Shown here piece after piece: positions 1 to 64,000 of a stretch of DNA of 64,000 nucleotides (within the stretch, counting starts at the first letter, position 1; each line of letters begins with the position of its first letter). The translations under genes were made by a program, and so were the position numbers. Source of the stretch: Flavivirga sp. 57AJ16 (GTDB lineage Bacteria; Bacteroidota; Bacteroidia; Flavobacteriales; Flavobacteriaceae); the NCBI RefSeq assembly GCF_028736925.1, contig NZ_JAQZAT010000011.1, forward strand, positions 124,001 through 188,000. Reading direction: 5' to 3'. Under the pieces are notes generated by a model, which saw nothing but the letters and a program-made list of their open reading frames with translations, did not search any database and was not told where the DNA came from.

Positions 1-1
1 G

Positions 2-409
2 GTTTTTAATTTGTTTACCAGTTTTGGATATTTTGATAAAGATGAAGATAACCTAAACACTATTAAAGCCATAAAAGCCAATTTAAATAATGTTGGTTTT
101 GGCGTGATCGATTTTATGAACAGTGAGTTTATAATTGATCATTTAGTACCCGAAGAAATTAAAACAGTTAACTCCATTGATTTTAATTTAAAACGCTATG
201 TAGAAAGCGGTTATATAGTAAAAGATATTTCTTTTTCTGTTGATGATGAAAATTATAATTTTCAGGAGCGTGTAAAAGCATTTACGCTTGATGATTTTGA
301 AAAATTATTTAAAAAAGCAAATGTACATTTGCTAGATGTTTTTGGTGATTATAAATTGCGCAAGTTTAATGAGAAAACATCAGAACGTTTAGTGATGATT
401 TTTAAATAG
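2..409 (+). CDS. SAM-dependent methyltransferase, C-terminal part (cut by window edge)
   Basis: The frame enters from the left edge with no start codon and runs open for 135 residues to a TAA at 407-409. The visible part begins V-F-N-L-F-T-S-F-G-Y-F, the segment that follows the cofactor-binding core in many class I (Rossmann-fold) methyltransferases, followed by an acidic stretch and a helix. The rest looks like the C-terminal beta strands of the same fold, ending in LVMIFK. The TTG at 11 is inside the conserved segment and is not a real start. The N-terminal glycine-rich SAM motif lies outside the window, so the substrate cannot be guessed. It is followed after 46 bp by a same-strand ZIP transporter gene. 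Confidence 0.7.
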   Translation, partial: VFNLFTSFGYFDKDEDNLNTIKAIKANLNNVGFGVIDFMNSEFIIDHLVPEEIKTVNSIDFNLKRYVESGYIVKDISFSVDDENYNFQERVKAFTLDDFEKLFKKANVHLLDVFGDYKLRKFNEKTSERLVMIFK

Positions 410-455
410 CCCATAGTTTGGTATAAAACACTTTCTTGAATATTTAATTTAATAC

Positions 456-1130
456 ATGAATAATTACCTTTTACCCTTTTACGCTGTTATTTTAGGTGTA
501 CTAATAGCCAGCATTACCAAAACAAAAAAATCCTGGAATACCAAACTTCTACTTTCTTTTAGTGGTGCTTTTTTACTTGCCCTCACACTTTTTGAGCTGC
601 TGCCCGAGGTTTATGAGCATTTAGACACCAAACTAACCGGTTTGTATATAATGTGTGGTATTTTGCTGCAAATTATTTTAGAATTATTCTCTAAAGGTGC
701 CGAACATGGACATGTACATATACATAAAAACGAAACAGCTTTTCCCTGGTTACTATTTGTTAGTTTATGTATTCATAGTTTTTTAGAGGGTTTTGCCATA
801 CACGAACACAACGATATGGTTTACGGTGTATTAATACATAAAATACCTATTGCGGCCTTAATTAGTATGTTTTTATTTCAGTCTAATTACAGTAAAATAC
901 AGATTGCTATCTTTCTAATTATTTTTGCTTGTATGACGCCTTTAGGAACTGTTATTTCACATACTTCTCAAACAGTTGCTAGTTTTGCGCATGTTATAAA
1001 TGCCATTGTTATTGGTATCTTTTTTCATATTTCTACAACTATTCTATTTGAAAGTAGTGATGGACATAAATTCAATTTATCTAAATTTATTGCTATTATT
1101 TTAGGGGTTGGTATTGCTTATTTAATATAG
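456..1130 (+). CDS. ZIP family divalent metal transporter
   Basis: A 224-residue inner-membrane protein with about seven to eight hydrophobic segments, short for the family but complete. A histidine-rich loop (HGHVHIH, residues 84-90) precedes the signature helices HSFLEG (107-112) and HKIPIA (128-133), which hold the metal-coordinating His and Glu of ZIP transporters. Family knowledge: ZIP proteins move zinc or iron into the cytoplasm. The exact metal cannot be read from sequence. ATG start 46 bp after the methyltransferase. The downstream 430 bp is repeat-rich and has no gene. Confidence 0.85.
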   Translation: MNNYLLPFYAVILGVLIASITKTKKSWNTKLLLSFSGAFLLALTLFELLPEVYEHLDTKLTGLYIMCGILLQIILELFSKGAEHGHVHIHKNETAFPWLLFVSLCIHSFLEGFAIHEHNDMVYGVLIHKIPIAALISMFLFQSNYSKIQIAIFLIIFACMTPLGTVISHTSQTVASFAHVINAIVIGIFFHISTTILFESSDGHKFNLSKFIAIILGVGIAYLI

Positions 1131-1132
1131 GG

Positions 1133-1250
1133 ATTAAGAATTAAGAATTAAGAATTAAGAATTAAGAATTAAGAATTAAGAATTAAGAATTAAGAATTAA
1201 GAATTAAGAATTAAGAATTAAGAATTAAGAATTAAGAATTAAGAATTAAG
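1133..1250. repeat. Heptamer tandem repeat array (ATTAAGA)n
   Basis: About 17 uninterrupted copies of the 7-bp unit ATTAAGA start two bases after the stop codon of the ZIP gene. A 7-bp period is not a multiple of three, and all frames either stop or give low-complexity peptide, so the array is non-coding. Such perfect microsatellite-like arrays change length by replication slippage. The array is followed directly by a ~70-bp segment (1251-1320) that is repeated after the second heptamer array. Confidence 0.95.
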
Positions 1251-1390
1251 AAAAATAAATATTTGTGAATCTCTAGCAGCATTTTTAATTTTTATTTATT
1301 CATTTTTAATTAAACTCATATGAAAGGTGTTTTCTCGCAAAGGCACTAAGACGTAAAGGTGTTATTAATTAATAAAGCTTGACACGAAAC

Positions 1391-1439
1391 GCTAGAAGCT
1401 AGAAGCTAGAAGCTAGAAGCTAGAAGCTAGAAGCTAGAA
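1391..1439. repeat. Heptamer tandem repeat array (GCTAGAA)7
   Basis: Seven perfect copies of GCTAGAA. It is followed by a ~70-bp AT-rich segment (1438-1507) closely matching the one after the first array at 1251-1320, and a third shorter relative lies at 1508-1560. The region 1131-1562 is therefore built from (heptamer array + shared segment) modules. No gene was found in it. Confidence 0.93.
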
Positions 1440-1562
1440 AAATAAATATTCGTGAATTTACAATAGCATTTTTAATTTTTAATTACTCACTTTTAATTAA
1501 ACCACATATATTCGTGGCAGCATTTTTAATTATTCATTTTTTTAATTTTTATCTATTCAAAT

Positions 1563-1991
1563 TTGTTTAGTAAGGAAGAATCACGACAATTACGGCAAGA
1601 ATTTTGGACTAGCTTTGGAAAATCGTTTCCACGGAAGTGGATTTTATACAATACGAAACTAAAAGGTTTAAGCTTTAAGTTTCATTTTGATAACAAAAAA
1701 GCTTTGGTGGCTTTAGATTTAGAAGACGATCTTGAAAACCGAATTAAATATTGGGAAAAACTTCAGGCCTTAAAATCTATTCTTTTAGATGAATTTCTTC
1801 CAGATGCTATTTTTAACGAAACGTACTTTTTAGATAATAAAAAGGAAATTTCTAGAATTTATGTGCCTTTAGAACAGAAAGTATCCATTCACAATAAAAA
1901 CACATGGCGCGATGTTATGGGATTTTTCAATAAAAATATGAGCGCTTTTGAAGCCTTTTTTGAAACATATAAAGATGTGATCGAAGGGTAA
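1563..1991 (+). CDS. DUF4268 domain-containing protein
   Basis: A 142-residue soluble protein starting at TTG with the sequence MFSKEESRQLRQEFW, the usual beginning of this Bacteroidota family. It is rich in aromatic and charged residues, with no signal peptide and no membrane segment. DUF4268 proteins are of unknown function. Some family members are fused to or located near nuclease-like domains, but nothing here supports a catalytic role. It stands alone between the heptamer repeat region and a convergent GNAT gene. The TTG start is accepted because the conserved N-terminus begins there and no ATG lies near. Confidence 0.7.
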   Translation: MFSKEESRQLRQEFWTSFGKSFPRKWILYNTKLKGLSFKFHFDNKKALVALDLEDDLENRIKYWEKLQALKSILLDEFLPDAIFNETYFLDNKKEISRIYVPLEQKVSIHNKNTWRDVMGFFNKNMSAFEAFFETYKDVIEG

Positions 1992-2200
1992 ATAAACCCT
2001 AAGCAATAAAACTCTTTTAAAACGAACTGACCCTCTAGACTAGTTTTAGAATTAACCAAGTGATACCCGTTCTGATTTAAAATGGCGAAAATAAAATACA
2101 GCACTTTTACATAGGCGAAAAAGAAAATGCAAGCATAGCACTAACTACGGTTAATTTTAAGCTAGAAATGGTATTCTACACTGGAAATTCATTATAAAAG

Positions 2201-2692
2201 TTAAACCGTTTTTACCATTTGATAATCATCCATCACAAACCCATTACCGATATCTGTAACTAAAGGCCCCGTATTTACAAATCCCAATTTCTCATAAGCC
2301 TTAATAGAATTGGTATTATTTATATTTACAGTAAGCCTGATGCGCTTTAATTCATAGTCTTTTGCTTTTTCTTCAATAAATGCCATGGCAGCTTTACCTA
2401 TCTTCTTACCCCTATAAACACTTGAAACATAGATTTTGCTTAAAAATAATGATTCTGCTTCCTTTTTAATCGAAATGTAGCCAACAGGGGTTGTGTTAAA
2501 AGTTATTAAAAAATATTCAAACCCATTTACGACCTGTTCCCTTATGGCCGTTGCAGACTGATACTTATCGAGCATATAGTCTATCTGGGGCTTCCCAACT
2601 ATAGGAATATAATGTTCTCGCCAAATAACATCTGCTAGTTTTGCAATTTTTGAATAATGGTTCGCCGTATTAGCTATAATAATATCTATCAT
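2201..2692 (-). CDS. GNAT family N-acetyltransferase
   Basis: A 163-residue single-domain GNAT protein. The acetyl-CoA pyrophosphate-binding motif is seen as VYRGKKIGKAAM around residues 92-103, followed by the LTVNINNTNSIKAYEKLGF segment (motif B) typical of the fold. The family transfers an acetyl group from acetyl-CoA to an amine. The acceptor is unknown. It is a single gene on the minus strand, with non-coding DNA on both sides (1992-2200 and 2693-2984). In the upstream gap, AAACCTGAGGTCCCGCTGG at 2716-2734 matches the hairpin unit of the 56.8-kb repeats. Confidence 0.8.
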   Translation of the reverse strand: MIDIIIANTANHYSKIAKLADVIWREHYIPIVGKPQIDYMLDKYQSATAIREQVVNGFEYFLITFNTTPVGYISIKKEAESLFLSKIYVSSVYRGKKIGKAAMAFIEEKAKDYELKRIRLTVNINNTNSIKAYEKLGFVNTGPLVTDIGNGFVMDDYQMVKTV

Positions 2693-2984
2693 ATAAAATT
2701 TAAATAAAAGGTATTAAACCTGAGGTCCCGCTGGATACTGAAATACTAAAACATGCTCAGCACTGGCAAGTTCAGCACATAAAGCGGGATAAGCTGCCAC
2801 GACAAAGGCGTGGATTAATAAACAGTTCAAATTAAACGATTAAAACCGAATTATCTAAGCGGCAAAACATATTAAAAGGCGTACTTCATCGAAAAAAAAG
2901 GCACTTCACCTATTTTTATATCTATATTTAAAGTCTAATCCTCAATAAATATCGTAACTAAAAAACAAAAGCCCAAACCCTTAT

Positions 2985-4790
2985 ATGAAAAAACATTTAC
3001 TTTTCCTTTTCCTATGTTTTCCCTACTTCTTTTTTTCTCAAGAATATTCAGACTATTTAGGTGCAGGACATGGTAATGGAATTACCGTAACCTCCAGTAG
3101 CGAACAAAGTCGTGGCGATTGGAGAGAAACTGCTAGAGCAGAAAACACTGTCAATGGGCAAGGTTTAGATGCTCGTTTATTAGAAACCTCACGATTCTTG
3201 GCACAAGCAACTTTTGGAACTAATTTAGACTATATTAAAACGGTTTCAAAAAACGCGTTTGAAGATTGGATCGATACCCAATTTGATATTCATTCGCCTG
3301 CAATGGGGCATCTAACCAACAATGTTTACAATCAAGCGCTTGTTGTTTTTATTTCTAAAGGGGGGAATCCTGCCGATTATAATGGGCCAGATTGGTCCCA
3401 TTTTCAATATGCCTGGTGGCAATCCAATATTGATAATGAAGATTTGTTAAGACAAAGAATAGCATTGGCATTAAGTGAAATACTGGTCATATCATGGGAC
3501 TCTAACCTAAAAAGTTATGGTGTAGGTCTAGGGGATTATTATGATGTTTTAAAAGACAATGCTTTTGGAAATTTCAGGGACTTATTACTGGAAATGACCT
3601 TGCATCCTATGATGGGTGGTTATTTAAGCCATTATAACAATCCTAAAAGCGATCCAGAAAGAAACATTCATCCCGATGAGAATTTTGCAAGGGAAATTAT
3701 GCAATTATTCACCATTGGTTTATACGAACTTAATCAAGATGGCAGTTATGAGTTGGATGGAAATGGTGATAGAATTCCAACTTACAACAATGAAGACATA
3801 AAGGAATTCGCCAAAATATTCACAGGGCTGGGAACCCCAGAAGTTGAGGGAAACAAATACGGGGTTACTCCAGATTTTGGAGTTGGTTTTAATTTTGCCA
3901 AAAAAGACCTACCAATGATCATGTATGACGAATGGCATCAATCTGGAGAAAAAAAGTTATTAAACGGGCAGGTTGTACCTAGTGGACAATCTGGAATGCA
4001 AGACATTGAAGATGCTATAGACAACTTGTTTAATCATAAAAACACGGGACCTTTTATTGCCTTACGCTTAATTCAGCAACTAGTAAAATCCAATCCGTCA
4101 CCAGCTTATATATCAAGGGTTAGTGCTGCTTTTAATAATACCAAAGGCGTTCGAGGTGATATGAAAGCTGTTATTAAAGCCATTTTATTAGATGAAGAAG
4201 CAAGAAGTTGTAGTTGGATGAGCGACCCCAATAATGGCAAATTAATAGAACCTATGATGCGGTATTTTAATGTGACCCGACAATTAGATTTAGATAACAG
4301 AAATGGGGTAAATTGGAATATCGGGTATGATTTTTTTAATGCTACCGGTCAATCACCTATGGGAGCTCCTAGTGTTTTTAACTTTTTTCTACCAGAATAT
4401 GTTCCAAATTCTGAATTTTCAGATGCTAATTTAAAAGCGCCGGAATTTGAAATACATACTTCTGCCTCGAGTCTGGCCTATATAAATGAAGTAGACAAAT
4501 GGACCAATCCCAAATACACATCCATGTTAAATACCTGGGATTTAGATCTTGAAAAAACACCCCTTAATTATGAAAAACTAAAGTATTACGCAAAGGATAG
4601 TGACGTGCTTGTAAATATGTTAGATAAATTATTTACTCGTGGACAACTTTCAGATGAAACAAAGCGGACCATAGTCGAAGCTATTGAACCTATACAGGGC
4701 ACCAATCAAAATACCGACTATATGTATAACCGGGTAAAAATGGGGCTTTATTTAATATTAATAAGTCCAGATTATGTTATACTAAAATAA
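2985..4790 (+). CDS. DUF1800 domain-containing secreted protein
   Basis: A 601-residue protein with an N-terminal signal peptide (hydrophobic residues 4-18, cleavage near FFFSQ). DUF1800 hallmarks are visible: RFLAQATFG (70-78), then a long alpha-helical region with ENFAREIMQLFTIGLYEL (232-249) and the IFTGL and PSVFNFF segments. The biochemical function of DUF1800 is not established. It is followed 5 bp later by a DUF1501 gene, and the pair recurs together in many Bacteroidota and Planctomycetota, so the two products probably work together outside the cytoplasm. No T9SS sorting domain is visible at its C-terminus. First gene of a three-gene operon. Confidence 0.85.
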   Translation: MKKHLLFLFLCFPYFFFSQEYSDYLGAGHGNGITVTSSSEQSRGDWRETARAENTVNGQGLDARLLETSRFLAQATFGTNLDYIKTVSKNAFEDWIDTQFDIHSPAMGHLTNNVYNQALVVFISKGGNPADYNGPDWSHFQYAWWQSNIDNEDLLRQRIALALSEILVISWDSNLKSYGVGLGDYYDVLKDNAFGNFRDLLLEMTLHPMMGGYLSHYNNPKSDPERNIHPDENFAREIMQLFTIGLYELNQDGSYELDGNGDRIPTYNNEDIKEFAKIFTGLGTPEVEGNKYGVTPDFGVGFNFAKKDLPMIMYDEWHQSGEKKLLNGQVVPSGQSGMQDIEDAIDNLFNHKNTGPFIALRLIQQLVKSNPSPAYISRVSAAFNNTKGVRGDMKAVIKAILLDEEARSCSWMSDPNNGKLIEPMMRYFNVTRQLDLDNRNGVNWNIGYDFFNATGQSPMGAPSVFNFFLPEYVPNSEFSDANLKAPEFEIHTSASSLAYINEVDKWTNPKYTSMLNTWDLDLEKTPLNYEKLKYYAKDSDVLVNMLDKLFTRGQLSDETKRTIVEAIEPIQGTNQNTDYMYNRVKMGLYLILISPDYVILK

Positions 4791-4795
4791 CACAG

Positions 4796-6214
4796 ATGAC
4801 AAAGCATAAAAATAACCTATCAAGACGAAAATTTTTAGAGCAGTCATGTGCTGCACTAGGCTATACGACTATATTTTCATCACTAATAAACTTAAAGGCC
4901 ATGGCAGCGACAGCTATGAACAGCTCGCCAACTATTTCATTAGGAAGCGATTATAAAGCTTTGGTTTGTTTGATGTTGGGTGGTGGCAACGATTCCTTCA
5001 ACATGCTTATTCCCAGAGGAAATAGTGAGTATGCCGAATATGCCACAACAAGATCAAATCTGGCCCTCCCTCAAAATCAGATCCTACCAATTAATCCAAA
5101 GATCTCAGATGGTAGAGCTTTTGGGGTACATCCTGCCATACCAGATATGCAGCAATCGTTTGAAAATGGCAACCTAGCTTTTCTTTCTAATGTAGGCACC
5201 CTTATAGAGCCTTCAACAAAAACCGACATAAAAAATAACATGGTTAAAACACCCTTAGGGCTGTTTTCGCATTCAGATCAGATACAGCAATGGCAAACAG
5301 GAAGACCACATGAAAGGACCAATATAGGATGGGGCGGGCGTATTGCTGATTTAGTGCAATCCATGAACTCCAATCAAAATATCTCCATGAACGTCTCATT
5401 AAGAGGGGCAAACATATTTCAACGCGGTGATCAAATAATACCATATGCTATTAAAAACAGTGGTAGTATAGGTATTAGAGGTTATGGCGGGGAGAATTCT
5501 TTTAATCAGCTTAAAACACAAGCTTTAAATTCTATGTTGGAGCGAGATTATCAAGATATATTTAAGAACACCTATAAAAACACCATAAAATCTTCTAATG
5601 ATTCAAGTTTAGAGTTTCAGGCTGCTATAGATGGGATTTCGGAATTTAGCACTATAATTCCTGAAGAAAACAATTTAGCCGAACAATTAAGAATGGTTGC
5701 CAAAACCATTGCCAGTAGAGATACTTTAGGCTTTTCCAGGCAAACATTTTTTGTTCAAATTGGCGGTTGGGACCATCACGATGAACTACTAATAAACCAA
5801 GCAAATAAATTGGCAGAAGTAAATGCCGCTTTAAAATACTTTAATGGGCTCATGAATGAATTAAATACAAATGATTGTGTGACCTTATTTAGTGTCTCGG
5901 ATTTTGCAAGAACACTTACATCAAATGGAAATGGTACAGACCATGCTTGGGGAGGTAATGCTTTTATCATGGGTGGCGCAGTACAAGGTAAAGAAATATA
6001 TGGTGATTACCCCGTTTTAGCATTAGGCAGTGATGTCGATCTCCGAAAAAGTGGCGTTATGATCCCAACAACTCCAGCAGATCTTTATATGGCAGAATTA
6101 GCTTTATGGTTTGGCGTTTCCCCCTCAGATCTTTCAACCATTTTTCCAAACTTGTCTAATTTTTACGATACAAACTCTGGCACACCCCCAATAGGTTTTA
6201 TGAACATGATATGA
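4796..6214 (+). CDS. DUF1501 domain-containing protein with Tat-type signal
   Basis: A 472-residue protein starting with a twin-arginine signal (SRRKFLEQS, residues 9-17) and a hydrophobic stretch to about residue 38. Conserved family motifs are GGGNDSFNML (62-71), GGWDHHD (323-329) and DHAWGGNAF (from 382). The last two have the metal-binding His/Asp look of the alkaline phosphatase/sulfatase fold to which DUF1501 is related. A Tat signal suggests export in folded, probably metal-loaded form. Its stop overlaps the start of the next gene (ATGA), so translation is probably coupled. Substrate unknown. Confidence 0.85.
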   Translation: MTKHKNNLSRRKFLEQSCAALGYTTIFSSLINLKAMAATAMNSSPTISLGSDYKALVCLMLGGGNDSFNMLIPRGNSEYAEYATTRSNLALPQNQILPINPKISDGRAFGVHPAIPDMQQSFENGNLAFLSNVGTLIEPSTKTDIKNNMVKTPLGLFSHSDQIQQWQTGRPHERTNIGWGGRIADLVQSMNSNQNISMNVSLRGANIFQRGDQIIPYAIKNSGSIGIRGYGGENSFNQLKTQALNSMLERDYQDIFKNTYKNTIKSSNDSSLEFQAAIDGISEFSTIIPEENNLAEQLRMVAKTIASRDTLGFSRQTFFVQIGGWDHHDELLINQANKLAEVNAALKYFNGLMNELNTNDCVTLFSVSDFARTLTSNGNGTDHAWGGNAFIMGGAVQGKEIYGDYPVLALGSDVDLRKSGVMIPTTPADLYMAELALWFGVSPSDLSTIFPNLSNFYDTNSGTPPIGFMNMI

Positions 6215-6972
6215 TGATGAAAAAAATACACGTCTACCCATTACTACTTGCTTTTATATTTATCACGCCTGCAATAAGTGCACAATGCTACCCAGATAGG
6301 CATAGCACAAGCTGGATCGATAGTTGGATATCTTGTGATATATCACAAAACCCTAATGCTGCATATGGCGAAACCCATTGGATTATGTATGATCTGGGAT
6401 ATGAATATGAATTAAAAGAATCTAAGTTCTGGAATGCCAACGAGCCAAAAAACCTTAATTATGGGATCAATGATTATTATTTAGATCATTCATTAGATGG
6501 TGTTACATGGACAAATTTAGGAGCCTTTGAAATGGAACAGGGGTCAGGATTATCTACTTATGAAGGCACTGAAGGTCCCAACTTTAATGCTACAAAAGCG
6601 AGATATGTACTCATTACCCCTACCTCAAATTTTGGAGGCGCTTGTTATGGGCTTAGTGAAATGAAAATAAACATTACAGATCCTTTTGATATTGTTGAAG
6701 AAGAAAATGGGTTTAACGCCTTAGTTTACCCTAACCCTTTTGTAAATAATATTAATCTCAGAATTGTGTCTCTTGATGAAGCCAGTCCAATAAACTATAC
6801 GCTATATGATATGTTGGGAAGACCTATAACCTCTAGTAGTGTAGATTTTATTGAAGACACAGAAATTTATGAATTACCAATAAATGGCCATACACTCTCT
6901 GTAGGTATTTATATTCTAAATGTTGAACAACATAATAAAAAGCGCTCTTTCAAGATTATAAAAAGAAAATAA
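6211..6972 (+). CDS. Discoidin-like T9SS type A secreted protein
   Basis: A 253-residue protein with a signal peptide ending near AISAQ, a beta-rich domain of about 130 residues (WIMYDLGYEYELKESKFWN, DHSLDGVTWTNLG, ARYVLITP) resembling F5/8-type C (discoidin) carbohydrate- or surface-binding domains, and a C-terminal type A sorting domain beginning VYPNPFVNNIN and ending in basic residues. T9SS cargo is moved across the outer membrane and often anchored at the surface. Its start overlaps the DUF1501 stop by four bases, tying it to that operon. It may be the surface-binding partner of the DUF1501/DUF1800 pair (inference). Confidence 0.78.
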   Translation: MMMKKIHVYPLLLAFIFITPAISAQCYPDRHSTSWIDSWISCDISQNPNAAYGETHWIMYDLGYEYELKESKFWNANEPKNLNYGINDYYLDHSLDGVTWTNLGAFEMEQGSGLSTYEGTEGPNFNATKARYVLITPTSNFGGACYGLSEMKINITDPFDIVEEENGFNALVYPNPFVNNINLRIVSLDEASPINYTLYDMLGRPITSSSVDFIEDTEIYELPINGHTLSVGIYILNVEQHNKKRSFKIIKRK

Positions 6973-7114
6973 TAGGTTTTAGGTATTGGCCTCGCTAAGA
7001 CACTAAGATGCAAAGTAATATTGTACAATTACTACCCTCATGAATTGAATTACTTCAAACCAACTAAAAACAAGTCTTCGTTTTTGGCTCTAATGGCGAA
7101 GCGGTCTTATATAG

Positions 7115-7741
7115 CTAAATCACATAAAAGAAGATCATAAAAAAATGAAAAATGGCACCTGCTAAAACAAATAAATGCCAAATAACATGATTGAATGGTA
7201 TTTTTTGGATGGCATAGAAAACAATCCCAACGGTATAGGATAATCCTCCCAAAAACAAGAATAATATGCCATCACGGCCTATAATATGAGATAAATTTGA
7301 AAAATCGAATATAATAAGCCACCCCATTACCAAATAAAGTAATGTAGAAAAAACCTCGAAGCGTCCCGTAAAAAACAATTTTAAAATCACCCCAAACGCT
7401 GCAATACCCCAAACGATCCAAAAAAGCGTCCATCCTAAACTCTCATGTAGTACAATTAATAAAACAGGTGTATACGTACCCGCAATAAGCAAGTAAATAC
7501 CAATATGGTCTATAATTCTAAAATAATGTTTTCGCCGCTTTCCTTTTATGGCATGGTACAGTGTAGAGGCAGTAAATAATATAATAATTGAAATACCATA
7601 AACGATGACACTAAAGAGGCTCCAATTGGTTTTTTGGTTATCAAAAACAATAAGAAGTACTAATGCTGCAATACCAAATAAAGCACCTACAGCATGTGTG
7701 GCAACATTTAGCTTTTCTTCAAAAAGAGTTTGGATGCGCAT
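7115..7741 (-). CDS. trhA: Hemolysin III / PAQR family membrane protein (TrhA-like)
   Basis: A 208-residue protein with seven transmembrane helices. The PAQR/HlyIII metal-site residues are present: the STLYH motif (59-63), Asp78 in RIIDHIG, and the late histidines HVIWH (185-189). These form the zinc site known from adiponectin receptors. In bacteria the family is linked to membrane-lipid homeostasis rather than to true haemolysis. The gene lies 4 bp after the DUF4294 gene and forms a two-gene operon with it. The AT-rich gap 6973-7114 downstream, between this gene and the convergent discoidin gene, shows no clear structure. Confidence 0.85.
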   Translation of the reverse strand: MRIQTLFEEKLNVATHAVGALFGIAALVLLIVFDNQKTNWSLFSVIVYGISIIILFTASTLYHAIKGKRRKHYFRIIDHIGIYLLIAGTYTPVLLIVLHESLGWTLFWIVWGIAAFGVILKLFFTGRFEVFSTLLYLVMGWLIIFDFSNLSHIIGRDGILFLFLGGLSYTVGIVFYAIQKIPFNHVIWHLFVLAGAIFHFFMIFFYVI

Positions 7742-7745
7742 GAAT

Positions 7746-8420
7746 TCATGGCTCTTTAACCGGTAGCCATTTATCCGTTAAGTCATAAAAATCAAATTCA
7801 ATGGCAGATTTTTGACGTTCTAAACGGCCATTTTGAAAGTTACGTAATAAAATATCCTCAATTAAATAGTCTTCTTTTACATGTACAGGGTCAAATTCCC
7901 GTTTTAATGAAATATCGAACATGCTCGCAGTGGTATTATACCAAAATGCACGCCAGCCACTACGCAATTCCTTTATCAAATTAAATGCCGTACTGCCTGT
8001 CTGCCTGTGAATTAACTTAATCAGTATTTGTCCCTCAGTACGAGTCAGTTTTTTTAATTCATCAGAAAACTCTCCTTCTATATATTTTTGAATACGCCTG
8101 GTATAACGTTTTTTTTCGCGATTCCTTTTAAGTGTCAATAAATGTTTATTCATAGAGTCTAAACGTTCAGCCGCCATTTTTGCATACGGATACACTTTCA
8201 TCGTTTTCCTTCTAAGAATCAAATATCCAATACGCTCTTTTTTATCATCAAACCTAAGCTTATGTAAAAGTCTCACCTCTTTTAAATCGATGGATGTTCT
8301 TGGAACGGAATCGCCTTCAATAATAAGATACTTGACAGTTAGAGAATCTTGTACAACATGATCCTCCTGTGCAAAGAGCAAAATTGGGAATACCAAGAAT
8401 ATATATTTAAAACAGTTCAT
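7746..8420 (-). CDS. DUF4294 domain-containing protein
   Basis: A Bacteroidota-specific secreted or periplasmic protein of about 224 residues. The longest frame starts at 8447, but the codon-10 ATG at 8420 begins MNCFKYIFLVFPILLFAQ, a clean signal peptide. A TAAATTTG promoter element at 8445-8452 overlaps the longer start, so the shorter start is preferred. The mature part is rich in Lys/Arg with the conserved RRKTMKVYPYAK and RTEGQILIKLIHRQTG segments that define DUF4294. Function unknown. It is first in an operon with the TrhA-like gene and divergent from the M42 peptidase gene. Confidence 0.75.
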   Translation of the reverse strand: MNCFKYIFLVFPILLFAQEDHVVQDSLTVKYLIIEGDSVPRTSIDLKEVRLLHKLRFDDKKERIGYLILRRKTMKVYPYAKMAAERLDSMNKHLLTLKRNREKKRYTRRIQKYIEGEFSDELKKLTRTEGQILIKLIHRQTGSTAFNLIKELRSGWRAFWYNTTASMFDISLKREFDPVHVKEDYLIEDILLRNFQNGRLERQKSAIEFDFYDLTDKWLPVKEP

Positions 8421-8444
8421 CAATATACCGGAGCTTCGATATTT

Positions 8445-8452
8445 CAAATTTA
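8445..8452 (-). promoter_or_regulatory. Probable -7 element for DUF4294-trhA
   Basis: On the minus strand it reads TAAATTTG, matching the Bacteroidota -7 consensus TAnnTTTG. No good -33 TTG box is seen at the expected spacing. It places transcription start near 8438, inside the longer annotated frame, which supports translation from 8420. Confidence 0.4.
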
Positions 8453-8521
8453 CTAATTTACACCGTTTAAAACATTTTTTTTCTATTTATATTACTATTT
8501 TAGTGCAAAAATTTTTTATAA

Positions 8522-9610
8522 ATGACGAAGAAAAGCATTCTAAACAAGAAGTCTATGGACTTTTTAGAAAAATACTTAAATAATGCGGCCCCTACGGGTT
8601 ATGAGTGGACCGGGCAAAAATTGTGGATGGATTACCTAAAACCGTATGTAGATGAATTTATAACAGATACTTATGGTACAGCTGTTGGCGTTATAAATCC
8701 AAAAGCGAAATACAAAGTGGTCATTGAAGGTCATGCCGATGAAATTTCATGGTATGTAAACTATATTTCGGATAATGGATTAATTTATGTGATTAGAAAC
8801 GGTGGGAGCGACCATCAAATTGCCCCGAGCAAAATAGTTAACATACATACAAAAAAGGGCCTTATAAAGGGTGTTTTTGGGTGGCCGGCTATCCATACAC
8901 GTAATAAAACCAAGGAAGAAGCTCCAAAACCGGATAATATTACGATCGATGTTGGTGCCAAAGACAAGGAAGAAGTTGAAAAAATGGGAATTCACGTAGG
9001 ATGTGTTATCACCTACCCTGATGAGTTTCATATTTTAAATAATGATAAATTTGTTTGCCGTGCTTTAGACAATCGAATGGGCGGCTTCATGATTGCCGAA
9101 GTAGCACGCTTATTAAAAGAGAACAAGAAAGCACTTCCCTTTGGGCTTTACATTACAAATTCGGTACAAGAAGAAATAGGTTTACGTGGTGCAGAAATGA
9201 TCACGCAGACCATTAAACCAAATGTAGCGATTGTCACCGATGTCACTCACGATACGACGACCCCCATGATAGAAGTAAAAAAAGAAGGGCATCTTGAAAT
9301 TGGTAAAGGGCCCGTTGTAGCTTATGCGCCCGCTGTACAGCAAAAACTACGTGATTTAATTACTGATACTGCAGAAGCCAAGAAAATCCCTTTTCAACGT
9401 TCTGCCCTATCCCGTGCAACGGGAACAGATACAGATGCCTTTGCTTATAGTAATGGTGGCGTAGCTTCTGCTTTAATTTCATTACCGCTTCGTTATATGC
9501 ATACCACTGTAGAAATGGTACATAAAAACGATGTAGAAAATGTTATTAAATTAATTTATGAAACATTACTTAATATAAAAGATGGCGAAACATTTAGTTA
9601 TTTTGAATAA
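8522..9610 (+). CDS. M42 family metallopeptidase (glutamyl aminopeptidase-like)
   Basis: A 362-residue cytosolic aminopeptidase. Metal-binding and catalytic segments of the M42 family are clear: EGHADEISW (first metal His/Asp), RALDNRMGGFM (bridging Asp), QEEIGLRGAEM (catalytic Glu pair), VTDVTHDT and the late MHTTVEMVH. Length matches the family. M42 enzymes form dodecameric shells that trim peptides from the N-terminus. The gene is transcribed alone, divergent from DUF4294 with 101 bp between the start codons. The first ATG is used, giving MTKKSILNKKSMDFLEKYL. Confidence 0.9.
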   Translation: MTKKSILNKKSMDFLEKYLNNAAPTGYEWTGQKLWMDYLKPYVDEFITDTYGTAVGVINPKAKYKVVIEGHADEISWYVNYISDNGLIYVIRNGGSDHQIAPSKIVNIHTKKGLIKGVFGWPAIHTRNKTKEEAPKPDNITIDVGAKDKEEVEKMGIHVGCVITYPDEFHILNNDKFVCRALDNRMGGFMIAEVARLLKENKKALPFGLYITNSVQEEIGLRGAEMITQTIKPNVAIVTDVTHDTTTPMIEVKKEGHLEIGKGPVVAYAPAVQQKLRDLITDTAEAKKIPFQRSALSRATGTDTDAFAYSNGGVASALISLPLRYMHTTVEMVHKNDVENVIKLIYETLLNIKDGETFSYFE

Positions 9611-9713
9611 TGCCACTACCTTCTGGTATTCGTTTGTATTTTAAATAATGTTTCCTAAATGGTGCTTTTTAAGATTGACCCGCAATAAAAAAGAGGGCCA
9701 TTAATTGCGAGAT

Positions 9714-9884
9714 TTAAGCTGCTACATTTTGGTTATACATTTCTATTTCAAATTCGTTAATAGTTGTGTAGCCTAAAATTGAGTGTATCCTCTTTTTATT
9801 GTATCGCATTTTAATCCAAGAAAAAACCGATAATTCAGCTTGAGACCTATAATTGTATTTGTGTTGTCTCTGGCATAACTTATT
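9714..9884 (-). pseudogene. IS3-family transposase (OrfB) C-terminal fragment
   Basis: Read on the minus strand, this stretch encodes a peptide containing YRSQAELSVFSWIKMRYN followed by KKRIHSILGYTTINEFEIEM and a stop at 9714. This is the C-terminal end of the IS3/IS150-type integrase core (the W-YN-R-HS-LGY signature). Upstream the frame hits a TAG near the inverted repeat at 9885, and the DDE catalytic part is gone, so it is a dead remnant. A separate minus-strand frame around 9915-10020 (from a MPIKKRPSYIRLK-like peptide) may be part of OrfA, but that is uncertain. Confidence 0.72.
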
Positions 9885-10111
9885 CTTTTTCTATTTCCTA
9901 AAAAATGGCTATAATTCCTGTACTGCTTTTCCATAATTCAAAGTTAATTTATGTAACTCTAAATCTCGCACCTCTATCTTCAGTCTAATATAGCTAGGTC
10001 TCTTTTTGATAGGCATAACACTTGTGCTGAGCGAAGCCTAAGTATCGCGACAGTTAATAAAAGAAACTAAATATGGACGAATTTCAGCCATTTTTTAGGA
10101 AATAGAAAAAG
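9885..10111. repeat. 33-bp imperfect inverted repeat in IS graveyard
   Basis: The arms 9885-9917 and 10079-10111 are inverted copies with about 31 of 33 positions matching (core CCATTTTTTAGGAAATAGAA on the right arm). They bracket ~160 bp that includes a short coding-like remnant and a TGAGCGAAGCC motif related to dispersed small repeats elsewhere in the window. A second shorter inverted pair, GCGAGATTTA at 9707 and TAAATCTCGC at 9960, also frames the transposase fragment. The whole gap 9611-10164 is best read as eroded mobile DNA with no intact gene. Confidence 0.6.
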
Positions 10112-10138
10112 TCAAGACGAGTTCATTATAATTATCGT

Positions 10139-10146
10139 TATTTTTG
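10139..10146 (+). promoter_or_regulatory. Probable -7 element for the OstA-like gene
   Basis: TATTTTTG fits TAnnTTTG and lies 18 bp before the TTG start at 10165. No convincing -33 box was found. Confidence 0.35.
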
Positions 10147-10164
10147 TGACAAACTTTTTATATT

Positions 10165-11985
10165 TTGAACAAACTACAAGTTTTATTTTTTACACTTATT
10201 ATTGGCTTTGTTTCAATAGCTGCTAAAGCTCAAGAAAAAAAGAAAATTGAAATAGAATACGCTGGTAAACTCACTATTGATGAAGGAAATTACCCGGGTG
10301 CCAAAATACTAACCCGCGATGATTCACAACAAGTGCATATAAAGCACAAGGGGTCGGACATGTGGTGTGATAAAGCCATACATTATGGCAAAGAAAATTT
10401 TATCGAAGCCTATGGCAATGTTCAAATGAAACAAGGGGACACTATTAACATGACCTCTAAATATGTTGAATATAGCGGAGCAAGTGGGTTGGCATTTGCA
10501 AGTGGGGATGTGGTTTTAAAAGACCCTAATTCTACAATATCTTCGGACACCCTATATCTAGACCGCATTAAACAACAAGCATTTTACAAAAATGGCGGAA
10601 CGGTTGTAAAAGATTCCTCTGGAACGATTACCAGTAAAATTGGTCGGTACTATATGGACCTTAAAAAATATCAATTTGTCGAAGATGTGGTATTAGTAAA
10701 TAAGGAATCAACCATTCATTCCAATTTTTTTGATTTTTATTCAGACAGTGGTCATGCCTATTTATTTGGCCCTTCGACCATAACAACAGAAACAAGTGTA
10801 ACGTATTGCGAAAAGGGATTTTATGACACCGAAAACAAAATAGGGTATGCCCTTAAACAAGCAAGAATAGATTACGATAATCGTATTATAGAAGGAGATA
10901 GTTTATATTTTGACAATAATAACAGCTTTGCTTCGGCCACCAATAATATAAAAGTAACAGACACTATAAATAATAGTATCATAAAGGGGCATTATGCTGA
11001 GGTTTTCAAAGAAAAAGACTCTTTATTTATTACAAAGCACGCCTTAGCTATTACACAACAAGAAAACGATTCTATCTATATGCACGCAGATAAAATCATG
11101 GTCACCGGCAAACCCGAAAACCGTATTGTTAGAGCGTATTATAATGCTAAAATTTTTAAGTCTGATCTAAGCGGGAAAGCAGATTCCATACATTCTAACC
11201 AAAAAACTGGGATTACCGAACTAATAAATATAGACCGTTTTTCGTCCAACGATAAATTTTCTACAAAACGAAAACCTATCCTTTGGAATATAGCCAATCA
11301 AATGACAGGTGATACCATTCATTTAATTTCAAACCCCAAAACAGAAAAAATAGACTCTCTTAAAGTTTTCAACAATGCTTTTATTATAAGCAAAGATACC
11401 ATAAGCGAAAATGGTTACAATCAAATTAGCGGTATACGATTGATAGGCCTATTTAATGAAGAAAACAAATTGCGACAAGTTGATATTATTAAAAATGCAG
11501 AGTCCATTTTTTATACACGTAATGATAAACAGGAACTTATAGGCATTGATAAAGCAAAATCCGGTAGTATTTCCATGCTTTTTGACAATGGCGATATTGA
11601 AGAATATAACCGCATAAATCAAGTTGACGGTAAACTATACCCAGAATCCCAATACCCGGAAAAAGAAAAAACCTTAAAAGGGTTTGATTGGCGTGAAGAC
11701 GAACGCCCCATGAGCGTTGAAGATTTATTTAAAGATGATCCTCCTTTAGTTTTACCAGTTATTAAGGGATTAGAAGATTATATCCCTCAAGAGGATTTCT
11801 TTGATGAAGAGTTGCTAAAACGTATTGAAAACGCCGATAATCGAGCAAAAGGCGATAAAAACGAACCCTCTAAAGCGTCAAGGAACATACCAAAATCAGT
11901 AAAAGAAAAACAAGAGCCTATAACTCCAAAAATGATAAAAAAATCAAAAAAAAAGCTTAGTAACTCCCGTGCGGCAAGCAAGTAA
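10165..11985 (+). CDS. OstA-like (LptA/LptD N-terminal type) protein
   Basis: A 606-residue exported protein starting at TTG, with a signal peptide ending KAQ near residue 23. Most of the length is repeating beta strands of the OstA/LptA type (IEAYGNVQMKQGDTINMTSKYVEY, FASGDVVLKDPNSTISSD, TLYLD). In family members this beta-jellyroll carries lipopolysaccharide across the periplasm. The last ~100 residues are highly charged (Lys/Arg-rich tail). Bacteroidota commonly have such long OstA-like proteins of unsettled role. Two bases separate it from the aminotransferase start, giving a likely operon. The TTG start is favoured because the signal peptide begins exactly there. Confidence 0.8.
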   Translation: MNKLQVLFFTLIIGFVSIAAKAQEKKKIEIEYAGKLTIDEGNYPGAKILTRDDSQQVHIKHKGSDMWCDKAIHYGKENFIEAYGNVQMKQGDTINMTSKYVEYSGASGLAFASGDVVLKDPNSTISSDTLYLDRIKQQAFYKNGGTVVKDSSGTITSKIGRYYMDLKKYQFVEDVVLVNKESTIHSNFFDFYSDSGHAYLFGPSTITTETSVTYCEKGFYDTENKIGYALKQARIDYDNRIIEGDSLYFDNNNSFASATNNIKVTDTINNSIIKGHYAEVFKEKDSLFITKHALAITQQENDSIYMHADKIMVTGKPENRIVRAYYNAKIFKSDLSGKADSIHSNQKTGITELINIDRFSSNDKFSTKRKPILWNIANQMTGDTIHLISNPKTEKIDSLKVFNNAFIISKDTISENGYNQISGIRLIGLFNEENKLRQVDIIKNAESIFYTRNDKQELIGIDKAKSGSISMLFDNGDIEEYNRINQVDGKLYPESQYPEKEKTLKGFDWREDERPMSVEDLFKDDPPLVLPVIKGLEDYIPQEDFFDEELLKRIENADNRAKGDKNEPSKASRNIPKSVKEKQEPITPKMIKKSKKKLSNSRAASK

Positions 11986-11987
11986 TA

Positions 11988-13169
11988 ATGAGGTCTGATT
12001 TTTTCACATATCAAGCACAAACAACCCCGCATCCATTAGCTCTGGAAATTTCCCATGCTTGTGGTTCCTATATTTATGATACCAACAACAAAGCATATCT
12101 AGATTTTGTTGCAGGCGTATCAGCTTGTCCTTTAGGACATAATCACCCTAAAGTTGTCCATGCCATTAAAAACCAATTAGACACCTATTTACATGTCATG
12201 GTATATGGGGAATATATCCAAAAGCCAGCGGTAGAACTCACTAAATTATTAGCTAATAATCTCCCCAGCCCTTTAGAAAAAACATATTTAACCAATTCTG
12301 GTACAGAAGCCATAGAAGGGGCCATTAAATTAGCAAAACGTGCTACTGGTAGAAGTGAAATGATAGCAGCACATAAAGCATATCACGGTAATACCATGGG
12401 ATCGATGAGTGTCATGGGGTTTGAAGAAAGAAAACAAGCCTTTAGGCCATTGCTCCCAAACGTGCAATTCATCACATTTAATAATGAAACCGATTTAGAG
12501 TACATCACTACCAAAACAGCATGCGTTATTCTAGAAACCATACAAGGTGGTGCTGGTTTTATAGAACCAGAAAAGGGGTATTTAGAAAAAGTAAGAAGCC
12601 GTTGTGATGCCGTTGGAGCTCTTTTAATTTTAGATGAAATACAGCCAGGAATAGGCAGAACAGGTAAATTATTTGGATTTGAACATTATCATTGCATTCC
12701 AGATATTTTAGTTACCGGTAAAGGTTTAGGCGGCGGTATGCCCATAGGTGCTTTTACAGCATCAAGCAAACTTATGGATTTATTACAAGATCATCCTAAA
12801 TTAGGGCATATTACGACTTTTGGCGGTCACCCAGTTATTGCAGCCTCTGCCCTAGCAACCTTACGAGAAGTCACAGAAAGTAACTTAATGCATCAAGCTT
12901 CAGAAAAAGAAACTGTTTTTCGTAAACTATTAGTCCACCCATTAATTAAAGAGATAAGAGGAAAAGGTCTCATGCTGGCCTTGATAACCGCTTCAGAGGA
13001 AATAACAAATGCATTAATTCTTAAATGTCAGGAAGAAGGTTTAATCCTGTTTTGGCTCCTTTTTGAACCTAAGGCAGTAAGAATTACGCCTCCTTTGACC
13101 ATTTCAAATGAAGAAATCACTAAGGGGTGCTCAATAATCATAAAGGTTTTAAATACCTTCCAGAACTAA
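11988..13169 (+). CDS. Class III PLP-dependent aminotransferase (acetylornithine/4-aminobutyrate type)
   Basis: A 393-residue fold-type I aminotransferase. The subgroup III signature is complete: TNSGTEAIEGAIKLAKRAT near the phosphate-binding region, LDEIQPGIGRTG with Asp216, which contacts the pyridine ring, and Lys245 in TGKGLGGGMP as the PLP Schiff-base lysine. Length fits acetylornithine or related omega-aminotransferases, but no arg genes are near, so the substrate is open. It follows the OstA-like gene by two bases, a linkage seen in Flavobacteriaceae that does not by itself imply a shared pathway. Confidence 0.88.
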   Translation: MRSDFFTYQAQTTPHPLALEISHACGSYIYDTNNKAYLDFVAGVSACPLGHNHPKVVHAIKNQLDTYLHVMVYGEYIQKPAVELTKLLANNLPSPLEKTYLTNSGTEAIEGAIKLAKRATGRSEMIAAHKAYHGNTMGSMSVMGFEERKQAFRPLLPNVQFITFNNETDLEYITTKTACVILETIQGGAGFIEPEKGYLEKVRSRCDAVGALLILDEIQPGIGRTGKLFGFEHYHCIPDILVTGKGLGGGMPIGAFTASSKLMDLLQDHPKLGHITTFGGHPVIAASALATLREVTESNLMHQASEKETVFRKLLVHPLIKEIRGKGLMLALITASEEITNALILKCQEEGLILFWLLFEPKAVRITPPLTISNEEITKGCSIIIKVLNTFQN

Positions 13170-13331
13170 TCAAACGCCATTAACCACCTGTAAATCAAAG
13201 TAAAAAACTTTTAAAACCATGCCTAAAGGTATGATTGTTGATTACTTTGTTAAAAACATTTGCTTAATCTATTGCATAAAGACAATATAGAAGCTTAAAT
13301 TTATTCAAGTAGAAACTTACAAAAGTGCTAT

Positions 13332-14720
13332 ATGGAGTTTAGTCATAATGACAACAACAATTTGCCGCTATCAAAATTCGAATCGATGTTAAAAACAAAT
13401 CATGTTTTGTTCTTTGATTCTGAAGAGTTCGAAAACATTATTCACCACTATCTAAATCATGGTAAAATAGCTTTGGCAAAGAAAGCTATAAAATTAGGTT
13501 TAAGCCAGCACACCACCTCTATTAATCTAAGACTTTTTAAAGTTGAAGTTTATGTATTCGAAGACAAGCTAATTGAAGCAGATGCTTTACTAAATGAACT
13601 CTATAGCTTAGATCCCATGAATGAGGAAATCTACATTCAAAAAGCCAATATATTATCAAAAAAGGATGAGCATCAACAAGCTATAGATGTATTGAAAAAA
13701 GCATTAGAACTTACAGATGATGTGATTGACATATATTCTTTAATTGGTATGGAATATCTTTTTTTAGACCAATTTGAAAATGCCAAAATGTATTTCATGA
13801 AATGTTTAGAAGAAGATTTGGAAGATTATTCTTCTCTTTACAATATTATATATTGCTTTGAGTATCTAAATCAAAATGAAGAAGCCATTTCTTATTTAAA
13901 CGTATTCCTAGACAAAAACCCATATTGTGAAGTAGCATGGCATCAATTGGGCAAACAATACTACACCCTTAAAAAATACAAGAAGGCATTAGCTGCCTTT
14001 GATTTTGCTATAATCTCCGACGATACATTTGTAGGGGCATATCTTGAAAGAGGGAAAGTACTTGAAGCGTTGAAACGTTATGAAGATGCCATTGAAAATT
14101 ACAGCATCTCTTTAAAACTGGACGAGCCCACTTCTTTTGCCTTGTTAAGGATAGGTAACTGCTATGAAAAGTTAAAAAATGATGACTTAGCGGTTCAGTA
14201 TTATTACAAAACGGTTCACGAGGATCCTTTATTAGATAAAGGGTGGATAGCCATAACAAAGTATTATAACAGACAAAAAAAATACCAAAAAGCGTTATAT
14301 TATATAAACAAAGCTATTAATATAGACCCAGAAAATGTTATCTATTGGAAGTTGTACTCACAAATTAACCAACGGCTCAATTTTTATGAAGAAGCAGAAC
14401 GTGGATTCAAAAGAACTTTAGAGTTAGGGAATTATGAGCTCAATACATGGTTGTCTCGGGGCGATTTATTGATTAAACTTGGTGAACCACAAGCCGCCAT
14501 TTATAATTTTGAACAAGCTTTGGAATTTTATCCAGAAAACGCTGAATTGGAATATCGCTTGGCTGGGCTATACCTTACCTTAAATGAAAATGATAAAGGC
14601 ATATTTCATTTAAAAAACGGCATCCTTTCTAACGAGGAATATGCTTTTATAATCGAAGAGCTTTTTCCTGAAGTTTCTAATAGAATATTAGTAAAAAAGC
14701 TACTTAAACCAAAACTTTAA
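13332..14720 (+). CDS. Tetratricopeptide repeat protein
   Basis: A 462-residue soluble protein made almost wholly of TPR units (about eleven), recognisable by repeated A-(3-4)-Y/F-x-A-(1-2)-P patterns such as KYKKALAAFDFAIISDD and RYEDAIENYSISLKLDEP. There is no signal peptide or membrane segment, so it is probably a cytoplasmic scaffold. No catalytic domain. It lies upstream of the DUF368-aroE operon but separated by 133 bp with its own promoter signal there, so co-transcription is not assured. Confidence 0.85.
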   Translation: MEFSHNDNNNLPLSKFESMLKTNHVLFFDSEEFENIIHHYLNHGKIALAKKAIKLGLSQHTTSINLRLFKVEVYVFEDKLIEADALLNELYSLDPMNEEIYIQKANILSKKDEHQQAIDVLKKALELTDDVIDIYSLIGMEYLFLDQFENAKMYFMKCLEEDLEDYSSLYNIIYCFEYLNQNEEAISYLNVFLDKNPYCEVAWHQLGKQYYTLKKYKKALAAFDFAIISDDTFVGAYLERGKVLEALKRYEDAIENYSISLKLDEPTSFALLRIGNCYEKLKNDDLAVQYYYKTVHEDPLLDKGWIAITKYYNRQKKYQKALYYINKAINIDPENVIYWKLYSQINQRLNFYEEAERGFKRTLELGNYELNTWLSRGDLLIKLGEPQAAIYNFEQALEFYPENAELEYRLAGLYLTLNENDKGIFHLKNGILSNEEYAFIIEELFPEVSNRILVKKLLKPKL

Positions 14721-14823
14721 GCCAGCATCCTTTCTTTTTCCTTCTTTTTAAAGATGCTTAACGTAGTAATCCCTAGTCGTCTGGCAAACGGGATTTTCTA
14801 ATGCATAATTTGGTTAAAATGTA

Positions 14824-14831
14824 TACCTTTG
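14824..14831 (+). promoter_or_regulatory. Probable -7 element for DUF368-DUF368-aroE
   Basis: TACCTTTG matches TAnnTTTG and lies 22 bp upstream of the first DUF368 start. A TTTG occurs upstream but closer than the normal 19-20 bp, so the -33 box is unresolved. Confidence 0.35.
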
Positions 14832-14853
14832 ATTTTAACTTAAAAATTATAAA

Positions 14854-15774
14854 ATGCAAAGACGCTTAACGGATTATTTAATAATTTCTTTTAAAGGGTT
14901 AGCCATGGGAGCAGCAGATGCGGTTCCAGGGGTTTCAGGTGGGACTATAGCATTTATCTCTGGTATTTACGAAGAATTGATTTCGTCTATTAGCAATATA
15001 AATATATCTCTTTTTAAAACGCTTTTCTCTAAAGGCCCAATAGCTTTTTGGACACAATTAAATGGAAACTTTTTACTAGCATTAGCATTGGGTATTATAA
15101 TAAGTTTTGTGTCGTTTATGAAACTTGCCAAATATTTATTAGAAAATCATCCCATTTTAATTTGGTCTTTCTTTTTCGGATTAATCGTGGCTAGTATTTA
15201 CTTTATTGGAAAACAAATTTCTAAATGGAATATACCTGTAGTCGTAGCTTTAACTATTGGTGCTGGTATCGCATTTTACATAACAAGACTTCCTGCTTTA
15301 TCGACAAATGAAAGTCCTTTATTTTTATTTTTTGCCGGGGCTATTGCTATTTGCGCCATGATATTGCCAGGGATTTCAGGATCTTTTATATTAATTATTT
15401 TAGGAGCTTACAAAGCACTTAGCGATGCCATCCATGACATGGACATAAAAAAAATATTGATTTTTGCCAGTGGCGCTATTATAGGCTTACTTAGTTTTAG
15501 CCATGTTTTAAAATGGCTTTTCAAACATTATCACAATATTACATTAGCATTACTTACCGGTTTTATTTTTGGATCGTTAAATAAAGTATGGCCATGGAAA
15601 GAAACCATAACATGGCATACTAATTCCAAAGGCATAAAAACACCTATTTTACAAGAAAGTATTTCTCCGCTTTCTTTCAATGGTGAAAACCAACTTTTGT
15701 TTGCTATTATTTTAATAATTATTGGTTTTTTAACTATTTTCATTTTAGAAAAAGTAGGTTCAAAAAAACAATAA
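14854..15774 (+). CDS. DUF368 polyprenyl-phosphate transporter homologue, copy 1
   Basis: A 306-residue polytopic membrane protein with the two DUF368 half-site motifs: MGAADAVPGVSGGTIAF near residue 17-33 and MILPGISGSFILIILGAY around residue 169-186, forming an inverted-repeat re-entrant architecture. DUF368 proteins were recently identified (PopT family) as transporters that recycle undecaprenyl phosphate across the inner membrane for cell-wall and glycan synthesis. The stop overlaps the start of a second DUF368 gene by one base (TAATG), so the two are translationally coupled and might form a heteromer. Confidence 0.85.
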   Translation: MQRRLTDYLIISFKGLAMGAADAVPGVSGGTIAFISGIYEELISSISNINISLFKTLFSKGPIAFWTQLNGNFLLALALGIIISFVSFMKLAKYLLENHPILIWSFFFGLIVASIYFIGKQISKWNIPVVVALTIGAGIAFYITRLPALSTNESPLFLFFAGAIAICAMILPGISGSFILIILGAYKALSDAIHDMDIKKILIFASGAIIGLLSFSHVLKWLFKHYHNITLALLTGFIFGSLNKVWPWKETITWHTNSKGIKTPILQESISPLSFNGENQLLFAIILIIIGFLTIFILEKVGSKKQ

Positions 15775-16793
15775 TGGAAAGCACCAGAACATTTACTGAT
15801 AAAATTTTCCTTATTCTAAAGGGATTGGGTATGGGAGCCGCCAATAAAGTTCCTGGTGTATCTGGAGGTGTTGTTGCCTTTGTTGCTGGTTTTTACGAAG
15901 AGTTTATCTATTCACTTAGAAAAGTAAACGGCAAAGCTTTCAAATTATTCATTAATGGCCGATTTAAAAGTTTTTTTAATTACATAAATGGCCGCTTTTT
16001 AAGCCTTCTCTTTTTAGGGATGATCATTAGTTATTTTAGTATTTCTAAAGTTCTGGATTACTTAATAAAGCACTATGAGCTTTATGTTTGGAGTGTTTTC
16101 TTCGGAATGATTATAGGCTCTGTTTATTATATCAACAAAGATTTTAGAGGTTGGAATTATAAAACTTACAGCTCTCTGGCCTTAGGAATCATATTGGGCT
16201 TAAGTATTAGCTTTTTTAACCCCGCGAAAGAAAACGACAATCTTTGGTTTGTGTTTTTTTGCGGTATTATAAGTGTATCTGGTATGACACTCCCAGGGTT
16301 TTCTGGCTCTTTCATACTTATTTTACTTGGTAATTATGTCTTACTACTAGTAGATTCGGTAAATGCTCTTTATGATACCTTCTATGAAGTTTTAGGGGGG
16401 GATTTCACCTTTATTAATAATATAGAACGTATAAGAATGCTTAAAGTGCTAACCGTTTTTACATTAGGATCTGTAACAGGCTTAGTCACTTTTTCCCATG
16501 TTCTAAGCTATATTTTAAAACACTATAAAAATATCACAACATCTACCATTATAGGCTTTATTATTGGATCTCTAGGTGTTGTGTGGCCCTGGAAAAAAAC
16601 AATATATAAAATGACTGTTGATGGTGATTATATATTAGATTCGACAGGTCAAAAAATAATAGAAAATTATAAGCGTTTCATTCCAGAATTAAATACAGAA
16701 ACCTATTATGCCATAGCATTTGTTCTTTTTGGAATTGCTATAGTATTAGCCTTAGAATGGTACGGTCAAAAAACTAGAAAAAAACATGAATAA
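15774..16793 (+). CDS. DUF368 polyprenyl-phosphate transporter homologue, copy 2
   Basis: A 339-residue paralogue of the preceding protein with MGAANKVPGVSGGVVAF and MTLPGFSGSFILILLGNY in the same places. It is longer because of an insert between the half-sites (around LLLVDSVNALYDTFYEVLGG) and a longer C-terminal loop. Paired paralogues with matching motifs but diverged loops suggest either a heterodimer or two lipid substrates (inference). It overlaps aroE by eight bases. Confidence 0.85.
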   Translation: MESTRTFTDKIFLILKGLGMGAANKVPGVSGGVVAFVAGFYEEFIYSLRKVNGKAFKLFINGRFKSFFNYINGRFLSLLFLGMIISYFSISKVLDYLIKHYELYVWSVFFGMIIGSVYYINKDFRGWNYKTYSSLALGIILGLSISFFNPAKENDNLWFVFFCGIISVSGMTLPGFSGSFILILLGNYVLLLVDSVNALYDTFYEVLGGDFTFINNIERIRMLKVLTVFTLGSVTGLVTFSHVLSYILKHYKNITTSTIIGFIIGSLGVVWPWKKTIYKMTVDGDYILDSTGQKIIENYKRFIPELNTETYYAIAFVLFGIAIVLALEWYGQKTRKKHE

Positions 16794-17526
16794 ATTAGGT
16801 CTTTTAGGTAAAAATATATCATACTCCTTTTCAAGAGCATATTTCAAAAAGAAATTTGAAGACGAAAAAATAGCAAATACAACCTATGAAAACTTCGATA
16901 TTGAAACCATCGATTTATTCCCATCCATAATAAAAAACACTTCAAATTTAAAGGGTTTAAATGTTACCATACCATATAAAGAAACCGTTATTCCATATCT
17001 TGATAAAGTAAATAAAAAAGCAAAGGCCATAGGAGCCGTAAACACTATAAAAATTACTAAAAAAGGAAAACTAGTAGGCTATAATACAGATTGTTATGGC
17101 TTTAAAAAAACGATAGCCCCCTTTTTAAGATCACAGCATAAAAAAGCCTTGATCTTAGGAACAGGAGGCGCAAGCAAAGCTATTGCCTATAGCTTAAAAA
17201 AGTTAGGGATTTCTTTTCAATATGTTTCAAGAAAACAGTCCGAAGGCATTGGTTTTACTTATAATTCCCTCACTGAAGCGGACATTAAAAAACACCAAAT
17301 AATTATAAATTGTACCCCACTAGGCACTTTTCCCAATATTGATGATTGTCCAAATATTCCATATCAATCTATAACAAGCCATCATATTTTATTTGATTTA
17401 ATATATAATCCTGAAGAAACTAAATTCTTAAAACTGGGTAAGCAAAATAAGGCAGTAACAATCAATGGACTTAATATGTTAAAATTGCAGGCAGAAAAAG
17501 CTTGGTCCATATGGAATTTACGGTAA
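16786..17526 (+). CDS. aroE: Shikimate dehydrogenase
   Basis: A 246-residue enzyme that reduces 3-dehydroshikimate to shikimate with NADPH. Substrate-binding SYSFS (12-16), catalytic Lys65 in TIPYKET, Asn86 in GAVNTI and Asp102 in NTDCYGF are all present. The nucleotide-binding loop is GTGGAS (125-130). Length is somewhat short, as is usual in Bacteroidota. It starts inside the end of the second DUF368 gene, so expression is coupled to polyprenyl-phosphate transport genes, a conserved neighbourhood without an obvious metabolic reason. Confidence 0.93.
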   Translation: MNKLGLLGKNISYSFSRAYFKKKFEDEKIANTTYENFDIETIDLFPSIIKNTSNLKGLNVTIPYKETVIPYLDKVNKKAKAIGAVNTIKITKKGKLVGYNTDCYGFKKTIAPFLRSQHKKALILGTGGASKAIAYSLKKLGISFQYVSRKQSEGIGFTYNSLTEADIKKHQIIINCTPLGTFPNIDDCPNIPYQSITSHHILFDLIYNPEETKFLKLGKQNKAVTINGLNMLKLQAEKAWSIWNLR

Positions 17527-17562
17527 GAGCTATCTTACAATAATTAAAACCCCTTCTTAATC

Positions 17563-17594
17563 TTTGTAATTAATAAGACTTGTTAGTATCTTTA
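17563..17594 (+). promoter_or_regulatory. Promoter for the DUF349 gene
   Basis: TTTG (17563-17566), 20 bp, TATCTTTA (17587-17594): the Bacteroidota pattern with the last base of the -7 box changed from G to A. The start codon follows about 40 bp later. Confidence 0.45.
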
Positions 17595-17633
17595 AAGTCG
17601 AAAGTAATTTGATGAACCTTAACATTTTTTATA

Positions 17634-20147
17634 ATGTCTGATATTGATAAACTACAAGAAACGGAAGAAAGTAACAAAAATAACTCACCCACAAGTCAAC
17701 CCGATAAGGACTTGACGAATGATCCTTCATCAGAGTTAAATGAAACTCAAAAGGCAGATTCTGTCGGCTCTGAGGAAGTAGTTAACGCCAACGAAAAAGT
17801 TGGTGATGTTACTAATGAAGATATTGAAACTCCAGATACAGACAAAAATATTGTTGAGGAAACTGCCGAAGCCAAAACTATAGAAACAGAAGATGGCAAC
17901 GAAGGCAATCCACCCGCAAGTCAATCCGATAATAACTTGACCAACGATCCTTCATTAGAGTTAAATGAAACTCAAAAGGCAGCTCCTGTTGATTCTGAGG
18001 AAGCGGTTAATGCCAATGAAAAGGCCGATGATGTTACTAATGAAGATATTGAAACTCCAGATACAGACAAAAATGTTGTTGAGGAAACTGCCGAAGCCAA
18101 AACTATAGAAACAGAAGATGGCAACGAAGGCAATCCACCCGCAAGTCAATCCGATAATAATTTGACCAACGATCCTTCATTAGAGTTAAATGACACTCAA
18201 AAGGCAGCTCCTGTTGATTCTGAGGAAGCGGTTAATGCCAATGAAAAGGCCGATGATGTTACTAATAAAGATATTGAAACTCCAGATACAGACAAAAGCG
18301 CTGAGAAAGATACAGCAGCAGGCAAAACTTCAAAAACAGATGAAAAAGATGATGAGGTTATCAATGAAATAGAAGAATCCAATGCCGAAGATGCTGAAGA
18401 CGAAGGTAACAAAGAAAGGCATACTATTGAAGTTAAAGAATACGATACGATGTCTTTAGAAGCACTTGCTATTGAATTGGAAAAGCTTTTAAAAAATGAA
18501 AAAGTACAGGCTATAAAATCTCATGTAGATAATATAAATGCTGTGTTTAAAAGCAAATTTCAAGCACTAATAGACGAGAAAAAAGAAGAGTTTTTGAATG
18601 ATGGTGGCAACGAAATAGATTTTTATTACGCTTCTCCCATTCAAAAAAGATTTAAAACGGCATATAAAGAGTATCGAAAAAGGCTAAATGAACATTACCA
18701 AGGCTTAGAAAAGAACTTAAAGCAAAATTTAGCAAATAAATTAGAGATTATTGAAGAGCTAAAAGGCTTAATTAATGTTGAAGAAAATATAAACACGACC
18801 TACAAACACTTTAAAGAGTTACAGGAACGCTGGCGTACAACTGGCCCTATTCCAAGAGACAAATATAATAACGCTTGGAATAGTTACCATCACCATGTAG
18901 AGATGTTTTACGATTTCTTGCATTTAAATAGGGACCTGCGCGACCTAGACTTTAAACATAACTTAGAAAAAAAGTTAATGATTATTGACCGCGCTGAAGA
19001 GCTAGCTCAAGATGACAATGTTATGAGGGCTTTTAGGGAGCTACAAGAATTACATAAAATGTGGAAAGAAGAGCTTGGTCCCGTAGCCAGAGAACATAGG
19101 GAGGAAATCTGGGAACGCTTTAAGGCCGCAACAAAAATTATCAATGACAGAAGACAAATTTACTATCAGGAAATAGATAAAGTTTACGAAAAAAATCTTG
19201 AGATCAAGCTTGAAATCATAGCCAACATTGATGCTATCAATGCACAAGAATATAAATCCCATAACGCTTGGCAAAAGAAAATCAAGGAAATTGAAGAGCA
19301 GCGTAATGCCTTTTTTAATGCAGGAAAGGTTCCCATAAAATTAAATGAAAGTACTTGGGCCAAGTTTAAGGAATCTGTACGTACTTTTAATAGGCGTAAA
19401 AATGCTTTTTATAAAGGGCTTAAAAAAGAACAGTATAAAAATCTCCAACAAAAATTAGATTTAATTAAAATAGCAGAAGATAATAAAGACAGTGAAGATT
19501 TTGAAGCAACAACGCCTTTAATGAAGAAAATCCAAAGTGATTGGAAAAAAATAGGCCACGTTCCTAGAAAAGACAGTGATAAAATTTGGAAGCAATTTAA
19601 ATCTGCATGCAATAGTTACTTTGACAAGTTACATGCTAAAAGAAATTCTGCAAATCAAGAAAACATAGATGCTTTCAATAAAAAGAACGATTTCTTAAAT
19701 ACACTTAAAGATTTAAAATTAACTGATAATAAAGATCAGAATCTAGAGATTATAAAAGAACAAATTACGCAATGGAGAACCTTTGGAAGGGTACCAAATG
19801 ACAAACGATACATTGAAGGTAAATTTCAAAAGACTATTGATGGTTTACTCGCAAGTTTAAATATGGATAAAAATGAAGTTGAAATGATCAAGTTTGAAAA
19901 CAAACTTGACCACATGAATACTTCTGATGATGACAACAGAAATTTAGATAATGAACGTTCTTTTATTCGTAAAAAGATCGATGAAGTAAAAAGTCAAATC
20001 AATCAACTAGAAAATAATTTACAGTTTTTTACAAATGTTAACGATGACAACCCGCTTGTAAAAGAAGTTCATCAAAATATTAAAACGCATAAAGAATCCC
20101 TAAAACTTTGGAAAAGTAAACTCCAAAAAATTAAGGATTTCTATTAG
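17634..20147 (+). CDS. DUF349 domain-containing protein with repetitive acidic N-terminus
   Basis: An 837-residue soluble protein. Residues ~13-222 are an acidic, low-complexity region made of three 75-residue repeats (T/E/D/N-rich, with the recurring LELNETQKAAPVDSEEAVNA and DIETPDTDK segments). From about residue 270 the protein is almost all alpha-helical coiled coil with several DUF349 units, each holding a W-x-x-x-G-x-x-P/V motif (RWRTTGPIPRDKYNNAW, SDWKKIGHVPRKDSDKIW). DUF349 function is unsettled. Homologues have been linked to nucleic-acid-associated processes, which is a weak lead only. It stands alone. The stop is followed three bases later by a MITE-like element. Confidence 0.85.
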   Translation: MSDIDKLQETEESNKNNSPTSQPDKDLTNDPSSELNETQKADSVGSEEVVNANEKVGDVTNEDIETPDTDKNIVEETAEAKTIETEDGNEGNPPASQSDNNLTNDPSLELNETQKAAPVDSEEAVNANEKADDVTNEDIETPDTDKNVVEETAEAKTIETEDGNEGNPPASQSDNNLTNDPSLELNDTQKAAPVDSEEAVNANEKADDVTNKDIETPDTDKSAEKDTAAGKTSKTDEKDDEVINEIEESNAEDAEDEGNKERHTIEVKEYDTMSLEALAIELEKLLKNEKVQAIKSHVDNINAVFKSKFQALIDEKKEEFLNDGGNEIDFYYASPIQKRFKTAYKEYRKRLNEHYQGLEKNLKQNLANKLEIIEELKGLINVEENINTTYKHFKELQERWRTTGPIPRDKYNNAWNSYHHHVEMFYDFLHLNRDLRDLDFKHNLEKKLMIIDRAEELAQDDNVMRAFRELQELHKMWKEELGPVAREHREEIWERFKAATKIINDRRQIYYQEIDKVYEKNLEIKLEIIANIDAINAQEYKSHNAWQKKIKEIEEQRNAFFNAGKVPIKLNESTWAKFKESVRTFNRRKNAFYKGLKKEQYKNLQQKLDLIKIAEDNKDSEDFEATTPLMKKIQSDWKKIGHVPRKDSDKIWKQFKSACNSYFDKLHAKRNSANQENIDAFNKKNDFLNTLKDLKLTDNKDQNLEIIKEQITQWRTFGRVPNDKRYIEGKFQKTIDGLLASLNMDKNEVEMIKFENKLDHMNTSDDDNRNLDNERSFIRKKIDEVKSQINQLENNLQFFTNVNDDNPLVKEVHQNIKTHKESLKLWKSKLQKIKDFY
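17672..18299 (+). repeat. 225-bp intragenic tandem repeat (2.8 copies)
   Basis: Three in-frame copies of a 225-bp unit (75 codons) start near 17672, 17897 and 18122. For example, GAGTTAAATG recurs at 17733, 17958 and 18183, exactly 225 bp apart. Copies two and three are nearly identical, copy one has diverged, and the third is cut short. Near-identity at silent sites points to recent duplication and likely copy-number variation between strains. Confidence 0.93.
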
Positions 20148-20149
20148 TC

Positions 20150-20528
20150 ATACCAATTATTATTTAAAATGAGCTATAAATAATTTGAATTATATTTTGA
20201 TCAGATAAGATAGAAAATTCAATCATAGCCTTTGTTCAATGTCATTAAGTTAAGGCCGTAATGTCAGTCTGAGCGCAGTCGAAGACCAATTGGAGTTCTA
20301 GTTTTTATTAGCATTTCGACTGCGCTCAATGTGACAAATAAAGAACAAATTTCCTTAACTTAATGACATTGAGCCTTTGTTATGGTTTTATACCCAGTCA
20401 AGCTGAGCACATGTTTTATATTGAAATATGAGCGAAATAGAAATCGAAGATTCATGAACTCCTATTTTTAAAATGAAAAATAGTGAACTAAACAAATTAT
20501 ATGGGTTATTTTGAGTAATAATTGGTAT
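20150..20528. mobile_element. MITE-like nested inverted-repeat element, copy 1
   Basis: About 379 bp bounded by imperfect terminal inverted repeats (ATACCAATTATTATTTAAAA at the left, TTGAGTAATAATTGGTAT at the right). Inside lies a perfect 19-bp inverted pair, CAATGTCATTAAGTTAAGG at 20237-20255 and its complement at 20353-20371. Inside that is a third pair, TGAGCGCAGTCGAAG at 20270 and TTCGACTGCGCTCA at 20315. No coding frame. It begins three bases after the DUF349 stop codon. Structure and the second copy at 30.7 kb identify it as a non-autonomous mobile repeat. Confidence 0.82.
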
Positions 20529-20555
20529 AATTCCTATTGAATATAAAAATTATCG

Positions 20556-20589
20556 AGGGTTCAACTTTTTAGGGTTGAACCCTTTTTTT
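20556..20589 (+). terminator. Rho-independent terminator
   Basis: AGGGTTCAAC (20556-20565) pairs with GTTGAACCCT (20574-20583) and is followed by seven T residues. It lies between the convergent DUF349 gene/MITE and proA. The T-run makes it functional mainly for plus-strand transcripts. The rest of 20590-20678 holds only AT-rich DNA with a short GACCTGTCAGGTC palindrome. Confidence 0.8.
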
Positions 20590-20678
20590 AAATATAGCCA
20601 AAGATTGATTTAGCTATATTTACAGCTCAGACCTGTCAGGTCTAAATAATTGAAAAACAATCGATAAGACAAAAAATC

Positions 20679-21884
20679 CTAAACTCTTACCTGCCCTGCT
20701 CCAAAAACATAGTATTTATTAGTTACAAGTTCTTTAAGTCCTAACGGCCCTCTATGATGTAACTTATCTGTACTAATCGCCAGTTCTGCTCCTGCTCCAA
20801 TTTGTCCACCATCAGTAAATCTTGTGGATGCATTTTGATAAACAACCGCGCAATCTACTCGTTCCATAAAGACTTTAGCTGCTTCATCGTTTGTAGTCAT
20901 AATAGTTGCAGAATGTTTACCAGAAAACTCGTTTATCATTTTAATAGCTTCATCAATTGAATTAATTGTTCCGATACAGCATTTCATTTCCAGAAATTCC
21001 TCATACCAAATGGAAGGGTCTTCAATTAATTTTTCATCGACCAGTAGTTCTTTAGTTTTATAATCAACCAAAACCTCTACACCATATTCTCTAAGTATGG
21101 TATTTAGTTCTTTGACCTTACTCCCATAATCTGGAATGTTTTTATTAATCAATATTTTATCAATGGCATTACAAGCTGATATTTTGTGGGTTTTTGCATT
21201 AATAATGACTTCTATTGTTTGTTTCCAGTTTACCTTTTCATCAACATATAAAAAGTTATTCCCTCGACCACTTACCAGAACAGCACATTTAGCATGTTCT
21301 TTTACAAACTTTATTAATTGCTCGCCACCTCTTGGCACAATGAGATCAAGGGGCTCCGCAGGGTTCTTTAAAAAAGCTTGTGTTTCTTGCCTGTTCATGT
21401 TCAACATTTTAATAAAATCTGTGCTTAAATTATTTTCTTCAAGTGCCTTGTGCCACAATTTTACAATAGCAGTATTACTATGTAATGCCTCCTTACCACC
21501 TTTAAGCAAAATTCTATTATTGGCTTTAAAAGCAAGAACTGAGGCTTCTACAGTGACATCTGGTCTTGACTCGTAAATAATCATAATGGTTCCAAAAGGA
21601 GCTGTTTTGTTTATAACTTCCAATCCATTACTTAATTTGTTATTGCTTATCGTTTTATTTACAGGATCATCCTGTGCTTTTACTTCTTCAATGGCAGTAA
21701 TCATACCATCTACTTTCTTACTATTTAAAATTAAACGATCGTACATGGCTTGATCTTCTTTATTAAAAAGCTCAAGATCTTTTCTGTTGGCCTCTAATAT
21801 AAGTTCTTGGTTTTCCCTTAATAGGTTTGCCATGCTTTCTAAAACACTATTCTTTACTTTCTCTGATAATAATTCCATCTTCAT
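20679..21884 (-). CDS. proA: Glutamate-5-semialdehyde dehydrogenase
   Basis: A 401-residue enzyme that reduces gamma-glutamyl phosphate to glutamate semialdehyde with NADPH, the second step of proline synthesis. The aldehyde-dehydrogenase fold is visible: YESRPDVTVEASVLAFKANN, LKGGKEA, the nucleotide-region LIVPRGGEQLI, and the catalytic Cys238 in ISACNAIDK. The C-terminus GLKELVTNKYYVFGAGQVR is typical of ProA. Third in the order proC-proB-proA, 6 bp after proB. Start MKMELLSEK; the second Met is equally possible. Confidence 0.94.
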   Translation of the reverse strand: MKMELLSEKVKNSVLESMANLLRENQELILEANRKDLELFNKEDQAMYDRLILNSKKVDGMITAIEEVKAQDDPVNKTISNNKLSNGLEVINKTAPFGTIMIIYESRPDVTVEASVLAFKANNRILLKGGKEALHSNTAIVKLWHKALEENNLSTDFIKMLNMNRQETQAFLKNPAEPLDLIVPRGGEQLIKFVKEHAKCAVLVSGRGNNFLYVDEKVNWKQTIEVIINAKTHKISACNAIDKILINKNIPDYGSKVKELNTILREYGVEVLVDYKTKELLVDEKLIEDPSIWYEEFLEMKCCIGTINSIDEAIKMINEFSGKHSATIMTTNDEAAKVFMERVDCAVVYQNASTRFTDGGQIGAGAELAISTDKLHHRGPLGLKELVTNKYYVFGAGQVRV

Positions 21885-21890
21885 TTTTTG

Positions 21891-22661
21891 TTAAAGCGAT
21901 ACTTTTGTACCAACCGATTTTCCATCTATAATATCAATAATAGTATTGTCATTTTTCCCATTAGCAATAAAAGTCGGGATATTTTTAGAAGCTGCCTGTT
22001 GTGCATAATCTAATTTTGACCCCATGCCCCCTCTTCCTTTTTCTTCTGCTTTATTACTATCTTTGATATACTTGTTTAAGTCTTCTTCTGGGGCTACATT
22101 TTTTATTAAATCACTACTATCTGCATCTGGGTGTCCGTTATAAAGTCCATCAATATCAGTTAAAATAATAAGTTTATCTGCATTTATTAGTTGAGCGATC
22201 AAACTCGCAAGTTCATCATTATCTGAAAACATAGACATGGTTACCGATACAGCATCGTCCTCATTGGCAATAGGAATAACGCCTTCAGACAATAACCCTT
22301 CACAGCAATTAACCATATTCTGTCTGTGAACCCCAGGGCTAAAATCTCGTTTTGTAGGCAATACCTGAGCACATTTCATTCCATAATCATGAAAAATATC
22401 ATAGTAAAGACGCATCATTCTTGGCTGTCCTATAGCAGAATATACTTGACGCTTTTGGGTCCTGTCTTTAATTTTTGAATTACCTAAAACCTCTTTTCCC
22501 GCTATGACAGAGCCAGAAGACACCAAAACGGTTATAATACCTCTTTCATAAAGTTCTGCTATCTGTTTCACTAATCGCCTTAAAACAGGCCTGACTATTC
22601 TATTATCCTTGTTGGTCATAACATTTGTACCAACTTTTATAACTATTCTTTCTTTACACAT
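21891..22661 (-). CDS. proB: Glutamate 5-kinase (no PUA domain)
   Basis: A 256-residue amino-acid kinase that phosphorylates glutamate, the first and usually feedback-controlled step of proline synthesis. Visible motifs are IVIKVGTNVMT at the N-terminus, VSSGSVIAGKEVLG, NEDDAVSV (substrate binding) and LTDIDGLYNGHPD, with KGRGGMGSKLDYA in the ATP region. It lacks the C-terminal PUA domain of the ~370-residue enterobacterial enzyme, which is normal for many Bacteroidota. One base separates it from proC upstream, so translation is coupled. Confidence 0.93.
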   Translation of the reverse strand: MCKERIVIKVGTNVMTNKDNRIVRPVLRRLVKQIAELYERGIITVLVSSGSVIAGKEVLGNSKIKDRTQKRQVYSAIGQPRMMRLYYDIFHDYGMKCAQVLPTKRDFSPGVHRQNMVNCCEGLLSEGVIPIANEDDAVSVTMSMFSDNDELASLIAQLINADKLIILTDIDGLYNGHPDADSSDLIKNVAPEEDLNKYIKDSNKAEEKGRGGMGSKLDYAQQAASKNIPTFIANGKNDNTIIDIIDGKSVGTKVSL

Positions 22662-22662
22662 T

Positions 22663-23469
22663 TTAATATTCTTTACCCAATTCTACTGCGCGGTTAAATG
22701 CGGCAAAGGCAGCTTCCTTTATTAGTTCATTTACATTATTATCTTCCATAGAATCTAAAGCTGCACGTGTAGTCCCTCCTTTAGAAGCGACTTTTTCCAT
22801 CCATGAATTAGGTGATAGGTTAGATCGATTGAAAAGCTCAACAGCTCCTGTAAAAGTCTGCCCCACTAATACTGTAGAATCGTTTTTTGAAAAGCCCATT
22901 TGTAATGCAGCTTCCATCATACTTTGCATAAAATAGAATACATAAGCAGGGCCACTACCCGAAATTCCAGTAGAAGCATCTATTAACTTTTCATTAGATA
23001 CACAAACAGATTTTCCCGTTGTGTCCAATAAACTCTCAACAGTCAACATTTCAATTCTTGAGACTTCAGGTGACCTTACATAAGATGTTAGACCTTTCCC
23101 TATCTGAGCTGGTAGATTGGGCATCGCTCTAACTACTTTTTTCAGTCCTGTGGTTTCTTTTATGTAAGCGATTGAAACTCCAGCCATAATAGAGATTATA
23201 ATTTGTTCGGGGTTTACTAATTTTTTTATAGCTTTAAACACACCTTCGGAATGGTGTGGCTTCACTGCAATAAAAATAATATCTGCCTTTGGAATACACG
23301 CATCCAACTCATTAAATGCATCAAAATGCGACATTTGATTAAGTGCCTCTAATTTTTCTTCGGAATTGTCCAATACCATAATGTTTTTCTTCTTAAGAAG
23401 TTTAGATTTCGACATCCCTTGAGCATACGTAAGCCCCATATTACCTGCACCAATCACCAATACTTTCAT
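22663..23469 (-). CDS. proC: Pyrroline-5-carboxylate reductase
   Basis: A 268-residue enzyme that makes proline from pyrroline-5-carboxylate. The Rossmann motif VIGAGNMGLTYAQGM is at the N-terminus and the family signature GISGSGPAYVFYFMQSM lies in the C-terminal dimerisation domain, followed by ASKGGTTRAALDSMED. Length and motif order are standard. It leads proB and proA, so the three steps of proline synthesis are in one transcript, probably expressed from the promoter at 24423-24454 together with two small upstream genes. Confidence 0.94.
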   Translation of the reverse strand: MKVLVIGAGNMGLTYAQGMSKSKLLKKKNIMVLDNSEEKLEALNQMSHFDAFNELDACIPKADIIFIAVKPHHSEGVFKAIKKLVNPEQIIISIMAGVSIAYIKETTGLKKVVRAMPNLPAQIGKGLTSYVRSPEVSRIEMLTVESLLDTTGKSVCVSNEKLIDASTGISGSGPAYVFYFMQSMMEAALQMGFSKNDSTVLVGQTFTGAVELFNRSNLSPNSWMEKVASKGGTTRAALDSMEDNNVNELIKEAAFAAFNRAVELGKEY

Positions 23470-23503
23470 TTAATATATTTTAGTTAATTAATAATTCTAT
23501 CGA

Positions 23504-23695
23504 TTAAACAAAGAGTATACAGTCGTTACAATCTTTAACCTCTCCATAATAAGTTTCACGGTATTTGTGAAGTGTTTTTATAGGTAACCCGAATAAATAT
23601 TTCTTTATATATGTCACTTTAGTGGTTAGTTCGCCCATTTTGACCGTATGTCGCTTTTCGTATTTTGTTTTTCTTTTTATGTTTAAAATAGTCAT
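23504..23695 (-). CDS. Small basic hypothetical protein (63 aa)
   Basis: A 63-residue Lys/Arg/Tyr-rich peptide (KRKTKYEKRHTVKMGELTTKV then YIKKYLFGLPIKTLHKY) ending in a Cys-x-x-Cys pair (CNDCILFV). It sits between the GNAT gene (23 bp) and proC (34 bp) on the same strand, with no room for other signals, so it is probably translated as part of the operon. No family recognised. The CxxC and basic charge would suit a small nucleic-acid or metal-binding protein, but this is a guess. Confidence 0.5.
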   Translation of the reverse strand: MTILNIKRKTKYEKRHTVKMGELTTKVTYIKKYLFGLPIKTLHKYRETYYGEVKDCNDCILFV

Positions 23696-23718
23696 TGTTT
23701 GTTTTTTGTAATTGATTA

Positions 23719-24156
23719 TTATCTCTCTAATCTCATTTCTATATTTCTTGCCTTAAACCCTAGTTTTTCAAATAATTTTATAACAGGATCCTGCTTGTTA
23801 ATATGAATAGCTATGTCTCCTTTACAATACCTTATGGTATGATCGATTAATTTCTTGGCAATACCATTCTTTCTAAAATTCTGTTTAACAGCCAAATAAA
23901 CCAATATGTTTTCTGATAAATATTCATTCATACCCGTTCTGTTCACTACCACAGTTCCTAATATTTCATTTTTATTTTCCATAACAAATACATAACCGCC
24001 TAAACCCGGAAGTTCTTTTGCTGCATACATAACAGCCTTTCGTATGGCAGTCTTTGTATCTCTAAACTCTCCTGAATGTTCATATAAAAAATTTGTAATA
24101 CGGTTTATGTCAATAATCGACAGCCTAGAAAAAGCATCAAAGGTTTTTATAGTCAT
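23719..24156 (-). CDS. GNAT family N-acetyltransferase, upstream of proCBA
   Basis: A 145-residue GNAT domain. Beta4 and the acetyl-CoA loop are seen in LGTVVVNRTGMNEYLSENILV and VKQNFRKNGIAKKLID (the Q/R-x-x-G-x-G/A position is degenerate: FRKNGIAKKL), followed by AIHINKQDPVIKLFEKLGF. Position before proC suggests a role in amino-acid metabolism or N-acylation, but this is only context. First complete gene after the strong promoter at 24.4 kb, with a ~265-nt leader. Confidence 0.72.
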   Translation of the reverse strand: MTIKTFDAFSRLSIIDINRITNFLYEHSGEFRDTKTAIRKAVMYAAKELPGLGGYVFVMENKNEILGTVVVNRTGMNEYLSENILVYLAVKQNFRKNGIAKKLIDHTIRYCKGDIAIHINKQDPVIKLFEKLGFKARNIEMRLER

Positions 24157-24316
24157 TAAATGATATAATATAAGTTCTACCTATAAAACTTAGATAATAG
24201 ATACAACCCAAAAAGTTAATTAAATATGATTGATTAAATGCTTAACTTGTAATAAGTAAACAGATAATTATTCAATAAGGCATAAAAAATGTCTTTGTAG
24301 TAGTGAAGCTTATTTA

Positions 24317-24418
24317 TTATAAAGCAGGGGGAATGAATTTATCCGATTGGTTTCTAAAAACCAAAAAATTAAAATTGAAGATTCTGTTGTTTCGCCTTTC
24401 ATGAATTCTTTTTCCCAT
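24317..24418 (-). CDS. Possible 33-residue leader peptide
   Basis: Directly downstream of a consensus promoter, an ATG at 24418 opens a 33-codon frame beginning MGKRIHERRNNRIFNF and ending PPAL. It is strongly basic at the N-terminus. The ATG lies only five bases after the -7 box, so it would be leaderless or have almost no 5' UTR, which weakens the case. It overlaps a hairpin (TTGGTTT/AAACCAA at 24347-24364). Listed as a candidate regulatory ORF in the leader of the GNAT-proCBA operon, not as an established gene. Confidence 0.25.
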   Translation of the reverse strand: MGKRIHERRNNRIFNFNFLVFRNQSDKFIPPAL

Positions 24419-24422
24419 GGTG

Positions 24423-24454
24423 CAAACTTACGAAAAACGAGGTTTAATAGCAAA
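24423..24454 (-). promoter_or_regulatory. Consensus Bacteroidota promoter for GNAT-proCBA
   Basis: On the minus strand: TTTG (24454-24451), 20 bp, TAAGTTTG (24430-24423), followed by CACC. This is a full match to TTTG-N19/20-TAnnTTTG. It lies 50 bp after the end of the T9SS-B gene and ~265 bp before the GNAT start. Confidence 0.7.
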
Positions 24455-24503
24455 TCACGTTTGTTAAGATAATTACAAATTAAGTTAAACAAAATTTCAA
24501 AAA

Positions 24504-26981
24504 TCAATTAATGAGGCTAAAATGTCCACGATAAATACGTTTAACACCCGTATGGTCTATAAGTTGTGCAACAAACCAATAGTCTGACGTTGGTAATTGG
24601 TTACCATTAAATGTGCCATCCCATCTACCATTTTTAGCATTTAGTTGCTTAACTAATTTACCGTATCTGTCATAAACGTTCACAACCGAGGCATTAGAAA
24701 AATCTGTTTCGATGCCTTTTATTTGCCATGTATCATTTTTCCCATCATTATTAGGGGTAAAGAATTTAGGGAATCCAAGAATAAATACATCTAATTTAAC
24801 AGTAGTGCATTTATTTTTATCCCGAACATAAATAGTATGCTGCCCAGCCTCTACCCGGTCAAAAAAAGGTTCATCCTGATAAGCTCCAAATTCATCATCC
24901 AAAGCAAATTCATATACGGCATTACCTAAATTATTATTTTCAATATTAATTGTGATGCTATTATTATCGGACAGCTCTACAATGGTAACATCTTCCATAT
25001 CGATAGATGCTTTAAGAGGTACAACAATCGTAAACGAGGTATCTGTATAACAACTGTTATCAATATTATTTGAAATCCTTACATATATGGTCTGGTTATC
25101 CTTAATGGTATTCTCAAAAACGTTATATGGCATTGGTACTGGAACAGTATAAGCGCTATCTATAAAATAAGAAAAAGTAAAATCTGCCATATTTTTACCA
25201 TTTAACAGAATAGCTTCACTTAGGGTTAAATCAAAAGTAGAAAAACCGTTTGTGTTGTCTCCATCTGCATTTGTGTCACATTCGAATAAAATAGGGGTAT
25301 CTGCTGGTTGAAGCGCTTTCACTGTTTCATAAATTTCTACATGAACAGCAAACCTTAATATGCTCTCACAATTGTTAACAGTTTGGGTTGCGTAATAGGT
25401 CGTGTTATCAGTTAACGCTTCAGTAATGCCTAGCGGCACGCCACCAGTACTTGTTACATACCATTTAATAGCATTTCCAGTAGCAACTAAATCTGAAATT
25501 GTAGCAGTATCAATATCGCAAAAAACTTGCGACACATTAGCCGTTGGAGTCGGTGTTTTTTGCACAGTTAAAGTAACTGGTGTTCTAGTTGGTGATTTGC
25601 AACCAGATAATGCCGTTCTTTCTGCTTCAACATAATAAGTAGTTGAACTGGAAAGTACTGGTGTGGTATATGTATTTCCCGTAAAAAAAGGGATCACGTC
25701 ATTTAAATTATAATACCAATTAACATCACCAGACGATGGTACAGCACTTAAAACTCCAGAACCTGATTCGCAAACGACTTCTCCATCAACAGATAAAATA
25801 GTTGGAATTGGTAAAATTTCTGCACGAACCGGCGTTCTATCGCCTACTATGCACCCGTTAATGGACGCATATGCATAATATGTTGTCGTAGCGTTGATTG
25901 TTGGCGTAGTAAAAGAATTTCCCGTACCCAATTGCGTACCAGGAGAAACAGGATCATAATCAGAGTCAAACCAAAGCACCGTAGCTCCCGGAGAAGCTGT
26001 CGCCGTCATATTAAGTGATCCACTTCCGCATCTAGAACTTCCCTGACTGGCAATAATACTAGCTGTGGAAATACTTGTACTTGTAGATATATCAAGAGTA
26101 GGCTCGGAAGGACTACCATATTCAACGATATAACCTTTTGGTTGATAAACCCCAGAATCAGCTCCTGTATTGCTCAAATCGTTCCAGGAACCTGCTCTTC
26201 CAACACTTGGATCTGTTACATGGGCATAATCTTCGTCTCCTGCCTGGTTAGGTTCCGCTATATTCCAATTAGCATAATTAGGAGTTGACCCATTAATTGA
26301 ACCATTCCAAAACACCGTACCATTTTCAGGTCCGGTTACCCATTTCCAAACGCCTTCGGTTTCTGCATCACTGCCCCCTATCCATCCAGCTCCAGCAACT
26401 TGTTCTCCTGATAATTGGGCCTCTTCCGGAGACGTAATTGTCGCCAAATAACCTTTAAGCCCAAAATATTCTTTTGTTTCTGCTGCTGTTTTTGCATCCG
26501 TCCAGGTAATGCCCAGTGCAGGTATATACTCATAATAATGGCCTGTAGAAGGCAAATAATTAACATCTCCTATAGTAATAGAAAACGACTTATCCAACAA
26601 ACGTGTACTGGTACTTTGAAATTCAATATCTTTTACTGCCTCTATTAAATCAATATAACTAACAGGACCAGCCGTATTTCCTTCTAAGGTTAGCTTTCCT
26701 TCAAGCGCATTCCATGATGTTGAAACATTTGAATGGGTTCCTGTTAGTACCAACATATCTTCCCCTGCCTGATATCCTGTCGATATTTGGACAAATAATG
26801 CATCAATTCCCGTATCATCGGGGTCAACAATATTAAAATCGGTAACTATATTAATTGGGTTTAAAGGACAATATATTTGGTTTCCTGTTGCCGATAAGGT
26901 TGGGGCTATATTTTGTGCACTGCTATTAGCTATAGCTAAAAAGACCAAAAGCATTAGCAAAGTACTTATTTTACGAAACAT
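24504..26981 (-). CDS. Large secreted surface protein: C-type lectin, Ig-like and T9SS type B sorting domains
   Basis: An 825-residue exported protein. Signal peptide residues 1-22. Residues ~150-275 resemble a C-type lectin fold (TWTDAKTAAETKEYFGL, GAGWIGGSDAETEG, NWNIAEPNQAGDEDYAHV). Residues ~310-560 are Ig-like repeats of the CHU_C-associated kind, each with Y-Y-x-x-A/T and Cys pairs (TTYYAYASINGCIVGDRTPV, TTYYVEAERTALSGCKSPTR). The last ~90 residues are a gliding-motility/T9SS-B sorting domain (FPKFFTPNNDGKNDTW ... RYGKLVKQL ... YRGHFSLIN). It is likely an adhesin displayed or released at the cell surface. Confidence 0.85.
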   Translation of the reverse strand: MFRKISTLLMLLVFLAIANSSAQNIAPTLSATGNQIYCPLNPINIVTDFNIVDPDDTGIDALFVQISTGYQAGEDMLVLTGTHSNVSTSWNALEGKLTLEGNTAGPVSYIDLIEAVKDIEFQSTSTRLLDKSFSITIGDVNYLPSTGHYYEYIPALGITWTDAKTAAETKEYFGLKGYLATITSPEEAQLSGEQVAGAGWIGGSDAETEGVWKWVTGPENGTVFWNGSINGSTPNYANWNIAEPNQAGDEDYAHVTDPSVGRAGSWNDLSNTGADSGVYQPKGYIVEYGSPSEPTLDISTSTSISTASIIASQGSSRCGSGSLNMTATASPGATVLWFDSDYDPVSPGTQLGTGNSFTTPTINATTTYYAYASINGCIVGDRTPVRAEILPIPTILSVDGEVVCESGSGVLSAVPSSGDVNWYYNLNDVIPFFTGNTYTTPVLSSSTTYYVEAERTALSGCKSPTRTPVTLTVQKTPTPTANVSQVFCDIDTATISDLVATGNAIKWYVTSTGGVPLGITEALTDNTTYYATQTVNNCESILRFAVHVEIYETVKALQPADTPILFECDTNADGDNTNGFSTFDLTLSEAILLNGKNMADFTFSYFIDSAYTVPVPMPYNVFENTIKDNQTIYVRISNNIDNSCYTDTSFTIVVPLKASIDMEDVTIVELSDNNSITINIENNNLGNAVYEFALDDEFGAYQDEPFFDRVEAGQHTIYVRDKNKCTTVKLDVFILGFPKFFTPNNDGKNDTWQIKGIETDFSNASVVNVYDRYGKLVKQLNAKNGRWDGTFNGNQLPTSDYWFVAQLIDHTGVKRIYRGHFSLIN

Positions 26982-27201
26982 CCATTTAATAGTTGATAAT
27001 TAAAACATACAATTTAAAAAAATATATTTTTGATTAATCAACTTTATACACCAAATGATAATTTAAAAGGATGAAATGTCAATACTTTATTGTTTATCAA
27101 TTATCTATGAATAAAACTGTCCTTTTCTGTATATTCTCTAAAAATTTTTAAAATATCAAAACCTTTTTAATAGAAGTTTTCTGTGCAAATCGTCTTAAAA
27201 A

Positions 27202-27975
27202 TTATAACAATTTAGCTTCTTCCCAAAAAACATCCATTTCTGATAAAGACATATCTTTTAAAGGTTTATTAAGTGCTTTAGCTTTTTCTTCCAGGTATTG
27301 AAAACGTTTAGAAAATTTCTTGTTAGTACGCTCTAAAGCATTCTCTGGATTTATATTTAAAAACCTGGCATAGTTTATCATGGAAAATATAAGGTCTCCA
27401 AATTCACCTTCTATCGCATCTTGATTCCCAGATTGTACTTCAGCTTTAAACTCTGCCAATTCTTCCTCTACTTTTTCCCAAACTTGATGAGGGGCTTCCC
27501 AATCAAAACCAACACCTGCTACTTTTTCTTGTATTCGATTTGCTTTTACTAATGCAGGTAAACTTTTAGGGACGCCTTCTAAAACACTTTTTTTGCCTTC
27601 TTTTAATTTTAAGTTTTCCCAATTTCGTTTTACATCTTCTTCATTCTCAACTTTAACGTCACCATAGATATGTGGGTGTCTGCTAATTAACTTTTCACAA
27701 ATACCATTACAAACGTCCGCGATATCAAAATCATTCGTTTCGCTTCCTATTTTTGAATAAAAAACAATGTGCAACAACACATCCCCTAACTCCTTTTTTA
27801 TTTCATCCAGATCATTATCCAAAATAGCTTCTCCTAGCTCGTATGTTTCCTCAATGGTTAAATGCCGTAATGTTTCCATAGTTTGTTTTTTATCCCACGG
27901 ACATTGTTCACGAAGTTCGTCCATGATAGTTAACAATCTATCAAAGGCTTTTAGTTGGGTTGCTCTGGAATTCAT
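27202..27975 (-). CDS. mazG: Nucleoside triphosphate pyrophosphohydrolase
   Basis: A 257-residue protein with two MazG all-alpha domains. The first has EETYELGEAI followed by EIKKELGDVLLHIVFY, and the second has EEELAEFKAEV followed by EGEFGDLIFSMINYARF. These E-x-x-E and E-x-x-D sets bind Mg2+ and hydrolyse non-canonical or excess NTPs to NMP and pyrophosphate. Length equals that of E. coli MazG. Single gene, 157 bp upstream of the aconitase terminator on the same strand. No toxin-antitoxin mazEF genes are nearby. Confidence 0.92.
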   Translation of the reverse strand: MNSRATQLKAFDRLLTIMDELREQCPWDKKQTMETLRHLTIEETYELGEAILDNDLDEIKKELGDVLLHIVFYSKIGSETNDFDIADVCNGICEKLISRHPHIYGDVKVENEEDVKRNWENLKLKEGKKSVLEGVPKSLPALVKANRIQEKVAGVGFDWEAPHQVWEKVEEELAEFKAEVQSGNQDAIEGEFGDLIFSMINYARFLNINPENALERTNKKFSKRFQYLEEKAKALNKPLKDMSLSEMDVFWEEAKLL

Positions 27976-28084
27976 ATATAGTGTTAATAAAGAATTATTG
28001 ATTTTTATTTAATACCAATTTTAATGGAAACTTCAAGTTTAGTAAAAATACGATTATAAATAATTTTATCAATTAAGACAAAAC

Positions 28085-28116
28085 AAAAAATCCAGCTTTA
28101 AAGCTGGATTTTTTAT
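28085..28116 (-). terminator. Terminator after aconitase
   Basis: A near-symmetric hairpin, ATCCAGCTT/AAGCTGGAT (28090-28109), with A and T runs on both sides, 17-48 bp beyond the aconitase stop. Because both sides are homopolymeric it should work in either direction. Confidence 0.85.
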
Positions 28117-28132
28117 AAATAAAACGCAGTAA

Positions 28133-30403
28133 TTATACTGCATTTTGTTTTTTTATTAGGTTTAAAGCAGATCCTTCATTATACCAATCTATCTGAGGCT
28201 GGTTATATGTATGATTTACTTTTATTTGATCCTTACTGCCATTAGCATGAACGACTTCAATAGTTAATTGCTTATCAGGTGCAAATTCATTCAAATCCAA
28301 GAAATTAAACGTATCATCTTCCTGTATTAAATCATAATCTGCTTCATTAGCAAAGGTTAAGCCCAACATACCTTGTTTTTTAAGGTTTGTTTCATGAATA
28401 CGTGCAAATGATTTTACAATAACTGCAGCAACACCTAAATGTCTAGGCTGCATCGCAGCATGCTCACGGGATGATCCTTCTCCATAATTATGATCGCCAA
28501 CGACTATGGTTTTAATTCCTGCTTTTTTATACTCACGTTGTACATCTGGCACACCTCCATAATCGCCCGTTAATTGATTTTTAACAAAGTTTGTTTTTTG
28601 ATTAAAAGCATTTACGGCACCTATTAACGTATTATTAGCAATATTATCTAAATGCCCTCTAAAACGTAACCATGGTCCTGCCATAGAAATATGATCTGTA
28701 GTACATTTGCCAAACGCCTTAATTAATAGTTTTGCTCCATTAATCGAACCTCCAATAGGTTCAAAAGGAGTTAATAACTGTAAACGTTCAGAGTCATCAT
28801 TAACAGTTACTTCTACATGGCTACCATCTGCTTCAGGAGCTAAATATCCATTATCCTTTACATCAAAACCTTTTGGTGGTAACTCCCATCCTGTAGGTTC
28901 ATCTAACATAACCTCTTCCCCGTTTTCATTAATAAGCTTATCCTTGAGTGGGTTGAAATCCAAACGACCGGCAATAGCTATAGCGGCTGTTAATTCTGGT
29001 GAAGCCACAAACGCATGTGTATTTGGATTACCATCGGCACGCTTAGCAAAGTTCCTGTTAAATGAATGTACTATACTGTTTTTTGGTGCATTTTTCGGAT
29101 CACTATATCTGGCCCATTGTCCAATACATGGCCCACAAGCATTCGTAAATATCTTAGCGTTTAACTTTTCAAAAACTTCAAGAATACCGTCGCGGTCTGC
29201 AGTGTAACGTACCTGTTCCGACCCTGGGTTGATACCAAACTCGGCTTTTGTTTTTAAACCTTTATCCAAAGCTTGTTGTGCAATGGAAGATGCACGCGAC
29301 AAATCCTCATAAGAAGAATTTGTACACGAACCTATTAAGCCCCATTCCACTTTTAATGGCCAATCGTTAGCTTTTGCCTTCTCGGTCATTGCCGAACCTA
29401 CTGGAGTAGATAAATCTGGCGTAAAAGGACCATTTAAAAGAGGGCCTAATTCAGATAAATTTATATCGATAACCTGATCAAAATATTGCTCAGGATTTAC
29501 ATATACCTCCGGATCGGCCGTTAAATATTCCTTTACATTATTTGCAGCGTCTGCAACATCTGCTCTATCTGTGGCACGCAAATACCGTTCCATAGAATCA
29601 TCATAACCAAATGTTGACGTGGTCGCTCCAATTTCTGCTCCCATATTACAAATAGTCCCTTTTCCAGTACAAGACATAGAGGTTGCACCTGGACCAAAAT
29701 ATTCAACAATAGCTCCAGTGCCTCCTTTTACGGTTAGGATCTCAGCTACTTTTAAAATAACATCTTTTGGAGCCGTCCAACCAGATAATTTACCGGTCAA
29801 CCTAACTCCTATTAGTTTAGGAAACTTTAATTCCCAAGCCATACCCGCCATCACATCTACAGCATCTGCACCTCCAACACCAATAGCGACCATTCCTAAA
29901 CCTCCTGCATTTACTGTATGGGAATCTGTACCAATCATCATACCTCCTGGAAATGCATAATTTTCCAGAACCACTTGGTGGATAATCCCAGCTCCTGGTT
30001 TCCAAAAACCGATCCCATATTTATTAGAAACAGACTCTAAAAAATTAAATACCTCACTACTTACCGAGTTAGCATGTTTTAAATCTGTTGCAGCACCTTC
30101 TTTCGCTTGGATTAAGTGATCACAATGCACCGTAGTAGGCACGGCTACTTTAGGTTTCCCTGCTTGCATAAATTGCAATAATGCCATTTGAGCTGTTGCA
30201 TCTTGACACGCTATTCTATCGGGTGCAAAATCCACATAATCCTTTCCTCTTACAAATGCTTTCGTAGGATTACCATTCCAAAGATGGGAATACAAAATCT
30301 TTTCAGAAAGTGTTAATGGTTTCCCTACTATTTCACGTGCTTTATCAACGTGTTCAGTCATTTTGGTGTATACACCTTTGATCATATCGATGTCAAATGC
30401 CAT
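28133..30403 (-). CDS. acn: Aconitate hydratase, mitochondrial type
   Basis: A 756-residue [4Fe-4S] enzyme of the TCA cycle that interconverts citrate and isocitrate. The three cluster cysteines are Cys360 ([10 protein letters not shown]) and Cys423/Cys426 ([10 protein letters not shown]). The swivel domain contains [20 protein letters not shown]. Length and motifs match the mitochondrial-like aconitase common in Bacteroidota rather than the ~890-residue bacterial AcnA or AcnB. Single transcription unit with its own terminator. The upstream 600 bp carries a MITE-like element but its promoter region next to the start is intact. Confidence 0.95.
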
Positions 30404-30673
30404 AAAAAAAAATTTAAGTATCAGTTAATTTAAAAGTCATGCAAATTACAAAATAAAAACAAAGTTTTAAAAATAAACGATGTAATACATGACCTGATAA
30501 TATTAATTTGTTATAGTGACATTATTAATTAATATGGTTTACGTTTTATCACTATAATTTGAATAAAATTGATAATTCAATAAGCTTTTTTATTAAATAA
30601 ATCTTTTTTGATAAAATTAGAACCTCTTAATTTAGTTATTGGGCTTTCAAAAAAAAAATCGATAAATGATATA

Positions 30674-30893
30674 ATACCAATTATTATTTAAAATGAGCTA
30701 TAAATAATTTGAATTATATTTTGTTCAGATAAGATAGAAAATTCAATCATAGCCTTTGTTCAATGTCATTAAGTTAAGGTAATTTGTTCTTTTTTTTGTC
30801 ACATTGAGTACTTCGGCTACGCTCACAGACTGTGTCGTAATCTAAAAGCCGAAAGGCTCAGACTGACATTACGGCCTTAACTTAATGACATTG
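30674..30893. mobile_element. MITE-like nested inverted-repeat element, copy 2 (core inverted, right end degraded)
   Basis: The left ~105 bp (30674-30779) is nearly identical to 20150-20255, including ATACCAATTATTATTTAAAA and CAATGTCATTAAGTTAAGG. The 19-bp complement is at 30875-30893. Between these arms the core matches the reverse complement of the copy 1 core: it runs from GTCACATTGAG to CAGACTGACATTACGGCC. Beyond 30893 only a short stretch near 30918-30945 resembles copy 1 and no clean right terminus is seen. The gap 30404-31005 contains no gene. Confidence 0.78.
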
Positions 30894-31005
30894 AACTAGG
30901 CTATGCCTACGCTTTTTGCCTTGAACTTCTATTTTTTATTTCTAAATATTCTTTGCCATTTTATAGCGACTTAGCTATACATCGATAGACTCAATGTATA
31001 AGAAT

Positions 31006-31959
31006 TTAAAATAGACTTTTAATGATATCTTCTTCTGTGATACCTTCGGCCTCGGCTTTATAATTTTTTATGATTCTGTGCCTTAAAATACTCTTCGCTA
31101 CAGCCTGAACATTTTCAATATCTGGAGAGAATTTACCGTTAATAGCGGCATGTGTTTTAGCTGCCAAAATTAAATTTTGAGAAGCTCTGGGTCCTGCTCC
31201 CCAATCTATATATGTTTTAACCAAATCTGTAGCAGCATCTCCGTTAGGTCTGGTTCTCCCTACCACGGAAACCGCATATTCAATCACATTATCTGCAACT
31301 GGAATACGACGAATAAGATGTTGAAAATCGATTATTTGCTGTGCCGAAAACAAAGCATTTACTTTAGCCTGAGTGTCTGAAGTAGTAGCTTTAACGACTT
31401 CTACTTCTTCTTTAAAAGAGGGGTAATTTAAATTGATCGCAAACATAAAACGATCTAATTGAGCTTCTGGCAATGGATAAGTGCCTTCTTGTTCAATAGG
31501 ATTTTGAGTTGCTAAAACAAAATATGGCAAACTTAATTTATAATGATGTCCAGCAACGGTAACTGCTCTTTCTTGCATAGCTTCTAAAAGGGCCGCCTGC
31601 GTTTTTGGTGGGGTTCTATTAATTTCGTCTGCTAAGATAATATTCGAAAAAATGGGGCCTTTAATAAATTTGAAATGACGGTCTTCATCCAAAATCTCGC
31701 TCCCCAATATGTCACTTGGCATTAAATCCGGAGTGAATTGGATACGCTTAAAATCCAATCCCAATGCTTGTGCAATGGTATTCACCATGAGGGTTTTTGC
31801 TAAGCCAGGAACACCAATAAGTAATGAATGTCCTCCTGAAAATATAGAGATCAAAATTTGATTCACAACATCATCTTGTCCAATAATGACCTTCGCGATT
31901 TCAGTTTTTAAATCTTTATATTGTTTTACAAATTGTTCAATAGCAGCTACATCAGACAT
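31006..31959 (-). CDS. MoxR family AAA+ ATPase
   Basis: A 317-residue AAA+ ATPase. Walker A is GVPGLAKT (49-56), Walker B ILADEI (108-113), followed by NRTPPKTQAALLEAMQE and sensor 1 LATQNPIEQEGTYPLPEAQ. MoxR proteins act as chaperones that activate partner metal or von Willebrand factor A (VWA) domain proteins. In Bacteroidota the gene is normally followed by DUF58 and Bat genes. Here the next DNA is a MITE and then aconitase, so the usual partners are not adjacent. It lies 4 bp after the last of three foldase genes and is probably in their transcript. Confidence 0.9.
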   Translation of the reverse strand: MSDVAAIEQFVKQYKDLKTEIAKVIIGQDDVVNQILISIFSGGHSLLIGVPGLAKTLMVNTIAQALGLDFKRIQFTPDLMPSDILGSEILDEDRHFKFIKGPIFSNIILADEINRTPPKTQAALLEAMQERAVTVAGHHYKLSLPYFVLATQNPIEQEGTYPLPEAQLDRFMFAINLNYPSFKEEVEVVKATTSDTQAKVNALFSAQQIIDFQHLIRRIPVADNVIEYAVSVVGRTRPNGDAATDLVKTYIDWGAGPRASQNLILAAKTHAAINGKFSPDIENVQAVAKSILRHRIIKNYKAEAEGITEEDIIKSLF

Positions 31960-31963
31960 ATTC

Positions 31964-33415
31964 TTACTTTTTTAACCAATTACCTGAAAACTCACAATCT
32001 CTATATGATCCGCTAATTTTTATATATGTATCTAATATCTTTTCTTCTTGCCATTTTTCAATAGCTTTAATTTTTTTCTCGGTAAGTGCTAATTCCTTTA
32101 TTTTTAAATAATCTCTTGCATAGCTAGCTTCATGCTCGTCTATTCTATCTGTAACCCTCATTATCTTATACGAAACATTTCCTTTACGATCTTGTTCAGT
32201 TAGAACCTGACTCACTTCGTTATCTTTTAAATTTTGAATCTGGGCATATTGTTCCGGTCCCATTTTTGTTAGATCAAAATTGTAATCTTGAGTTCTTGGG
32301 TTAATAAGTTGCCCTCCATCGCCGCGAGTTTCTTTTTCGTCACTCGACTCTCTTGCCGCATCTGCAAACGTAATATCTCCATCTACAATACGTTGCCTTA
32401 CTTTTTCTAAACGCTCTTTAGCTTCTTTAACAGCTTCAATCGACACTTTTGGAAATAACAAAATGTGACTGACATCGTATTCCTGGCCTCTTATTTTCTC
32501 ACAATATACAATATGATAACCAAACTCTGTCTCAAAAGGATCGGACACTTCCCCTTCTTGAAGTGAAAAAGCAACTTGCCTAAATTCTTTTACCATCTTA
32601 GGCTTTTTTCTGTTCAATGTATAAATATACCCTGACTGCTTCATGCCTGGATCTTGCCCATAAAGCACCACTTTTGAACGGAAACTGGCGCCATTTTCAA
32701 CCACATCTACTTTAAATTGTTTTAACCTATCAATCACTTTTTGCTTTTCTTCCTCAGATACCTTTGGCTTTGCAACAATTTGAGCTACTTTAAGTTCTGT
32801 ACCAAAAATAGGGCGCTCATCTTCTGGTATTTTATCAAAAAATGTACGAACTTCTTCTGGGGTGATCTCAATCTCTTCAACAATTTTAGCCTGCATTTTG
32901 CCAGAAAGCTTATTGCCCTTAATAATTTCGAAGATATAATCCCTTAAGCCTTTTTCATCTTCTTGCTTATAAAATTTAACAAGCTCGTCTATATCCGGTT
33001 TTTGTTGCAAAAATTGCTGAATCGTATATTCAACTTCTTGCCTAACCTCTGCATCAGATACTTGAATACTATCTTGAATGGCATGATGTGCATATAATTT
33101 GTTTTCTAGTAATTTCCCTAATAATTGACAATTGGTAACACCTTCTACTGAACCACCAGCTGCTATTATTTGCTCTCTTTCTCTTGGCACATCAGAATCT
33201 AAAATAATATAATCACCTACAACAGCGGCAACACCATCTACTTTTTTAGCATTCTTCGCAAGCGTTGAATCTACTTTTTTAACGACTTCTTTTTTTGCTT
33301 CTTCTTCAATAATTTCTTGTGCAGACATAACATTTACTACTAGTAAAGCTATGCATAAAACTGATATATGTTTCAAATTAATCGTAAATTTCGAATTGTT
33401 TGTTTTTAATGGCAT
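31964..33415 (-). CDS. SurA-type periplasmic peptidyl-prolyl isomerase
   Basis: A 483-residue exported protein (signal peptide ends VMSAQ near residue 33) with an N-terminal SurA-like helical region (VNGVAAVVGDYIILDSDV-type sequence) and two parvulin domains. One runs around 205-315 (FRSKVVLYGQDPGMKQSGYI, EFGYHIVYCEKIRG). The second runs around 320-420 (YDVSHILLFPKV, RGDGGQLINP). It is a chaperone for outer-membrane proteins. The start lies inside the end of the upstream foldase gene (38-bp overlap), so the two are co-translated. Third in a foldase trio. Confidence 0.85.
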   Translation of the reverse strand: MPLKTNNSKFTINLKHISVLCIALLVVNVMSAQEIIEEEAKKEVVKKVDSTLAKNAKKVDGVAAVVGDYIILDSDVPREREQIIAAGGSVEGVTNCQLLGKLLENKLYAHHAIQDSIQVSDAEVRQEVEYTIQQFLQQKPDIDELVKFYKQEDEKGLRDYIFEIIKGNKLSGKMQAKIVEEIEITPEEVRTFFDKIPEDERPIFGTELKVAQIVAKPKVSEEEKQKVIDRLKQFKVDVVENGASFRSKVVLYGQDPGMKQSGYIYTLNRKKPKMVKEFRQVAFSLQEGEVSDPFETEFGYHIVYCEKIRGQEYDVSHILLFPKVSIEAVKEAKERLEKVRQRIVDGDITFADAARESSDEKETRGDGGQLINPRTQDYNFDLTKMGPEQYAQIQNLKDNEVSQVLTEQDRKGNVSYKIMRVTDRIDEHEASYARDYLKIKELALTEKKIKAIEKWQEEKILDTYIKISGSYRDCEFSGNWLKK

Positions 33416-34229
33416 CTTTTGTTATGTCTTTTTCTAATTCTCTAATAAGCTCCAATTTTCTATTATTAATAACTATTTGATCTATGGTAGGTTTAACATA
33501 CTCAAGCGGAGCATTATCATTTCTCAATAAAACATCATTAATTTGCATCAAATATACTCCTAATGAATCTTTGAGTTGTATAAAATTAGATTTTTTTAAC
33601 AGTTGATTTTTATTTTCGGAAGTAACTACTGGAATTTTATCAACTATTTGAGTTAATTTTATCCATATAGAATCATTTAAAGAATAGGACTTAAACTGTA
33701 TGGATATAGAGTCTAATTCTTTTTTATCTTCATCATTATAACGTTTAAACTTTTCTTTGATCTTTTCATAGTTAATAATATTTTCATCTACGTGGATGTA
33801 GCGAAATTTAAGAAGTTCTTCATTTAATTTAAAAACTTCTTTATTACTATCATAATAATCTTGAGCTTCTTCTTTATTGACTATGGTATCTATACTTCTT
33901 TTTACTAAAGCTTCTATATATGCTTTTGTGTATAGATCGTTTTTATATTGATTCACTAATTTATTGAACGCTTCTTGCTTTTGCTCACTTAAATTAAGTA
34001 TGGCACCATCTACTAATAACTGTTGTGTTGCCCAACGATTAATAAAATTCTGCACAACAAGCGTACTGTCCCCTTTTGATGTCCCATCAGATACTAAATC
34101 CTTAATATCATCGTAAAACAAATAGGATTCATTTACTCTTGCAATAGGAATCTGCTCATCTGTTTTTTTAAAAAAATCACATGATAATACCGTTAACAAC
34201 ATAAAAAATATAATGATTTTGTCCCTCAC
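33378..34229 (-). CDS. Foldase-like lipoprotein (degenerate parvulin relative)
   Basis: A 283-residue protein with a lipoprotein signal (MLLTVLSCDFF; lipobox Cys near residue 17). It has the helical chaperone arms of the SurA/PrsA group (LVQNFINRWATQQLLVDGAIL, DYYDSNKEVFKLNEELLKFRYIHV) but no recognisable complete PPIC domain. It is therefore probably a holdase-like membrane-anchored partner of its two neighbours. It is 8 bp after the 650-residue foldase and overlaps the next gene by 38 bp. Confidence 0.7.
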   Translation of the reverse strand: MRDKIIIFFMLLTVLSCDFFKKTDEQIPIARVNESYLFYDDIKDLVSDGTSKGDSTLVVQNFINRWATQQLLVDGAILNLSEQKQEAFNKLVNQYKNDLYTKAYIEALVKRSIDTIVNKEEAQDYYDSNKEVFKLNEELLKFRYIHVDENIINYEKIKEKFKRYNDEDKKELDSISIQFKSYSLNDSIWIKLTQIVDKIPVVTSENKNQLLKKSNFIQLKDSLGVYLMQINDVLLRNDNAPLEYVKPTIDQIVINNRKLELIRELEKDITKDAIKNKQFEIYD

Positions 34230-34237
34230 CTACTTCC

Positions 34238-36190
34238 TTATTTTTTAATTTGTTCCTTTATTTTGTTTAAAGCTTCTTGATTGATCTTAATTTTATACTT
34301 TTTAGCCAAATCCTTTAGCCAGTTTTCTTCTTTAAAGACCTGGTAATCGCTTATAACTGTTCCCTTGGCTTCTTCTAGGGTTTGTTGCGTTTTTTGCAAT
34401 ACATTTTTAACTTGAACAATCGCGAAAGTACCATTATGAGCATACATCCTTGAAATCCCCTTTTTAAATTGAAAAGATTTAGGAAGCGCTTGATGCTCTG
34501 CATCCATAATACCAGAAGTAAACATCACTTCTATTTTATCATTACTATTTACGAGTCTTTTTATTTGGTCTAACGGCATCCCTTGGTCTAATAGTTTGGC
34601 TACTTTTCTTAATATTTTCTGCTTTGATGAAGAAGCTACCACAGCATCCACTCGTTGGGGCAAAACGTACTTATTTTTATGCGCTTTGTAAAAATCCTGA
34701 ATACCAATGGAATCTGTTTTAGCTGCATTCCAAATGGTGGTTTCCATTAAATCAAACAGTAACAAACCATCTCTATATTCATTAATAATGTGAGAAAATT
34801 CCTCGTTGTCGGTTTCCAAATTATCTTCACGATATTTTACTAAATTACTGTTTAAAAAATCTTTGTACTTTTCTAAAACAAGTGATCTTGATGATGTTTT
34901 TTGTGTGCCTCTTCCTTGTGTTTTTAATAAATAGCTTCCAAAATCTTTATACAAAAATTGTTTCTTACCAATTTTAACCAAAGGCTTATCTTTACTAAAA
35001 TCACCTGGTAACCGCCATGTTCTTTTATGATAGTCATCATTAAGTATAGATTCAAAATAATTTAATGCTGGTTGTTCCTTTTCAATATGATACTTTGTTT
35101 TTAATGATGTGTATAAGGCTTCATCAATTAGTTTAGAGCGATCATCTCGTTTTACCCTCCCTTCTAATTCTGGCCTGATAGCTTCAAATTCCGGTACTGG
35201 CTTTTTTGCAATTAATTTAGCAATATGCCATCCATATTTAGTTTTAAAAGGTTCTGATATGTCATTAACATTTTTTAAACCAAAAGCAACATCTTCAAAT
35301 GCTTGCGAGCCTAATTGTCCGCTTGAAAAAGGTTTTAGTACACCGCCTTTAGATGCAGAACTTTTGTCTTCTGAGAATTGTTTTGCTAAAACATCAAAGG
35401 CCTCTCCTTGATTTATTTTTTTATAGATATCTTGAATTCTTGCTTCCGATGCTTCGTCTAAAGCTCCTGCACTTTTTTCAGTGATCATAATATGCGCCAC
35501 GGTACGCTCCCCCCTCGATTTTCGCTTATCCAAAATATAAGCGATGTGGTATCCAAAACGTGTTCTGAAAGGTTTTGATATCTCTCCTACATTGGTATTA
35601 AAAGCAGCAGTCTCAAACTTATACACCATCCTAAAGCCAGAAAAGTAACCTAATGCTTCTCCAAAAACAGTTTGTCCGTTGTGCACTTCTTTTCTAACAA
35701 CTTCAAAGCCTTCGTTTAAAGCCCTGTCTCTAAGTTTCAAAATATTATTATAGGCTGCAAGTGTATCTTCTGGGCTTGCGTTTTCATCAACCTTTACTAA
35801 AATATGGTTTGCTTTTATATCATAGGAAATACGTTCATAAGCTTCCTTTACCATAGCATCGGTAACCTTAGCATCGGTCATAAAGCTTTTCGCTAATTGC
35901 TTTCTATAACTGGATAATTCTCTTTTATATGACGGCTTTTCGTGAAGCCCTAAAGCTCTCGCTTCTTTTAGCTTTAATTTATAATTGGTAAAAAGTGTTA
36001 AATACTCATCAACATCCTTTTGGGACTCATCTTGAACTAAGTCAAGGTTTTTATTATAAACCCGTAAAAATTCCGATGTGTAAACAGGCGTATCGTCAAC
36101 AAAAAAAAGAACATCTTCCTGAACAGATTGTGCTTTAACATTTAATATGAATGTGATTAACAAAAAAGTAACTAAAGATCTTAATGGCAT
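34238..36190 (-). CDS. Large periplasmic peptidyl-prolyl isomerase with two PPIC domains
   Basis: A 650-residue exported protein (signal peptide ends NVKAQ). After an N-terminal helical domain there are two parvulin domains: residues ~120-225 (KANHILVKVDENASP, FRTRFGYHIAYILDKR) and ~230-330 (RTVAHIMITEKSAG, SKGGVLKPFSSGQLG, FKTKYGWHIAKL). The C-terminal ~300 residues are a less conserved helical region with another domain-like segment. The first PPIC domain has lost several usual residues and may only bind substrate. First gene of the foldase-moxR operon, with a promoter at 36218-36248. Confidence 0.82.
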   Translation of the reverse strand: MPLRSLVTFLLITFILNVKAQSVQEDVLFFVDDTPVYTSEFLRVYNKNLDLVQDESQKDVDEYLTLFTNYKLKLKEARALGLHEKPSYKRELSSYRKQLAKSFMTDAKVTDAMVKEAYERISYDIKANHILVKVDENASPEDTLAAYNNILKLRDRALNEGFEVVRKEVHNGQTVFGEALGYFSGFRMVYKFETAAFNTNVGEISKPFRTRFGYHIAYILDKRKSRGERTVAHIMITEKSAGALDEASEARIQDIYKKINQGEAFDVLAKQFSEDKSSASKGGVLKPFSSGQLGSQAFEDVAFGLKNVNDISEPFKTKYGWHIAKLIAKKPVPEFEAIRPELEGRVKRDDRSKLIDEALYTSLKTKYHIEKEQPALNYFESILNDDYHKRTWRLPGDFSKDKPLVKIGKKQFLYKDFGSYLLKTQGRGTQKTSSRSLVLEKYKDFLNSNLVKYREDNLETDNEEFSHIINEYRDGLLLFDLMETTIWNAAKTDSIGIQDFYKAHKNKYVLPQRVDAVVASSSKQKILRKVAKLLDQGMPLDQIKRLVNSNDKIEVMFTSGIMDAEHQALPKSFQFKKGISRMYAHNGTFAIVQVKNVLQKTQQTLEEAKGTVISDYQVFKEENWLKDLAKKYKIKINQEALNKIKEQIKK

Positions 36191-36217
36191 GTGAGTGAAA
36201 AATTATTCAATGGTTTA

Positions 36218-36248
36218 CAAAAATAGTAATATAAACCTATATTGCAAG
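36218..36248 (-). promoter_or_regulatory. Promoter of the foldase-moxR operon
   Basis: Minus strand: CTTG (36248-36245), 19 bp, TATTTTTG (36225-36218). One mismatch from TTTG-N19-TAnnTTTG. It is 27 bp upstream of the start codon and divergent from the element at 36296. Confidence 0.5.
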
Positions 36249-36295
36249 TTGTTTTACAAACGATTAAAAAAGGCTTTTATTACGCTTTTTTAGAT

Positions 36296-36303
36296 TATAT
36301 TTG
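36296..36303 (+). promoter_or_regulatory. -7 element for the 78-residue protein gene
   Basis: TATATTTG matches TAnnTTTG. It overlaps the TTG at 36301 that would be the longest start, so the ATG at 36328 is preferred. No clear -33 box. Confidence 0.4.
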
Positions 36304-36327
36304 GTTCCATTTATTAGTTTCTTTTTT

Positions 36328-36564
36328 ATGCGCAAATTAAAGCTTATTTGGGATTTTTACGGCCCCAATGCTACTAAAATAGCACAACACCATGAGATTC
36401 ATTTAAAAGAATACATTCAATTAGAAAACCTAAATATTTCTATTACCGGTATTGAAAGTTTAAATGAGACACATGCTATAGCCTTTTTAGTTGTTGAGGA
36501 AAATAAAATGAAACCTCTAAGAGATGCCTTAAAACCACACCGTGGCCAGGTTTATAGTGTCTAA
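36328..36564 (+). CDS. Conserved small hypothetical protein (78 aa)
   Basis: From the ATG at 36328 the product is MRKLKLIWDFYGPNATKIA followed by a His-rich helix (HHEIHLKEYI) and a beta strand ending RGQVYSV. The alpha/beta pattern and the closely spaced histidines suggest a small ferredoxin-like or dimeric alpha-beta-barrel protein (inference). I recognise it only as a short conserved Flavobacteriaceae protein of unknown function. It is transcribed alone, convergent with guaB. Confidence 0.62.
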   Translation: MRKLKLIWDFYGPNATKIAQHHEIHLKEYIQLENLNISITGIESLNETHAIAFLVVEENKMKPLRDALKPHRGQVYSV

Positions 36565-36649
36565 ACACTCTTGTTGTTTAATTTATAAGCCTCTGGCAGC
36601 TCTTTATACCATTTCCCATTTTGAAAAATGAGTTCTATATAAAACGAAA

Positions 36650-38122
36650 CTATCTTGAATAATTGGGAGATTCTTTGGTAATGGTTACATCATGGGGATG
36701 GCTTTCATTAATGCCACTAGCCGTGATTTTTACAAACTGTCCATTTTCTTTCAATGTCTCTATATCTTTAGCACCGCAATATCCCATACCGGCTCGTAAA
36801 CCACCTATAAATTGATGAATGCTTTCGTATAAATCTCCTTTATAGGGCACTCTACCGACAATCCCTTCCGGTACCAACTTTTTAATATCGTCTTCGACAT
36901 CTTGAAAATAGCGATCCTTACTACCCTGCTTCATAGCTTCGACAGAGCCCATACCTCGGTAAGATTTAAATTTTCTCCCTTCATAAATGATAGTTTCTCC
37001 AGGAGACTCTTTAGTCCCTGCCAATAGCGATCCTAACATCACCGTATCTGCTCCTGCTGCAATCGCTTTTGGAATATCCCCTGTATAACGAATACCACCG
37101 TCTGCAATTACCGGTACGCCAGTACCTTTTAAAGCAGCAGCAACTTCTAAAACCGCAGAGAATTGTGGAAACCCTACACCTGCAACCACACGTGTGGTAC
37201 AAATTGAGCCTGGTCCAATACCTACTTTTACGGCATCTGCTCCTGCATCAACTAAATATTTTGCGGCAGTAGCTGTGGCAATATTACCAACTATAACTTC
37301 TAAACTTGGAAACTTGGCTTTTATGTCTTTTAATACGCCAACCACACCTTTAGTATGACCATGTGCCGTATCAATAACAACGGCATCAACGCCTGCATTT
37401 ACTAAAGCTTCTGCCCTATCAACAGCGTCACCAGTAACACCTATGGCAGCGGCAACACGTAAACGTCCATATTGATCTTTATTGGCTATTGGTTTCTGAC
37501 TAAGCTTCGTGATATCCCTAAATGTAATTAAACCAGATAATTTATAAGCATCATCAACAATAAGCAATTTTTCGATTTTATGTTTTTGAAGGATTTGTTC
37601 GGCATCTTTTAAAGAAGTACCAACAGCTGCAGTTACCAGGTTTTCACCGGTCATAACCTCGACAATGGGCCTTGAGTTATTATGTTCGAAACGTAAGTCA
37701 CGATTGGTTACTATACCTTTTAAAGTCCCTTCTGCATCTACAATGGGAATCCCTCCAATACCATGTTCTGCCATATTTTGTTTGGCATCTTTAACATTAG
37801 CGGTAAGAGGCAGCGTAACAGGGTCCAAGATCATACCGCTCTCAGCACGTTTTACTTTTCTAACTTTTAAGGCTTGTGCCTCAATGGTCATATTTTTATG
37901 CAAAACACCAATCCCCCCTTCTTGTGCCATGGCTATAGCCATTTTACTCTCGGTGACCGTATCCATTGCTGCCGAAATAATAGGCACATTAATAGTAATG
38001 TTACGAGTAAATTTTGTTTGAATATTAACTTCGCGTGGAAGAACTTCTGAAAAAGCTGGAACTAAAAGGACGTCATCGTAGGTTAATCCTTCTCCTACTA
38101 TTTTATTTTGATGTGCAGTCAT
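36650..38122 (-). CDS. guaB: Inosine-5'-monophosphate dehydrogenase
   Basis: A 490-residue enzyme that oxidises IMP to XMP with NAD+, the committed step of GMP synthesis. The catalytic Cys308 is in GPGSICTTR, followed by the flap region. [19 protein letters not shown] marks the N-terminus. Two CBS domains (about 95-210, e.g. [22 protein letters not shown]) are inserted in the barrel and normally bind adenine or guanine nucleotides for control. Single gene, with a TATATTTG promoter element and a leader hairpin. Confidence 0.96.
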
Positions 38123-38125
38123 GAT

Positions 38126-38155
38126 GCAATTACGTTATAATTGCGTGCAAATATA
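38126..38155 (-). promoter_or_regulatory. guaB -7 element and leader hairpin
   Basis: TATATTTG on the minus strand at 38155-38148 fits the -7 consensus. Between it and the start codon lies the inverted repeat GCAATTA / TAATTGC (38126-38144), which would form a hairpin at the very 5' end of the mRNA or serve as an operator. A role in purine control is inference. Confidence 0.4.
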
Positions 38156-38181
38156 CAACTAAATTCTAAGATAATATGATA

Positions 38182-38889
38182 TTATTTATATCTGTTTTCA
38201 CAATAAGGCCTAAGCACTTCAATAGCATAATTATAACGCATTTCTGCTTTTAAAAGGTTGCCTTTAAATCTGATAGCTTTTGGCACCAAGAGTCCATATA
38301 AAAACTTTCCTTTAGCAATACGCTCTAAAATCTTTAAATTACCGTCATCCATCGTTTTATAGATACCATGTAGCCATTCGTATTGTTCTTTTTCAATTAT
38401 GGTCCTATCCCATTCCAAAGCCTTCCCTGCTTTTAATATTGATTGGGAATTATAAAGTCCTTGTAGTTCAATAAATGCATTATTAAAAACGATTTCACTT
38501 CCTTTTCTTGCATAGGATCTTATATCTTTTTTTGAAAATACCGAATAAGGAAACACCTCCATAAGGTGCATTTTTTTTGAAATAAAATGGGCCATTTTCA
38601 CCCAAATAATCTCGTGCTCCTTCTTATCCAATTCACTAAAAAGCCATTTATAAAAATCGCGTCGTTGGGAAATGCTCTTATACTCTTGCGGTAAATTGTT
38701 TTTAAGGTTAAATAGATTAGCCTCTTGCCACACCAAAGTGTTTTTTACTCTATCCAGCTTTAACCAATCGGAAGATGATAGCGTTTCTTTTTGGGTCTCT
38801 TTTTTATAGACCCTAAGGCTCTTCCACTCTTTTGCTAATAGTAAAGGTGCGTTTAGGAATATAATCAATATAAAAATTAAAAACCTCAT
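38182..38889 (-). CDS. Secreted hypothetical protein (235 aa)
   Basis: A 235-residue protein with an N-terminal signal peptide (FLIFILIIFLNAPLLLAKEW). The mature part is helical, with conserved-looking WLKLDRVKNTLVWQEAN, RRDFYKWLFSELDKKEHEIIW and SYARKGSEIVFNNAF segments. I do not recognise a characterised domain. Similar Flavobacteriaceae proteins are named only as hypothetical. It lies 59 bp upstream of guaB on the same strand, but guaB has its own promoter signal, so they need not be linked. Confidence 0.6.
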   Translation of the reverse strand: MRFLIFILIIFLNAPLLLAKEWKSLRVYKKETQKETLSSSDWLKLDRVKNTLVWQEANLFNLKNNLPQEYKSISQRRDFYKWLFSELDKKEHEIIWVKMAHFISKKMHLMEVFPYSVFSKKDIRSYARKGSEIVFNNAFIELQGLYNSQSILKAGKALEWDRTIIEKEQYEWLHGIYKTMDDGNLKILERIAKGKFLYGLLVPKAIRFKGNLLKAEMRYNYAIEVLRPYCENRYK

Positions 38890-38940
38890 CGTTTATAAAA
38901 CTAAACAATTAGCAGTCATATTTATCACAAATTTTAAATA

Positions 38941-39141
38941 ATGCCATTTATAATAAAATCAATGAAGTATTATGAGGTTATTGATGTAATTTCCATCTCT
39001 TTATTTGAAGCTATTAATAGCAACCCCAACGGGGTTAATCCACTTCATCTAAAACTTAACGAATTAGCTATATTGTTTAGCGGAGACACTAGAAGTATTC
39101 TTTCTATTATAATAATCTCTACCGACAACAATGGAGATTGA
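38941..39141 (+). CDS. Doubtful 66-residue ORF in a 500-bp gap
   Basis: An ATG-initiated frame in the gap 38890-39389 encodes a 66-residue peptide (starting MPFIIKSMKYYEVIDVISI, ending STDNNGD). Composition is plausible for protein, but no family, ribosome site or promoter is visible, and the 3' side runs into an inverted-repeat element. It may be a decayed gene or chance. Confidence 0.2.
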   Translation: MPFIIKSMKYYEVIDVISISLFEAINSNPNGVNPLHLKLNELAILFSGDTRSILSIIIISTDNNGD

Positions 39142-39156
39142 TTAAAATAAACAAGG

Positions 39157-39343
39157 TCTGAAAAGTGCCATTCTGAATATTACCGAGAAACAAAATATAT
39201 TTTGTTTAGAAGGTAGCAGCGAAGCTGTGAAGAATCTCTTAAAAACATAATATATTGATTTAAAAAATAATAAGATTCTTCGCTATAGCCTGTACTGAGG
39301 GTAGTCGAAGTACTCTGAATGACAAAACATATTACTTTTCAGA
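39157..39343. repeat. Palindromic dispersed repeat (AGAATCT/GTCATTC type)
   Basis: Outer arms TCTGAAAAGT (39157-39166) and ACTTTTCAGA (39334-39343) pair perfectly. Further in, GAAGAATCT and AGATTCTTC pair (39229 and 39272). Near the right end CTGAGGGTAGTCGAAGTAC resembles the TGAGCGCAGTCGAAG core of the MITE-like elements. It is the kind of small intergenic palindrome found in many copies in Bacteroidota chromosomes. Confidence 0.6.
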
Positions 39344-39389
39344 TAGCCTCATTTGACGGTTACAACTCCTTAAAAGCTATCATCTATTC

Positions 39390-39839
39390 TTATTTATAAT
39401 TCTCACGAGCTTTCTTTGCCCAGGCGATTAAAGCTTCTTTTTCTTCCTGAGTGATAGAGCCATGCATCCACGTATAAGAGCTCAATGGCATTTCTCCTTC
39501 TTCTACTTCTTCTACTAACTCTTCTAATTTATGATCTTTCTTTTTATCATTATATGTATCCCATTTAGATACATTAAAATGTTCATTACCTTCTTCTATA
39601 TGATGACCTATCCAAAAAGATACCGGTGCTACTTCTGTATACCACGGATACGTTGTCTTATTGCTATGGCAATCGTAGCATTGTGCTTTTAAAATTTTAG
39701 CTACTTCTGTATTGGGTTTAGTTTCCATTTCAAATGCTGCTACGTCCCTAAGCTCTGCATTATTCTTTTCTGGTCTGTAAAATTGAATTAAAACCAAAGC
39801 TACCAATAATACAATCAGTCCTTTTTTTATTGTTTTCAT
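39390..39839 (-). CDS. Haem-binding domain protein
   Basis: A 149-residue protein with a membrane-anchoring or signal helix at residues 5-20 and a single CxxCH haem site (Cys54-Tyr-Asp-Cys57-His58), followed by PWYTEVAPVSFWIGHHI. This matches the Pfam haem-binding domain of short c-type cytochrome-like proteins, facing the periplasm. It is 12 bp after the TonB receptor gene on the same strand, the last member of the iron-uptake locus, and could take part in ferric reduction or haem handling (inference). Confidence 0.82.
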   Translation of the reverse strand: MKTIKKGLIVLLVALVLIQFYRPEKNNAELRDVAAFEMETKPNTEVAKILKAQCYDCHSNKTTYPWYTEVAPVSFWIGHHIEEGNEHFNVSKWDTYNDKKKDHKLEELVEEVEEGEMPLSSYTWMHGSITQEEKEALIAWAKKARENYK

Positions 39840-39851
39840 TTATTATCAAGT

Positions 39852-42275
39852 TTAAAATTTAACCTGCAATGTAGCATAAAAATTTCTAGGAGCAGATGGA
39901 ATAATTCCCGGACCGGGATATCCAGTAGCTCTTCTGGTAAAATAACTATTGTCTAAAGCATTGTTAATCCCTGTTTCTAACTTAAATCGCTTGTAACTAT
40001 AAGACAGCGATACATCTAGAATATCGTATTCTGGAATTTCACCTACGACTCCGCTTAAACTTGCAATTGTAGAATTAGTTGCATCTGTAAATTGTTTTCC
40101 TAAGTATGTATATTGAATACTGGCCAATAAATTTTTGTATCCTCCTTGTAAGCCTGTTTTTAAATTTAAATCTGGAATAAACTCTACTTGATTCCCTTTA
40201 ATACCTGATTGCTCTGAAGCTGTGTATTCAGAGTTTATAATGGATGTATTAATAAAATAATTCAGTTTAAAATTATTATCTAAACCAAACAATTTCTTTA
40301 GATTAAAATCGAACAATGACTCGATGCCATACATGATGGCATCACCAACATTTCCACGTTCGCTAATAACCCTTCCATCTGGCAATCCTTTTTGAACAAA
40401 GCCAATTCTACCATTATAGAACAATCCAAAAACACCTAAATCGTAAGACACCAAACTTTTGTAGTTACCACGAATTCCCAAATCTGCGGTAAAGCCTTCT
40501 TCATCTGTAATATCGGGGTTTATAGAAAATGCTGGATTAGTAATATTAATATCTGAAAAAGTTACAGAACGGTAATTTTGAGAAATATTTCCGTAAAGTT
40601 CAAAACCAGAACTGGCTTTATAACTTAAACCCAAACCTAATAAGACAAACGAACGTTCAAAGCTATTATCATCTTCTACTGTTTCTTCAAAAATAACATT
40701 CCCAGCTCCATCAGTATTTATACGCTTAAAATACCCGTCGCTTTCAGTTTTTATATATTCAAATCTAAATCCAGGCGTTATAGAAAATTTATCCGATACA
40801 TAAAATATATTCTCTCCAAATATCGCAACATTTACGTTTGGTAAATCAAATTCCGACTGATTAGGGTAGTTAGGAAAATGATCTGTTGCAAAATCAAAAT
40901 CTGGCCCTATACCATCACTTCCTGGTCCTTGTTTTTGGTAATTATTTGCCTTATAAAATTTGGTACCAATTAAAAATGTAGCATTCTTGTTAAACAACTT
41001 GTATTTACTCAATAATCTGGACTCAAAACCAAAATTTTTAAAGTCTCCCTTTATTAAATCCCGTTCGGTGTTTGGATCAACTTGGTTTACCCTGTTCGTT
41101 CTAAAACCTAGTGCATCGCGCGATGCATTTAAACCAAAAAAATTAAACGTAAAGTTTGTTTGTTTTGAAAATTCATGCGCAAATTTTAAGTTATATAATA
41201 ACCAATCTACTTCAAACCAGTTACGCGATCTATTACTCTGCAAAGGGTTTTCATCAAACATTTGATCTGTTAAACCACCGCCTTGCTGAGCCAGATATCT
41301 TAAATAAGACACTTCGGCCGATAATGACGTCTTTTCTGTAAATTGATATCCCAAATGGGCAAATACATTTTTAGATTCAAATTCTGAATTTGGTCTAAAA
41401 CCATCACCCTTTTTGTAATTAAAATATGTGTAATAACTCCATTTGTTCTTAGTACCGCTTAAACTAGTAAAATTGGTATACAAGCCAAAACTTCCAAGTG
41501 TATTTCTAGTTATTATTTCTAAAGGTTTGCTTTGCTTTGGTGATTTCATTTTAAAATTCACCAAACCACCAAATTGTGTCCCATATTGCAAGGAAGCTGC
41601 ACCTCGAATTATTTGTATCTCTTCTAAACCTTCTGATGCTGGTGTATAATAACTCTCTGGGTATCCTAAAACATCTGCACTAATATCATATCCATTTTGT
41701 CTGGTGTTGAAATTCGCAGTTCGATTAGGATCCAGTCCCCTACCTCCAATATTCAACTGTAACCCCGCATCGTCATTTTGATAAATATTTAATCCTGCAA
41801 CCTGGCTGTAAATTTGCCGTGAATTATTTGAAGCCAGGTTTGCCATTGATTGATCTACTAAAATAACCTCGGTTTTTTTACCTGCATAAATAGCTGTTTC
41901 TTCGACATCGTTTAATCGTTTTAACTCAAAAATCCGTTGTCTATTTGCAGTAACTATCACCTCCGAAAGTTCTGTTGTTAAATCATCTAAAGCTATATTC
42001 AAATCCTGAGTGTTTTCGGTATTTATATTCACTTCTTTAATTTCATATTCAGAAGAAAAAAACACCAAGGTTATTTCTTTTTTGGACGTTTGAAATTCAA
42101 AATCCCCTTTTGAATTTGTAGTTGCCAATAAGCCTGATGTTTTATCATAAACACTTACACCTGCAATAGGTTTATTGTTTTTAGAAAATACAACACCCCC
42201 TTTGATGGTTTGTTGCGAGTAGAGAGATACACTAAAAATAAGTGCAAAAACAAGTTTACAGTCCTTTAATTTCAT
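39852..42275 (-). CDS. TonB-dependent outer-membrane receptor (FecA-like)
   Basis: An 807-residue outer-membrane transporter. Signal peptide to about residue 21, then a CarboxypepD_reg-like domain (KGGVVFSKNNKPIAGVSVYD ... TTNSKGDFEF), a plug domain (IYSQVAGLNIYQNDDAGLQL, IQIIRGAASLQYGTQFGGLV) and a 22-strand beta-barrel ending in NFYATLQVKF with the terminal Phe. The plug most resembles ferric-citrate type receptors. Its start lies 20 bp inside the end of the HTTM gene, so translation is coupled. Together with imelysin and a haem protein it suggests ferric-chelate uptake. Confidence 0.9.
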   Translation of the reverse strand: MKLKDCKLVFALIFSVSLYSQQTIKGGVVFSKNNKPIAGVSVYDKTSGLLATTNSKGDFEFQTSKKEITLVFFSSEYEIKEVNINTENTQDLNIALDDLTTELSEVIVTANRQRIFELKRLNDVEETAIYAGKKTEVILVDQSMANLASNNSRQIYSQVAGLNIYQNDDAGLQLNIGGRGLDPNRTANFNTRQNGYDISADVLGYPESYYTPASEGLEEIQIIRGAASLQYGTQFGGLVNFKMKSPKQSKPLEIITRNTLGSFGLYTNFTSLSGTKNKWSYYTYFNYKKGDGFRPNSEFESKNVFAHLGYQFTEKTSLSAEVSYLRYLAQQGGGLTDQMFDENPLQSNRSRNWFEVDWLLYNLKFAHEFSKQTNFTFNFFGLNASRDALGFRTNRVNQVDPNTERDLIKGDFKNFGFESRLLSKYKLFNKNATFLIGTKFYKANNYQKQGPGSDGIGPDFDFATDHFPNYPNQSEFDLPNVNVAIFGENIFYVSDKFSITPGFRFEYIKTESDGYFKRINTDGAGNVIFEETVEDDNSFERSFVLLGLGLSYKASSGFELYGNISQNYRSVTFSDINITNPAFSINPDITDEEGFTADLGIRGNYKSLVSYDLGVFGLFYNGRIGFVQKGLPDGRVISERGNVGDAIMYGIESLFDFNLKKLFGLDNNFKLNYFINTSIINSEYTASEQSGIKGNQVEFIPDLNLKTGLQGGYKNLLASIQYTYLGKQFTDATNSTIASLSGVVGEIPEYDILDVSLSYSYKRFKLETGINNALDNSYFTRRATGYPGPGIIPSAPRNFYATLQVKF

Positions 42276-43620
42276 CTTTAAAAGGTAATATCCAATACTT
42301 TGGTTTTAATGATTCTTTTTCGCGATATAAATCAACATTTTTATCTATAAAAAGTTGGCTTAACCGACCATTCAATGCGACATGGCTTTCAACAAAAACC
42401 TGAACATTTTCATGACCCTGTGATTTAAAATGATCTCCCAGATAATGTGCATATTCCAATATAAAATCTGGTTGAAAGCTCATTTGTTTTTCTTGAAATG
42501 AAGTTAAGAAATCTTTATTATCAACATAGAAAAAATCTCCAGTTTCGGCATTTGCAATTTTAAAAGTCGATATTCCCTTTTTTTCCATAAGCATAACGCG
42601 CCATGAGAAACGAAAACCTTCTTCAGTCCAAAACAATTCGTTTGGATATAACAAATATCTAAAAGGAAACAATAATTGAACTATAAAAAACAAGATTAAC
42701 AGTCTAGTCACTGGCTTTTTAAATTGATAATTATAGCTCGATTTTATATTCATAGTAGGGTTTGCAGCTCGGTTTTTAAAAATGCGCTTAAGAAAACCAA
42801 TAATCTTGATATGTAAATTAGCATCGAAGAAAATTAATGTTGACACAATCATGATAAATGGAAACATGCCTATTGGAAATAGGATGCGCGTAAATACATG
42901 AAATATGAGTACTAAAACGAAAGCAAAAACCCGAGTTCTCCTGTATAGTAATAAAAATGGAATCGTTAAATCGTAAAACATACCACTCCAGCTCATAGCA
43001 AAATGAAACCAATTTTGATGCATCAGGGTGTCACCAATTAATGGCAAATCATATTTAGACGGCAACCATATTTTTAAAGGCATGGCTTTAAATAGCCAAT
43101 CGCTATTTATTTTAGCTAAACCAGCATAAAAGTAGACAATACCCAATAGAAGTTTCACACTATCAATGGTCCATTTTGGGACCTTCTCAAATGTTTTTTT
43201 CCTTAAGATATTATCAACCGAAAAATGAGCATTAGCTGGTAAAAAAATCATTAAAAAGCTCAACAAACTTACAAAGTAATAATGATTTAGATACGTTGTT
43301 TTATCCATCAACTCGATGTAAGTAAAACTTAAAAAAAAAGTAATTATAGCTAATCTGTATTTAAGTCCAAACGCTACAAACAATGCCGAGACGCCACATA
43401 TAATAAAAAGTAAATATGTATACCCTCCCAATGGTTTTACCCATTCAAAACCATAATAAGAAAAATGGAATTTTGGCTGGATATATAAGGTTTCAATCCA
43501 ACCATGATACCAAAAACGGATCATACTAAAACACATCATAATACCAAAAACTATTCTAAACACTGCTAAAGGTGCTGCGTTGGTATTTTTACTTAAATAT
43601 GTTTTTATATCGAAATTCAT
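42256..43620 (-). CDS. HTTM domain (vitamin K-dependent gamma-carboxylase-like) membrane protein
   Basis: A 454-residue protein with about six to eight transmembrane segments and the HTTM signature: LAVFRIVFGIMMCFSMIRF at the start, LMDKTTYLNHYYFVSLLSFL, FYAGLAKINSDWLFKAMPL and a soluble tail with FWTEEGFRFSWRVMLMEKKG. The Lys and His residues of the carboxylase half-site region are visible (YAGLAKINSDW). Bacterial HTTM proteins are uncharacterised. Lying between imelysin and the TonB receptor, with overlap to the latter, it is part of the iron locus and could modify or stabilise a partner (inference). Confidence 0.82.
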   Translation of the reverse strand: MNFDIKTYLSKNTNAAPLAVFRIVFGIMMCFSMIRFWYHGWIETLYIQPKFHFSYYGFEWVKPLGGYTYLLFIICGVSALFVAFGLKYRLAIITFFLSFTYIELMDKTTYLNHYYFVSLLSFLMIFLPANAHFSVDNILRKKTFEKVPKWTIDSVKLLLGIVYFYAGLAKINSDWLFKAMPLKIWLPSKYDLPLIGDTLMHQNWFHFAMSWSGMFYDLTIPFLLLYRRTRVFAFVLVLIFHVFTRILFPIGMFPFIMIVSTLIFFDANLHIKIIGFLKRIFKNRAANPTMNIKSSYNYQFKKPVTRLLILFFIVQLLFPFRYLLYPNELFWTEEGFRFSWRVMLMEKKGISTFKIANAETGDFFYVDNKDFLTSFQEKQMSFQPDFILEYAHYLGDHFKSQGHENVQVFVESHVALNGRLSQLFIDKNVDLYREKESLKPKYWILPFKDEIKGL

Positions 43621-43801
43621 TCTATGAACTCATCTTCGCTTTTCTGTTTCCCGAAATCTGCATAGACAGGCATGTCCAAAATTTGTCCATATTTCGTTGC
43701 TTTTTTAGGCTTAGTTATGCTATACCTTTCAAAAATGGCCTCATCCAAACAAATTTTATCCCATTTTCGGTTAAAAACAAAAAATCAAAATGAGTCCTAT
43801 A

Positions 43802-43838
43802 CAAAAAAAGCTGTCTAAATAAAGACAACCTTTTTTTT
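43802..43838 (-). terminator. Terminator after imelysin
   Basis: In minus-strand RNA GTTGTCT pairs with AGACAGC (one G-U pair) around a six-base loop, followed by a run of seven U. It lies 14-50 bp past the imelysin stop and separates it from the HTTM-TonB part of the locus. Confidence 0.65.
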
Positions 43839-43851
43839 AATTTTCATTGTT

Positions 43852-44955
43852 TTAATCGCCGTCTGCATCTACATAATCCACACTGATATTAAATGCTTGG
43901 AGCATGTCTACCTTTAAGGATACCACAGCTAATTGAAGCGCATCATACGCTTCGGTCATTTTTGTATTATCAGTATTTATTTGTGAATTAAAATCTGCAT
44001 TTAAAGCTTGTAGTTTTTGACGGGCATTATCTAATCTGGAGTTTATCAAAGTCACCAATTCTCCTCGTCCTAAATCTATTAAATAGCTACTAAAACTTTC
44101 CCCGGTATTACTACTGGAGTATGCTTTTCCTTTAAACAAATTTTGTACTGCATTTAAAGCTTCTAAAGCTAATTCCCTTGAAAATGTTTTACCATAGAAT
44201 CCTTCCACTTTTTCTGGTAATGGAGCTGTAGAGAAGTTTCCTGCAGGAATACCTATTTTATTAGCCCGCAATCCTTTTTCATAATAAAATACAAAGTCAT
44301 TAATAAACTTGTTCAAAGCACTGGTGCTTGTATTTCCTGTTTGGCTTACAAAAGTTTCTCTATAAGAGCTAGTCCAATCATTTAACACAGATTCTGTCAA
44401 TAACTGCATTTGGTCTATTACATCAGAAAGATAGTTTTTATAATTAACCTCTGCATATTTTCCTAAAATAGCAGTATCATCTGCACCTATACCATATAAT
44501 AAATAATCTACTGCAGGAAAGCCTACAGCATCATTATTATTAACATGTGACAAATCATAAGAACCAGATGCTATATTTGCTTCGACATCTGTTGTTGAAA
44601 CTGGATATACATTCATTTGAAAGTAATATAAAATCTCTTCAGCTTTTCCAATGTTAAACATCTCTACATGCTGCCATGTTTTGTATGCTGCCAACCATGA
44701 TACTCTAAGGGCATCTAAATTGGTTTGATCTGGTGTTGCGATAAAAACTTCTTTATCAGATTTTAAAGTAGAAAGCTTAGTACTTAAGTCTTGAAAAGCT
44801 GGAATGACAATATTATCTGCCATATTGGTTAATAAAGCGCCTCTGTCAAAAGTATCAGTATTTTCAGAAGCCCCATCATCCGAAGACGAAGAACCACACC
44901 CTATCATAAAAGCGGCAAATAATAAACCTAAAAAAGTCTTTCTTACTGTAAACAT
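43852..44955 (-). CDS. Imelysin family lipoprotein
   Basis: A 367-residue lipoprotein (lipobox AAFMIGCGSSS, Cys near residue 20) of the imelysin / insulin-cleaving metalloprotease-like family (Peptidase_M75). The helical bundle shows the GxHxxE-like position replaced by WQHVEMFNIGKAEEIL, and FPAVDYLLYGIGADD is a second family motif. Imelysins are now seen as iron- or haem-regulated periplasmic or outer-membrane proteins of iron uptake rather than proven proteases. Its upstream neighbour DUF4856 and downstream HTTM/TonB genes form a familiar Flavobacteriaceae set. Confidence 0.85.
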   Translation of the reverse strand: MFTVRKTFLGLLFAAFMIGCGSSSSDDGASENTDTFDRGALLTNMADNIVIPAFQDLSTKLSTLKSDKEVFIATPDQTNLDALRVSWLAAYKTWQHVEMFNIGKAEEILYYFQMNVYPVSTTDVEANIASGSYDLSHVNNNDAVGFPAVDYLLYGIGADDTAILGKYAEVNYKNYLSDVIDQMQLLTESVLNDWTSSYRETFVSQTGNTSTSALNKFINDFVFYYEKGLRANKIGIPAGNFSTAPLPEKVEGFYGKTFSRELALEALNAVQNLFKGKAYSSSNTGESFSSYLIDLGRGELVTLINSRLDNARQKLQALNADFNSQINTDNTKMTEAYDALQLAVVSLKVDMLQAFNISVDYVDADGD

Positions 44956-44977
44956 AACCTATAAAATATAATTTTTG

Positions 44978-44985
44978 CAAAAATA
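44978..44985 (-). promoter_or_regulatory. Internal -7 element for imelysin
   Basis: TATTTTTG on the minus strand, 23 bp before the imelysin start, immediately downstream of the strong hairpin at 44987-45028. The hairpin arm would cover the -33 region of this promoter. Confidence 0.35.
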
Positions 44986-44986
44986 C

Positions 44987-45028
44987 TAAAAGTAGTTGTT
45001 GTATTATATGATACAACAACTACTTTTA
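44987..45028 (-). terminator. 18-bp perfect hairpin between DUF4856 and imelysin genes
   Basis: TAAAAGTAGTTGTTGTAT (44987-45004) and its exact complement (45011-45028) enclose a 6-base loop. It lies 30 bp past the DUF4856 stop. It could terminate or attenuate read-through or protect the DUF4856 mRNA 3' end, giving different expression of the two lipoproteins. Confidence 0.65.
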
Positions 45029-45057
45029 TAATAAATAGTTAATCCTAACTTTTATTT

Positions 45058-46257
45058 TTAGCTTCCTGCCTGTGCAGTTGTAAAGCTAAACTTAGCTGAT
45101 ATCGTATTTGATATAGTGTCTAAAGCTTGTTCTGTTAAATCCCAAAAGCCATTCCCGTTCATAAGTGTTGCAATAATTGCATCTACTTCTGCCTTTGTAA
45201 AATATGGTTCGTTAGTTCCTGGTTTTCTTGTAAACTGCAAACTGTAAACAAATCCAAAACCTTCAGACAAATTATGGAATGCTGCAGCATTATCGGTTCC
45301 TAAACTTCCTTTCCCTTGTTGTAAATAATGTACAGCTCTAACACCAATAACCTGAGATATTTTTTCTCTGATAATTTCGGCTTGCTCATCTCTAACATCA
45401 TAGTTTTTAGCTACAATTGCTGCTCTTCCCAATTTAAAAGCATTATAAACATCTGCAGCTATACCAGCAAAATCTGTATCGTTTTCTACTCTAGACAAGT
45501 ATTTGTTTAGAAAACTATCAGCATTTAATTGTGGCGCTTCAGGGTTTTCTTCATTGCCGTATAAATAACCAAATGCTTCATCCCATTTATGCTCCATAGT
45601 AGTATACGACTTACCATCTTCTACAGTTTCAGCATCATTATCCGCTACATTTGTCCCAGCATCCAATACATCAGAACTCAAATAATTATTTAACATTTGA
45701 TCTACCATTAAAGCACCAATTAAAGACTTTGCAAATGCTTGATTGTACTCCAAGCCTTTTGCATTAATGTAACGAGTAGAACCACCTCCAGCTTCTTGTA
45801 AATTACCAGCATTACCTGGTGTAGCTGTTGTATTCCAGTTAGGGAACACATCTAAAACTTGCGATTCTATCCAATTGTCAAAATCTGCTTTAATAGCGTT
45901 TGCCTCAGTGGTATTTGCAGAAAAATAATCTACTGAAGCAGCTGTTTTACTTCTAATGCTCTTATCAGATGCATTTAAATCTGGATCACTAAAATCATTC
46001 TCGTTTTCAACATGAGCAAACATAGCATCTAAAGCTATTTTTGTTTGTAAATTATCTTTGAATGCAGCCACTAATTCTTCCGCCATTTGAATTCTTGTTG
46101 TTTGCCCACCAAAATTTACTGTCGAGCTTCCATTTCTTACAAACTCATAAGTTGCAGGAGCTACAACATCATTATGCTTACTTCCTCCATCGTCATCACT
46201 TGAACATGATTGAAGCAATGCCAATACCACAAAAAGACTTAGTACTATTTTTTTCAT
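45058..46257 (-). CDS. DUF4856 domain-containing lipoprotein
   Basis: A 399-residue lipoprotein (VLALLQSCSSDDD, Cys near residue 18) of the DUF4856 family. Conserved stretches include YEFVRNGSSTVNFGGQTTRIQM after the Asp-rich linker, AKGLEYNQAFAKSLIGALMVDQMLNNYL and KWDEAFGYLYG. The function is unknown, but DUF4856 genes regularly precede imelysin genes, as here, and the protein is predicted to sit in the outer membrane. It is first in the locus, behind a consensus promoter. Confidence 0.85.
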   Translation of the reverse strand: MKKIVLSLFVVLALLQSCSSDDDGGSKHNDVVAPATYEFVRNGSSTVNFGGQTTRIQMAEELVAAFKDNLQTKIALDAMFAHVENENDFSDPDLNASDKSIRSKTAASVDYFSANTTEANAIKADFDNWIESQVLDVFPNWNTTATPGNAGNLQEAGGGSTRYINAKGLEYNQAFAKSLIGALMVDQMLNNYLSSDVLDAGTNVADNDAETVEDGKSYTTMEHKWDEAFGYLYGNEENPEAPQLNADSFLNKYLSRVENDTDFAGIAADVYNAFKLGRAAIVAKNYDVRDEQAEIIREKISQVIGVRAVHYLQQGKGSLGTDNAAAFHNLSEGFGFVYSLQFTRKPGTNEPYFTKAEVDAIIATLMNGNGFWDLTEQALDTISNTISAKFSFTTAQAGS

Positions 46258-46318
46258 TTTAAAGTAGATTAATAATTTTTATTTAGACTTATTATAAATA
46301 ATTGTTATTTTAAAGTTG

Positions 46319-46349
46319 CAAATATAAAACTCATAATTATTTACACAAA
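46319..46349 (-). promoter_or_regulatory. Perfect consensus promoter of the DUF4856-imelysin locus
   Basis: Minus strand: TTTG (46349-46346), exactly 19 bp, TATATTTG (46326-46319), then CAAC. Full match to the Bacteroidota consensus. The start codon is 62 bp downstream. No Fur-like dyad was recognised with certainty in the AT-rich DNA around it. Confidence 0.75.
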
Positions 46350-46404
46350 GTTTATTTAGATTAAATTTAAATAAATTTTGAAATCAACGCTTTAACAAAA
46401 AAAA

Positions 46405-47268
46405 TCAATGATAAAAATTAAAAATCTTAGAAGCTTCATTATAAGCACTCTCAAAACTGAGTGCATTTAAACTATTATTTTTATTTGAAGTAAAGTATGA
46501 CAATAGTTTTTCGGTAGGCATATTGCCCGTAAGTTCATCTTTGGCCATAGGGCATCCACCAAAGCCCTGAATGGCTCCATCAAAACGTTTGCAACCAGCT
46601 TTATAGGCCGCATCCACTTTTTCAAACCAAGTGCTTGGCGTTGTATGTAAATGTGCTCCAAATTCAATATTTGGATATAGGGGGATTAAATTTGAAAAAA
46701 GATAATGAATACTTTCGGCATCAGAACTTCCAATAGTATCACTTAAAGATAAAATTTTCACGCCCATCTTCGAAAGTTTTTCAGTCCACTCCCCTACTAT
46801 ATCAACATTCCAAGGGTCTCCATAAGGATTACCAAATCCCATAGATATATAAACGACCACTTCCTTTCTTGATTTATTAGCAATTTCCAATATTTCTGAA
46901 AGGGTTTCAACAGATTGCACTATCGTTTTATGCGTATTACGCATTTGAAAGTTTTCTGATATTGAAAACGGATACCCTAAATAATCTATTTCTGGATGCT
47001 TACTTGCAGCTTCCGCACCTCTTGTATTGGCAATAATGGCCAGTAACTTACTGGTCGTTTTAGAGAGATCAAGTTTTGACAACACTTCGGCAGTATCGAC
47101 CATTTGGGGTATGGCCTTAGGAGAAACAAAACTACCAAAATCGATAGTATCAAAGCCAACGCGAAGTAACGATTGGATATACTGCACTTTATTCTCTGTT
47201 GGAATAAAGTCTTTAATACCCTGCATGGCATCTCGTGGGCATTCAATAATCTTTACGTTGTTTTGCAT
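46405..47268 (-). CDS. Hydroxymethylglutaryl-CoA lyase
   Basis: A 287-residue TIM-barrel lyase that splits HMG-CoA to acetoacetate and acetyl-CoA in leucine degradation. The N-terminal ECPRDAMQGIKDFIPTENKV has the Arg-Asp pair of the HMGL-like barrel, and GAIQGFGGCPMAKDELTGNM carries the catalytic Cys of the lyase signature (GCPMA) that separates it from homocitrate and isopropylmalate synthases. Asp in LSDTIGSS and the HLHTTP motif supply metal ligands. Single gene, transcribed toward the convergent end of nothing obvious; 147 bp separate it from DUF4856. Confidence 0.9.
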   Translation of the reverse strand: MQNNVKIIECPRDAMQGIKDFIPTENKVQYIQSLLRVGFDTIDFGSFVSPKAIPQMVDTAEVLSKLDLSKTTSKLLAIIANTRGAEAASKHPEIDYLGYPFSISENFQMRNTHKTIVQSVETLSEILEIANKSRKEVVVYISMGFGNPYGDPWNVDIVGEWTEKLSKMGVKILSLSDTIGSSDAESIHYLFSNLIPLYPNIEFGAHLHTTPSTWFEKVDAAYKAGCKRFDGAIQGFGGCPMAKDELTGNMPTEKLLSYFTSNKNNSLNALSFESAYNEASKIFNFYH

Positions 47269-47335
47269 TTAGTCAAAAAAAATGAAAAGATAAAAATACT
47301 ATTAATTTAGTTAAGCTATTAACGATTTTTAAATA

Positions 47336-47496
47336 GAAGTGATTTAAACTTTTTTGATTGAAGCGAAAAATAGCTGATTTTTATTCGTTTTGAAGCCTTT
47401 TTTGCACTTCATAGCAGCGTTACGAAGTAATAAAAAGACGAAAAAAGGGTGAAAAGGAGCATTTTGCAGCCAATTGAAAAAAGTTTAAATCACTTC
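47336..47496. mobile_element. 161-bp palindromic element, family P, copy A
   Basis: Terminal arms GAAGTGATTTAAACTTTTTT (47336-47355) and its exact complement (47477-47496) enclose a second hairpin centred on CATAGCAGCGTTACG, flanked by ACTTC and GAAGT. It aligns along its whole length with 51868-52030. Both copies lie in intergenic DNA. Non-coding. Confidence 0.78.
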
Positions 47497-47518
47497 ATAA
47501 ATAATTTTTTGAAACGAA

Positions 47519-47560
47519 CTATCCCCAAGACAAATCCTAGGGGAAATTCTTTTCGATTTA
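47519..47560. repeat. Hairpin with AATTCTTTTCGATT tail, copy 1
   Basis: TCCCC ... GGGGA closes a small hairpin followed by AAATTCTTTTCGATTTA. A second hairpin of different stem sequence but with the same tail (GGAATTCTTTTCGATTAA) is at 61676-61712. Apart from this element and the palindromic element at 47336, the gap 47269-47649 shows nothing else. Confidence 0.45.
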
Positions 47561-47649
47561 TCTGTAAGTTTAAATACAATTAAACGACTTTACCTTTATC
47601 TTATAGAATGCATTGAAAAACTTTAAATGAGTTAATAAATAACCATACC

Positions 47650-48585
47650 GTGAAGCATATTAATTTCCTTTTTATTTTTTTTATTTCCTGGTCTTCTTTT
47701 GGTCAAAGCACAGCAAATTATACGGTCACTTTTGAAAGTATTTGGGAATGGACTGCCAGCAATGCCACCGATGGTCAAAGTACCATTGATTTACCTTCAA
47801 ATGCCCATTGGTCACCATTAGTAGTTACGACACACCAAACTGCAAATACTTTTTTAATGATGGGAGCGGCTGCTTCTCCTGGTATTGAATCCATTGCAGA
47901 AACTGGTGCTACAAGTATTTTTGTCACTGAAGTTAATAATAATCCTGATGCCGATAAGGTGATTGTTGGCAACGGACTTGATAGTGCCAAAGGAACCATT
48001 TCCATAAACAGCTTGGAGGTTAGCGAAAATTTTCCGTTAGTTACGCTGGTTTCAATGATAGCCCCTACCCCAGATTGGTTTATTGCCGTTAATGGTGTTA
48101 CCCTAAGGTCTGGAAATAATAGCATTAACAATGGGTGGAAAGACACATTTACGTTGGATTTGTTTCCTTACGATGCTGGTACCGAAGACGGAGACGGTTA
48201 TTCTTTAAACAATGCAGATAGCAACCCCATAGGAGTTATAACAAGTCGATCGAATATAACACCTTTTAATAATAAAAAAATTGGCACTGTTACCTTTACA
48301 TATAATTCATCGACCCTAAGTACAGAAACTATTAATAAGATTGATATGGTAAAAATATTCCCAAATCCCACTAGAGGAAGCATTACGATTTCCCATCTTC
48401 AAAATATTGAATTAAAGGCTATTGAAGTGTATAACATATTAGGCTGCTTAGTAAAACAAATAGATGTTAAACAAGGGGTATCAAAATTAAATGTTAATCT
48501 GACAAACCTGAATAAGGGTATTTATCTATTAAATTTAAAAACTATAGATGGTGCAAACAGGTCACAAAAATTAGTAATCAACTAA
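47650..48585 (+). CDS. Spondin-domain T9SS type A secreted protein
   Basis: A 311-residue exported protein starting at GTG, signal peptide ending SFGQ near residue 19. Residues ~22-215 match the spondin_N fold: YTVTFESIWEWTA, HWSPLVVTTHQTANTFLM, GIESIAETG and DWFIAVNGV are its characteristic strands. The last ~80 residues are a type A sorting domain (KIFPNPTRGSITISHL ... KGIYLLNLKT ... QKLVIN). Spondin-like domains are adhesive in animals. In bacteria they are of unknown role. It is followed 84 bp later by another T9SS-A protein gene. Confidence 0.85.
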   Translation: MKHINFLFIFFISWSSFGQSTANYTVTFESIWEWTASNATDGQSTIDLPSNAHWSPLVVTTHQTANTFLMMGAAASPGIESIAETGATSIFVTEVNNNPDADKVIVGNGLDSAKGTISINSLEVSENFPLVTLVSMIAPTPDWFIAVNGVTLRSGNNSINNGWKDTFTLDLFPYDAGTEDGDGYSLNNADSNPIGVITSRSNITPFNNKKIGTVTFTYNSSTLSTETINKIDMVKIFPNPTRGSITISHLQNIELKAIEVYNILGCLVKQIDVKQGVSKLNVNLTNLNKGIYLLNLKTIDGANRSQKLVIN

Positions 48586-48690
48586 ATATTAAGTATATAA
48601 TTGAAGGGTAAGCGATAAAATTTACGTTTTAACGTTTTTATTATTCATCTTTTTTATTAAGGTATACATTTGGAAAAATGTTTAGCCCTA

Positions 48691-50634
48691 ATGAATATTT
48701 TTACTACTGACCCTAAATCCTTACTTCTTTCGATATTTTTATCGGTTTCATTTTATATGGTCTCCGGACAGCATAAATCAGAACCTGGTTGTGGCACCAT
48801 TACAACGTCTGAATCCCTTGAATATATACAGAGCATAAAACCACAAATTAAGCAATACGAACAAGCATTTTATTTTAGTAAATCCGGTAAAGGTAGTGCT
48901 CGTAAAATAATGAATTCCATTCCTATTAAAGCCCATATTATTAGGTCTTCAAATGGTACAAACGGCCTTGACATTTTAGATCTTAATAAGGCTATTGAAA
49001 ATCTTAACGCTATTTATGCAGAGGCCTTTATGGAGTTTTTCCTATGCGATGGTATTAATTATATAGATGATGATGCCTTTTGCCATTTTAAAAAAGGCAA
49101 CGAAAGTGATTTAAAAGAAACAAGCTATACCCCTGGTTTAATAAATATTTATTTTATCAATTATTTGGAAGACACTTCCGAGGAAAGCATTTGTGGCTAT
49201 AGTAATAATGTTGGGAGACATAATGATATCATTGTTATGAAAAACAGCTGTACAACTAATGATTCTTCTTTAGCACATGAATTAGGCCATTTTTTCTCTT
49301 TAACGCATACACATGGGCCTGATAATAGTAAAATGACCACTGAATTGGTAGACGGGAGCAACTGTGATACAGATGGTGATGGTATTTGTGACACACCAGC
49401 AGACCCTATGCTCTCCAACAATAATATTAATAATTTTTGCGAGTTTACAGGCGTAGAAACAGATGCAAATGGGCAGACCTTTAACCCCGATACAGGTAAT
49501 TTAATGTCCTATTCCAGAAAGTCATGTAGAAACCATTTCACATTTCAACAACTGGCTAGAATATATGCTTTTTATCAAACTACGAAAAACTATTTAGCCT
49601 GTCCTTCGTTTAACGCTAATTTTACTGCCGATACTAGTGTGACCTGCAAGGAAACATTAACTGTGAATTTTAAAAATAATTGCTCTAATATTACCCATTG
49701 GCAATGGGATGTAGACTCAGATGGTATTATTGACTATACAGTTCAGAACCCTTCGCATACCTACGATACAGGGATATATGATGTAACACTTACAGTTTCT
49801 AATGCGTCTAAAACGATAAAGAAAACCTTTTCAAAATTCATAAAAGTTGGTACAGAAACAAATCCTTTAGAAGAAGGTTTTGATGGTTTTGAAATAGCGG
49901 GAGACAAGGGCTGGACAACAATAGATGCTTCTGAGAATGGTTATAATTGGTATTCAAATTCAGGAAAAACAGCTACAGAGGGCACCGGGCCTTTAAATGA
50001 CAATACCCTAAATGGCACCACAGGAACCTATATTTATGCAGAAGCTTCTGGAGCGGAACCAGGGGATGTTGCCGAATTTATTTCCCCATGTATTAACATA
50101 ACAACGCTATATACCGAGTTGGAATTTTCATATCATATGTTTGGTAAAAATATAGGAGCATTACATGTAGATATTAAAACCGATAGCGGTTATATTAATG
50201 ATGTCGTTCCTGCACTTTATGGCAGTCAACAATCCAATCAAAATGATGCATTTTTAAAGAAAACCGTTGATCTATCTTCTTATGTAAATCAAACTATAAA
50301 AGTTCGTTTTAGAGCTATAAGAGGTGCCAGTTGGGATGGTGACATTGCTATTGACGATATTCTCATTAAGAATGTTGAAAAAGAACAAAACCCATCTAAT
50401 ACATTATTAGATATAAAAGCATATCCAAACCCTATTATAAGCAATTTGCTTTATATTAAACATAGAAACACGGAAGCTTTTTTAAGTTATCAGATTTCTA
50501 ATTTAGTTGGACAAGTATTCTTATCTGGAGCATTAACCAATCAGCCAATTAATGTGAGCAGTTTATCTTCTGGAACTTATTTCTTAACAATTAATAGTGA
50601 AAATTCTAGAATCGTTAAGAAGATTGTCAAGTAA
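48691..50634 (+). CDS. M43-type zinc metalloprotease with PKD, MAM-like and T9SS type A domains
   Basis: A secreted protease of about 647 residues. The longest frame begins with TTG at 48670, but the ATG at 48691 gives a compact signal peptide (LLLSIFLSVSFYMVSGQ) and is preferred. The zinc site HELGHFFSLTH (HExxHxxxxxH, about residues 196-206) is followed by the CDGDGICDTPADP-type Ca2+ region and the Met-turn LMSYS of metzincins of the pappalysin group. Then come a PKD domain (FKNNCSNITHWQWDVDSDG), a MAM-like adhesive domain (~410-570, IDDILI) and a type A sorting domain (AYPNPIISNLLYIK). Confidence 0.87.
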   Translation: MNIFTTDPKSLLLSIFLSVSFYMVSGQHKSEPGCGTITTSESLEYIQSIKPQIKQYEQAFYFSKSGKGSARKIMNSIPIKAHIIRSSNGTNGLDILDLNKAIENLNAIYAEAFMEFFLCDGINYIDDDAFCHFKKGNESDLKETSYTPGLINIYFINYLEDTSEESICGYSNNVGRHNDIIVMKNSCTTNDSSLAHELGHFFSLTHTHGPDNSKMTTELVDGSNCDTDGDGICDTPADPMLSNNNINNFCEFTGVETDANGQTFNPDTGNLMSYSRKSCRNHFTFQQLARIYAFYQTTKNYLACPSFNANFTADTSVTCKETLTVNFKNNCSNITHWQWDVDSDGIIDYTVQNPSHTYDTGIYDVTLTVSNASKTIKKTFSKFIKVGTETNPLEEGFDGFEIAGDKGWTTIDASENGYNWYSNSGKTATEGTGPLNDNTLNGTTGTYIYAEASGAEPGDVAEFISPCINITTLYTELEFSYHMFGKNIGALHVDIKTDSGYINDVVPALYGSQQSNQNDAFLKKTVDLSSYVNQTIKVRFRAIRGASWDGDIAIDDILIKNVEKEQNPSNTLLDIKAYPNPIISNLLYIKHRNTEAFLSYQISNLVGQVFLSGALTNQPINVSSLSSGTYFLTINSENSRIVKKIVK

Positions 50635-50714
50635 TTTAGGATTGAACAAATAATAGGATTAAGAATTAATGGCAATACCAAACTGTATTCAAGAATTTTA
50701 AGCAACTTTCACGC

Positions 50715-51770
50715 TTACTTTTCAAGCAAGGCTTTATTAATTCGTTTTACAAGGCTTGGGCCCTCATAAATAAAACCGGTATAGATTTGTACTAAGTCTG
50801 CACCAGCCTCTATTTTTTCAATCGCATCTTTCTCGGTATGTATACCTCCTACTCCAATTATAGGAAATGCCTTATGGCTCTTATCTGATAAATATTTTAT
50901 AACCCTTGTACTTTTATCTTTTATAGGTTGGCCGCTTAAACCTCCATGGCCTATACTTTCAAGTTGTTCTTTTGGCGTTTTTAAACCACTTCTGTCCATA
51001 GAGGTATTACTAGCTATAACACCGTCTAATTTTGTTGCAGCTACAAGCGCAATGATCTCATCTAATTGGCCATCATTTAAATCGGGAGCTATTTTTAAAA
51101 GAATTGGTTTTGCACTTCGACTGTGCTCGGTATGACCATTTTCGAATGTTGCATTTGCCTTTTGTACAGCGCCTATTAGCTCTTCTAAATAATCCTTATC
51201 ATTTAATTTAGCATGACTTCCTACGTTCGGACAACTAACATTAAGCACAAAATAGTCAACATAAGGGTGCAATGCATTAAAACACTCTAAATAATCCTTG
51301 GTATAATCTTCAGGTTTTGTATGGGTATTTTTTCCAATATTACCACCAATAATCAATTTTCCCTGATTCTTTTTTAATTGAGAAATAGCAGCTTCTACCC
51401 CTTCATTATTAAACCCCATTCGGTTAATAATTCCCTGGTCGCTTTTAAGCCTGAATAATCTTTTCTTAGGGTTTCCAGCTTGTCCTTTGGGCGTTACTGT
51501 GCCTATTTCAATAAAACCAAAACCAAAATTTGCCAGCTCGTTATATAATACCGCATTTTTATCAAAACCTGCTGCTAAACCTACAGGGTTTTTAAATGTT
51601 AATCCAAATAATTTTCTCTCTAACTTAACATTTTCAATGACGTACAAACTTCTAAAAACGGCTTTAAAACCAGGGATTTTAGAGGTCATTTTTATCAACG
51701 AAAATGTAAAATAATGAATCTTTTCAGGATCGAATAAAAAAAATAGAGGGCGAAGTAGTAATTTGTACAT
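50715..51770 (-). CDS. pyrD: Quinone-dependent dihydroorotate dehydrogenase (class 2) with in-frame repeat insertion
   Basis: A 351-residue FMN enzyme that oxidises dihydroorotate to orotate using membrane quinones. Class 2 traits: an N-terminal membrane-associating helix pair ([19 protein letters not shown]), [29 protein letters not shown] with the catalytic Ser replaced in the usual class 2 position, ASNTS and GVGGI. Residues ~212-220 (GHTEHSRSA) are encoded by a small palindromic repeat inserted in frame before the conserved [11 protein letters not shown] strand. The insertion lies in a surface-type loop, so the enzyme should stay active (inference). Confidence 0.93.
51111..51137 (-). repeat. 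In-frame dispersed-repeat half-element inside pyrD
   Basis: The plus-strand text CACTTCGACTGTGCTCGGTA matches the core arm of the MITE-like elements (compare TTCGACTGCGCTCA at 20315 and TTCGACTACCCTCAG as the complement at 39297-39311). Read in the pyrD frame it gives nine residues without stop or frameshift. Confidence 0.7.
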
Positions 51771-51785
51771 CCAGTATTATTTATG

Positions 51786-51816
51786 CAAAAATACTTCTAA
51801 ATAAAAAATTGGACAA
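51786..51816 (-). promoter_or_regulatory. pyrD promoter
   Basis: Minus strand: TTG (51816-51814), 20 bp, TATTTTTG (51793-51786), followed by CATAA. It is 16 bp upstream of the start codon. Confidence 0.55.
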
Positions 51817-51867
51817 TTCAAAAGCAAAAAAAATTAATAATCGTATTTTTAAGCCCATAATAGCCAT

Positions 51868-52030
51868 TGAACTGGTTTAAACTTTTTGGATTATAGCAAA
51901 AATTAGACATTTTGTGACCAGTTGAAGGTTTTTATTTGTTGCATAGCATCGCTACGGAACAAATAAAAGGCGAAAAGTGGGTGCAAAAGGGCAATTTTTT
52001 AGCCAATTATAAAAAGTCTAAACCAGTTCA
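51868..52030. mobile_element. 163-bp palindromic element, family P, copy B
   Basis: Terminal arms TGAACTGGTTTAAACTTTTT (51868-51887) and AAAAAGTCTAAACCAGTTCA (52011-52030) pair with one mismatch. The central hairpin TTTGTTGCATAGC/GCTACGGAACAAA matches the position of the one in copy A. It fills most of the gap 51771-52076 and ends 46 bp before the pepT start, so it may lie in the pepT leader. Confidence 0.78.
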
Positions 52031-52076
52031 TTAAGTTATTTCGCTCAAACCACACCAAATTCAAATTTTATTTAAA

Positions 52077-53315
52077 ATGATCACAAAAGAAAACATCATA
52101 AAACGATTTGTAAGTTACGTTACTATCGATACGGAATCCGATCCAACCTCAGAGACTACGCCTAGTACAAAAAAGCAATGGGATCTGGCTAATAAGCTAG
52201 CCGAAGAACTTAAAACTATTGGCATGCAAGAGGTTAGCATTGATGCTAATGCATATATCATGGCAACCTTACCAAGTAATGTGGATTATGATGTTCCAAC
52301 CATTGGATTTATTTCGCATTTTGATACCTCACCAGATTTTACAGGCGCTCATGTAAATCCTCAAATCATTGAAAATTATGATGGTCAGGATATCGTTTTA
52401 AATGCAGATGAAAATATTGTATTATCTCCCGACTATTTTGATGATTTACTTTTATATAAAGGGCAAACCTTAATAACAACCGATGGCAACACGCTTTTGG
52501 GTGCGGATGATAAGGCTGGAATTTGTGAAATTGTATCGGCTATGGAATATTTAGTGAACCATCCAGAAATTAAACACGGAAAAATAAGGATCGGATTTAC
52601 TCCCGATGAAGAAATAGGTCGAGGTGCACATAAATTTGATGTCGAAAAATTCGGTGCAGATTGGGCCTATACTATGGACGGAAGCCAAATAGGCGAATTA
52701 GAATATGAAAATTTTAACGCTGCCAGTGCCGTAGTAAAAGTAAAAGGTAAGATTGTACATCCTGGATATGCTAAGGGAAAAATGATAAATTCTATGTACA
52801 TCGCTCAGGAATTTATTAATTCTTTACCACGGATGGAAACTCCAGAACATACCGAAGGGTATCAAGGGTTTTTCCATTTGCATACTATGAAAGGAGATGT
52901 TGAAGAAACAGTTTTAGAATATATTATTCGCGATCATGATAAAGGTCATTTCGAGGCACGCAAAGAAGTTATGCAAAAGCTAACTAACGAATTAAATTCG
53001 CAATACGGTAGGGAAGTTATTACCACCGAAATTAAAGATCAATATTATAATATGAAAGAAAAGGTCGAGCCTGTAATGCATATTGTAGATATTGCAGAAA
53101 AAGCCATGAGACAGCTAGAGATCCAACCACTTATTAAAGCGATTCGTGGTGGTACCGATGGCTCACAATTGAGTTATATGGGATTACCATGTCCAAATAT
53201 ATTTGCCGGCGGACATAATTTCCACGGCCGCTATGAGTATGTGCCTGTTGAAAGTATGATTAAAGCAACAGAAGTGATCTGTAAAATTGCGGAGTTAACA
53301 GCTTTAGAGAAATAA
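52077..53315 (+). CDS. pepT: Peptidase T (tripeptide aminopeptidase, M20B)
   Basis: A 412-residue cytosolic zinc aminopeptidase that removes N-terminal residues from tripeptides. The first metal motif is SHFDTS (His81, Asp83), the bridging Asp144 is in LGADDKAG, and the catalytic/metal pair Glu178-Glu179 is in TPDEEIGRG. The C-terminal [33 protein letters not shown] holds the last ligand. Length is standard. Transcribed alone. Confidence 0.95.
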
Positions 53316-53455
53316 AAAAACCTTTAGTCCATATCGATCAAAAAAACAGATCTGTATTTTGACTCTGAAACATATAGTAGAAAAGATTATAAATCTTTGA
53401 ATTTGCTTTTTATTTCAGAATAATTTTCTGACATTCACATTTCTTAAATAAATTT

Positions 53456-53986
53456 ATGGATCTAGACCAGCTTATTTTAAAATTCCAGCAAAAAGACGAA
53501 AGGGCTTTTGAAAGTTTGTATAACATGTACAGCGATAGTATGCATGGCGTTATATATAATATCGTTAGAGACCATAACATAGCAGAAGAAGTCATGCAGG
53601 ACGTTTTCATTAAAGCATGGCATAAAGCAGATACTTATTCTAGCAAAAAAGGTCGTTTTTTTACATGGATTTTGAACATTTCCAGAAATGCTGCCATAGA
53701 TAAAACACGGTCTAAAAATTTTAAGAAGTCAAAACAAAACCTAGATGCCAATTTTTTCGTAGATATACTTGAAACCAGTGACAGCTTAGATAATAAGACA
53801 GATGCCATTGGTGTTAGTAAATTTGTAAACAAGTTAGCGAAAAAATGTATAGAGGTTATTGAGCTTTTATATTTTAAGGGCTATACACAAACTGAAGCAT
53901 CGGAAACTCTTGACATGCCCGTGGGAACCATTAAAACCAGAAATAGAAATTGTATTAAAGAGTTAAGAAGCATGGTTTTAAATTAA
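53456..53986 (+). CDS. ECF RNA polymerase sigma factor (SigK-like) with RskA partner
   Basis: A 176-residue sigma-70 family protein of the extracytoplasmic function type. Region 2 is ERAFESLYNMYSDSMHGVIY ... EEVMQDVFIKAWHKADTY, with the -10-reading helix, and region 4 is IELLYFKGYTQTEASETLDM followed by PVGTIKTRNRNCIKELR. It is followed 3 bp later by a membrane anti-sigma factor, so the pair forms a classic signal-responsive switch. The ATG at 53456 is close behind an AT-rich region without a clear consensus promoter. Confidence 0.92.
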   Translation: MDLDQLILKFQQKDERAFESLYNMYSDSMHGVIYNIVRDHNIAEEVMQDVFIKAWHKADTYSSKKGRFFTWILNISRNAAIDKTRSKNFKKSKQNLDANFFVDILETSDSLDNKTDAIGVSKFVNKLAKKCIEVIELLYFKGYTQTEASETLDMPVGTIKTRNRNCIKELRSMVLN

Positions 53987-53989
53987 TTT

Positions 53990-54796
53990 ATGGATATTAA
54001 AGCATACATAGAATCTGGAATATTAGAGCTATACGTAGCAGGTACACTTTCTAAAAAAGAAAATAAGGAAGTGTATAATCTTATGCAGCAACATCCTGAA
54101 ATATTGCAAGAAGTTTTAGAAATTGAATCTGCTATCATAAAATTAACCGCTTCGGCTTCCCAACTAAAAAATAATGATTCATTACAGAACATAAAGCAAG
54201 CATTGGGTTTTAATATTAATGATGGCTCCAAGGTTATTTCTATAACTAAACCAAAATATAACTGGCTAACTTATTCGGGTTGGGCAGCTTCTATAATTTT
54301 AGCTTTAGGCTTGTTATGGACCATCAATCAAAACAATCAGTTAAGATCCGATATTCAAATATCTGAAACGCAGCAATCTTTATTAGAAACTCAAATTGCC
54401 AATTCAAAAAACAGCTTAATCGAGGCTAAAAATTTGATAAGTGTTTTACGCGACAACAATATTACTCAAGTACCTTTAGCAGGTCAAGGTCATTTTGCCG
54501 ATACATATGCCAAAGTCTATTGGGATAAAAATTCGCAGCGAATTTTCTTGGATGTATTGGGTTTACCAGAGCCTCCTGAAGGAAAGGTCTATCAGGTTTG
54601 GTCTTTAAAATTAAGTCCGCTAACACCTACCAGTTTAGGAACCATCGATAATTTTATCACTGATGAGAACAAAATATTCGAAATAGAAAATGTAAACGAA
54701 AGTGAAGCATTTGGTATTACTTTAGAACCTGCTGGCGGTAGCGAATCACCAACTATGGAACAATTATATACCTTGGGTGTAGTGACATCAAGTTGA
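53990..54796 (+). CDS. Anti-sigma factor, RskA family
   Basis: A 268-residue membrane protein. The cytoplasmic N-terminal ~75 residues (IESGILELYVAGTLSKKENK) form the anti-sigma domain that clasps the sigma factor. One transmembrane helix follows (YSGWAASIILALGLLWTI, about 92-109), then a coiled segment and the periplasmic RskA C-terminal domain (PPEGKVYQVWSLKLSPLTP ... FGITLEPAGGSESPT). Co-translated with the sigma gene upstream. Release probably depends on regulated proteolysis, as in mycobacterial RskA. Confidence 0.9.
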   Translation: MDIKAYIESGILELYVAGTLSKKENKEVYNLMQQHPEILQEVLEIESAIIKLTASASQLKNNDSLQNIKQALGFNINDGSKVISITKPKYNWLTYSGWAASIILALGLLWTINQNNQLRSDIQISETQQSLLETQIANSKNSLIEAKNLISVLRDNNITQVPLAGQGHFADTYAKVYWDKNSQRIFLDVLGLPEPPEGKVYQVWSLKLSPLTPTSLGTIDNFITDENKIFEIENVNESEAFGITLEPAGGSESPTMEQLYTLGVVTSS

Positions 54797-54806
54797 TAAT
54801 AACTGC

Positions 54807-55820
54807 ATGAAAAAAATAATAAACCTCCAAAGCAAAAAAATCGTATTTGGACTTCCGTTACTTATTATTGGGTTGATGGTGTTTATTGTTAAATCACCAA
54901 TGTTTCAATTAAACCCAGATAAATTGGCCATTGGTGTCACGTTTGATCTATTATTAACGGCACCGTTCATTTACTTTTTGCTCATTAGAAAAACCAATAT
55001 TCCAAAAACAACAATGATTCCCTTTATAATTTTTGGAATGGTTATTTGTTCGGTGATACTTCCTTCTGAAAATCAACATTACCTCAACCTTTTTAAAATC
55101 TGGATACTTCCAATCATAGAATTATCGGTTTTATCATTTGTAATCTATAATGTTAGAAAAGGCATAAAAAGATATAAAGAGAAAAAAACATATGTTTCTG
55201 ATTTTTTCTCAACCTTAAAAAATACCTGTTACGACATACTCCCAAAACCTGTTGTTATTCCGTTTGTAACGGAAATTGCCGTTTTTTATTATGGCTTTAT
55301 TTATTGGAAAAAAAGAGAATTAAATGAAAATGAATTCTCATACCATAAAAATAGTGGCACCATAGCGTTGTTAATCGCCATTATATTGATTGTTGCCATA
55401 GAAACTGTCGTATTACATATAGTATTAGCTAAATGGAGTCTTATAGCTGCTTGGATCTTAACTTGTTTAAGTATTTATTCTGGAATACAAATTTTTGGTT
55501 TTTTAAAATCAATGATTAAAAGACCCATAGCCATAGAGCATAATACACTTTACCTTCGATACGGTATTATGAACGAATCTACTATGGACCTAAAAAATAT
55601 CGACTCCATAGAGATTTCGTCAAAAGACATTAAGAATAACAAGGAAATTAGAAAATTATCATTTCTCGGAGAACTTGAGAATCATAATGTCATTATCACA
55701 TTAAAGACAGAACATACCTTAATTGGACTTTATGGGGTTAAAAGAAAATTTAAAGTTTTGGCCTTACACGTTGATGATAAGATTGAATTTAAAAACCGTA
55801 TTAATAAAGCCTTACTATAG
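54807..55820 (+). CDS. Polytopic membrane protein of unknown function in ECF operon
   Basis: A 337-residue protein with about seven hydrophobic helices in two groups (residues ~10-120 and ~185-235) and a soluble C-terminal ~100 residues with a PH-like look (IAIEHNTLYLRYGIMNESTM, ENHNVIITLKTEHTLIGLYG). It starts 10 bp after the anti-sigma gene, so it is probably a member of the same operon and either a target or a co-sensor of the sigma system. I do not recognise a characterised family. Confidence 0.7.
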   Translation: MKKIINLQSKKIVFGLPLLIIGLMVFIVKSPMFQLNPDKLAIGVTFDLLLTAPFIYFLLIRKTNIPKTTMIPFIIFGMVICSVILPSENQHYLNLFKIWILPIIELSVLSFVIYNVRKGIKRYKEKKTYVSDFFSTLKNTCYDILPKPVVIPFVTEIAVFYYGFIYWKKRELNENEFSYHKNSGTIALLIAIILIVAIETVVLHIVLAKWSLIAAWILTCLSIYSGIQIFGFLKSMIKRPIAIEHNTLYLRYGIMNESTMDLKNIDSIEISSKDIKNNKEIRKLSFLGELENHNVIITLKTEHTLIGLYGVKRKFKVLALHVDDKIEFKNRINKALL

Positions 55821-56053
55821 GCATATAAATTAAGTACTACCTGGTCCCAAGGGTACGAAGTATCAAATTTACCTCCCCATAAAAATGGCTTCAATTCTAG
55901 ATGTATAGCTAACCCTACTTCTAAAAAATGAATCTCATGACGATAAGAAATCTCCAAAAAAAACGGCTCCGAATGAAGAAGAAATAGCTTCTATTAACAC
56001 CTTTGACCATTTTTTTAGAGCAAACCAAATGGTATAACAGCAAACTTTTGTTA

Positions 56054-56218
56054 TCATACCATTTACACCTTGAATTTACCCAATAAAACACGTCTTTTTG
56101 TGCTTTATTTCGTTATAAAAATAAACCAGAACTATAGCTATGCTTGATTTTTACGCCTCATCTATCACAAAAATTCTTCATTTTATTTTTGGGTAAATTC
56201 AAAGTATAACTGGTATGA
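56054..56218. mobile_element. 165-bp MITE-like element with ~29-bp terminal inverted repeats
   Basis: The left end TCATACCATTTACACCTTGA followed by ATTTACCCA (56054-56082) and the right end TGGGTAAATTC ... ACTGGTATGA (56190-56218) are inverted copies with a few mismatches. No coding frame inside. An additional hairpin (AAATGGTATAACA/TGTTATCATACCATTT) overlaps its left end at 56026-56063. It is the first element in the gene-free island 55821-57087. Confidence 0.7.
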
Positions 56219-56280
56219 CTTTTGTGAATATGATCGCTCGTATCGCAAAAATAAATATCTTTATGTTGCACTTGGCATAA

Positions 56281-56760
56281 GTATTGGGAAATTAACCTAA
56301 AATCCCGCTGAAAAAGCGGGATTAGCCTGCCGGCAGGCAGCTACGGTCTACCCACAAATCATGATCTTCTGTGCTTTCTGTATAGGTTTGCCGTACCAGC
56401 CTCGCAGACCGCTTTTTATAGAGCGCTCAGGTCTCTCTGCTAGTTGTTGGGAAAATACCATAGGGCTGTCCCCGACCTTTCGGAAGGGGACCGAGCGTTT
56501 AAAAATAGTCCAGTGGACTATTTTAGCGTAGGTGCCAGACTGCGCGAAGGACTAAAAAGCTTCGAGGAACAGGAGCATTGGCGTTGGCCATGGCGGTGGG
56601 GGCGACGCGAAGTTTTGGGCCCGGTTCTTCTCTGGCGACAGCATGAGAAGAAATACCTCTCGAAAGGGCGTCTTTTCTTTTGTTACTTTTCTTTGGACGA
56701 GCAAAGAAAAGTAAGTAAAAAGGGAAATAAGCTTTTGTTCTTTATATTGAAAAAAGATGT
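56281..56760. other. GC-rich hairpin-chain block, possible structured RNA or mobile repeat
   Basis: A block far richer in G+C than the flanks (about 55% by my hand count over 56401-56640). It contains a series of strong palindromes: ATCCCGCT/AGCGGGAT (56302-56322), CCTT-TCGG-AAGG inside TCCCC/GGGGA near 56468-56490, AAAATAGTCCA/TGGACTATTTT (56502-56524), and the 13-bp stem TTACTTTTCTTTG / CAAAGAAAAGTAA (56683-56714). Open frames exist on both strands (109 residues on plus), but composition and stems argue against a gene. Confidence 0.55.
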
Positions 56761-56791
56761 GGGTACACCGTAGCTGCAGGCAGGCAGGCAG

Positions 56792-57015
56792 GTTCAACTA
56801 GCTGTTTTGAATGCATTGCTTCGCAATTTTTCAAAACAGAGATATCAAACCTGAGATCCCGTTGAAAAAGCGGGATTAGTTCAACTAGCTGTTTTGAATG
56901 CATTGCTTCGCAATTTTTCAAAACAGAGATATCAAACCTGAGATCCCGCTGAAAAAGCGGGATTAGTTCAACTAGCTGTTTTGAATTCATTGCTTCGCAA
57001 TTTTTCAAAACAGAG
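56792..57015. repeat. 87-bp tandem direct repeat, 2.6 copies
   Basis: Units start at 56792, 56879 and 56966, exactly 87 bp apart, each GTTCAACTAGCTGTTTTGAA onward. Each full unit contains two hairpins: TTTTGAA...TTGCTTCGCAA...TTCAAAA and ATCCCG(T/C)TGAAAAAGCGGGAT. The third copy stops before the second hairpin, 73 bp upstream of a sigma factor start. Because 87 is a multiple of three, a frame stays open on the minus strand; it is not thought to be a gene. Confidence 0.88.
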
Positions 57016-57087
57016 TTTCACTAATAAAAATGCAATAGATTTAAAAAGTATCGTCTTTTTAAACAAAGACCCTCTATAATCGGTTTA

Positions 57088-57627
57088 ATGAATTCGGAAT
57101 CAGAAAACAGTAAAAAACTTAATGATTTTTTTGGCAGGGAATATAGGGCCCTGAAGGTTTATGTGAACAATAGAATAAGGGATACGGCCAGTCGAAATGC
57201 TGAAGACATTATTCAGGATGTGGCCTTAAAATTATTCTCAGGAGCAGATAGATATGCCCCTATCAATAACGTAGCTGGTTTTGTTTATAGATCAATTAGA
57301 AATAAAATAATTGATATTATGCGAACAACTAAACCAACAGAACAAATAGAAATCGATAGTGAGCTTTTAGATTTAGCAGAAATGATTCACCAGTCAACAG
57401 ACGATCAAGTGTCAGAAGAAATGATTCCTCTTTTAAAAAAGAGTATTAAACAACTCAAACCAGGCTATCGGGATATTATTATAGCGGTAGATTTTGAAGG
57501 CTATTCATATAAAGAAATTTCTAAAGAAACCGGAATCCCAGAAGGTACGCTCATGTCCAGAAGACATAGAGCTATTGGCATATTATATAAAAAATTAGAA
57601 TCAGAAATTAACAAACATAAAAATTAA
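57088..57627 (+). CDS. ECF RNA polymerase sigma factor without classical anti-sigma
   Basis: A 179-residue ECF sigma factor. Region 2: FFGREYRALKVYVNNRI ... AEDIIQDVALKLFS, with the core-binding and -10 helices. Region 4: LKPGYRDIIIAVDFEGYSYK ... GIPEGTLMSRRHRAIGILYK. The region 4 helix-turn-helix is intact. No RskA or zinc anti-sigma gene follows. Instead a 134-residue membrane protein starts 6 bp downstream and is the likely regulator. The upstream DNA is the 87-bp repeat array, so the promoter must lie in or just after it. Confidence 0.9.
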   Translation: MNSESENSKKLNDFFGREYRALKVYVNNRIRDTASRNAEDIIQDVALKLFSGADRYAPINNVAGFVYRSIRNKIIDIMRTTKPTEQIEIDSELLDLAEMIHQSTDDQVSEEMIPLLKKSIKQLKPGYRDIIIAVDFEGYSYKEISKETGIPEGTLMSRRHRAIGILYKKLESEINKHKN

Positions 57628-57633
57628 CATATC

Positions 57634-58038
57634 ATGAAAAATTTTTTCACCCATAAATTCAGAAAAAAATCCCCATTAGAAATTGCCGGAATGATCATCT
57701 TTGGTGTTATTGCCATTACCGGACTGGCCATTTTGTTCGGCTTTGTAATTATGTGGTTGTGGAATTGGCTGATGCCAGAGATTTTTGGACTTACCACACT
57801 TAATTATTGGCAAGCCGTAGGGTTATTTATACTCTTAAAATTATTACTTGGAGGCTGCGGTGGCAGCGGCAAATCGTCTAAAGGTTCGAAACGAAAATGT
57901 GATGATAATTCCAAAAGTGATTTTTCAAAATGGAAACATTATGACAAATTTTGGGAAGAGGAAGGTGATGAACTTTATAAAAAATACCTCGAACGAAAGA
58001 CCGATCCGGCCCAAGCAAACGAATCTCAATCTGAATAG
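57634..58038 (+). CDS. Short membrane protein linked to ECF sigma factor
   Basis: A 134-residue protein with two transmembrane helices (IAGMIIFGVIAITGLAILFG, then NYWQAVGLFILLKLLLGGCG) separated by MWLWNWLMPEIFGLTTL. A charged cytoplasmic tail follows with FSKWKHYDKFWEEEGDELY. The W-N-W-L-M-P-x-x-F-G-L and Y-W-Q-A-x-G-L motifs recur in proteins that sit beside ECF sigma factors in several phyla, and I recall the pattern but no established function. Its position makes it the best candidate for a new type of anti-sigma or sensor (inference). Confidence 0.68.
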   Translation: MKNFFTHKFRKKSPLEIAGMIIFGVIAITGLAILFGFVIMWLWNWLMPEIFGLTTLNYWQAVGLFILLKLLLGGCGGSGKSSKGSKRKCDDNSKSDFSKWKHYDKFWEEEGDELYKKYLERKTDPAQANESQSE

Positions 58039-58069
58039 CTTTAAATACCACAACCAATAATATTGCATT

Positions 58070-58288
58070 ATGCACCTACTAATATTTGAAACAGACATTA
58101 AGTCAAAGAAAAAAGTAAAATCCTTAAAACCGATCCTTAATGAGCATGCTGACATTTTAAAATGGTCAATCGACCTCGAAGATATTGACAATGTGCTTAG
58201 AATTGAAGCTACCAATAATATTACAGAAAATGAGATCATTGATATGGTTAAAACTCGTGGCTTTTATATCGAAACATTAACAGATTAA
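58070..58288 (+). CDS. Small HMA-like conserved hypothetical protein (72 aa)
   Basis: A 72-residue protein (MHLLIFETDIKSKKKVKSL ... WSIDLEDIDNVLRIEA ... IDMVKTRGFYIETLTD) whose beta-alpha-beta-beta-alpha-beta pattern resembles the ferredoxin-like fold of heavy-metal-associated domains, but without the metal-binding CxxC. It is the third gene of the ECF sigma/membrane protein unit (31 bp gap). A weak hairpin (AGCGCCTG/CAGACGCT, 58291-58313) just after the stop may end the transcript. The rest of the 58289-58529 gap holds a second stem (CAAACCA/TGGTTTG) and no gene. Confidence 0.6.
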   Translation: MHLLIFETDIKSKKKVKSLKPILNEHADILKWSIDLEDIDNVLRIEATNNITENEIIDMVKTRGFYIETLTD

Positions 58289-58529
58289 AAAAGCGCCTGA
58301 ATAAACCAGACGCTTTCCTCCAACAAACCAAAAAAACTCAAAATAAAAATGGTTTGAGCCCCCAAAAATTATTAACAATACTAGTTGTCAAATAACATCC
58401 TCTCTGATTCTACATGTCACTTGTTATCCAATCTATCATTATTCAACCATAACCGTTAAGCCAGAGTATCAAAAAATATTAAGAATAAACAAAACGAACA
58501 CATAGAAACCTTTTCATGACCAACTTTAA

Positions 58530-59822
58530 TTATATTTTATGAATACTTTTTTCCATTAATGGCCCTAGCTCAAAAGTACTTTCCAAAAGTTCCTTTTTCA
58601 ATCTTTTTGACTCATCAATTTTGCCCGTGGATTTATAAATTTCAGCCACATGGTATAGCACTTCAGGTTCAAACGTTTTTTCATTAACATAAGATTCAAC
58701 TATTTCCAATGCACGATCTAAATTTCCATTCTTAAAATGAGTCCAGGCCAATAAATCGTAGGATTGCGCTGTTGGTCTGTTCTCAATTTCTTCATTTGCT
58801 ATCTTTAAAGCCAACGAAGCGCTTTCGTTTTCTTCAGCAAGCAACAACGCATTATACTTGTTATACATATCTCCATAAAGCTTATTTTGCATAGCCAGAT
58901 CATATAACCTTAATTGTTCGTTTTTTAAATCCAGGTCCTGTTTATATTCAGCTATTTCAGCTTTTAACAAATAGTAATCTGGAGCATTATAATTTTTAGT
59001 CACTGCATTTAAAATACGAAGTGCTTCATCTGCATTTTTTTCGTGTGAATAAACAATCCATGCAATACCTTTTTTTGCATAAGCATCGCTGGGGTCTAAT
59101 TTCAAGGCTTTTAAATAATGAGTATATGATGCCTGAATATTCCCGGCATGCCCATAATAATCTGCTAAATTTGTATAGACCCATTGTTTCGTTGGTGGAA
59201 CGTTAGAGGATTCGGCAATGACTTTAGCTTGTTCCATATACCTAATAGCGGCATCTAGATTTCCCCGATGATCCGACCATTTTGACAAACGTATGAGGTA
59301 ATCAAAGTCTGAATCGTCACTAATTTTATCCAAATAACTTTTTGCTAATTGATAACTACCTAGTTCTAAGTACACATCAAACAACATTTTTTGGGTCGCT
59401 TTCAAAGCTTCGCCATTAGCTTCCGCTTTTTTTAATAGCTCTAAGGATTCTTTAAATCTATGCTGTGAAATATAATTTCTAGCTAAAGCTCTTAAGTATC
59501 CAGATTTATTAAATTTAGTAAGCACATTAGCTTGTTTTAAATTTTCTTCAGCTTTAATTAATGCCTCGATATGACCTGTTCTGCTAAATATTTGAGATTG
59601 AGATGCTGCAGCTTTTGCTAAATATGGAAATTGATCTGGTTCTTTTTCTAACTTTTTTTCCCAAAATTTAAAATCTTCCATTGCAAATTGCAACATCTCA
59701 TTATCCTTTATTTCTAAGTATCCATCATAATCGTCACTACTTGTTATTTTACTTGGCCTATCATGACAGCTTACAATAATTAGTAATGGCATGACCAGTA
59801 TTAATTGATTTAATAGTTTCAT
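58530..59822 (-). CDS. TPR lipoprotein downstream of DUF4331 genes
   Basis: A 430-residue lipoprotein (lipobox LLIIVSCHDR, Cys near residue 19) with about eight TPR-like helix pairs (SGYLRALARNYISQHRFKES, DYYGHAGNIQASYTHYLKAL, LDPSDAYAKKGIAWI). It is anchored to a membrane with the repeats outside the cytoplasm. It is the third gene after two DUF4331 genes, with an 80-bp gap holding a 12-bp perfect hairpin (59859-59891), so it may be expressed at a lower level from the same transcript. Confidence 0.78.
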   Translation of the reverse strand: MKLLNQLILVMPLLIIVSCHDRPSKITSSDDYDGYLEIKDNEMLQFAMEDFKFWEKKLEKEPDQFPYLAKAAASQSQIFSRTGHIEALIKAEENLKQANVLTKFNKSGYLRALARNYISQHRFKESLELLKKAEANGEALKATQKMLFDVYLELGSYQLAKSYLDKISDDSDFDYLIRLSKWSDHRGNLDAAIRYMEQAKVIAESSNVPPTKQWVYTNLADYYGHAGNIQASYTHYLKALKLDPSDAYAKKGIAWIVYSHEKNADEALRILNAVTKNYNAPDYYLLKAEIAEYKQDLDLKNEQLRLYDLAMQNKLYGDMYNKYNALLLAEENESASLALKIANEEIENRPTAQSYDLLAWTHFKNGNLDRALEIVESYVNEKTFEPEVLYHVAEIYKSTGKIDESKRLKKELLESTFELGPLMEKSIHKI

Positions 59823-59858
59823 TATTTTGTGTTTTTTGGTTATTGTCTTGTTTAAACC

Positions 59859-59891
59859 CTGAAATAAGGATACTAAAGCTCCTTATTTCAG
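59859..59891 (-). other. Perfect 12-bp hairpin in the DUF4331-TPR spacer
   Basis: CTGAAATAAGGA (59859-59870) and TCCTTATTTCAG (59880-59891) enclose nine bases. No U-run follows on the minus strand, so it looks more like an mRNA-processing or partial attenuation element than a full terminator. Confidence 0.5.
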
Positions 59892-59902
59892 AATTAATAA
59901 TT

Positions 59903-60457
59903 TTACCAAGGAGAGGCCAAGTAAGGAAATGAGCTTAAAAAAGCTTTATCGTTTTCATCCACATTATCATTAGACAATGTTGGGTTTTCCATAAAATCTT
60001 CTCCTCCAAAAATTAATAGTAATTCAACAGTAATAACATCGTCGGCCAAAGCTCGACCAGTTAAAACATTCGTCCCATCGTAAAAAGTTGTTGTTCCATC
60101 TAATGATACATTTAAAACATCGGTAGCTAGAAGTCCTGTGAAGTCTGCAGAAGTTTGCCCTAAAGCATTCATGTCCCCTGGGTTTGCAAATGCAGGACTC
60201 AAGGCTTCCAAATTTGTTTGAAACATACTTTGATATGTTGCATTTTGGTTTGAAGGTGCAGTAACATTAAACATGTCCTTACTTGCAGCATTCACAAATA
60301 CTGTATTTACTGCGGGTCTCCCCATCTGATCTTCTTGAGAATATGTTCCAGAAAAATCCAATTGGTTTTCGTCCATTATAGTATCGTCATCATTTGAGCA
60401 ATTAAATGCCAACAATGAAACGGTAAATGCAACAGTTAATATCTTTATAGTTTTCAT
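59903..60457 (-). CDS. DUF4331 family lipoprotein (C-terminal-type half)
   Basis: A 184-residue lipoprotein (SLLAFNCSNDDD, Cys near residue 20). QMGRPAVNTVFVNA and LTGRALADDVITVELLLIFGG are the motifs of the C-terminal half of long DUF4331 proteins. The gene upstream holds the N-terminal-type half, so the family appears here as two polypeptides with separate export signals. Function is unknown. Both are exported and probably act together on the cell surface. Confidence 0.8.
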   Translation of the reverse strand: MKTIKILTVAFTVSLLAFNCSNDDDTIMDENQLDFSGTYSQEDQMGRPAVNTVFVNAASKDMFNVTAPSNQNATYQSMFQTNLEALSPAFANPGDMNALGQTSADFTGLLATDVLNVSLDGTTTFYDGTNVLTGRALADDVITVELLLIFGGEDFMENPTLSNDNVDENDKAFLSSFPYLASPW

Positions 60458-60479
60458 AATTTTATCTTTAATAGTTATT

Positions 60480-61130
60480 TTATTTCCTTTTTGACTCTAC
60501 CCACGTATTAATGGTTCCAGATCCACCAATCATAGACTTAGGTACTTCTACCACAATAGAAAGTACATTGGTTCCCTGGAAAGTATCACTACCAGGACTA
60601 TTAAAGCCTGTAGCTGTACCATCAAGAATGGCACTGTACTGTGCAAAATCGAAGAAGAAAGGATCGTCTCGAGGTCCAGCGAAAAAAGTCATACCACCAT
60701 TAGTAGCAACATTTGCGCTAGAGCCATAAGACGTGATATCTACATAACCTCCAACAGTTGCCGATGTTTCTATAACACTCGTTATACCAACTTGTGAGGG
60801 CGCTACCGGACCGAAAAAGTACATTTTACCATCTCTTGGAATGGCTTGAATGACCAGATCTTCAACATTATCGCCTGTATTATCAATGTTAAATTCAATT
60901 AAAACATTTTCATCAAACACGGCACTGGCTGTTGCTGACGGACTTAACAATCCCTGAAGGTTCGCTACAAACACCAGGTTATTTGTATTTTCGCCCTGAA
61001 AGGCATAAAAATCGGTGATATCGCTATCACCGCCTGTTACTGCAGGTGCATCTATATGATCTGCTGCTAGTATGAAGAAACTAGCTATAGCTACAACTCC
61101 AATTCCTAAAACTTTTTTTAAATTTTTCAT
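60480..61130 (-). CDS. DUF4331 family secreted protein (N-terminal-type half)
   Basis: A 216-residue protein with a signal peptide (VVAIASFFILAADHIDAPAV) and the DUF4331 opening motif DHIDAPAVTGGDSDITDFYA followed by NLVFVANLQGLLSP, and FFFDFAQYSAIL later. It is translated 22 bp upstream of its partner half. A paralogue truncated to 107 residues lies directly upstream (61235-61558). An AACC-N16-CGTA motif sits 48 bp before its start. Confidence 0.83.
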   Translation of the reverse strand: MKNLKKVLGIGVVAIASFFILAADHIDAPAVTGGDSDITDFYAFQGENTNNLVFVANLQGLLSPSATASAVFDENVLIEFNIDNTGDNVEDLVIQAIPRDGKMYFFGPVAPSQVGITSVIETSATVGGYVDITSYGSSANVATNGGMTFFAGPRDDPFFFDFAQYSAILDGTATGFNSPGSDTFQGTNVLSIVVEVPKSMIGGSGTINTWVESKRK

Positions 61131-61177
61131 GTTTTTGAGATTTTAATTATTAGTTATTTTTTGTTCTCACCCATACC

Positions 61178-61201
61178 TACGAAAAAAGGAAAGTAGCGGT
61201 T
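61178..61201 (-). promoter_or_regulatory. ECF-type promoter motif of the DUF4331 operon
   Basis: Minus strand: AACC (61201-61198), 16 bp, CGTA (61181-61178). This is the -35/-10 layout of many ECF sigma promoters. It is kept at the same distance from the start codon in the truncated paralogue upstream. Confidence 0.45.
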
Positions 61202-61234
61202 TTGTTAAAATTATGTTAAAACAAAAGATGCATT

Positions 61235-61558
61235 TTAACTTTTCCTGGAAGGTCTACCTTTTCTTGGGATGGCTTGAATTACCAGATCTTCTACACTATC
61301 GCCCATATTATTAATGTTAAATTCGATTAAACCATTTTCATCAAACACGGCACTGGCTGTTGCTGTTGGGCTTAACAACCCCTGAAGGTTCGTTACAAAT
61401 ACCAGGTTATTTGTGTTTTTGCCCCAAAAGGCATACAAATAGATAATATCGCTATCACTATCTGTTAATGCAGGTGCATATTTATGGTCTACTGCAATTA
61501 TGAAGAAACCAGCTAAAGTTAAAATTCCAGTTCCTAAAATTTTTTTTGAATTTTTCAT
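61235..61558 (-). pseudogene. Truncated, decaying DUF4331 paralogue
   Basis: The first ~97 residues align without gaps to the intact gene at 60480-61130 (e.g. NLQGLLSPTATASAVFDENG and EDLVIQAIPR), then the frame ends after GRPSRKS instead of the remaining ~115 residues. Key motif residues have changed (DHKYAPALTDSDSDI for DHIDAPAVTGGDSDI; AFWGKN for AFQGEN). The signal peptide remains. A tandem duplicate that has lost its C-terminal half and is drifting, although a short secreted peptide could still be made. Confidence 0.75.
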
Positions 61559-61604
61559 GTTTTTGAGATTTTGGTTGTAATATTTTTCGCTCTTATTTTG
61601 TATA

Positions 61605-61628
61605 TACGGAAAAAATAAAATAACGGTT
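61605..61628 (-). promoter_or_regulatory. Duplicate ECF-type promoter motif before the DUF4331 remnant
   Basis: AACC (61628-61625), 16 bp, CGTA (61608-61605) on the minus strand, 47 bp before the remnant's start. The flanking TTTTAACAAAACCG is shared with the intact copy, while the spacer differs. Confidence 0.4.
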
Positions 61629-61675
61629 TTGTTAAAATAATGTTAAAATAAAAATTTGTAAAATCTCTACGGAAA

Positions 61676-61712
61676 CCCCGACGCAGAGCGTCGAGGAATT
61701 CTTTTCGATTAA
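61676..61712. repeat. Hairpin with AATTCTTTTCGATT tail, copy 2
   Basis: CCCCGACGC / GCGTCGAGG form a stem followed by AATTCTTTTCGATTAA. The tail is shared with the hairpin at 47519-47560, the stem sequence is not. It lies 42 bp upstream of the LETM1-like gene. Confidence 0.45.
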
Positions 61713-61753
61713 TTACTTAAAACATTACTTTTACATGATATAAAAACAATACT

Positions 61754-62926
61754 ATGAATCCGTCTGCACAGGGTTGGATAAAAAAGCTCCTAAAGGAGAT
61801 TGAAAAAGAGAAGTCTATCTTTAATTTCAATGAAGAAGCCTTTTATCATGCCCTAAGAAATTGTGGTTTTATATATGGAAGTAATTTAGAGGTAGTTGGA
61901 GGTATTATTAATAAAAAAGATCTTACCGAAGATGAGCTTTGTAAAATAAATTTACTTTTAACACTACTGTACACCCATAATAAATCGAAGTCTGAAATCC
62001 CTTTTGTTGATAGTATTATAAATTTTTATACCGATATAAATGAGCTTAAAATTTCGTTCTTTCAAGAATTATTGGGTGGAAAAAAATCCAGCGAACAACT
62101 TGAAGGAATAATTCACAAGCGCATACAAATAGATGCTAATGTACTGACTAAAAATTTTAATTATTTTATTATAAATGCTTTACTTTTTGTTGATGTACTG
62201 GCTTACCGGGAGTTTTTAAAGAACAATACTATTTCGATTGATTATATAAGAAACCTAGAAGCTGCCATAGAAGCTATTTCTTTAGATGTTTTAAATTCCA
62301 AAACCCTAAAAAATCAATATGACGAAAGTTTAATAAAGCTCTTTGAATCTTCGCTACGGTTTAAAGATAACGTTCACGTAAACTATAAAAAGGCCATAGA
62401 AATTATAAAAACGAAACAAGAAAAATATTATATTTTAGATTTAGCTTGTATGGCCACATGGGGAGATAGAACTATCGATGATAAGGAACAACAATTTTTG
62501 ATTCAATTGGGTACCGATTTAAATCTTCATACATCTCGTATCAATCAATCTATAAATACCGTTAATCATTTTTACACTGCGAACAAAGACAATATTGCGC
62601 TTTTAAGCTCTAAAAATATTGTTCAGAGTTTTTACAACAACTCTAGTAAAATGGTAAATAAATTGATAACAAGAAATAGCAAGCGCTTGTATCAAGAACT
62701 TAAGGATAGCAAGGAACTTATGATTTTGTTATCGCAATCTACAGTTCGGGATTTAAATAATGAGGAACAAAAAAAAGTACAAGAACAGCTATTGGATATA
62801 TTTAAATCCATACCAAGTCTTGCTATCTTTATACTTCCCGGAGGTGCATTATTATTACCTCTGGTCATTAAATTTATTCCAAAATTATTACCTTCTGCTT
62901 TTGACGATAATAGGATTGATGATTAA
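61754..62926 (+). CDS. LETM1-related protein
   Basis: A 390-residue protein found in Flavobacteriaceae and named for similarity of its C-terminal part to LETM1 (SIPSLAIFILPGGALLLPLV, a hydrophobic hairpin around residues 353-373, close to the LETM1 PGG-containing membrane segment). Residues ~230-290 look like a TerB-type tellurite-resistance fold (LACMATWGDRTIDDKEQQFL). The N-terminal 220 residues are helical and unassigned. Literature labels some homologues biofilm-associated; the mechanism is unknown. Thirteen bases separate it from the DoxX gene, suggesting an operon. Confidence 0.75.
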   Translation: MNPSAQGWIKKLLKEIEKEKSIFNFNEEAFYHALRNCGFIYGSNLEVVGGIINKKDLTEDELCKINLLLTLLYTHNKSKSEIPFVDSIINFYTDINELKISFFQELLGGKKSSEQLEGIIHKRIQIDANVLTKNFNYFIINALLFVDVLAYREFLKNNTISIDYIRNLEAAIEAISLDVLNSKTLKNQYDESLIKLFESSLRFKDNVHVNYKKAIEIIKTKQEKYYILDLACMATWGDRTIDDKEQQFLIQLGTDLNLHTSRINQSINTVNHFYTANKDNIALLSSKNIVQSFYNNSSKMVNKLITRNSKRLYQELKDSKELMILLSQSTVRDLNNEEQKKVQEQLLDIFKSIPSLAIFILPGGALLLPLVIKFIPKLLPSAFDDNRIDD

Positions 62927-62939
62927 CGCCAAATTAACC

Positions 62940-63365
62940 ATGAAACAAAACATCATTAAATTATTTTTAAGATTAGCCATTAGCTCAAGTTTTCTTTCTG
63001 CCGTAGCAGATAGACTTGGGCTTTGGCTACAAAAAATATCTGTTTGGGGAAACTGGCAATCTTTTCTAGATTACACACAACTTATTAATCCTTTAATACC
63101 AAAATCCATAATTCCTTTTTTAGGATTAACGGCCACCATTCTAGAAATAGTTTTTGCTGTTTGTTTACTAATTGGTTTCAAAACCGAGTTATTTGCAAAA
63201 TTAAGTGGATCCTTATTATTGCTTTTTGCTTTAGCGATGTGTTTTTCAACCGGAATTAAAGGTGCTTTTGATTATTCTGTATTATCGGCAGCGGCAGCGG
63301 CCTTTGCTTTAAGCGCTATGAAAGAAAAACATTATGAAATAGATACTATTTTGAATAAAGTATAG
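62940..63365 (+). CDS. DoxX family membrane protein
   Basis: A 141-residue inner-membrane protein with four helices (SSFLSAVADRLGLWL, SIIPFLGLTATILEIVFAVC, LSGSLLLLFALAMCFSTGI, YSVLSAAAAAFALSAM). DoxX-type small quinone-related membrane proteins occur widely with poorly known roles. The open frame extends upstream into the LETM1-like gene, but the ATG at 62940 fits the family N-terminus and the operon spacing. Confidence 0.8.
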   Translation: MKQNIIKLFLRLAISSSFLSAVADRLGLWLQKISVWGNWQSFLDYTQLINPLIPKSIIPFLGLTATILEIVFAVCLLIGFKTELFAKLSGSLLLLFALAMCFSTGIKGAFDYSVLSAAAAAFALSAMKEKHYEIDTILNKV

Positions 63366-63393
63366 CTAAAGCAAACTTCTGTATCTAGTAAAC

Positions 63394-63440
63394 ACCCCAT
63401 AAAAGGCGAGAATTCTCACCTTTTATGGGGTATTTACTTT
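63394..63440 (+). terminator. Terminator after DoxX
   Basis: ACCCCATAAAAGG (63394-63406) pairs perfectly with CCTTTTATGGGGT (63419-63431), with an inner GAGAATTCTC palindrome, followed by a T-rich tract. Confidence 0.85.
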
Positions 63441-63528
63441 TATACGGTTTTATGATTACAAAAAAAAGACGAATTCTATTTTATTTCCGTTAGCTTTACA
63501 GGCACTTACGAATCTCTAACTGGAAAAA

Positions 63529-64000
63529 ATGGCATCTTACACTATAAAAGAAATTAACGGTATCTTAAAAGGTGAGCTAATAGGGCATACAACACAATCG
63601 ATTGATGGACCAGAGCAATTACAAAATGCTGAAATTAACCATATCACTTTTATAGGAAGCGTTAAGTTTGTCAAGTATTGGGCAAACTCAAAAGCTTGTG
63701 CAGCTATAGTGAACGATAATTTAAAAGTAGAACCTGGAGACAATCGCGCATTCATTAAAGTAAAAAATGCCGATTTGGCCATGGCTAAAATTTTAGAACT
63801 TTATACCCCTCCTGCTCCTGAGTTTGATATCGATATTCATCCTACCTCCGTTATTCATGAAACTGCGAAAATTGGGAAAGGTTGTAAAATTGGTGCCCAT
63901 TGCTATGTGGGCAAAAATGTAGAACTTGGTCATGGCGTTATTTTATACCCTAATGTTTGTGTTTTTGATGAAACAACCATTGGTAACAATACCATTGTTT
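63529..64000 (+). CDS. lpxD: UDP-3-O-acylglucosamine N-acyltransferase, N-terminal part (cut by window edge)
   Basis: A frame starting at ATG 63529 (MASYTIKEINGILKGELIG) runs open to the window end for 157 codons. It shows the LpxD N-terminal uridine-binding domain (ITFIGSVKFVKYWANSKACA, AIVND) followed by the beginning of the hexapeptide left-handed beta-helix (PTSVIHETAKIGKGCKIGAH, CYVGKNVELGHG). LpxD adds the second acyl chain in lipid A synthesis. The catalytic His and the rest of the helix are beyond the window. A terminator separates it from DoxX upstream. Confidence 0.88.
   Translation, partial: MASYTIKEINGILKGELIGHTTQSIDGPEQLQNAEINHITFIGSVKFVKYWANSKACAAIVNDNLKVEPGDNRAFIKVKNADLAMAKILELYTPPAPEFDIDIHPTSVIHETAKIGKGCKIGAHCYVGKNVELGHGVILYPNVCVFDETTIGNNTIV

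Follow-up and report, generated by a model that had tools for sequence, protein, structure and literature searches.

A dispersed palindromic repeat of Flavobacteriaceae with IS5-type ends and a covarying hairpin

The two palindromes that the first-pass annotation had paired in the window (the whole 64,000-nucleotide stretch of Flavivirga sp. 57AJ16 DNA that was analysed) belong to a multicopy repeat, which is best read as an IS5-type MITE family of Flavobacteriaceae, of the same kind as the ERIC and Correia repeats. Our preferred explanation is a short element that an IS5-family transposase would move and whose hairpin is probably under selection, most likely as plus-strand RNA. We put the probability of this joint explanation at roughly 60%. 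A search of the open-access literature found no published description of the repeat, an absence that is not proof.

The repeat family and its two copies in the window

Copy A (47336..47496, plus strand) is an imperfect palindrome of 161 bp and of the GAAGTGATTTAAAC type, flanked on the left (47333..47335) and on the right (47497..47499) by the target-site duplication ATA. Its left outer arm (47336..47355, plus strand) is an IS5-type end, which the right outer arm (47477..47496, minus strand) mirrors perfectly over 20 bp. Next to the left arm lies the left-arm block GATTGAAGCGAAAA (47356..47369, plus strand), which includes four conserved unpaired columns of the alignment (26, 27, 30 and 31), and the hairpin tip CATAGCAGCGTTACG occupies 47410..47424 (plus strand). 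Copy B (51869..52029, plus strand) is an imperfect palindrome of the same length, 161 bp, and of the GAACTGGTTTAAAC type, with the duplication ATT at 51866..51868 and 52030..52032 and the tip CATAGCATCGCTACG at 51942..51956 (plus strand). The first-pass annotation had found both copies and delimited copy A exactly; the outermost bases that it assigned to copy B, 51868 and 52030, are bases of the flanking duplication. The outer arms read as it had quoted them, with perfect mirroring over 20 bp in copy A and with flaws in copy B at positions 12 (A versus C) and 20. The sequence directly shows the difference between the central hairpins (ACTTC/GAAGT versus TTTGTT/AACAAA) as well as the G-U pair of copy A.

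Both copies lie in gaps between divergent open reading frames (copy A between 46405-47268 on the minus strand and 47650-48585 on the plus strand, copy B between 50715-51770 on the minus strand and 52077-53315 on the plus strand) and are therefore uninformative on orientation. The end of copy B is 47 nt from the frame at 52077, and because copies can sit directly before genes in this manner, the repeat is relevant to annotation. The segments 47330-47500 (copy A) and 51862-52036 (copy B) fold far better than their dinucleotide shuffles, with z-scores of -6.6 and -6.4 as RNA and of -5.9 and -7.1 as DNA, and for neither was any of 200 shuffles as good. Between 45000 and 54000, no Rfam family scored over its gathering threshold, and the six sub-threshold hits were weak (E up to 5).

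Dozens of places in the same genome match copy A in a sequence search. A covariance model trained on 31 copies matches, at E 1e-4, every one of the 49 candidates that were scored there, so that the genome holds at least 49 places of the family and the pair of palindromes is not a chance resemblance. The search of Flavobacteriaceae genomes with such a model, which the first-pass annotation had called for, gave matches in 35 of the 199 genomes sampled, the present one included. In an order-level sample the model matched three of 60 genomes, one being the present genome and the other two giving weak matches within one genus; some of the match counts per genome include both strands of one palindrome and are not copy numbers. 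By DNA similarity to copy A, 11 of 12 Flavivirga genomes match, as do two genomes of other genera, weakly, and plasmid and phage records have no match at E 0.01. Among the matches listed, 160-161-bp units bounded by both ends occur in records labelled Croceitalea, Aquimarina, Gelidibacter, Lutibacter, Galbibacter, Confluentibacter, Sediminicola, Kordia and Flagellimonas, several of which are metagenome assemblies. The element is most often 160 bp long, and mostly 158-163 bp across several genera. It is thus dispersed, multicopy and devoid of a transposase gene, as MITEs are.

Copies were drawn from similarity searches, from one scan with a left-arm pattern (the matches listed) and from the covariance model, and are therefore not a random sample. 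The scan gave at least 81 matches, of which 10 lacked the right end, one ran past the locus edge and 70 had both ends; 62 of these (145-165 bp) were used, and 57 were added once sequences already present had been removed. Among 61 further loci, five had no recognisable ends, leaving 56 copies. A 23-nt insert was excised from 12 copies prior to alignment.

Termini, target duplications and a candidate partner element

An exact 3-bp duplication flanks 77 of 108 copies, a count that includes four rows of low similarity left out of the alignments, against 12.8 expected in shuffled pairings, and 4-bp flanking repeats are at chance level (2 of 108, with 1.7 expected). The commonest duplications in this set are ATT and AAT. 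Exact 3-bp duplications were also found in 46 of the 62 scan copies (among the matches listed, and partly overlapping the set of 108) and in 35 of the 56 further copies. ISL2-type IS5 elements produce 3-bp ANT duplications.

The outer ~19 bp of the repeat agree fully or almost fully with the ends of an IS5-family insertion sequence (IS) of 902-929 bp, whose left end is GAAGTGATTTAAACTTTTT and whose right end is GAACTCATTTAAACTTTTT, or variants of these; the end of copy B differs from them by one or two bases. When end pairs 400-1000 bp apart were chosen by fewest mismatches, 16 of the 18 IS loci examined had paired ends, 13 of the 16 spanning 902-929 bp. Nine of the 16 have an exact 3-bp duplication, the same length as that of the repeat, and eight of the 16 have an open frame of more than 280 aa. 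The ISs with an open transposase frame sit in genera other than Flavivirga. One such transposase (290 aa, L213:823-1692) scores 119.6 bits to the NCBIfam model NF033580 for IS5, the cut-off of which is 110, and matches Pfam DUF4096 and DDE_Tnp_1. A family-wide protein search found relatives in 15 of 397 genomes, ISs with these ends among them, and one genome, G158, contains open ISs and dozens of repeats together. In the genome of the window, a draft assembly of 52 contigs, a 119-aa fragment used as query found no transposase relative; one may have been lost from the assembly. The open ISs were reached by way of decayed elements with such ends in genomes G012 and G010, the fragments of which look IS5-like by eye; the G012 fragment alone has no Pfam match at E 0.001.

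The 3-bp duplication and the IS5-type ends together make this a MITE-type element, and we consider it very probable that it is an IS5-family MITE. The first-pass annotation's proposal of a mobile element is thereby borne out, with the signature of a DDE transposase. Its alternative of hairpin transposition, taken as the single-stranded Y1/REP type, is not supported: the stretches retrieved around the seven Y1-transposase loci of the same genome contain neither the element's ends nor its left-arm block nor its tip, and this absence and the 3-bp duplication speak against Y1/RAYT transposition. An IS5-family transposase supplied in trans would recognise the ~19-bp ends, move the non-autonomous MITE of ~160 bp and make the 3-bp target duplication. 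A pair of ends about 760 bp apart (C9:87499-88258) was considered as an autonomous element and rejected, as no transposase-sized frame lies between them; the interior consists of a REP-like stretch and other sequence.

In a blastn comparison of 150 distinct copies with eight IS copies, similarity between repeat and IS was confined to the termini, most often to 18-25 bp, and the best hits classed as internal also proved to be IS ends, so that the comparison shows no internal-deletion remnant of the IS. The interior would then be a module of its own, with no recognisable remnant of the compared ISs and with the form of one long hairpin.

Pairing, covariation and the folding strand

Alignments of 104 and then of 161 copies yield a single extended hairpin with 62-63 pairs, which were defined by energy folding of these copies. 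When changes were placed on a tree of 150 distinct sequences, the paired columns carried 64 double Watson-Crick changes; in slid controls, with the partners shifted by one to four columns, there were 0-9. A separate count in 31 sequences found 90.0% of cells paired, compared with 82.1% in shuffled alignments, and 147 cells changed on both sides, compared with 52.3 +/- 6.7 in shuffled and 26-47 in slid alignments. A covariation test against an R-scape-type null built on the tree (our own re-implementation, not R-scape itself) passes six of 62 pairs at E 0.05 when only structure pairs are compared; over all column pairs two pass, both of them structural, and in the smaller alignment set one does. 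Structure pairs make up 15 of the top 60 among 12,246 column pairs.

By region, the double changes divide into about 15 for the outer 19 pairs, 41 for the middle and 9 for the tip (rounded means), and the pairs most often doubly changed are the outer pairs 4-157 and 6-155 and the interior pair 51-111, with five events each. Because most of the double changes are interior, recognition of the ends alone fails to explain them, and a palindrome that arises from transposition only, which the first-pass annotation had named as grounds for abandoning its reading, is not what we find. Its suggestion of a structured, covarying hairpin is supported along the whole stem. Its other concern, copies with uncompensated arm changes, is borne out in part: single changes from Watson-Crick pairs number about 406 and are about six times as frequent as double ones, and pair 6-155 is G.G in seven of 104 rows, such copies having been amplified in F. 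amylovorans, yet double changes are far more numerous than in the slid controls.

Nine of the 36 unpaired columns are near-invariant, being kept in 28-30 of 30 divergent representatives (A26 in 28, A27 in 30, G30 in 29, A31 in 30, A37 in 29, A75 in 29, A105 in 30, A106 in 29 and A133 in 30), whereas mean conservation is lower for unpaired (0.76) than for paired columns (0.83). Covariation extends beyond the ends, and it is fairly likely that selection maintains a folded strand. What selection would keep is a hairpin whose tip is conserved, as are some bases of its internal loops.

Of the two strands, the plus strand has the more stable fold in 159 of 161 copies (RNA energy -52.6 versus -41.8 kcal/mol), and likewise in 30 of 30 representatives and in 55 of 56 further copies, all of these being copies related by ancestry. 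A high G+T content is not supported as the cause, since its plus-strand mean is 0.503 and it exceeds one half in 79 of 150 copies. Among the representatives, G.T cells outnumber A.C cells by 146 to 41 with plus-strand folding, but not with minus-strand folding (71 to 104). The ratio is 66 to 32 for pairs that both strands' folds share, and 62 to 55 if Watson-Crick content alone decides the pairs; as the excess of G.T depends on the choice of pairs, the argument from wobble is weakened. On terminal branches the G.T:A.C ratio of 125:71 exceeds that of the slid controls, which reuse the same changes (365:315), a modest difference (p 0.014). The ratio on internal branches (55:22 versus 232:126, p 0.29) was dropped as proof of RNA, because the slid controls lean likewise.

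The orientation of copies was scored between tandem genes, with frames from a simple ORF caller. Co-directional and opposed copies are equal in number in the genome of the window, and stand at 29 to 5 in the scan set (among the matches listed). A pre-set repeat of the test on the further loci gave 26 to 9 (p 0.006); these were the highest-scoring loci, from genomes named beforehand save one (G094, one locus), and seven of the 61 had been retrieved earlier. In G158, the genome with open ISs, orientation is reversed, 1 to 6 in seven tandem cases. The pooled count is 73 to 38 (p 0.0012), with two of the 56 further copies and five scan copies removed as duplicates, and with 52 of 215 copies lacking a flanking frame on one side. 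Flavivirga shows no bias (29 to 28), in contrast to the other genera (44 to 10, p 3.4e-6), and the two groups differ (p 0.0012), in a split by genus that was made after seeing the data; all of these p-values assume independent loci, which is only partly true. The counts lend moderate support to an RNA-level effect that differs between lineages. Age as the source of the bias, with young copies random and old ones kept, is not supported (39:23 versus 34:15, p 0.55). Avoidance of convergent gene gaps is weak (8 of 105 elements versus 29 of 197 gaps, p 0.096).

The likeliest acting form is plus-strand RNA, at about even odds. It would arise where the repeat lies in an untranslated part of a transcript, and by analogy with Correia and ERIC the hairpin would change how the neighbouring mRNA is processed or how stable it is, or would keep the insertion harmless to that mRNA. 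Of the first-pass annotation's alternatives, a structured RNA or a hairpin-transposed element, the mobile element and the covarying hairpin are supported, the Y1/REP-type route is not, and support for action as RNA is indirect.

Alternative explanations and known repeats

Changes in one arm could also be mirrored in the other by copying, through template switching in the quasi-palindrome or arm conversion, without any function of the fold. One published analysis (PMC8794818) argues that RNA stems with compensatory changes of several bases can originate and persist through template switching. Arm copying is the strongest rival explanation, albeit an unlikely one. Transversions make up 35 of 64 double changes versus 135 of 407 single ones, which is neutral or slightly favourable to it, and since transversions are frequent among them, many double changes need not have passed via G-U; one internal branch, moreover, carries eight double changes, including three at adjacent pairs. 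However, three results count against copying as the chief origin of the mirrored changes. Copying should erase mismatches, yet the nine unpaired columns are kept. Clustering of the double changes falls short of significance (4 adjacent of 20, with 2.0 expected, p 0.12). Finally, the ratio of double to single changes grows with the length of the terminal branch (0/11, 1/44, 11/125, 7/62, 8/43) and therefore fits stepwise change.

Selection could instead act on the ends only, if the transposase needs matching ends and the pairing of the interior is left over from an inverted duplication. We regard this as very unlikely. Two outer pairs are indeed among the most often doubly changed (an interior pair being equally so), IS ends are of the GAAGTG and GAACTC types, and in 136 of 215 repeats the ends are alike over seven bases; yet the middle and the tip hold most of the double changes, similarity to the IS is found at the termini, and the ends of one IS may themselves differ, GAAGTGA being paired with GAACTCA. 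It is also improbable, if slightly less so, that the folded strand acts as DNA, in the form of a cruciform or a single-stranded hairpin that a host protein binds or that transposition makes use of. Folding as DNA is far above that of shuffles (z -5.9 and -7.1), and a protein site on double-stranded DNA could include the conserved unpaired bases. A cruciform is strand-symmetric, though, yet one strand folds better and orientation is biased outside Flavivirga, and the 3-bp duplication is no sign of a single-stranded route.

Our preferred reading, the IS5-moved MITE with a selected hairpin, can be carried a step further. It is possible, although tentative, that the repeat is an undescribed structured RNA module that has spread through Flavobacteriaceae between IS5-type ends, that its internal-loop bases and tip are read by a host factor, and that most lineages keep those copies that are transcribed in the folding orientation. 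If so, many operons would have been given a common signal for RNA processing or stability. The family would provide a large group of bacteria with a widespread, well-delimited repeat like ERIC or Correia, together with a candidate partner IS. Its copies are numerous and differ in age, and some genomes contain open ISs, which makes the family well suited to testing whether long palindromic stems are kept by selection on RNA or by copying of arms during replication.

The repeat resembles REP and REPIN sequences, which are moved by Y1/RAYT transposases, in being palindromic and present in many copies. It differs from their units of 20-40 bp in its length of 160 bp, its 3-bp duplication and its IS5-type ends, and its motifs are absent from the stretches retrieved around the seven Y1 loci. 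With IS5-family MITEs it shares a short, non-coding, multicopy form, matching or nearly matching IS5-type ends and, in both, a 3-bp duplication. Unlike in the usual members of that class, the interior is not recognisable as an IS remnant, the length stays mostly at 158-163 bp in several genera, and the element folds and covaries over its whole length. ERIC in enterobacteria and Correia/NEMIS in Neisseria are intergenic palindromic repeats of about this size class. Both ERIC and Correia are reported to affect transcripts, Correia via RNase III (PMC10969869). The present repeat, set apart from them without alignment, occurs in other bacteria, has another sequence, and comes with a candidate partner IS and a 3-bp duplication.

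The 23-nt insert and a left flank common to three genomes

Among the 104 repeat copies taken into the first alignment, 12 carry a 23-nt insert, TACCCAGTCAAGCTGAGCACATG, of which variants occur. Its site is common to all carriers, directly following the outer GTTTAAAC, and the opposite arm of these copies has no counterpart of it. The insert lies in the left arm at loci L015, L018, L019, L020, L021, L022, L026, L039, L085, L090 and L149, and in the right arm at L151.

Three genomes (L083, L099 and L151) have the left flank ttattttttt of a repeat insertion in common. The 23-nt insert is present in the L151 copy and absent from the L083 copy, so the three may represent a single ancestral insertion.

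Shortened copies and a downstream tandem repeat

Short derivatives of about 50-76 bp, which keep both ends and are without most of the interior, occur at L054 (3602-3650), L057 (1557-1607) and L159 (303-378). In the window, an 87-bp unit is tandemly repeated at 56792-57015 (2.6 copies, 98% matches), downstream of repeat copies A and B.

Y1-type transposases and REP-like sequences

The strain's own genome (G000) holds seven matches to Y1-type transposases, the type of REP/RAYT systems, at C23:79776, C5:95805, C1:577435, C12:403054, C12:403635, C49:127861 and C4:132922; their examined flanks contain none of the repeat's ends, left-arm block or tip. Several copies (L006-L009, L015, L026 and L038) are interrupted by REP-like sequences of the CCTGCCTGCCGGCAGGCAGG kind; at L038 (1000-1759), the element's two ends stand about 760 bp apart, with further repeat-like material in between.
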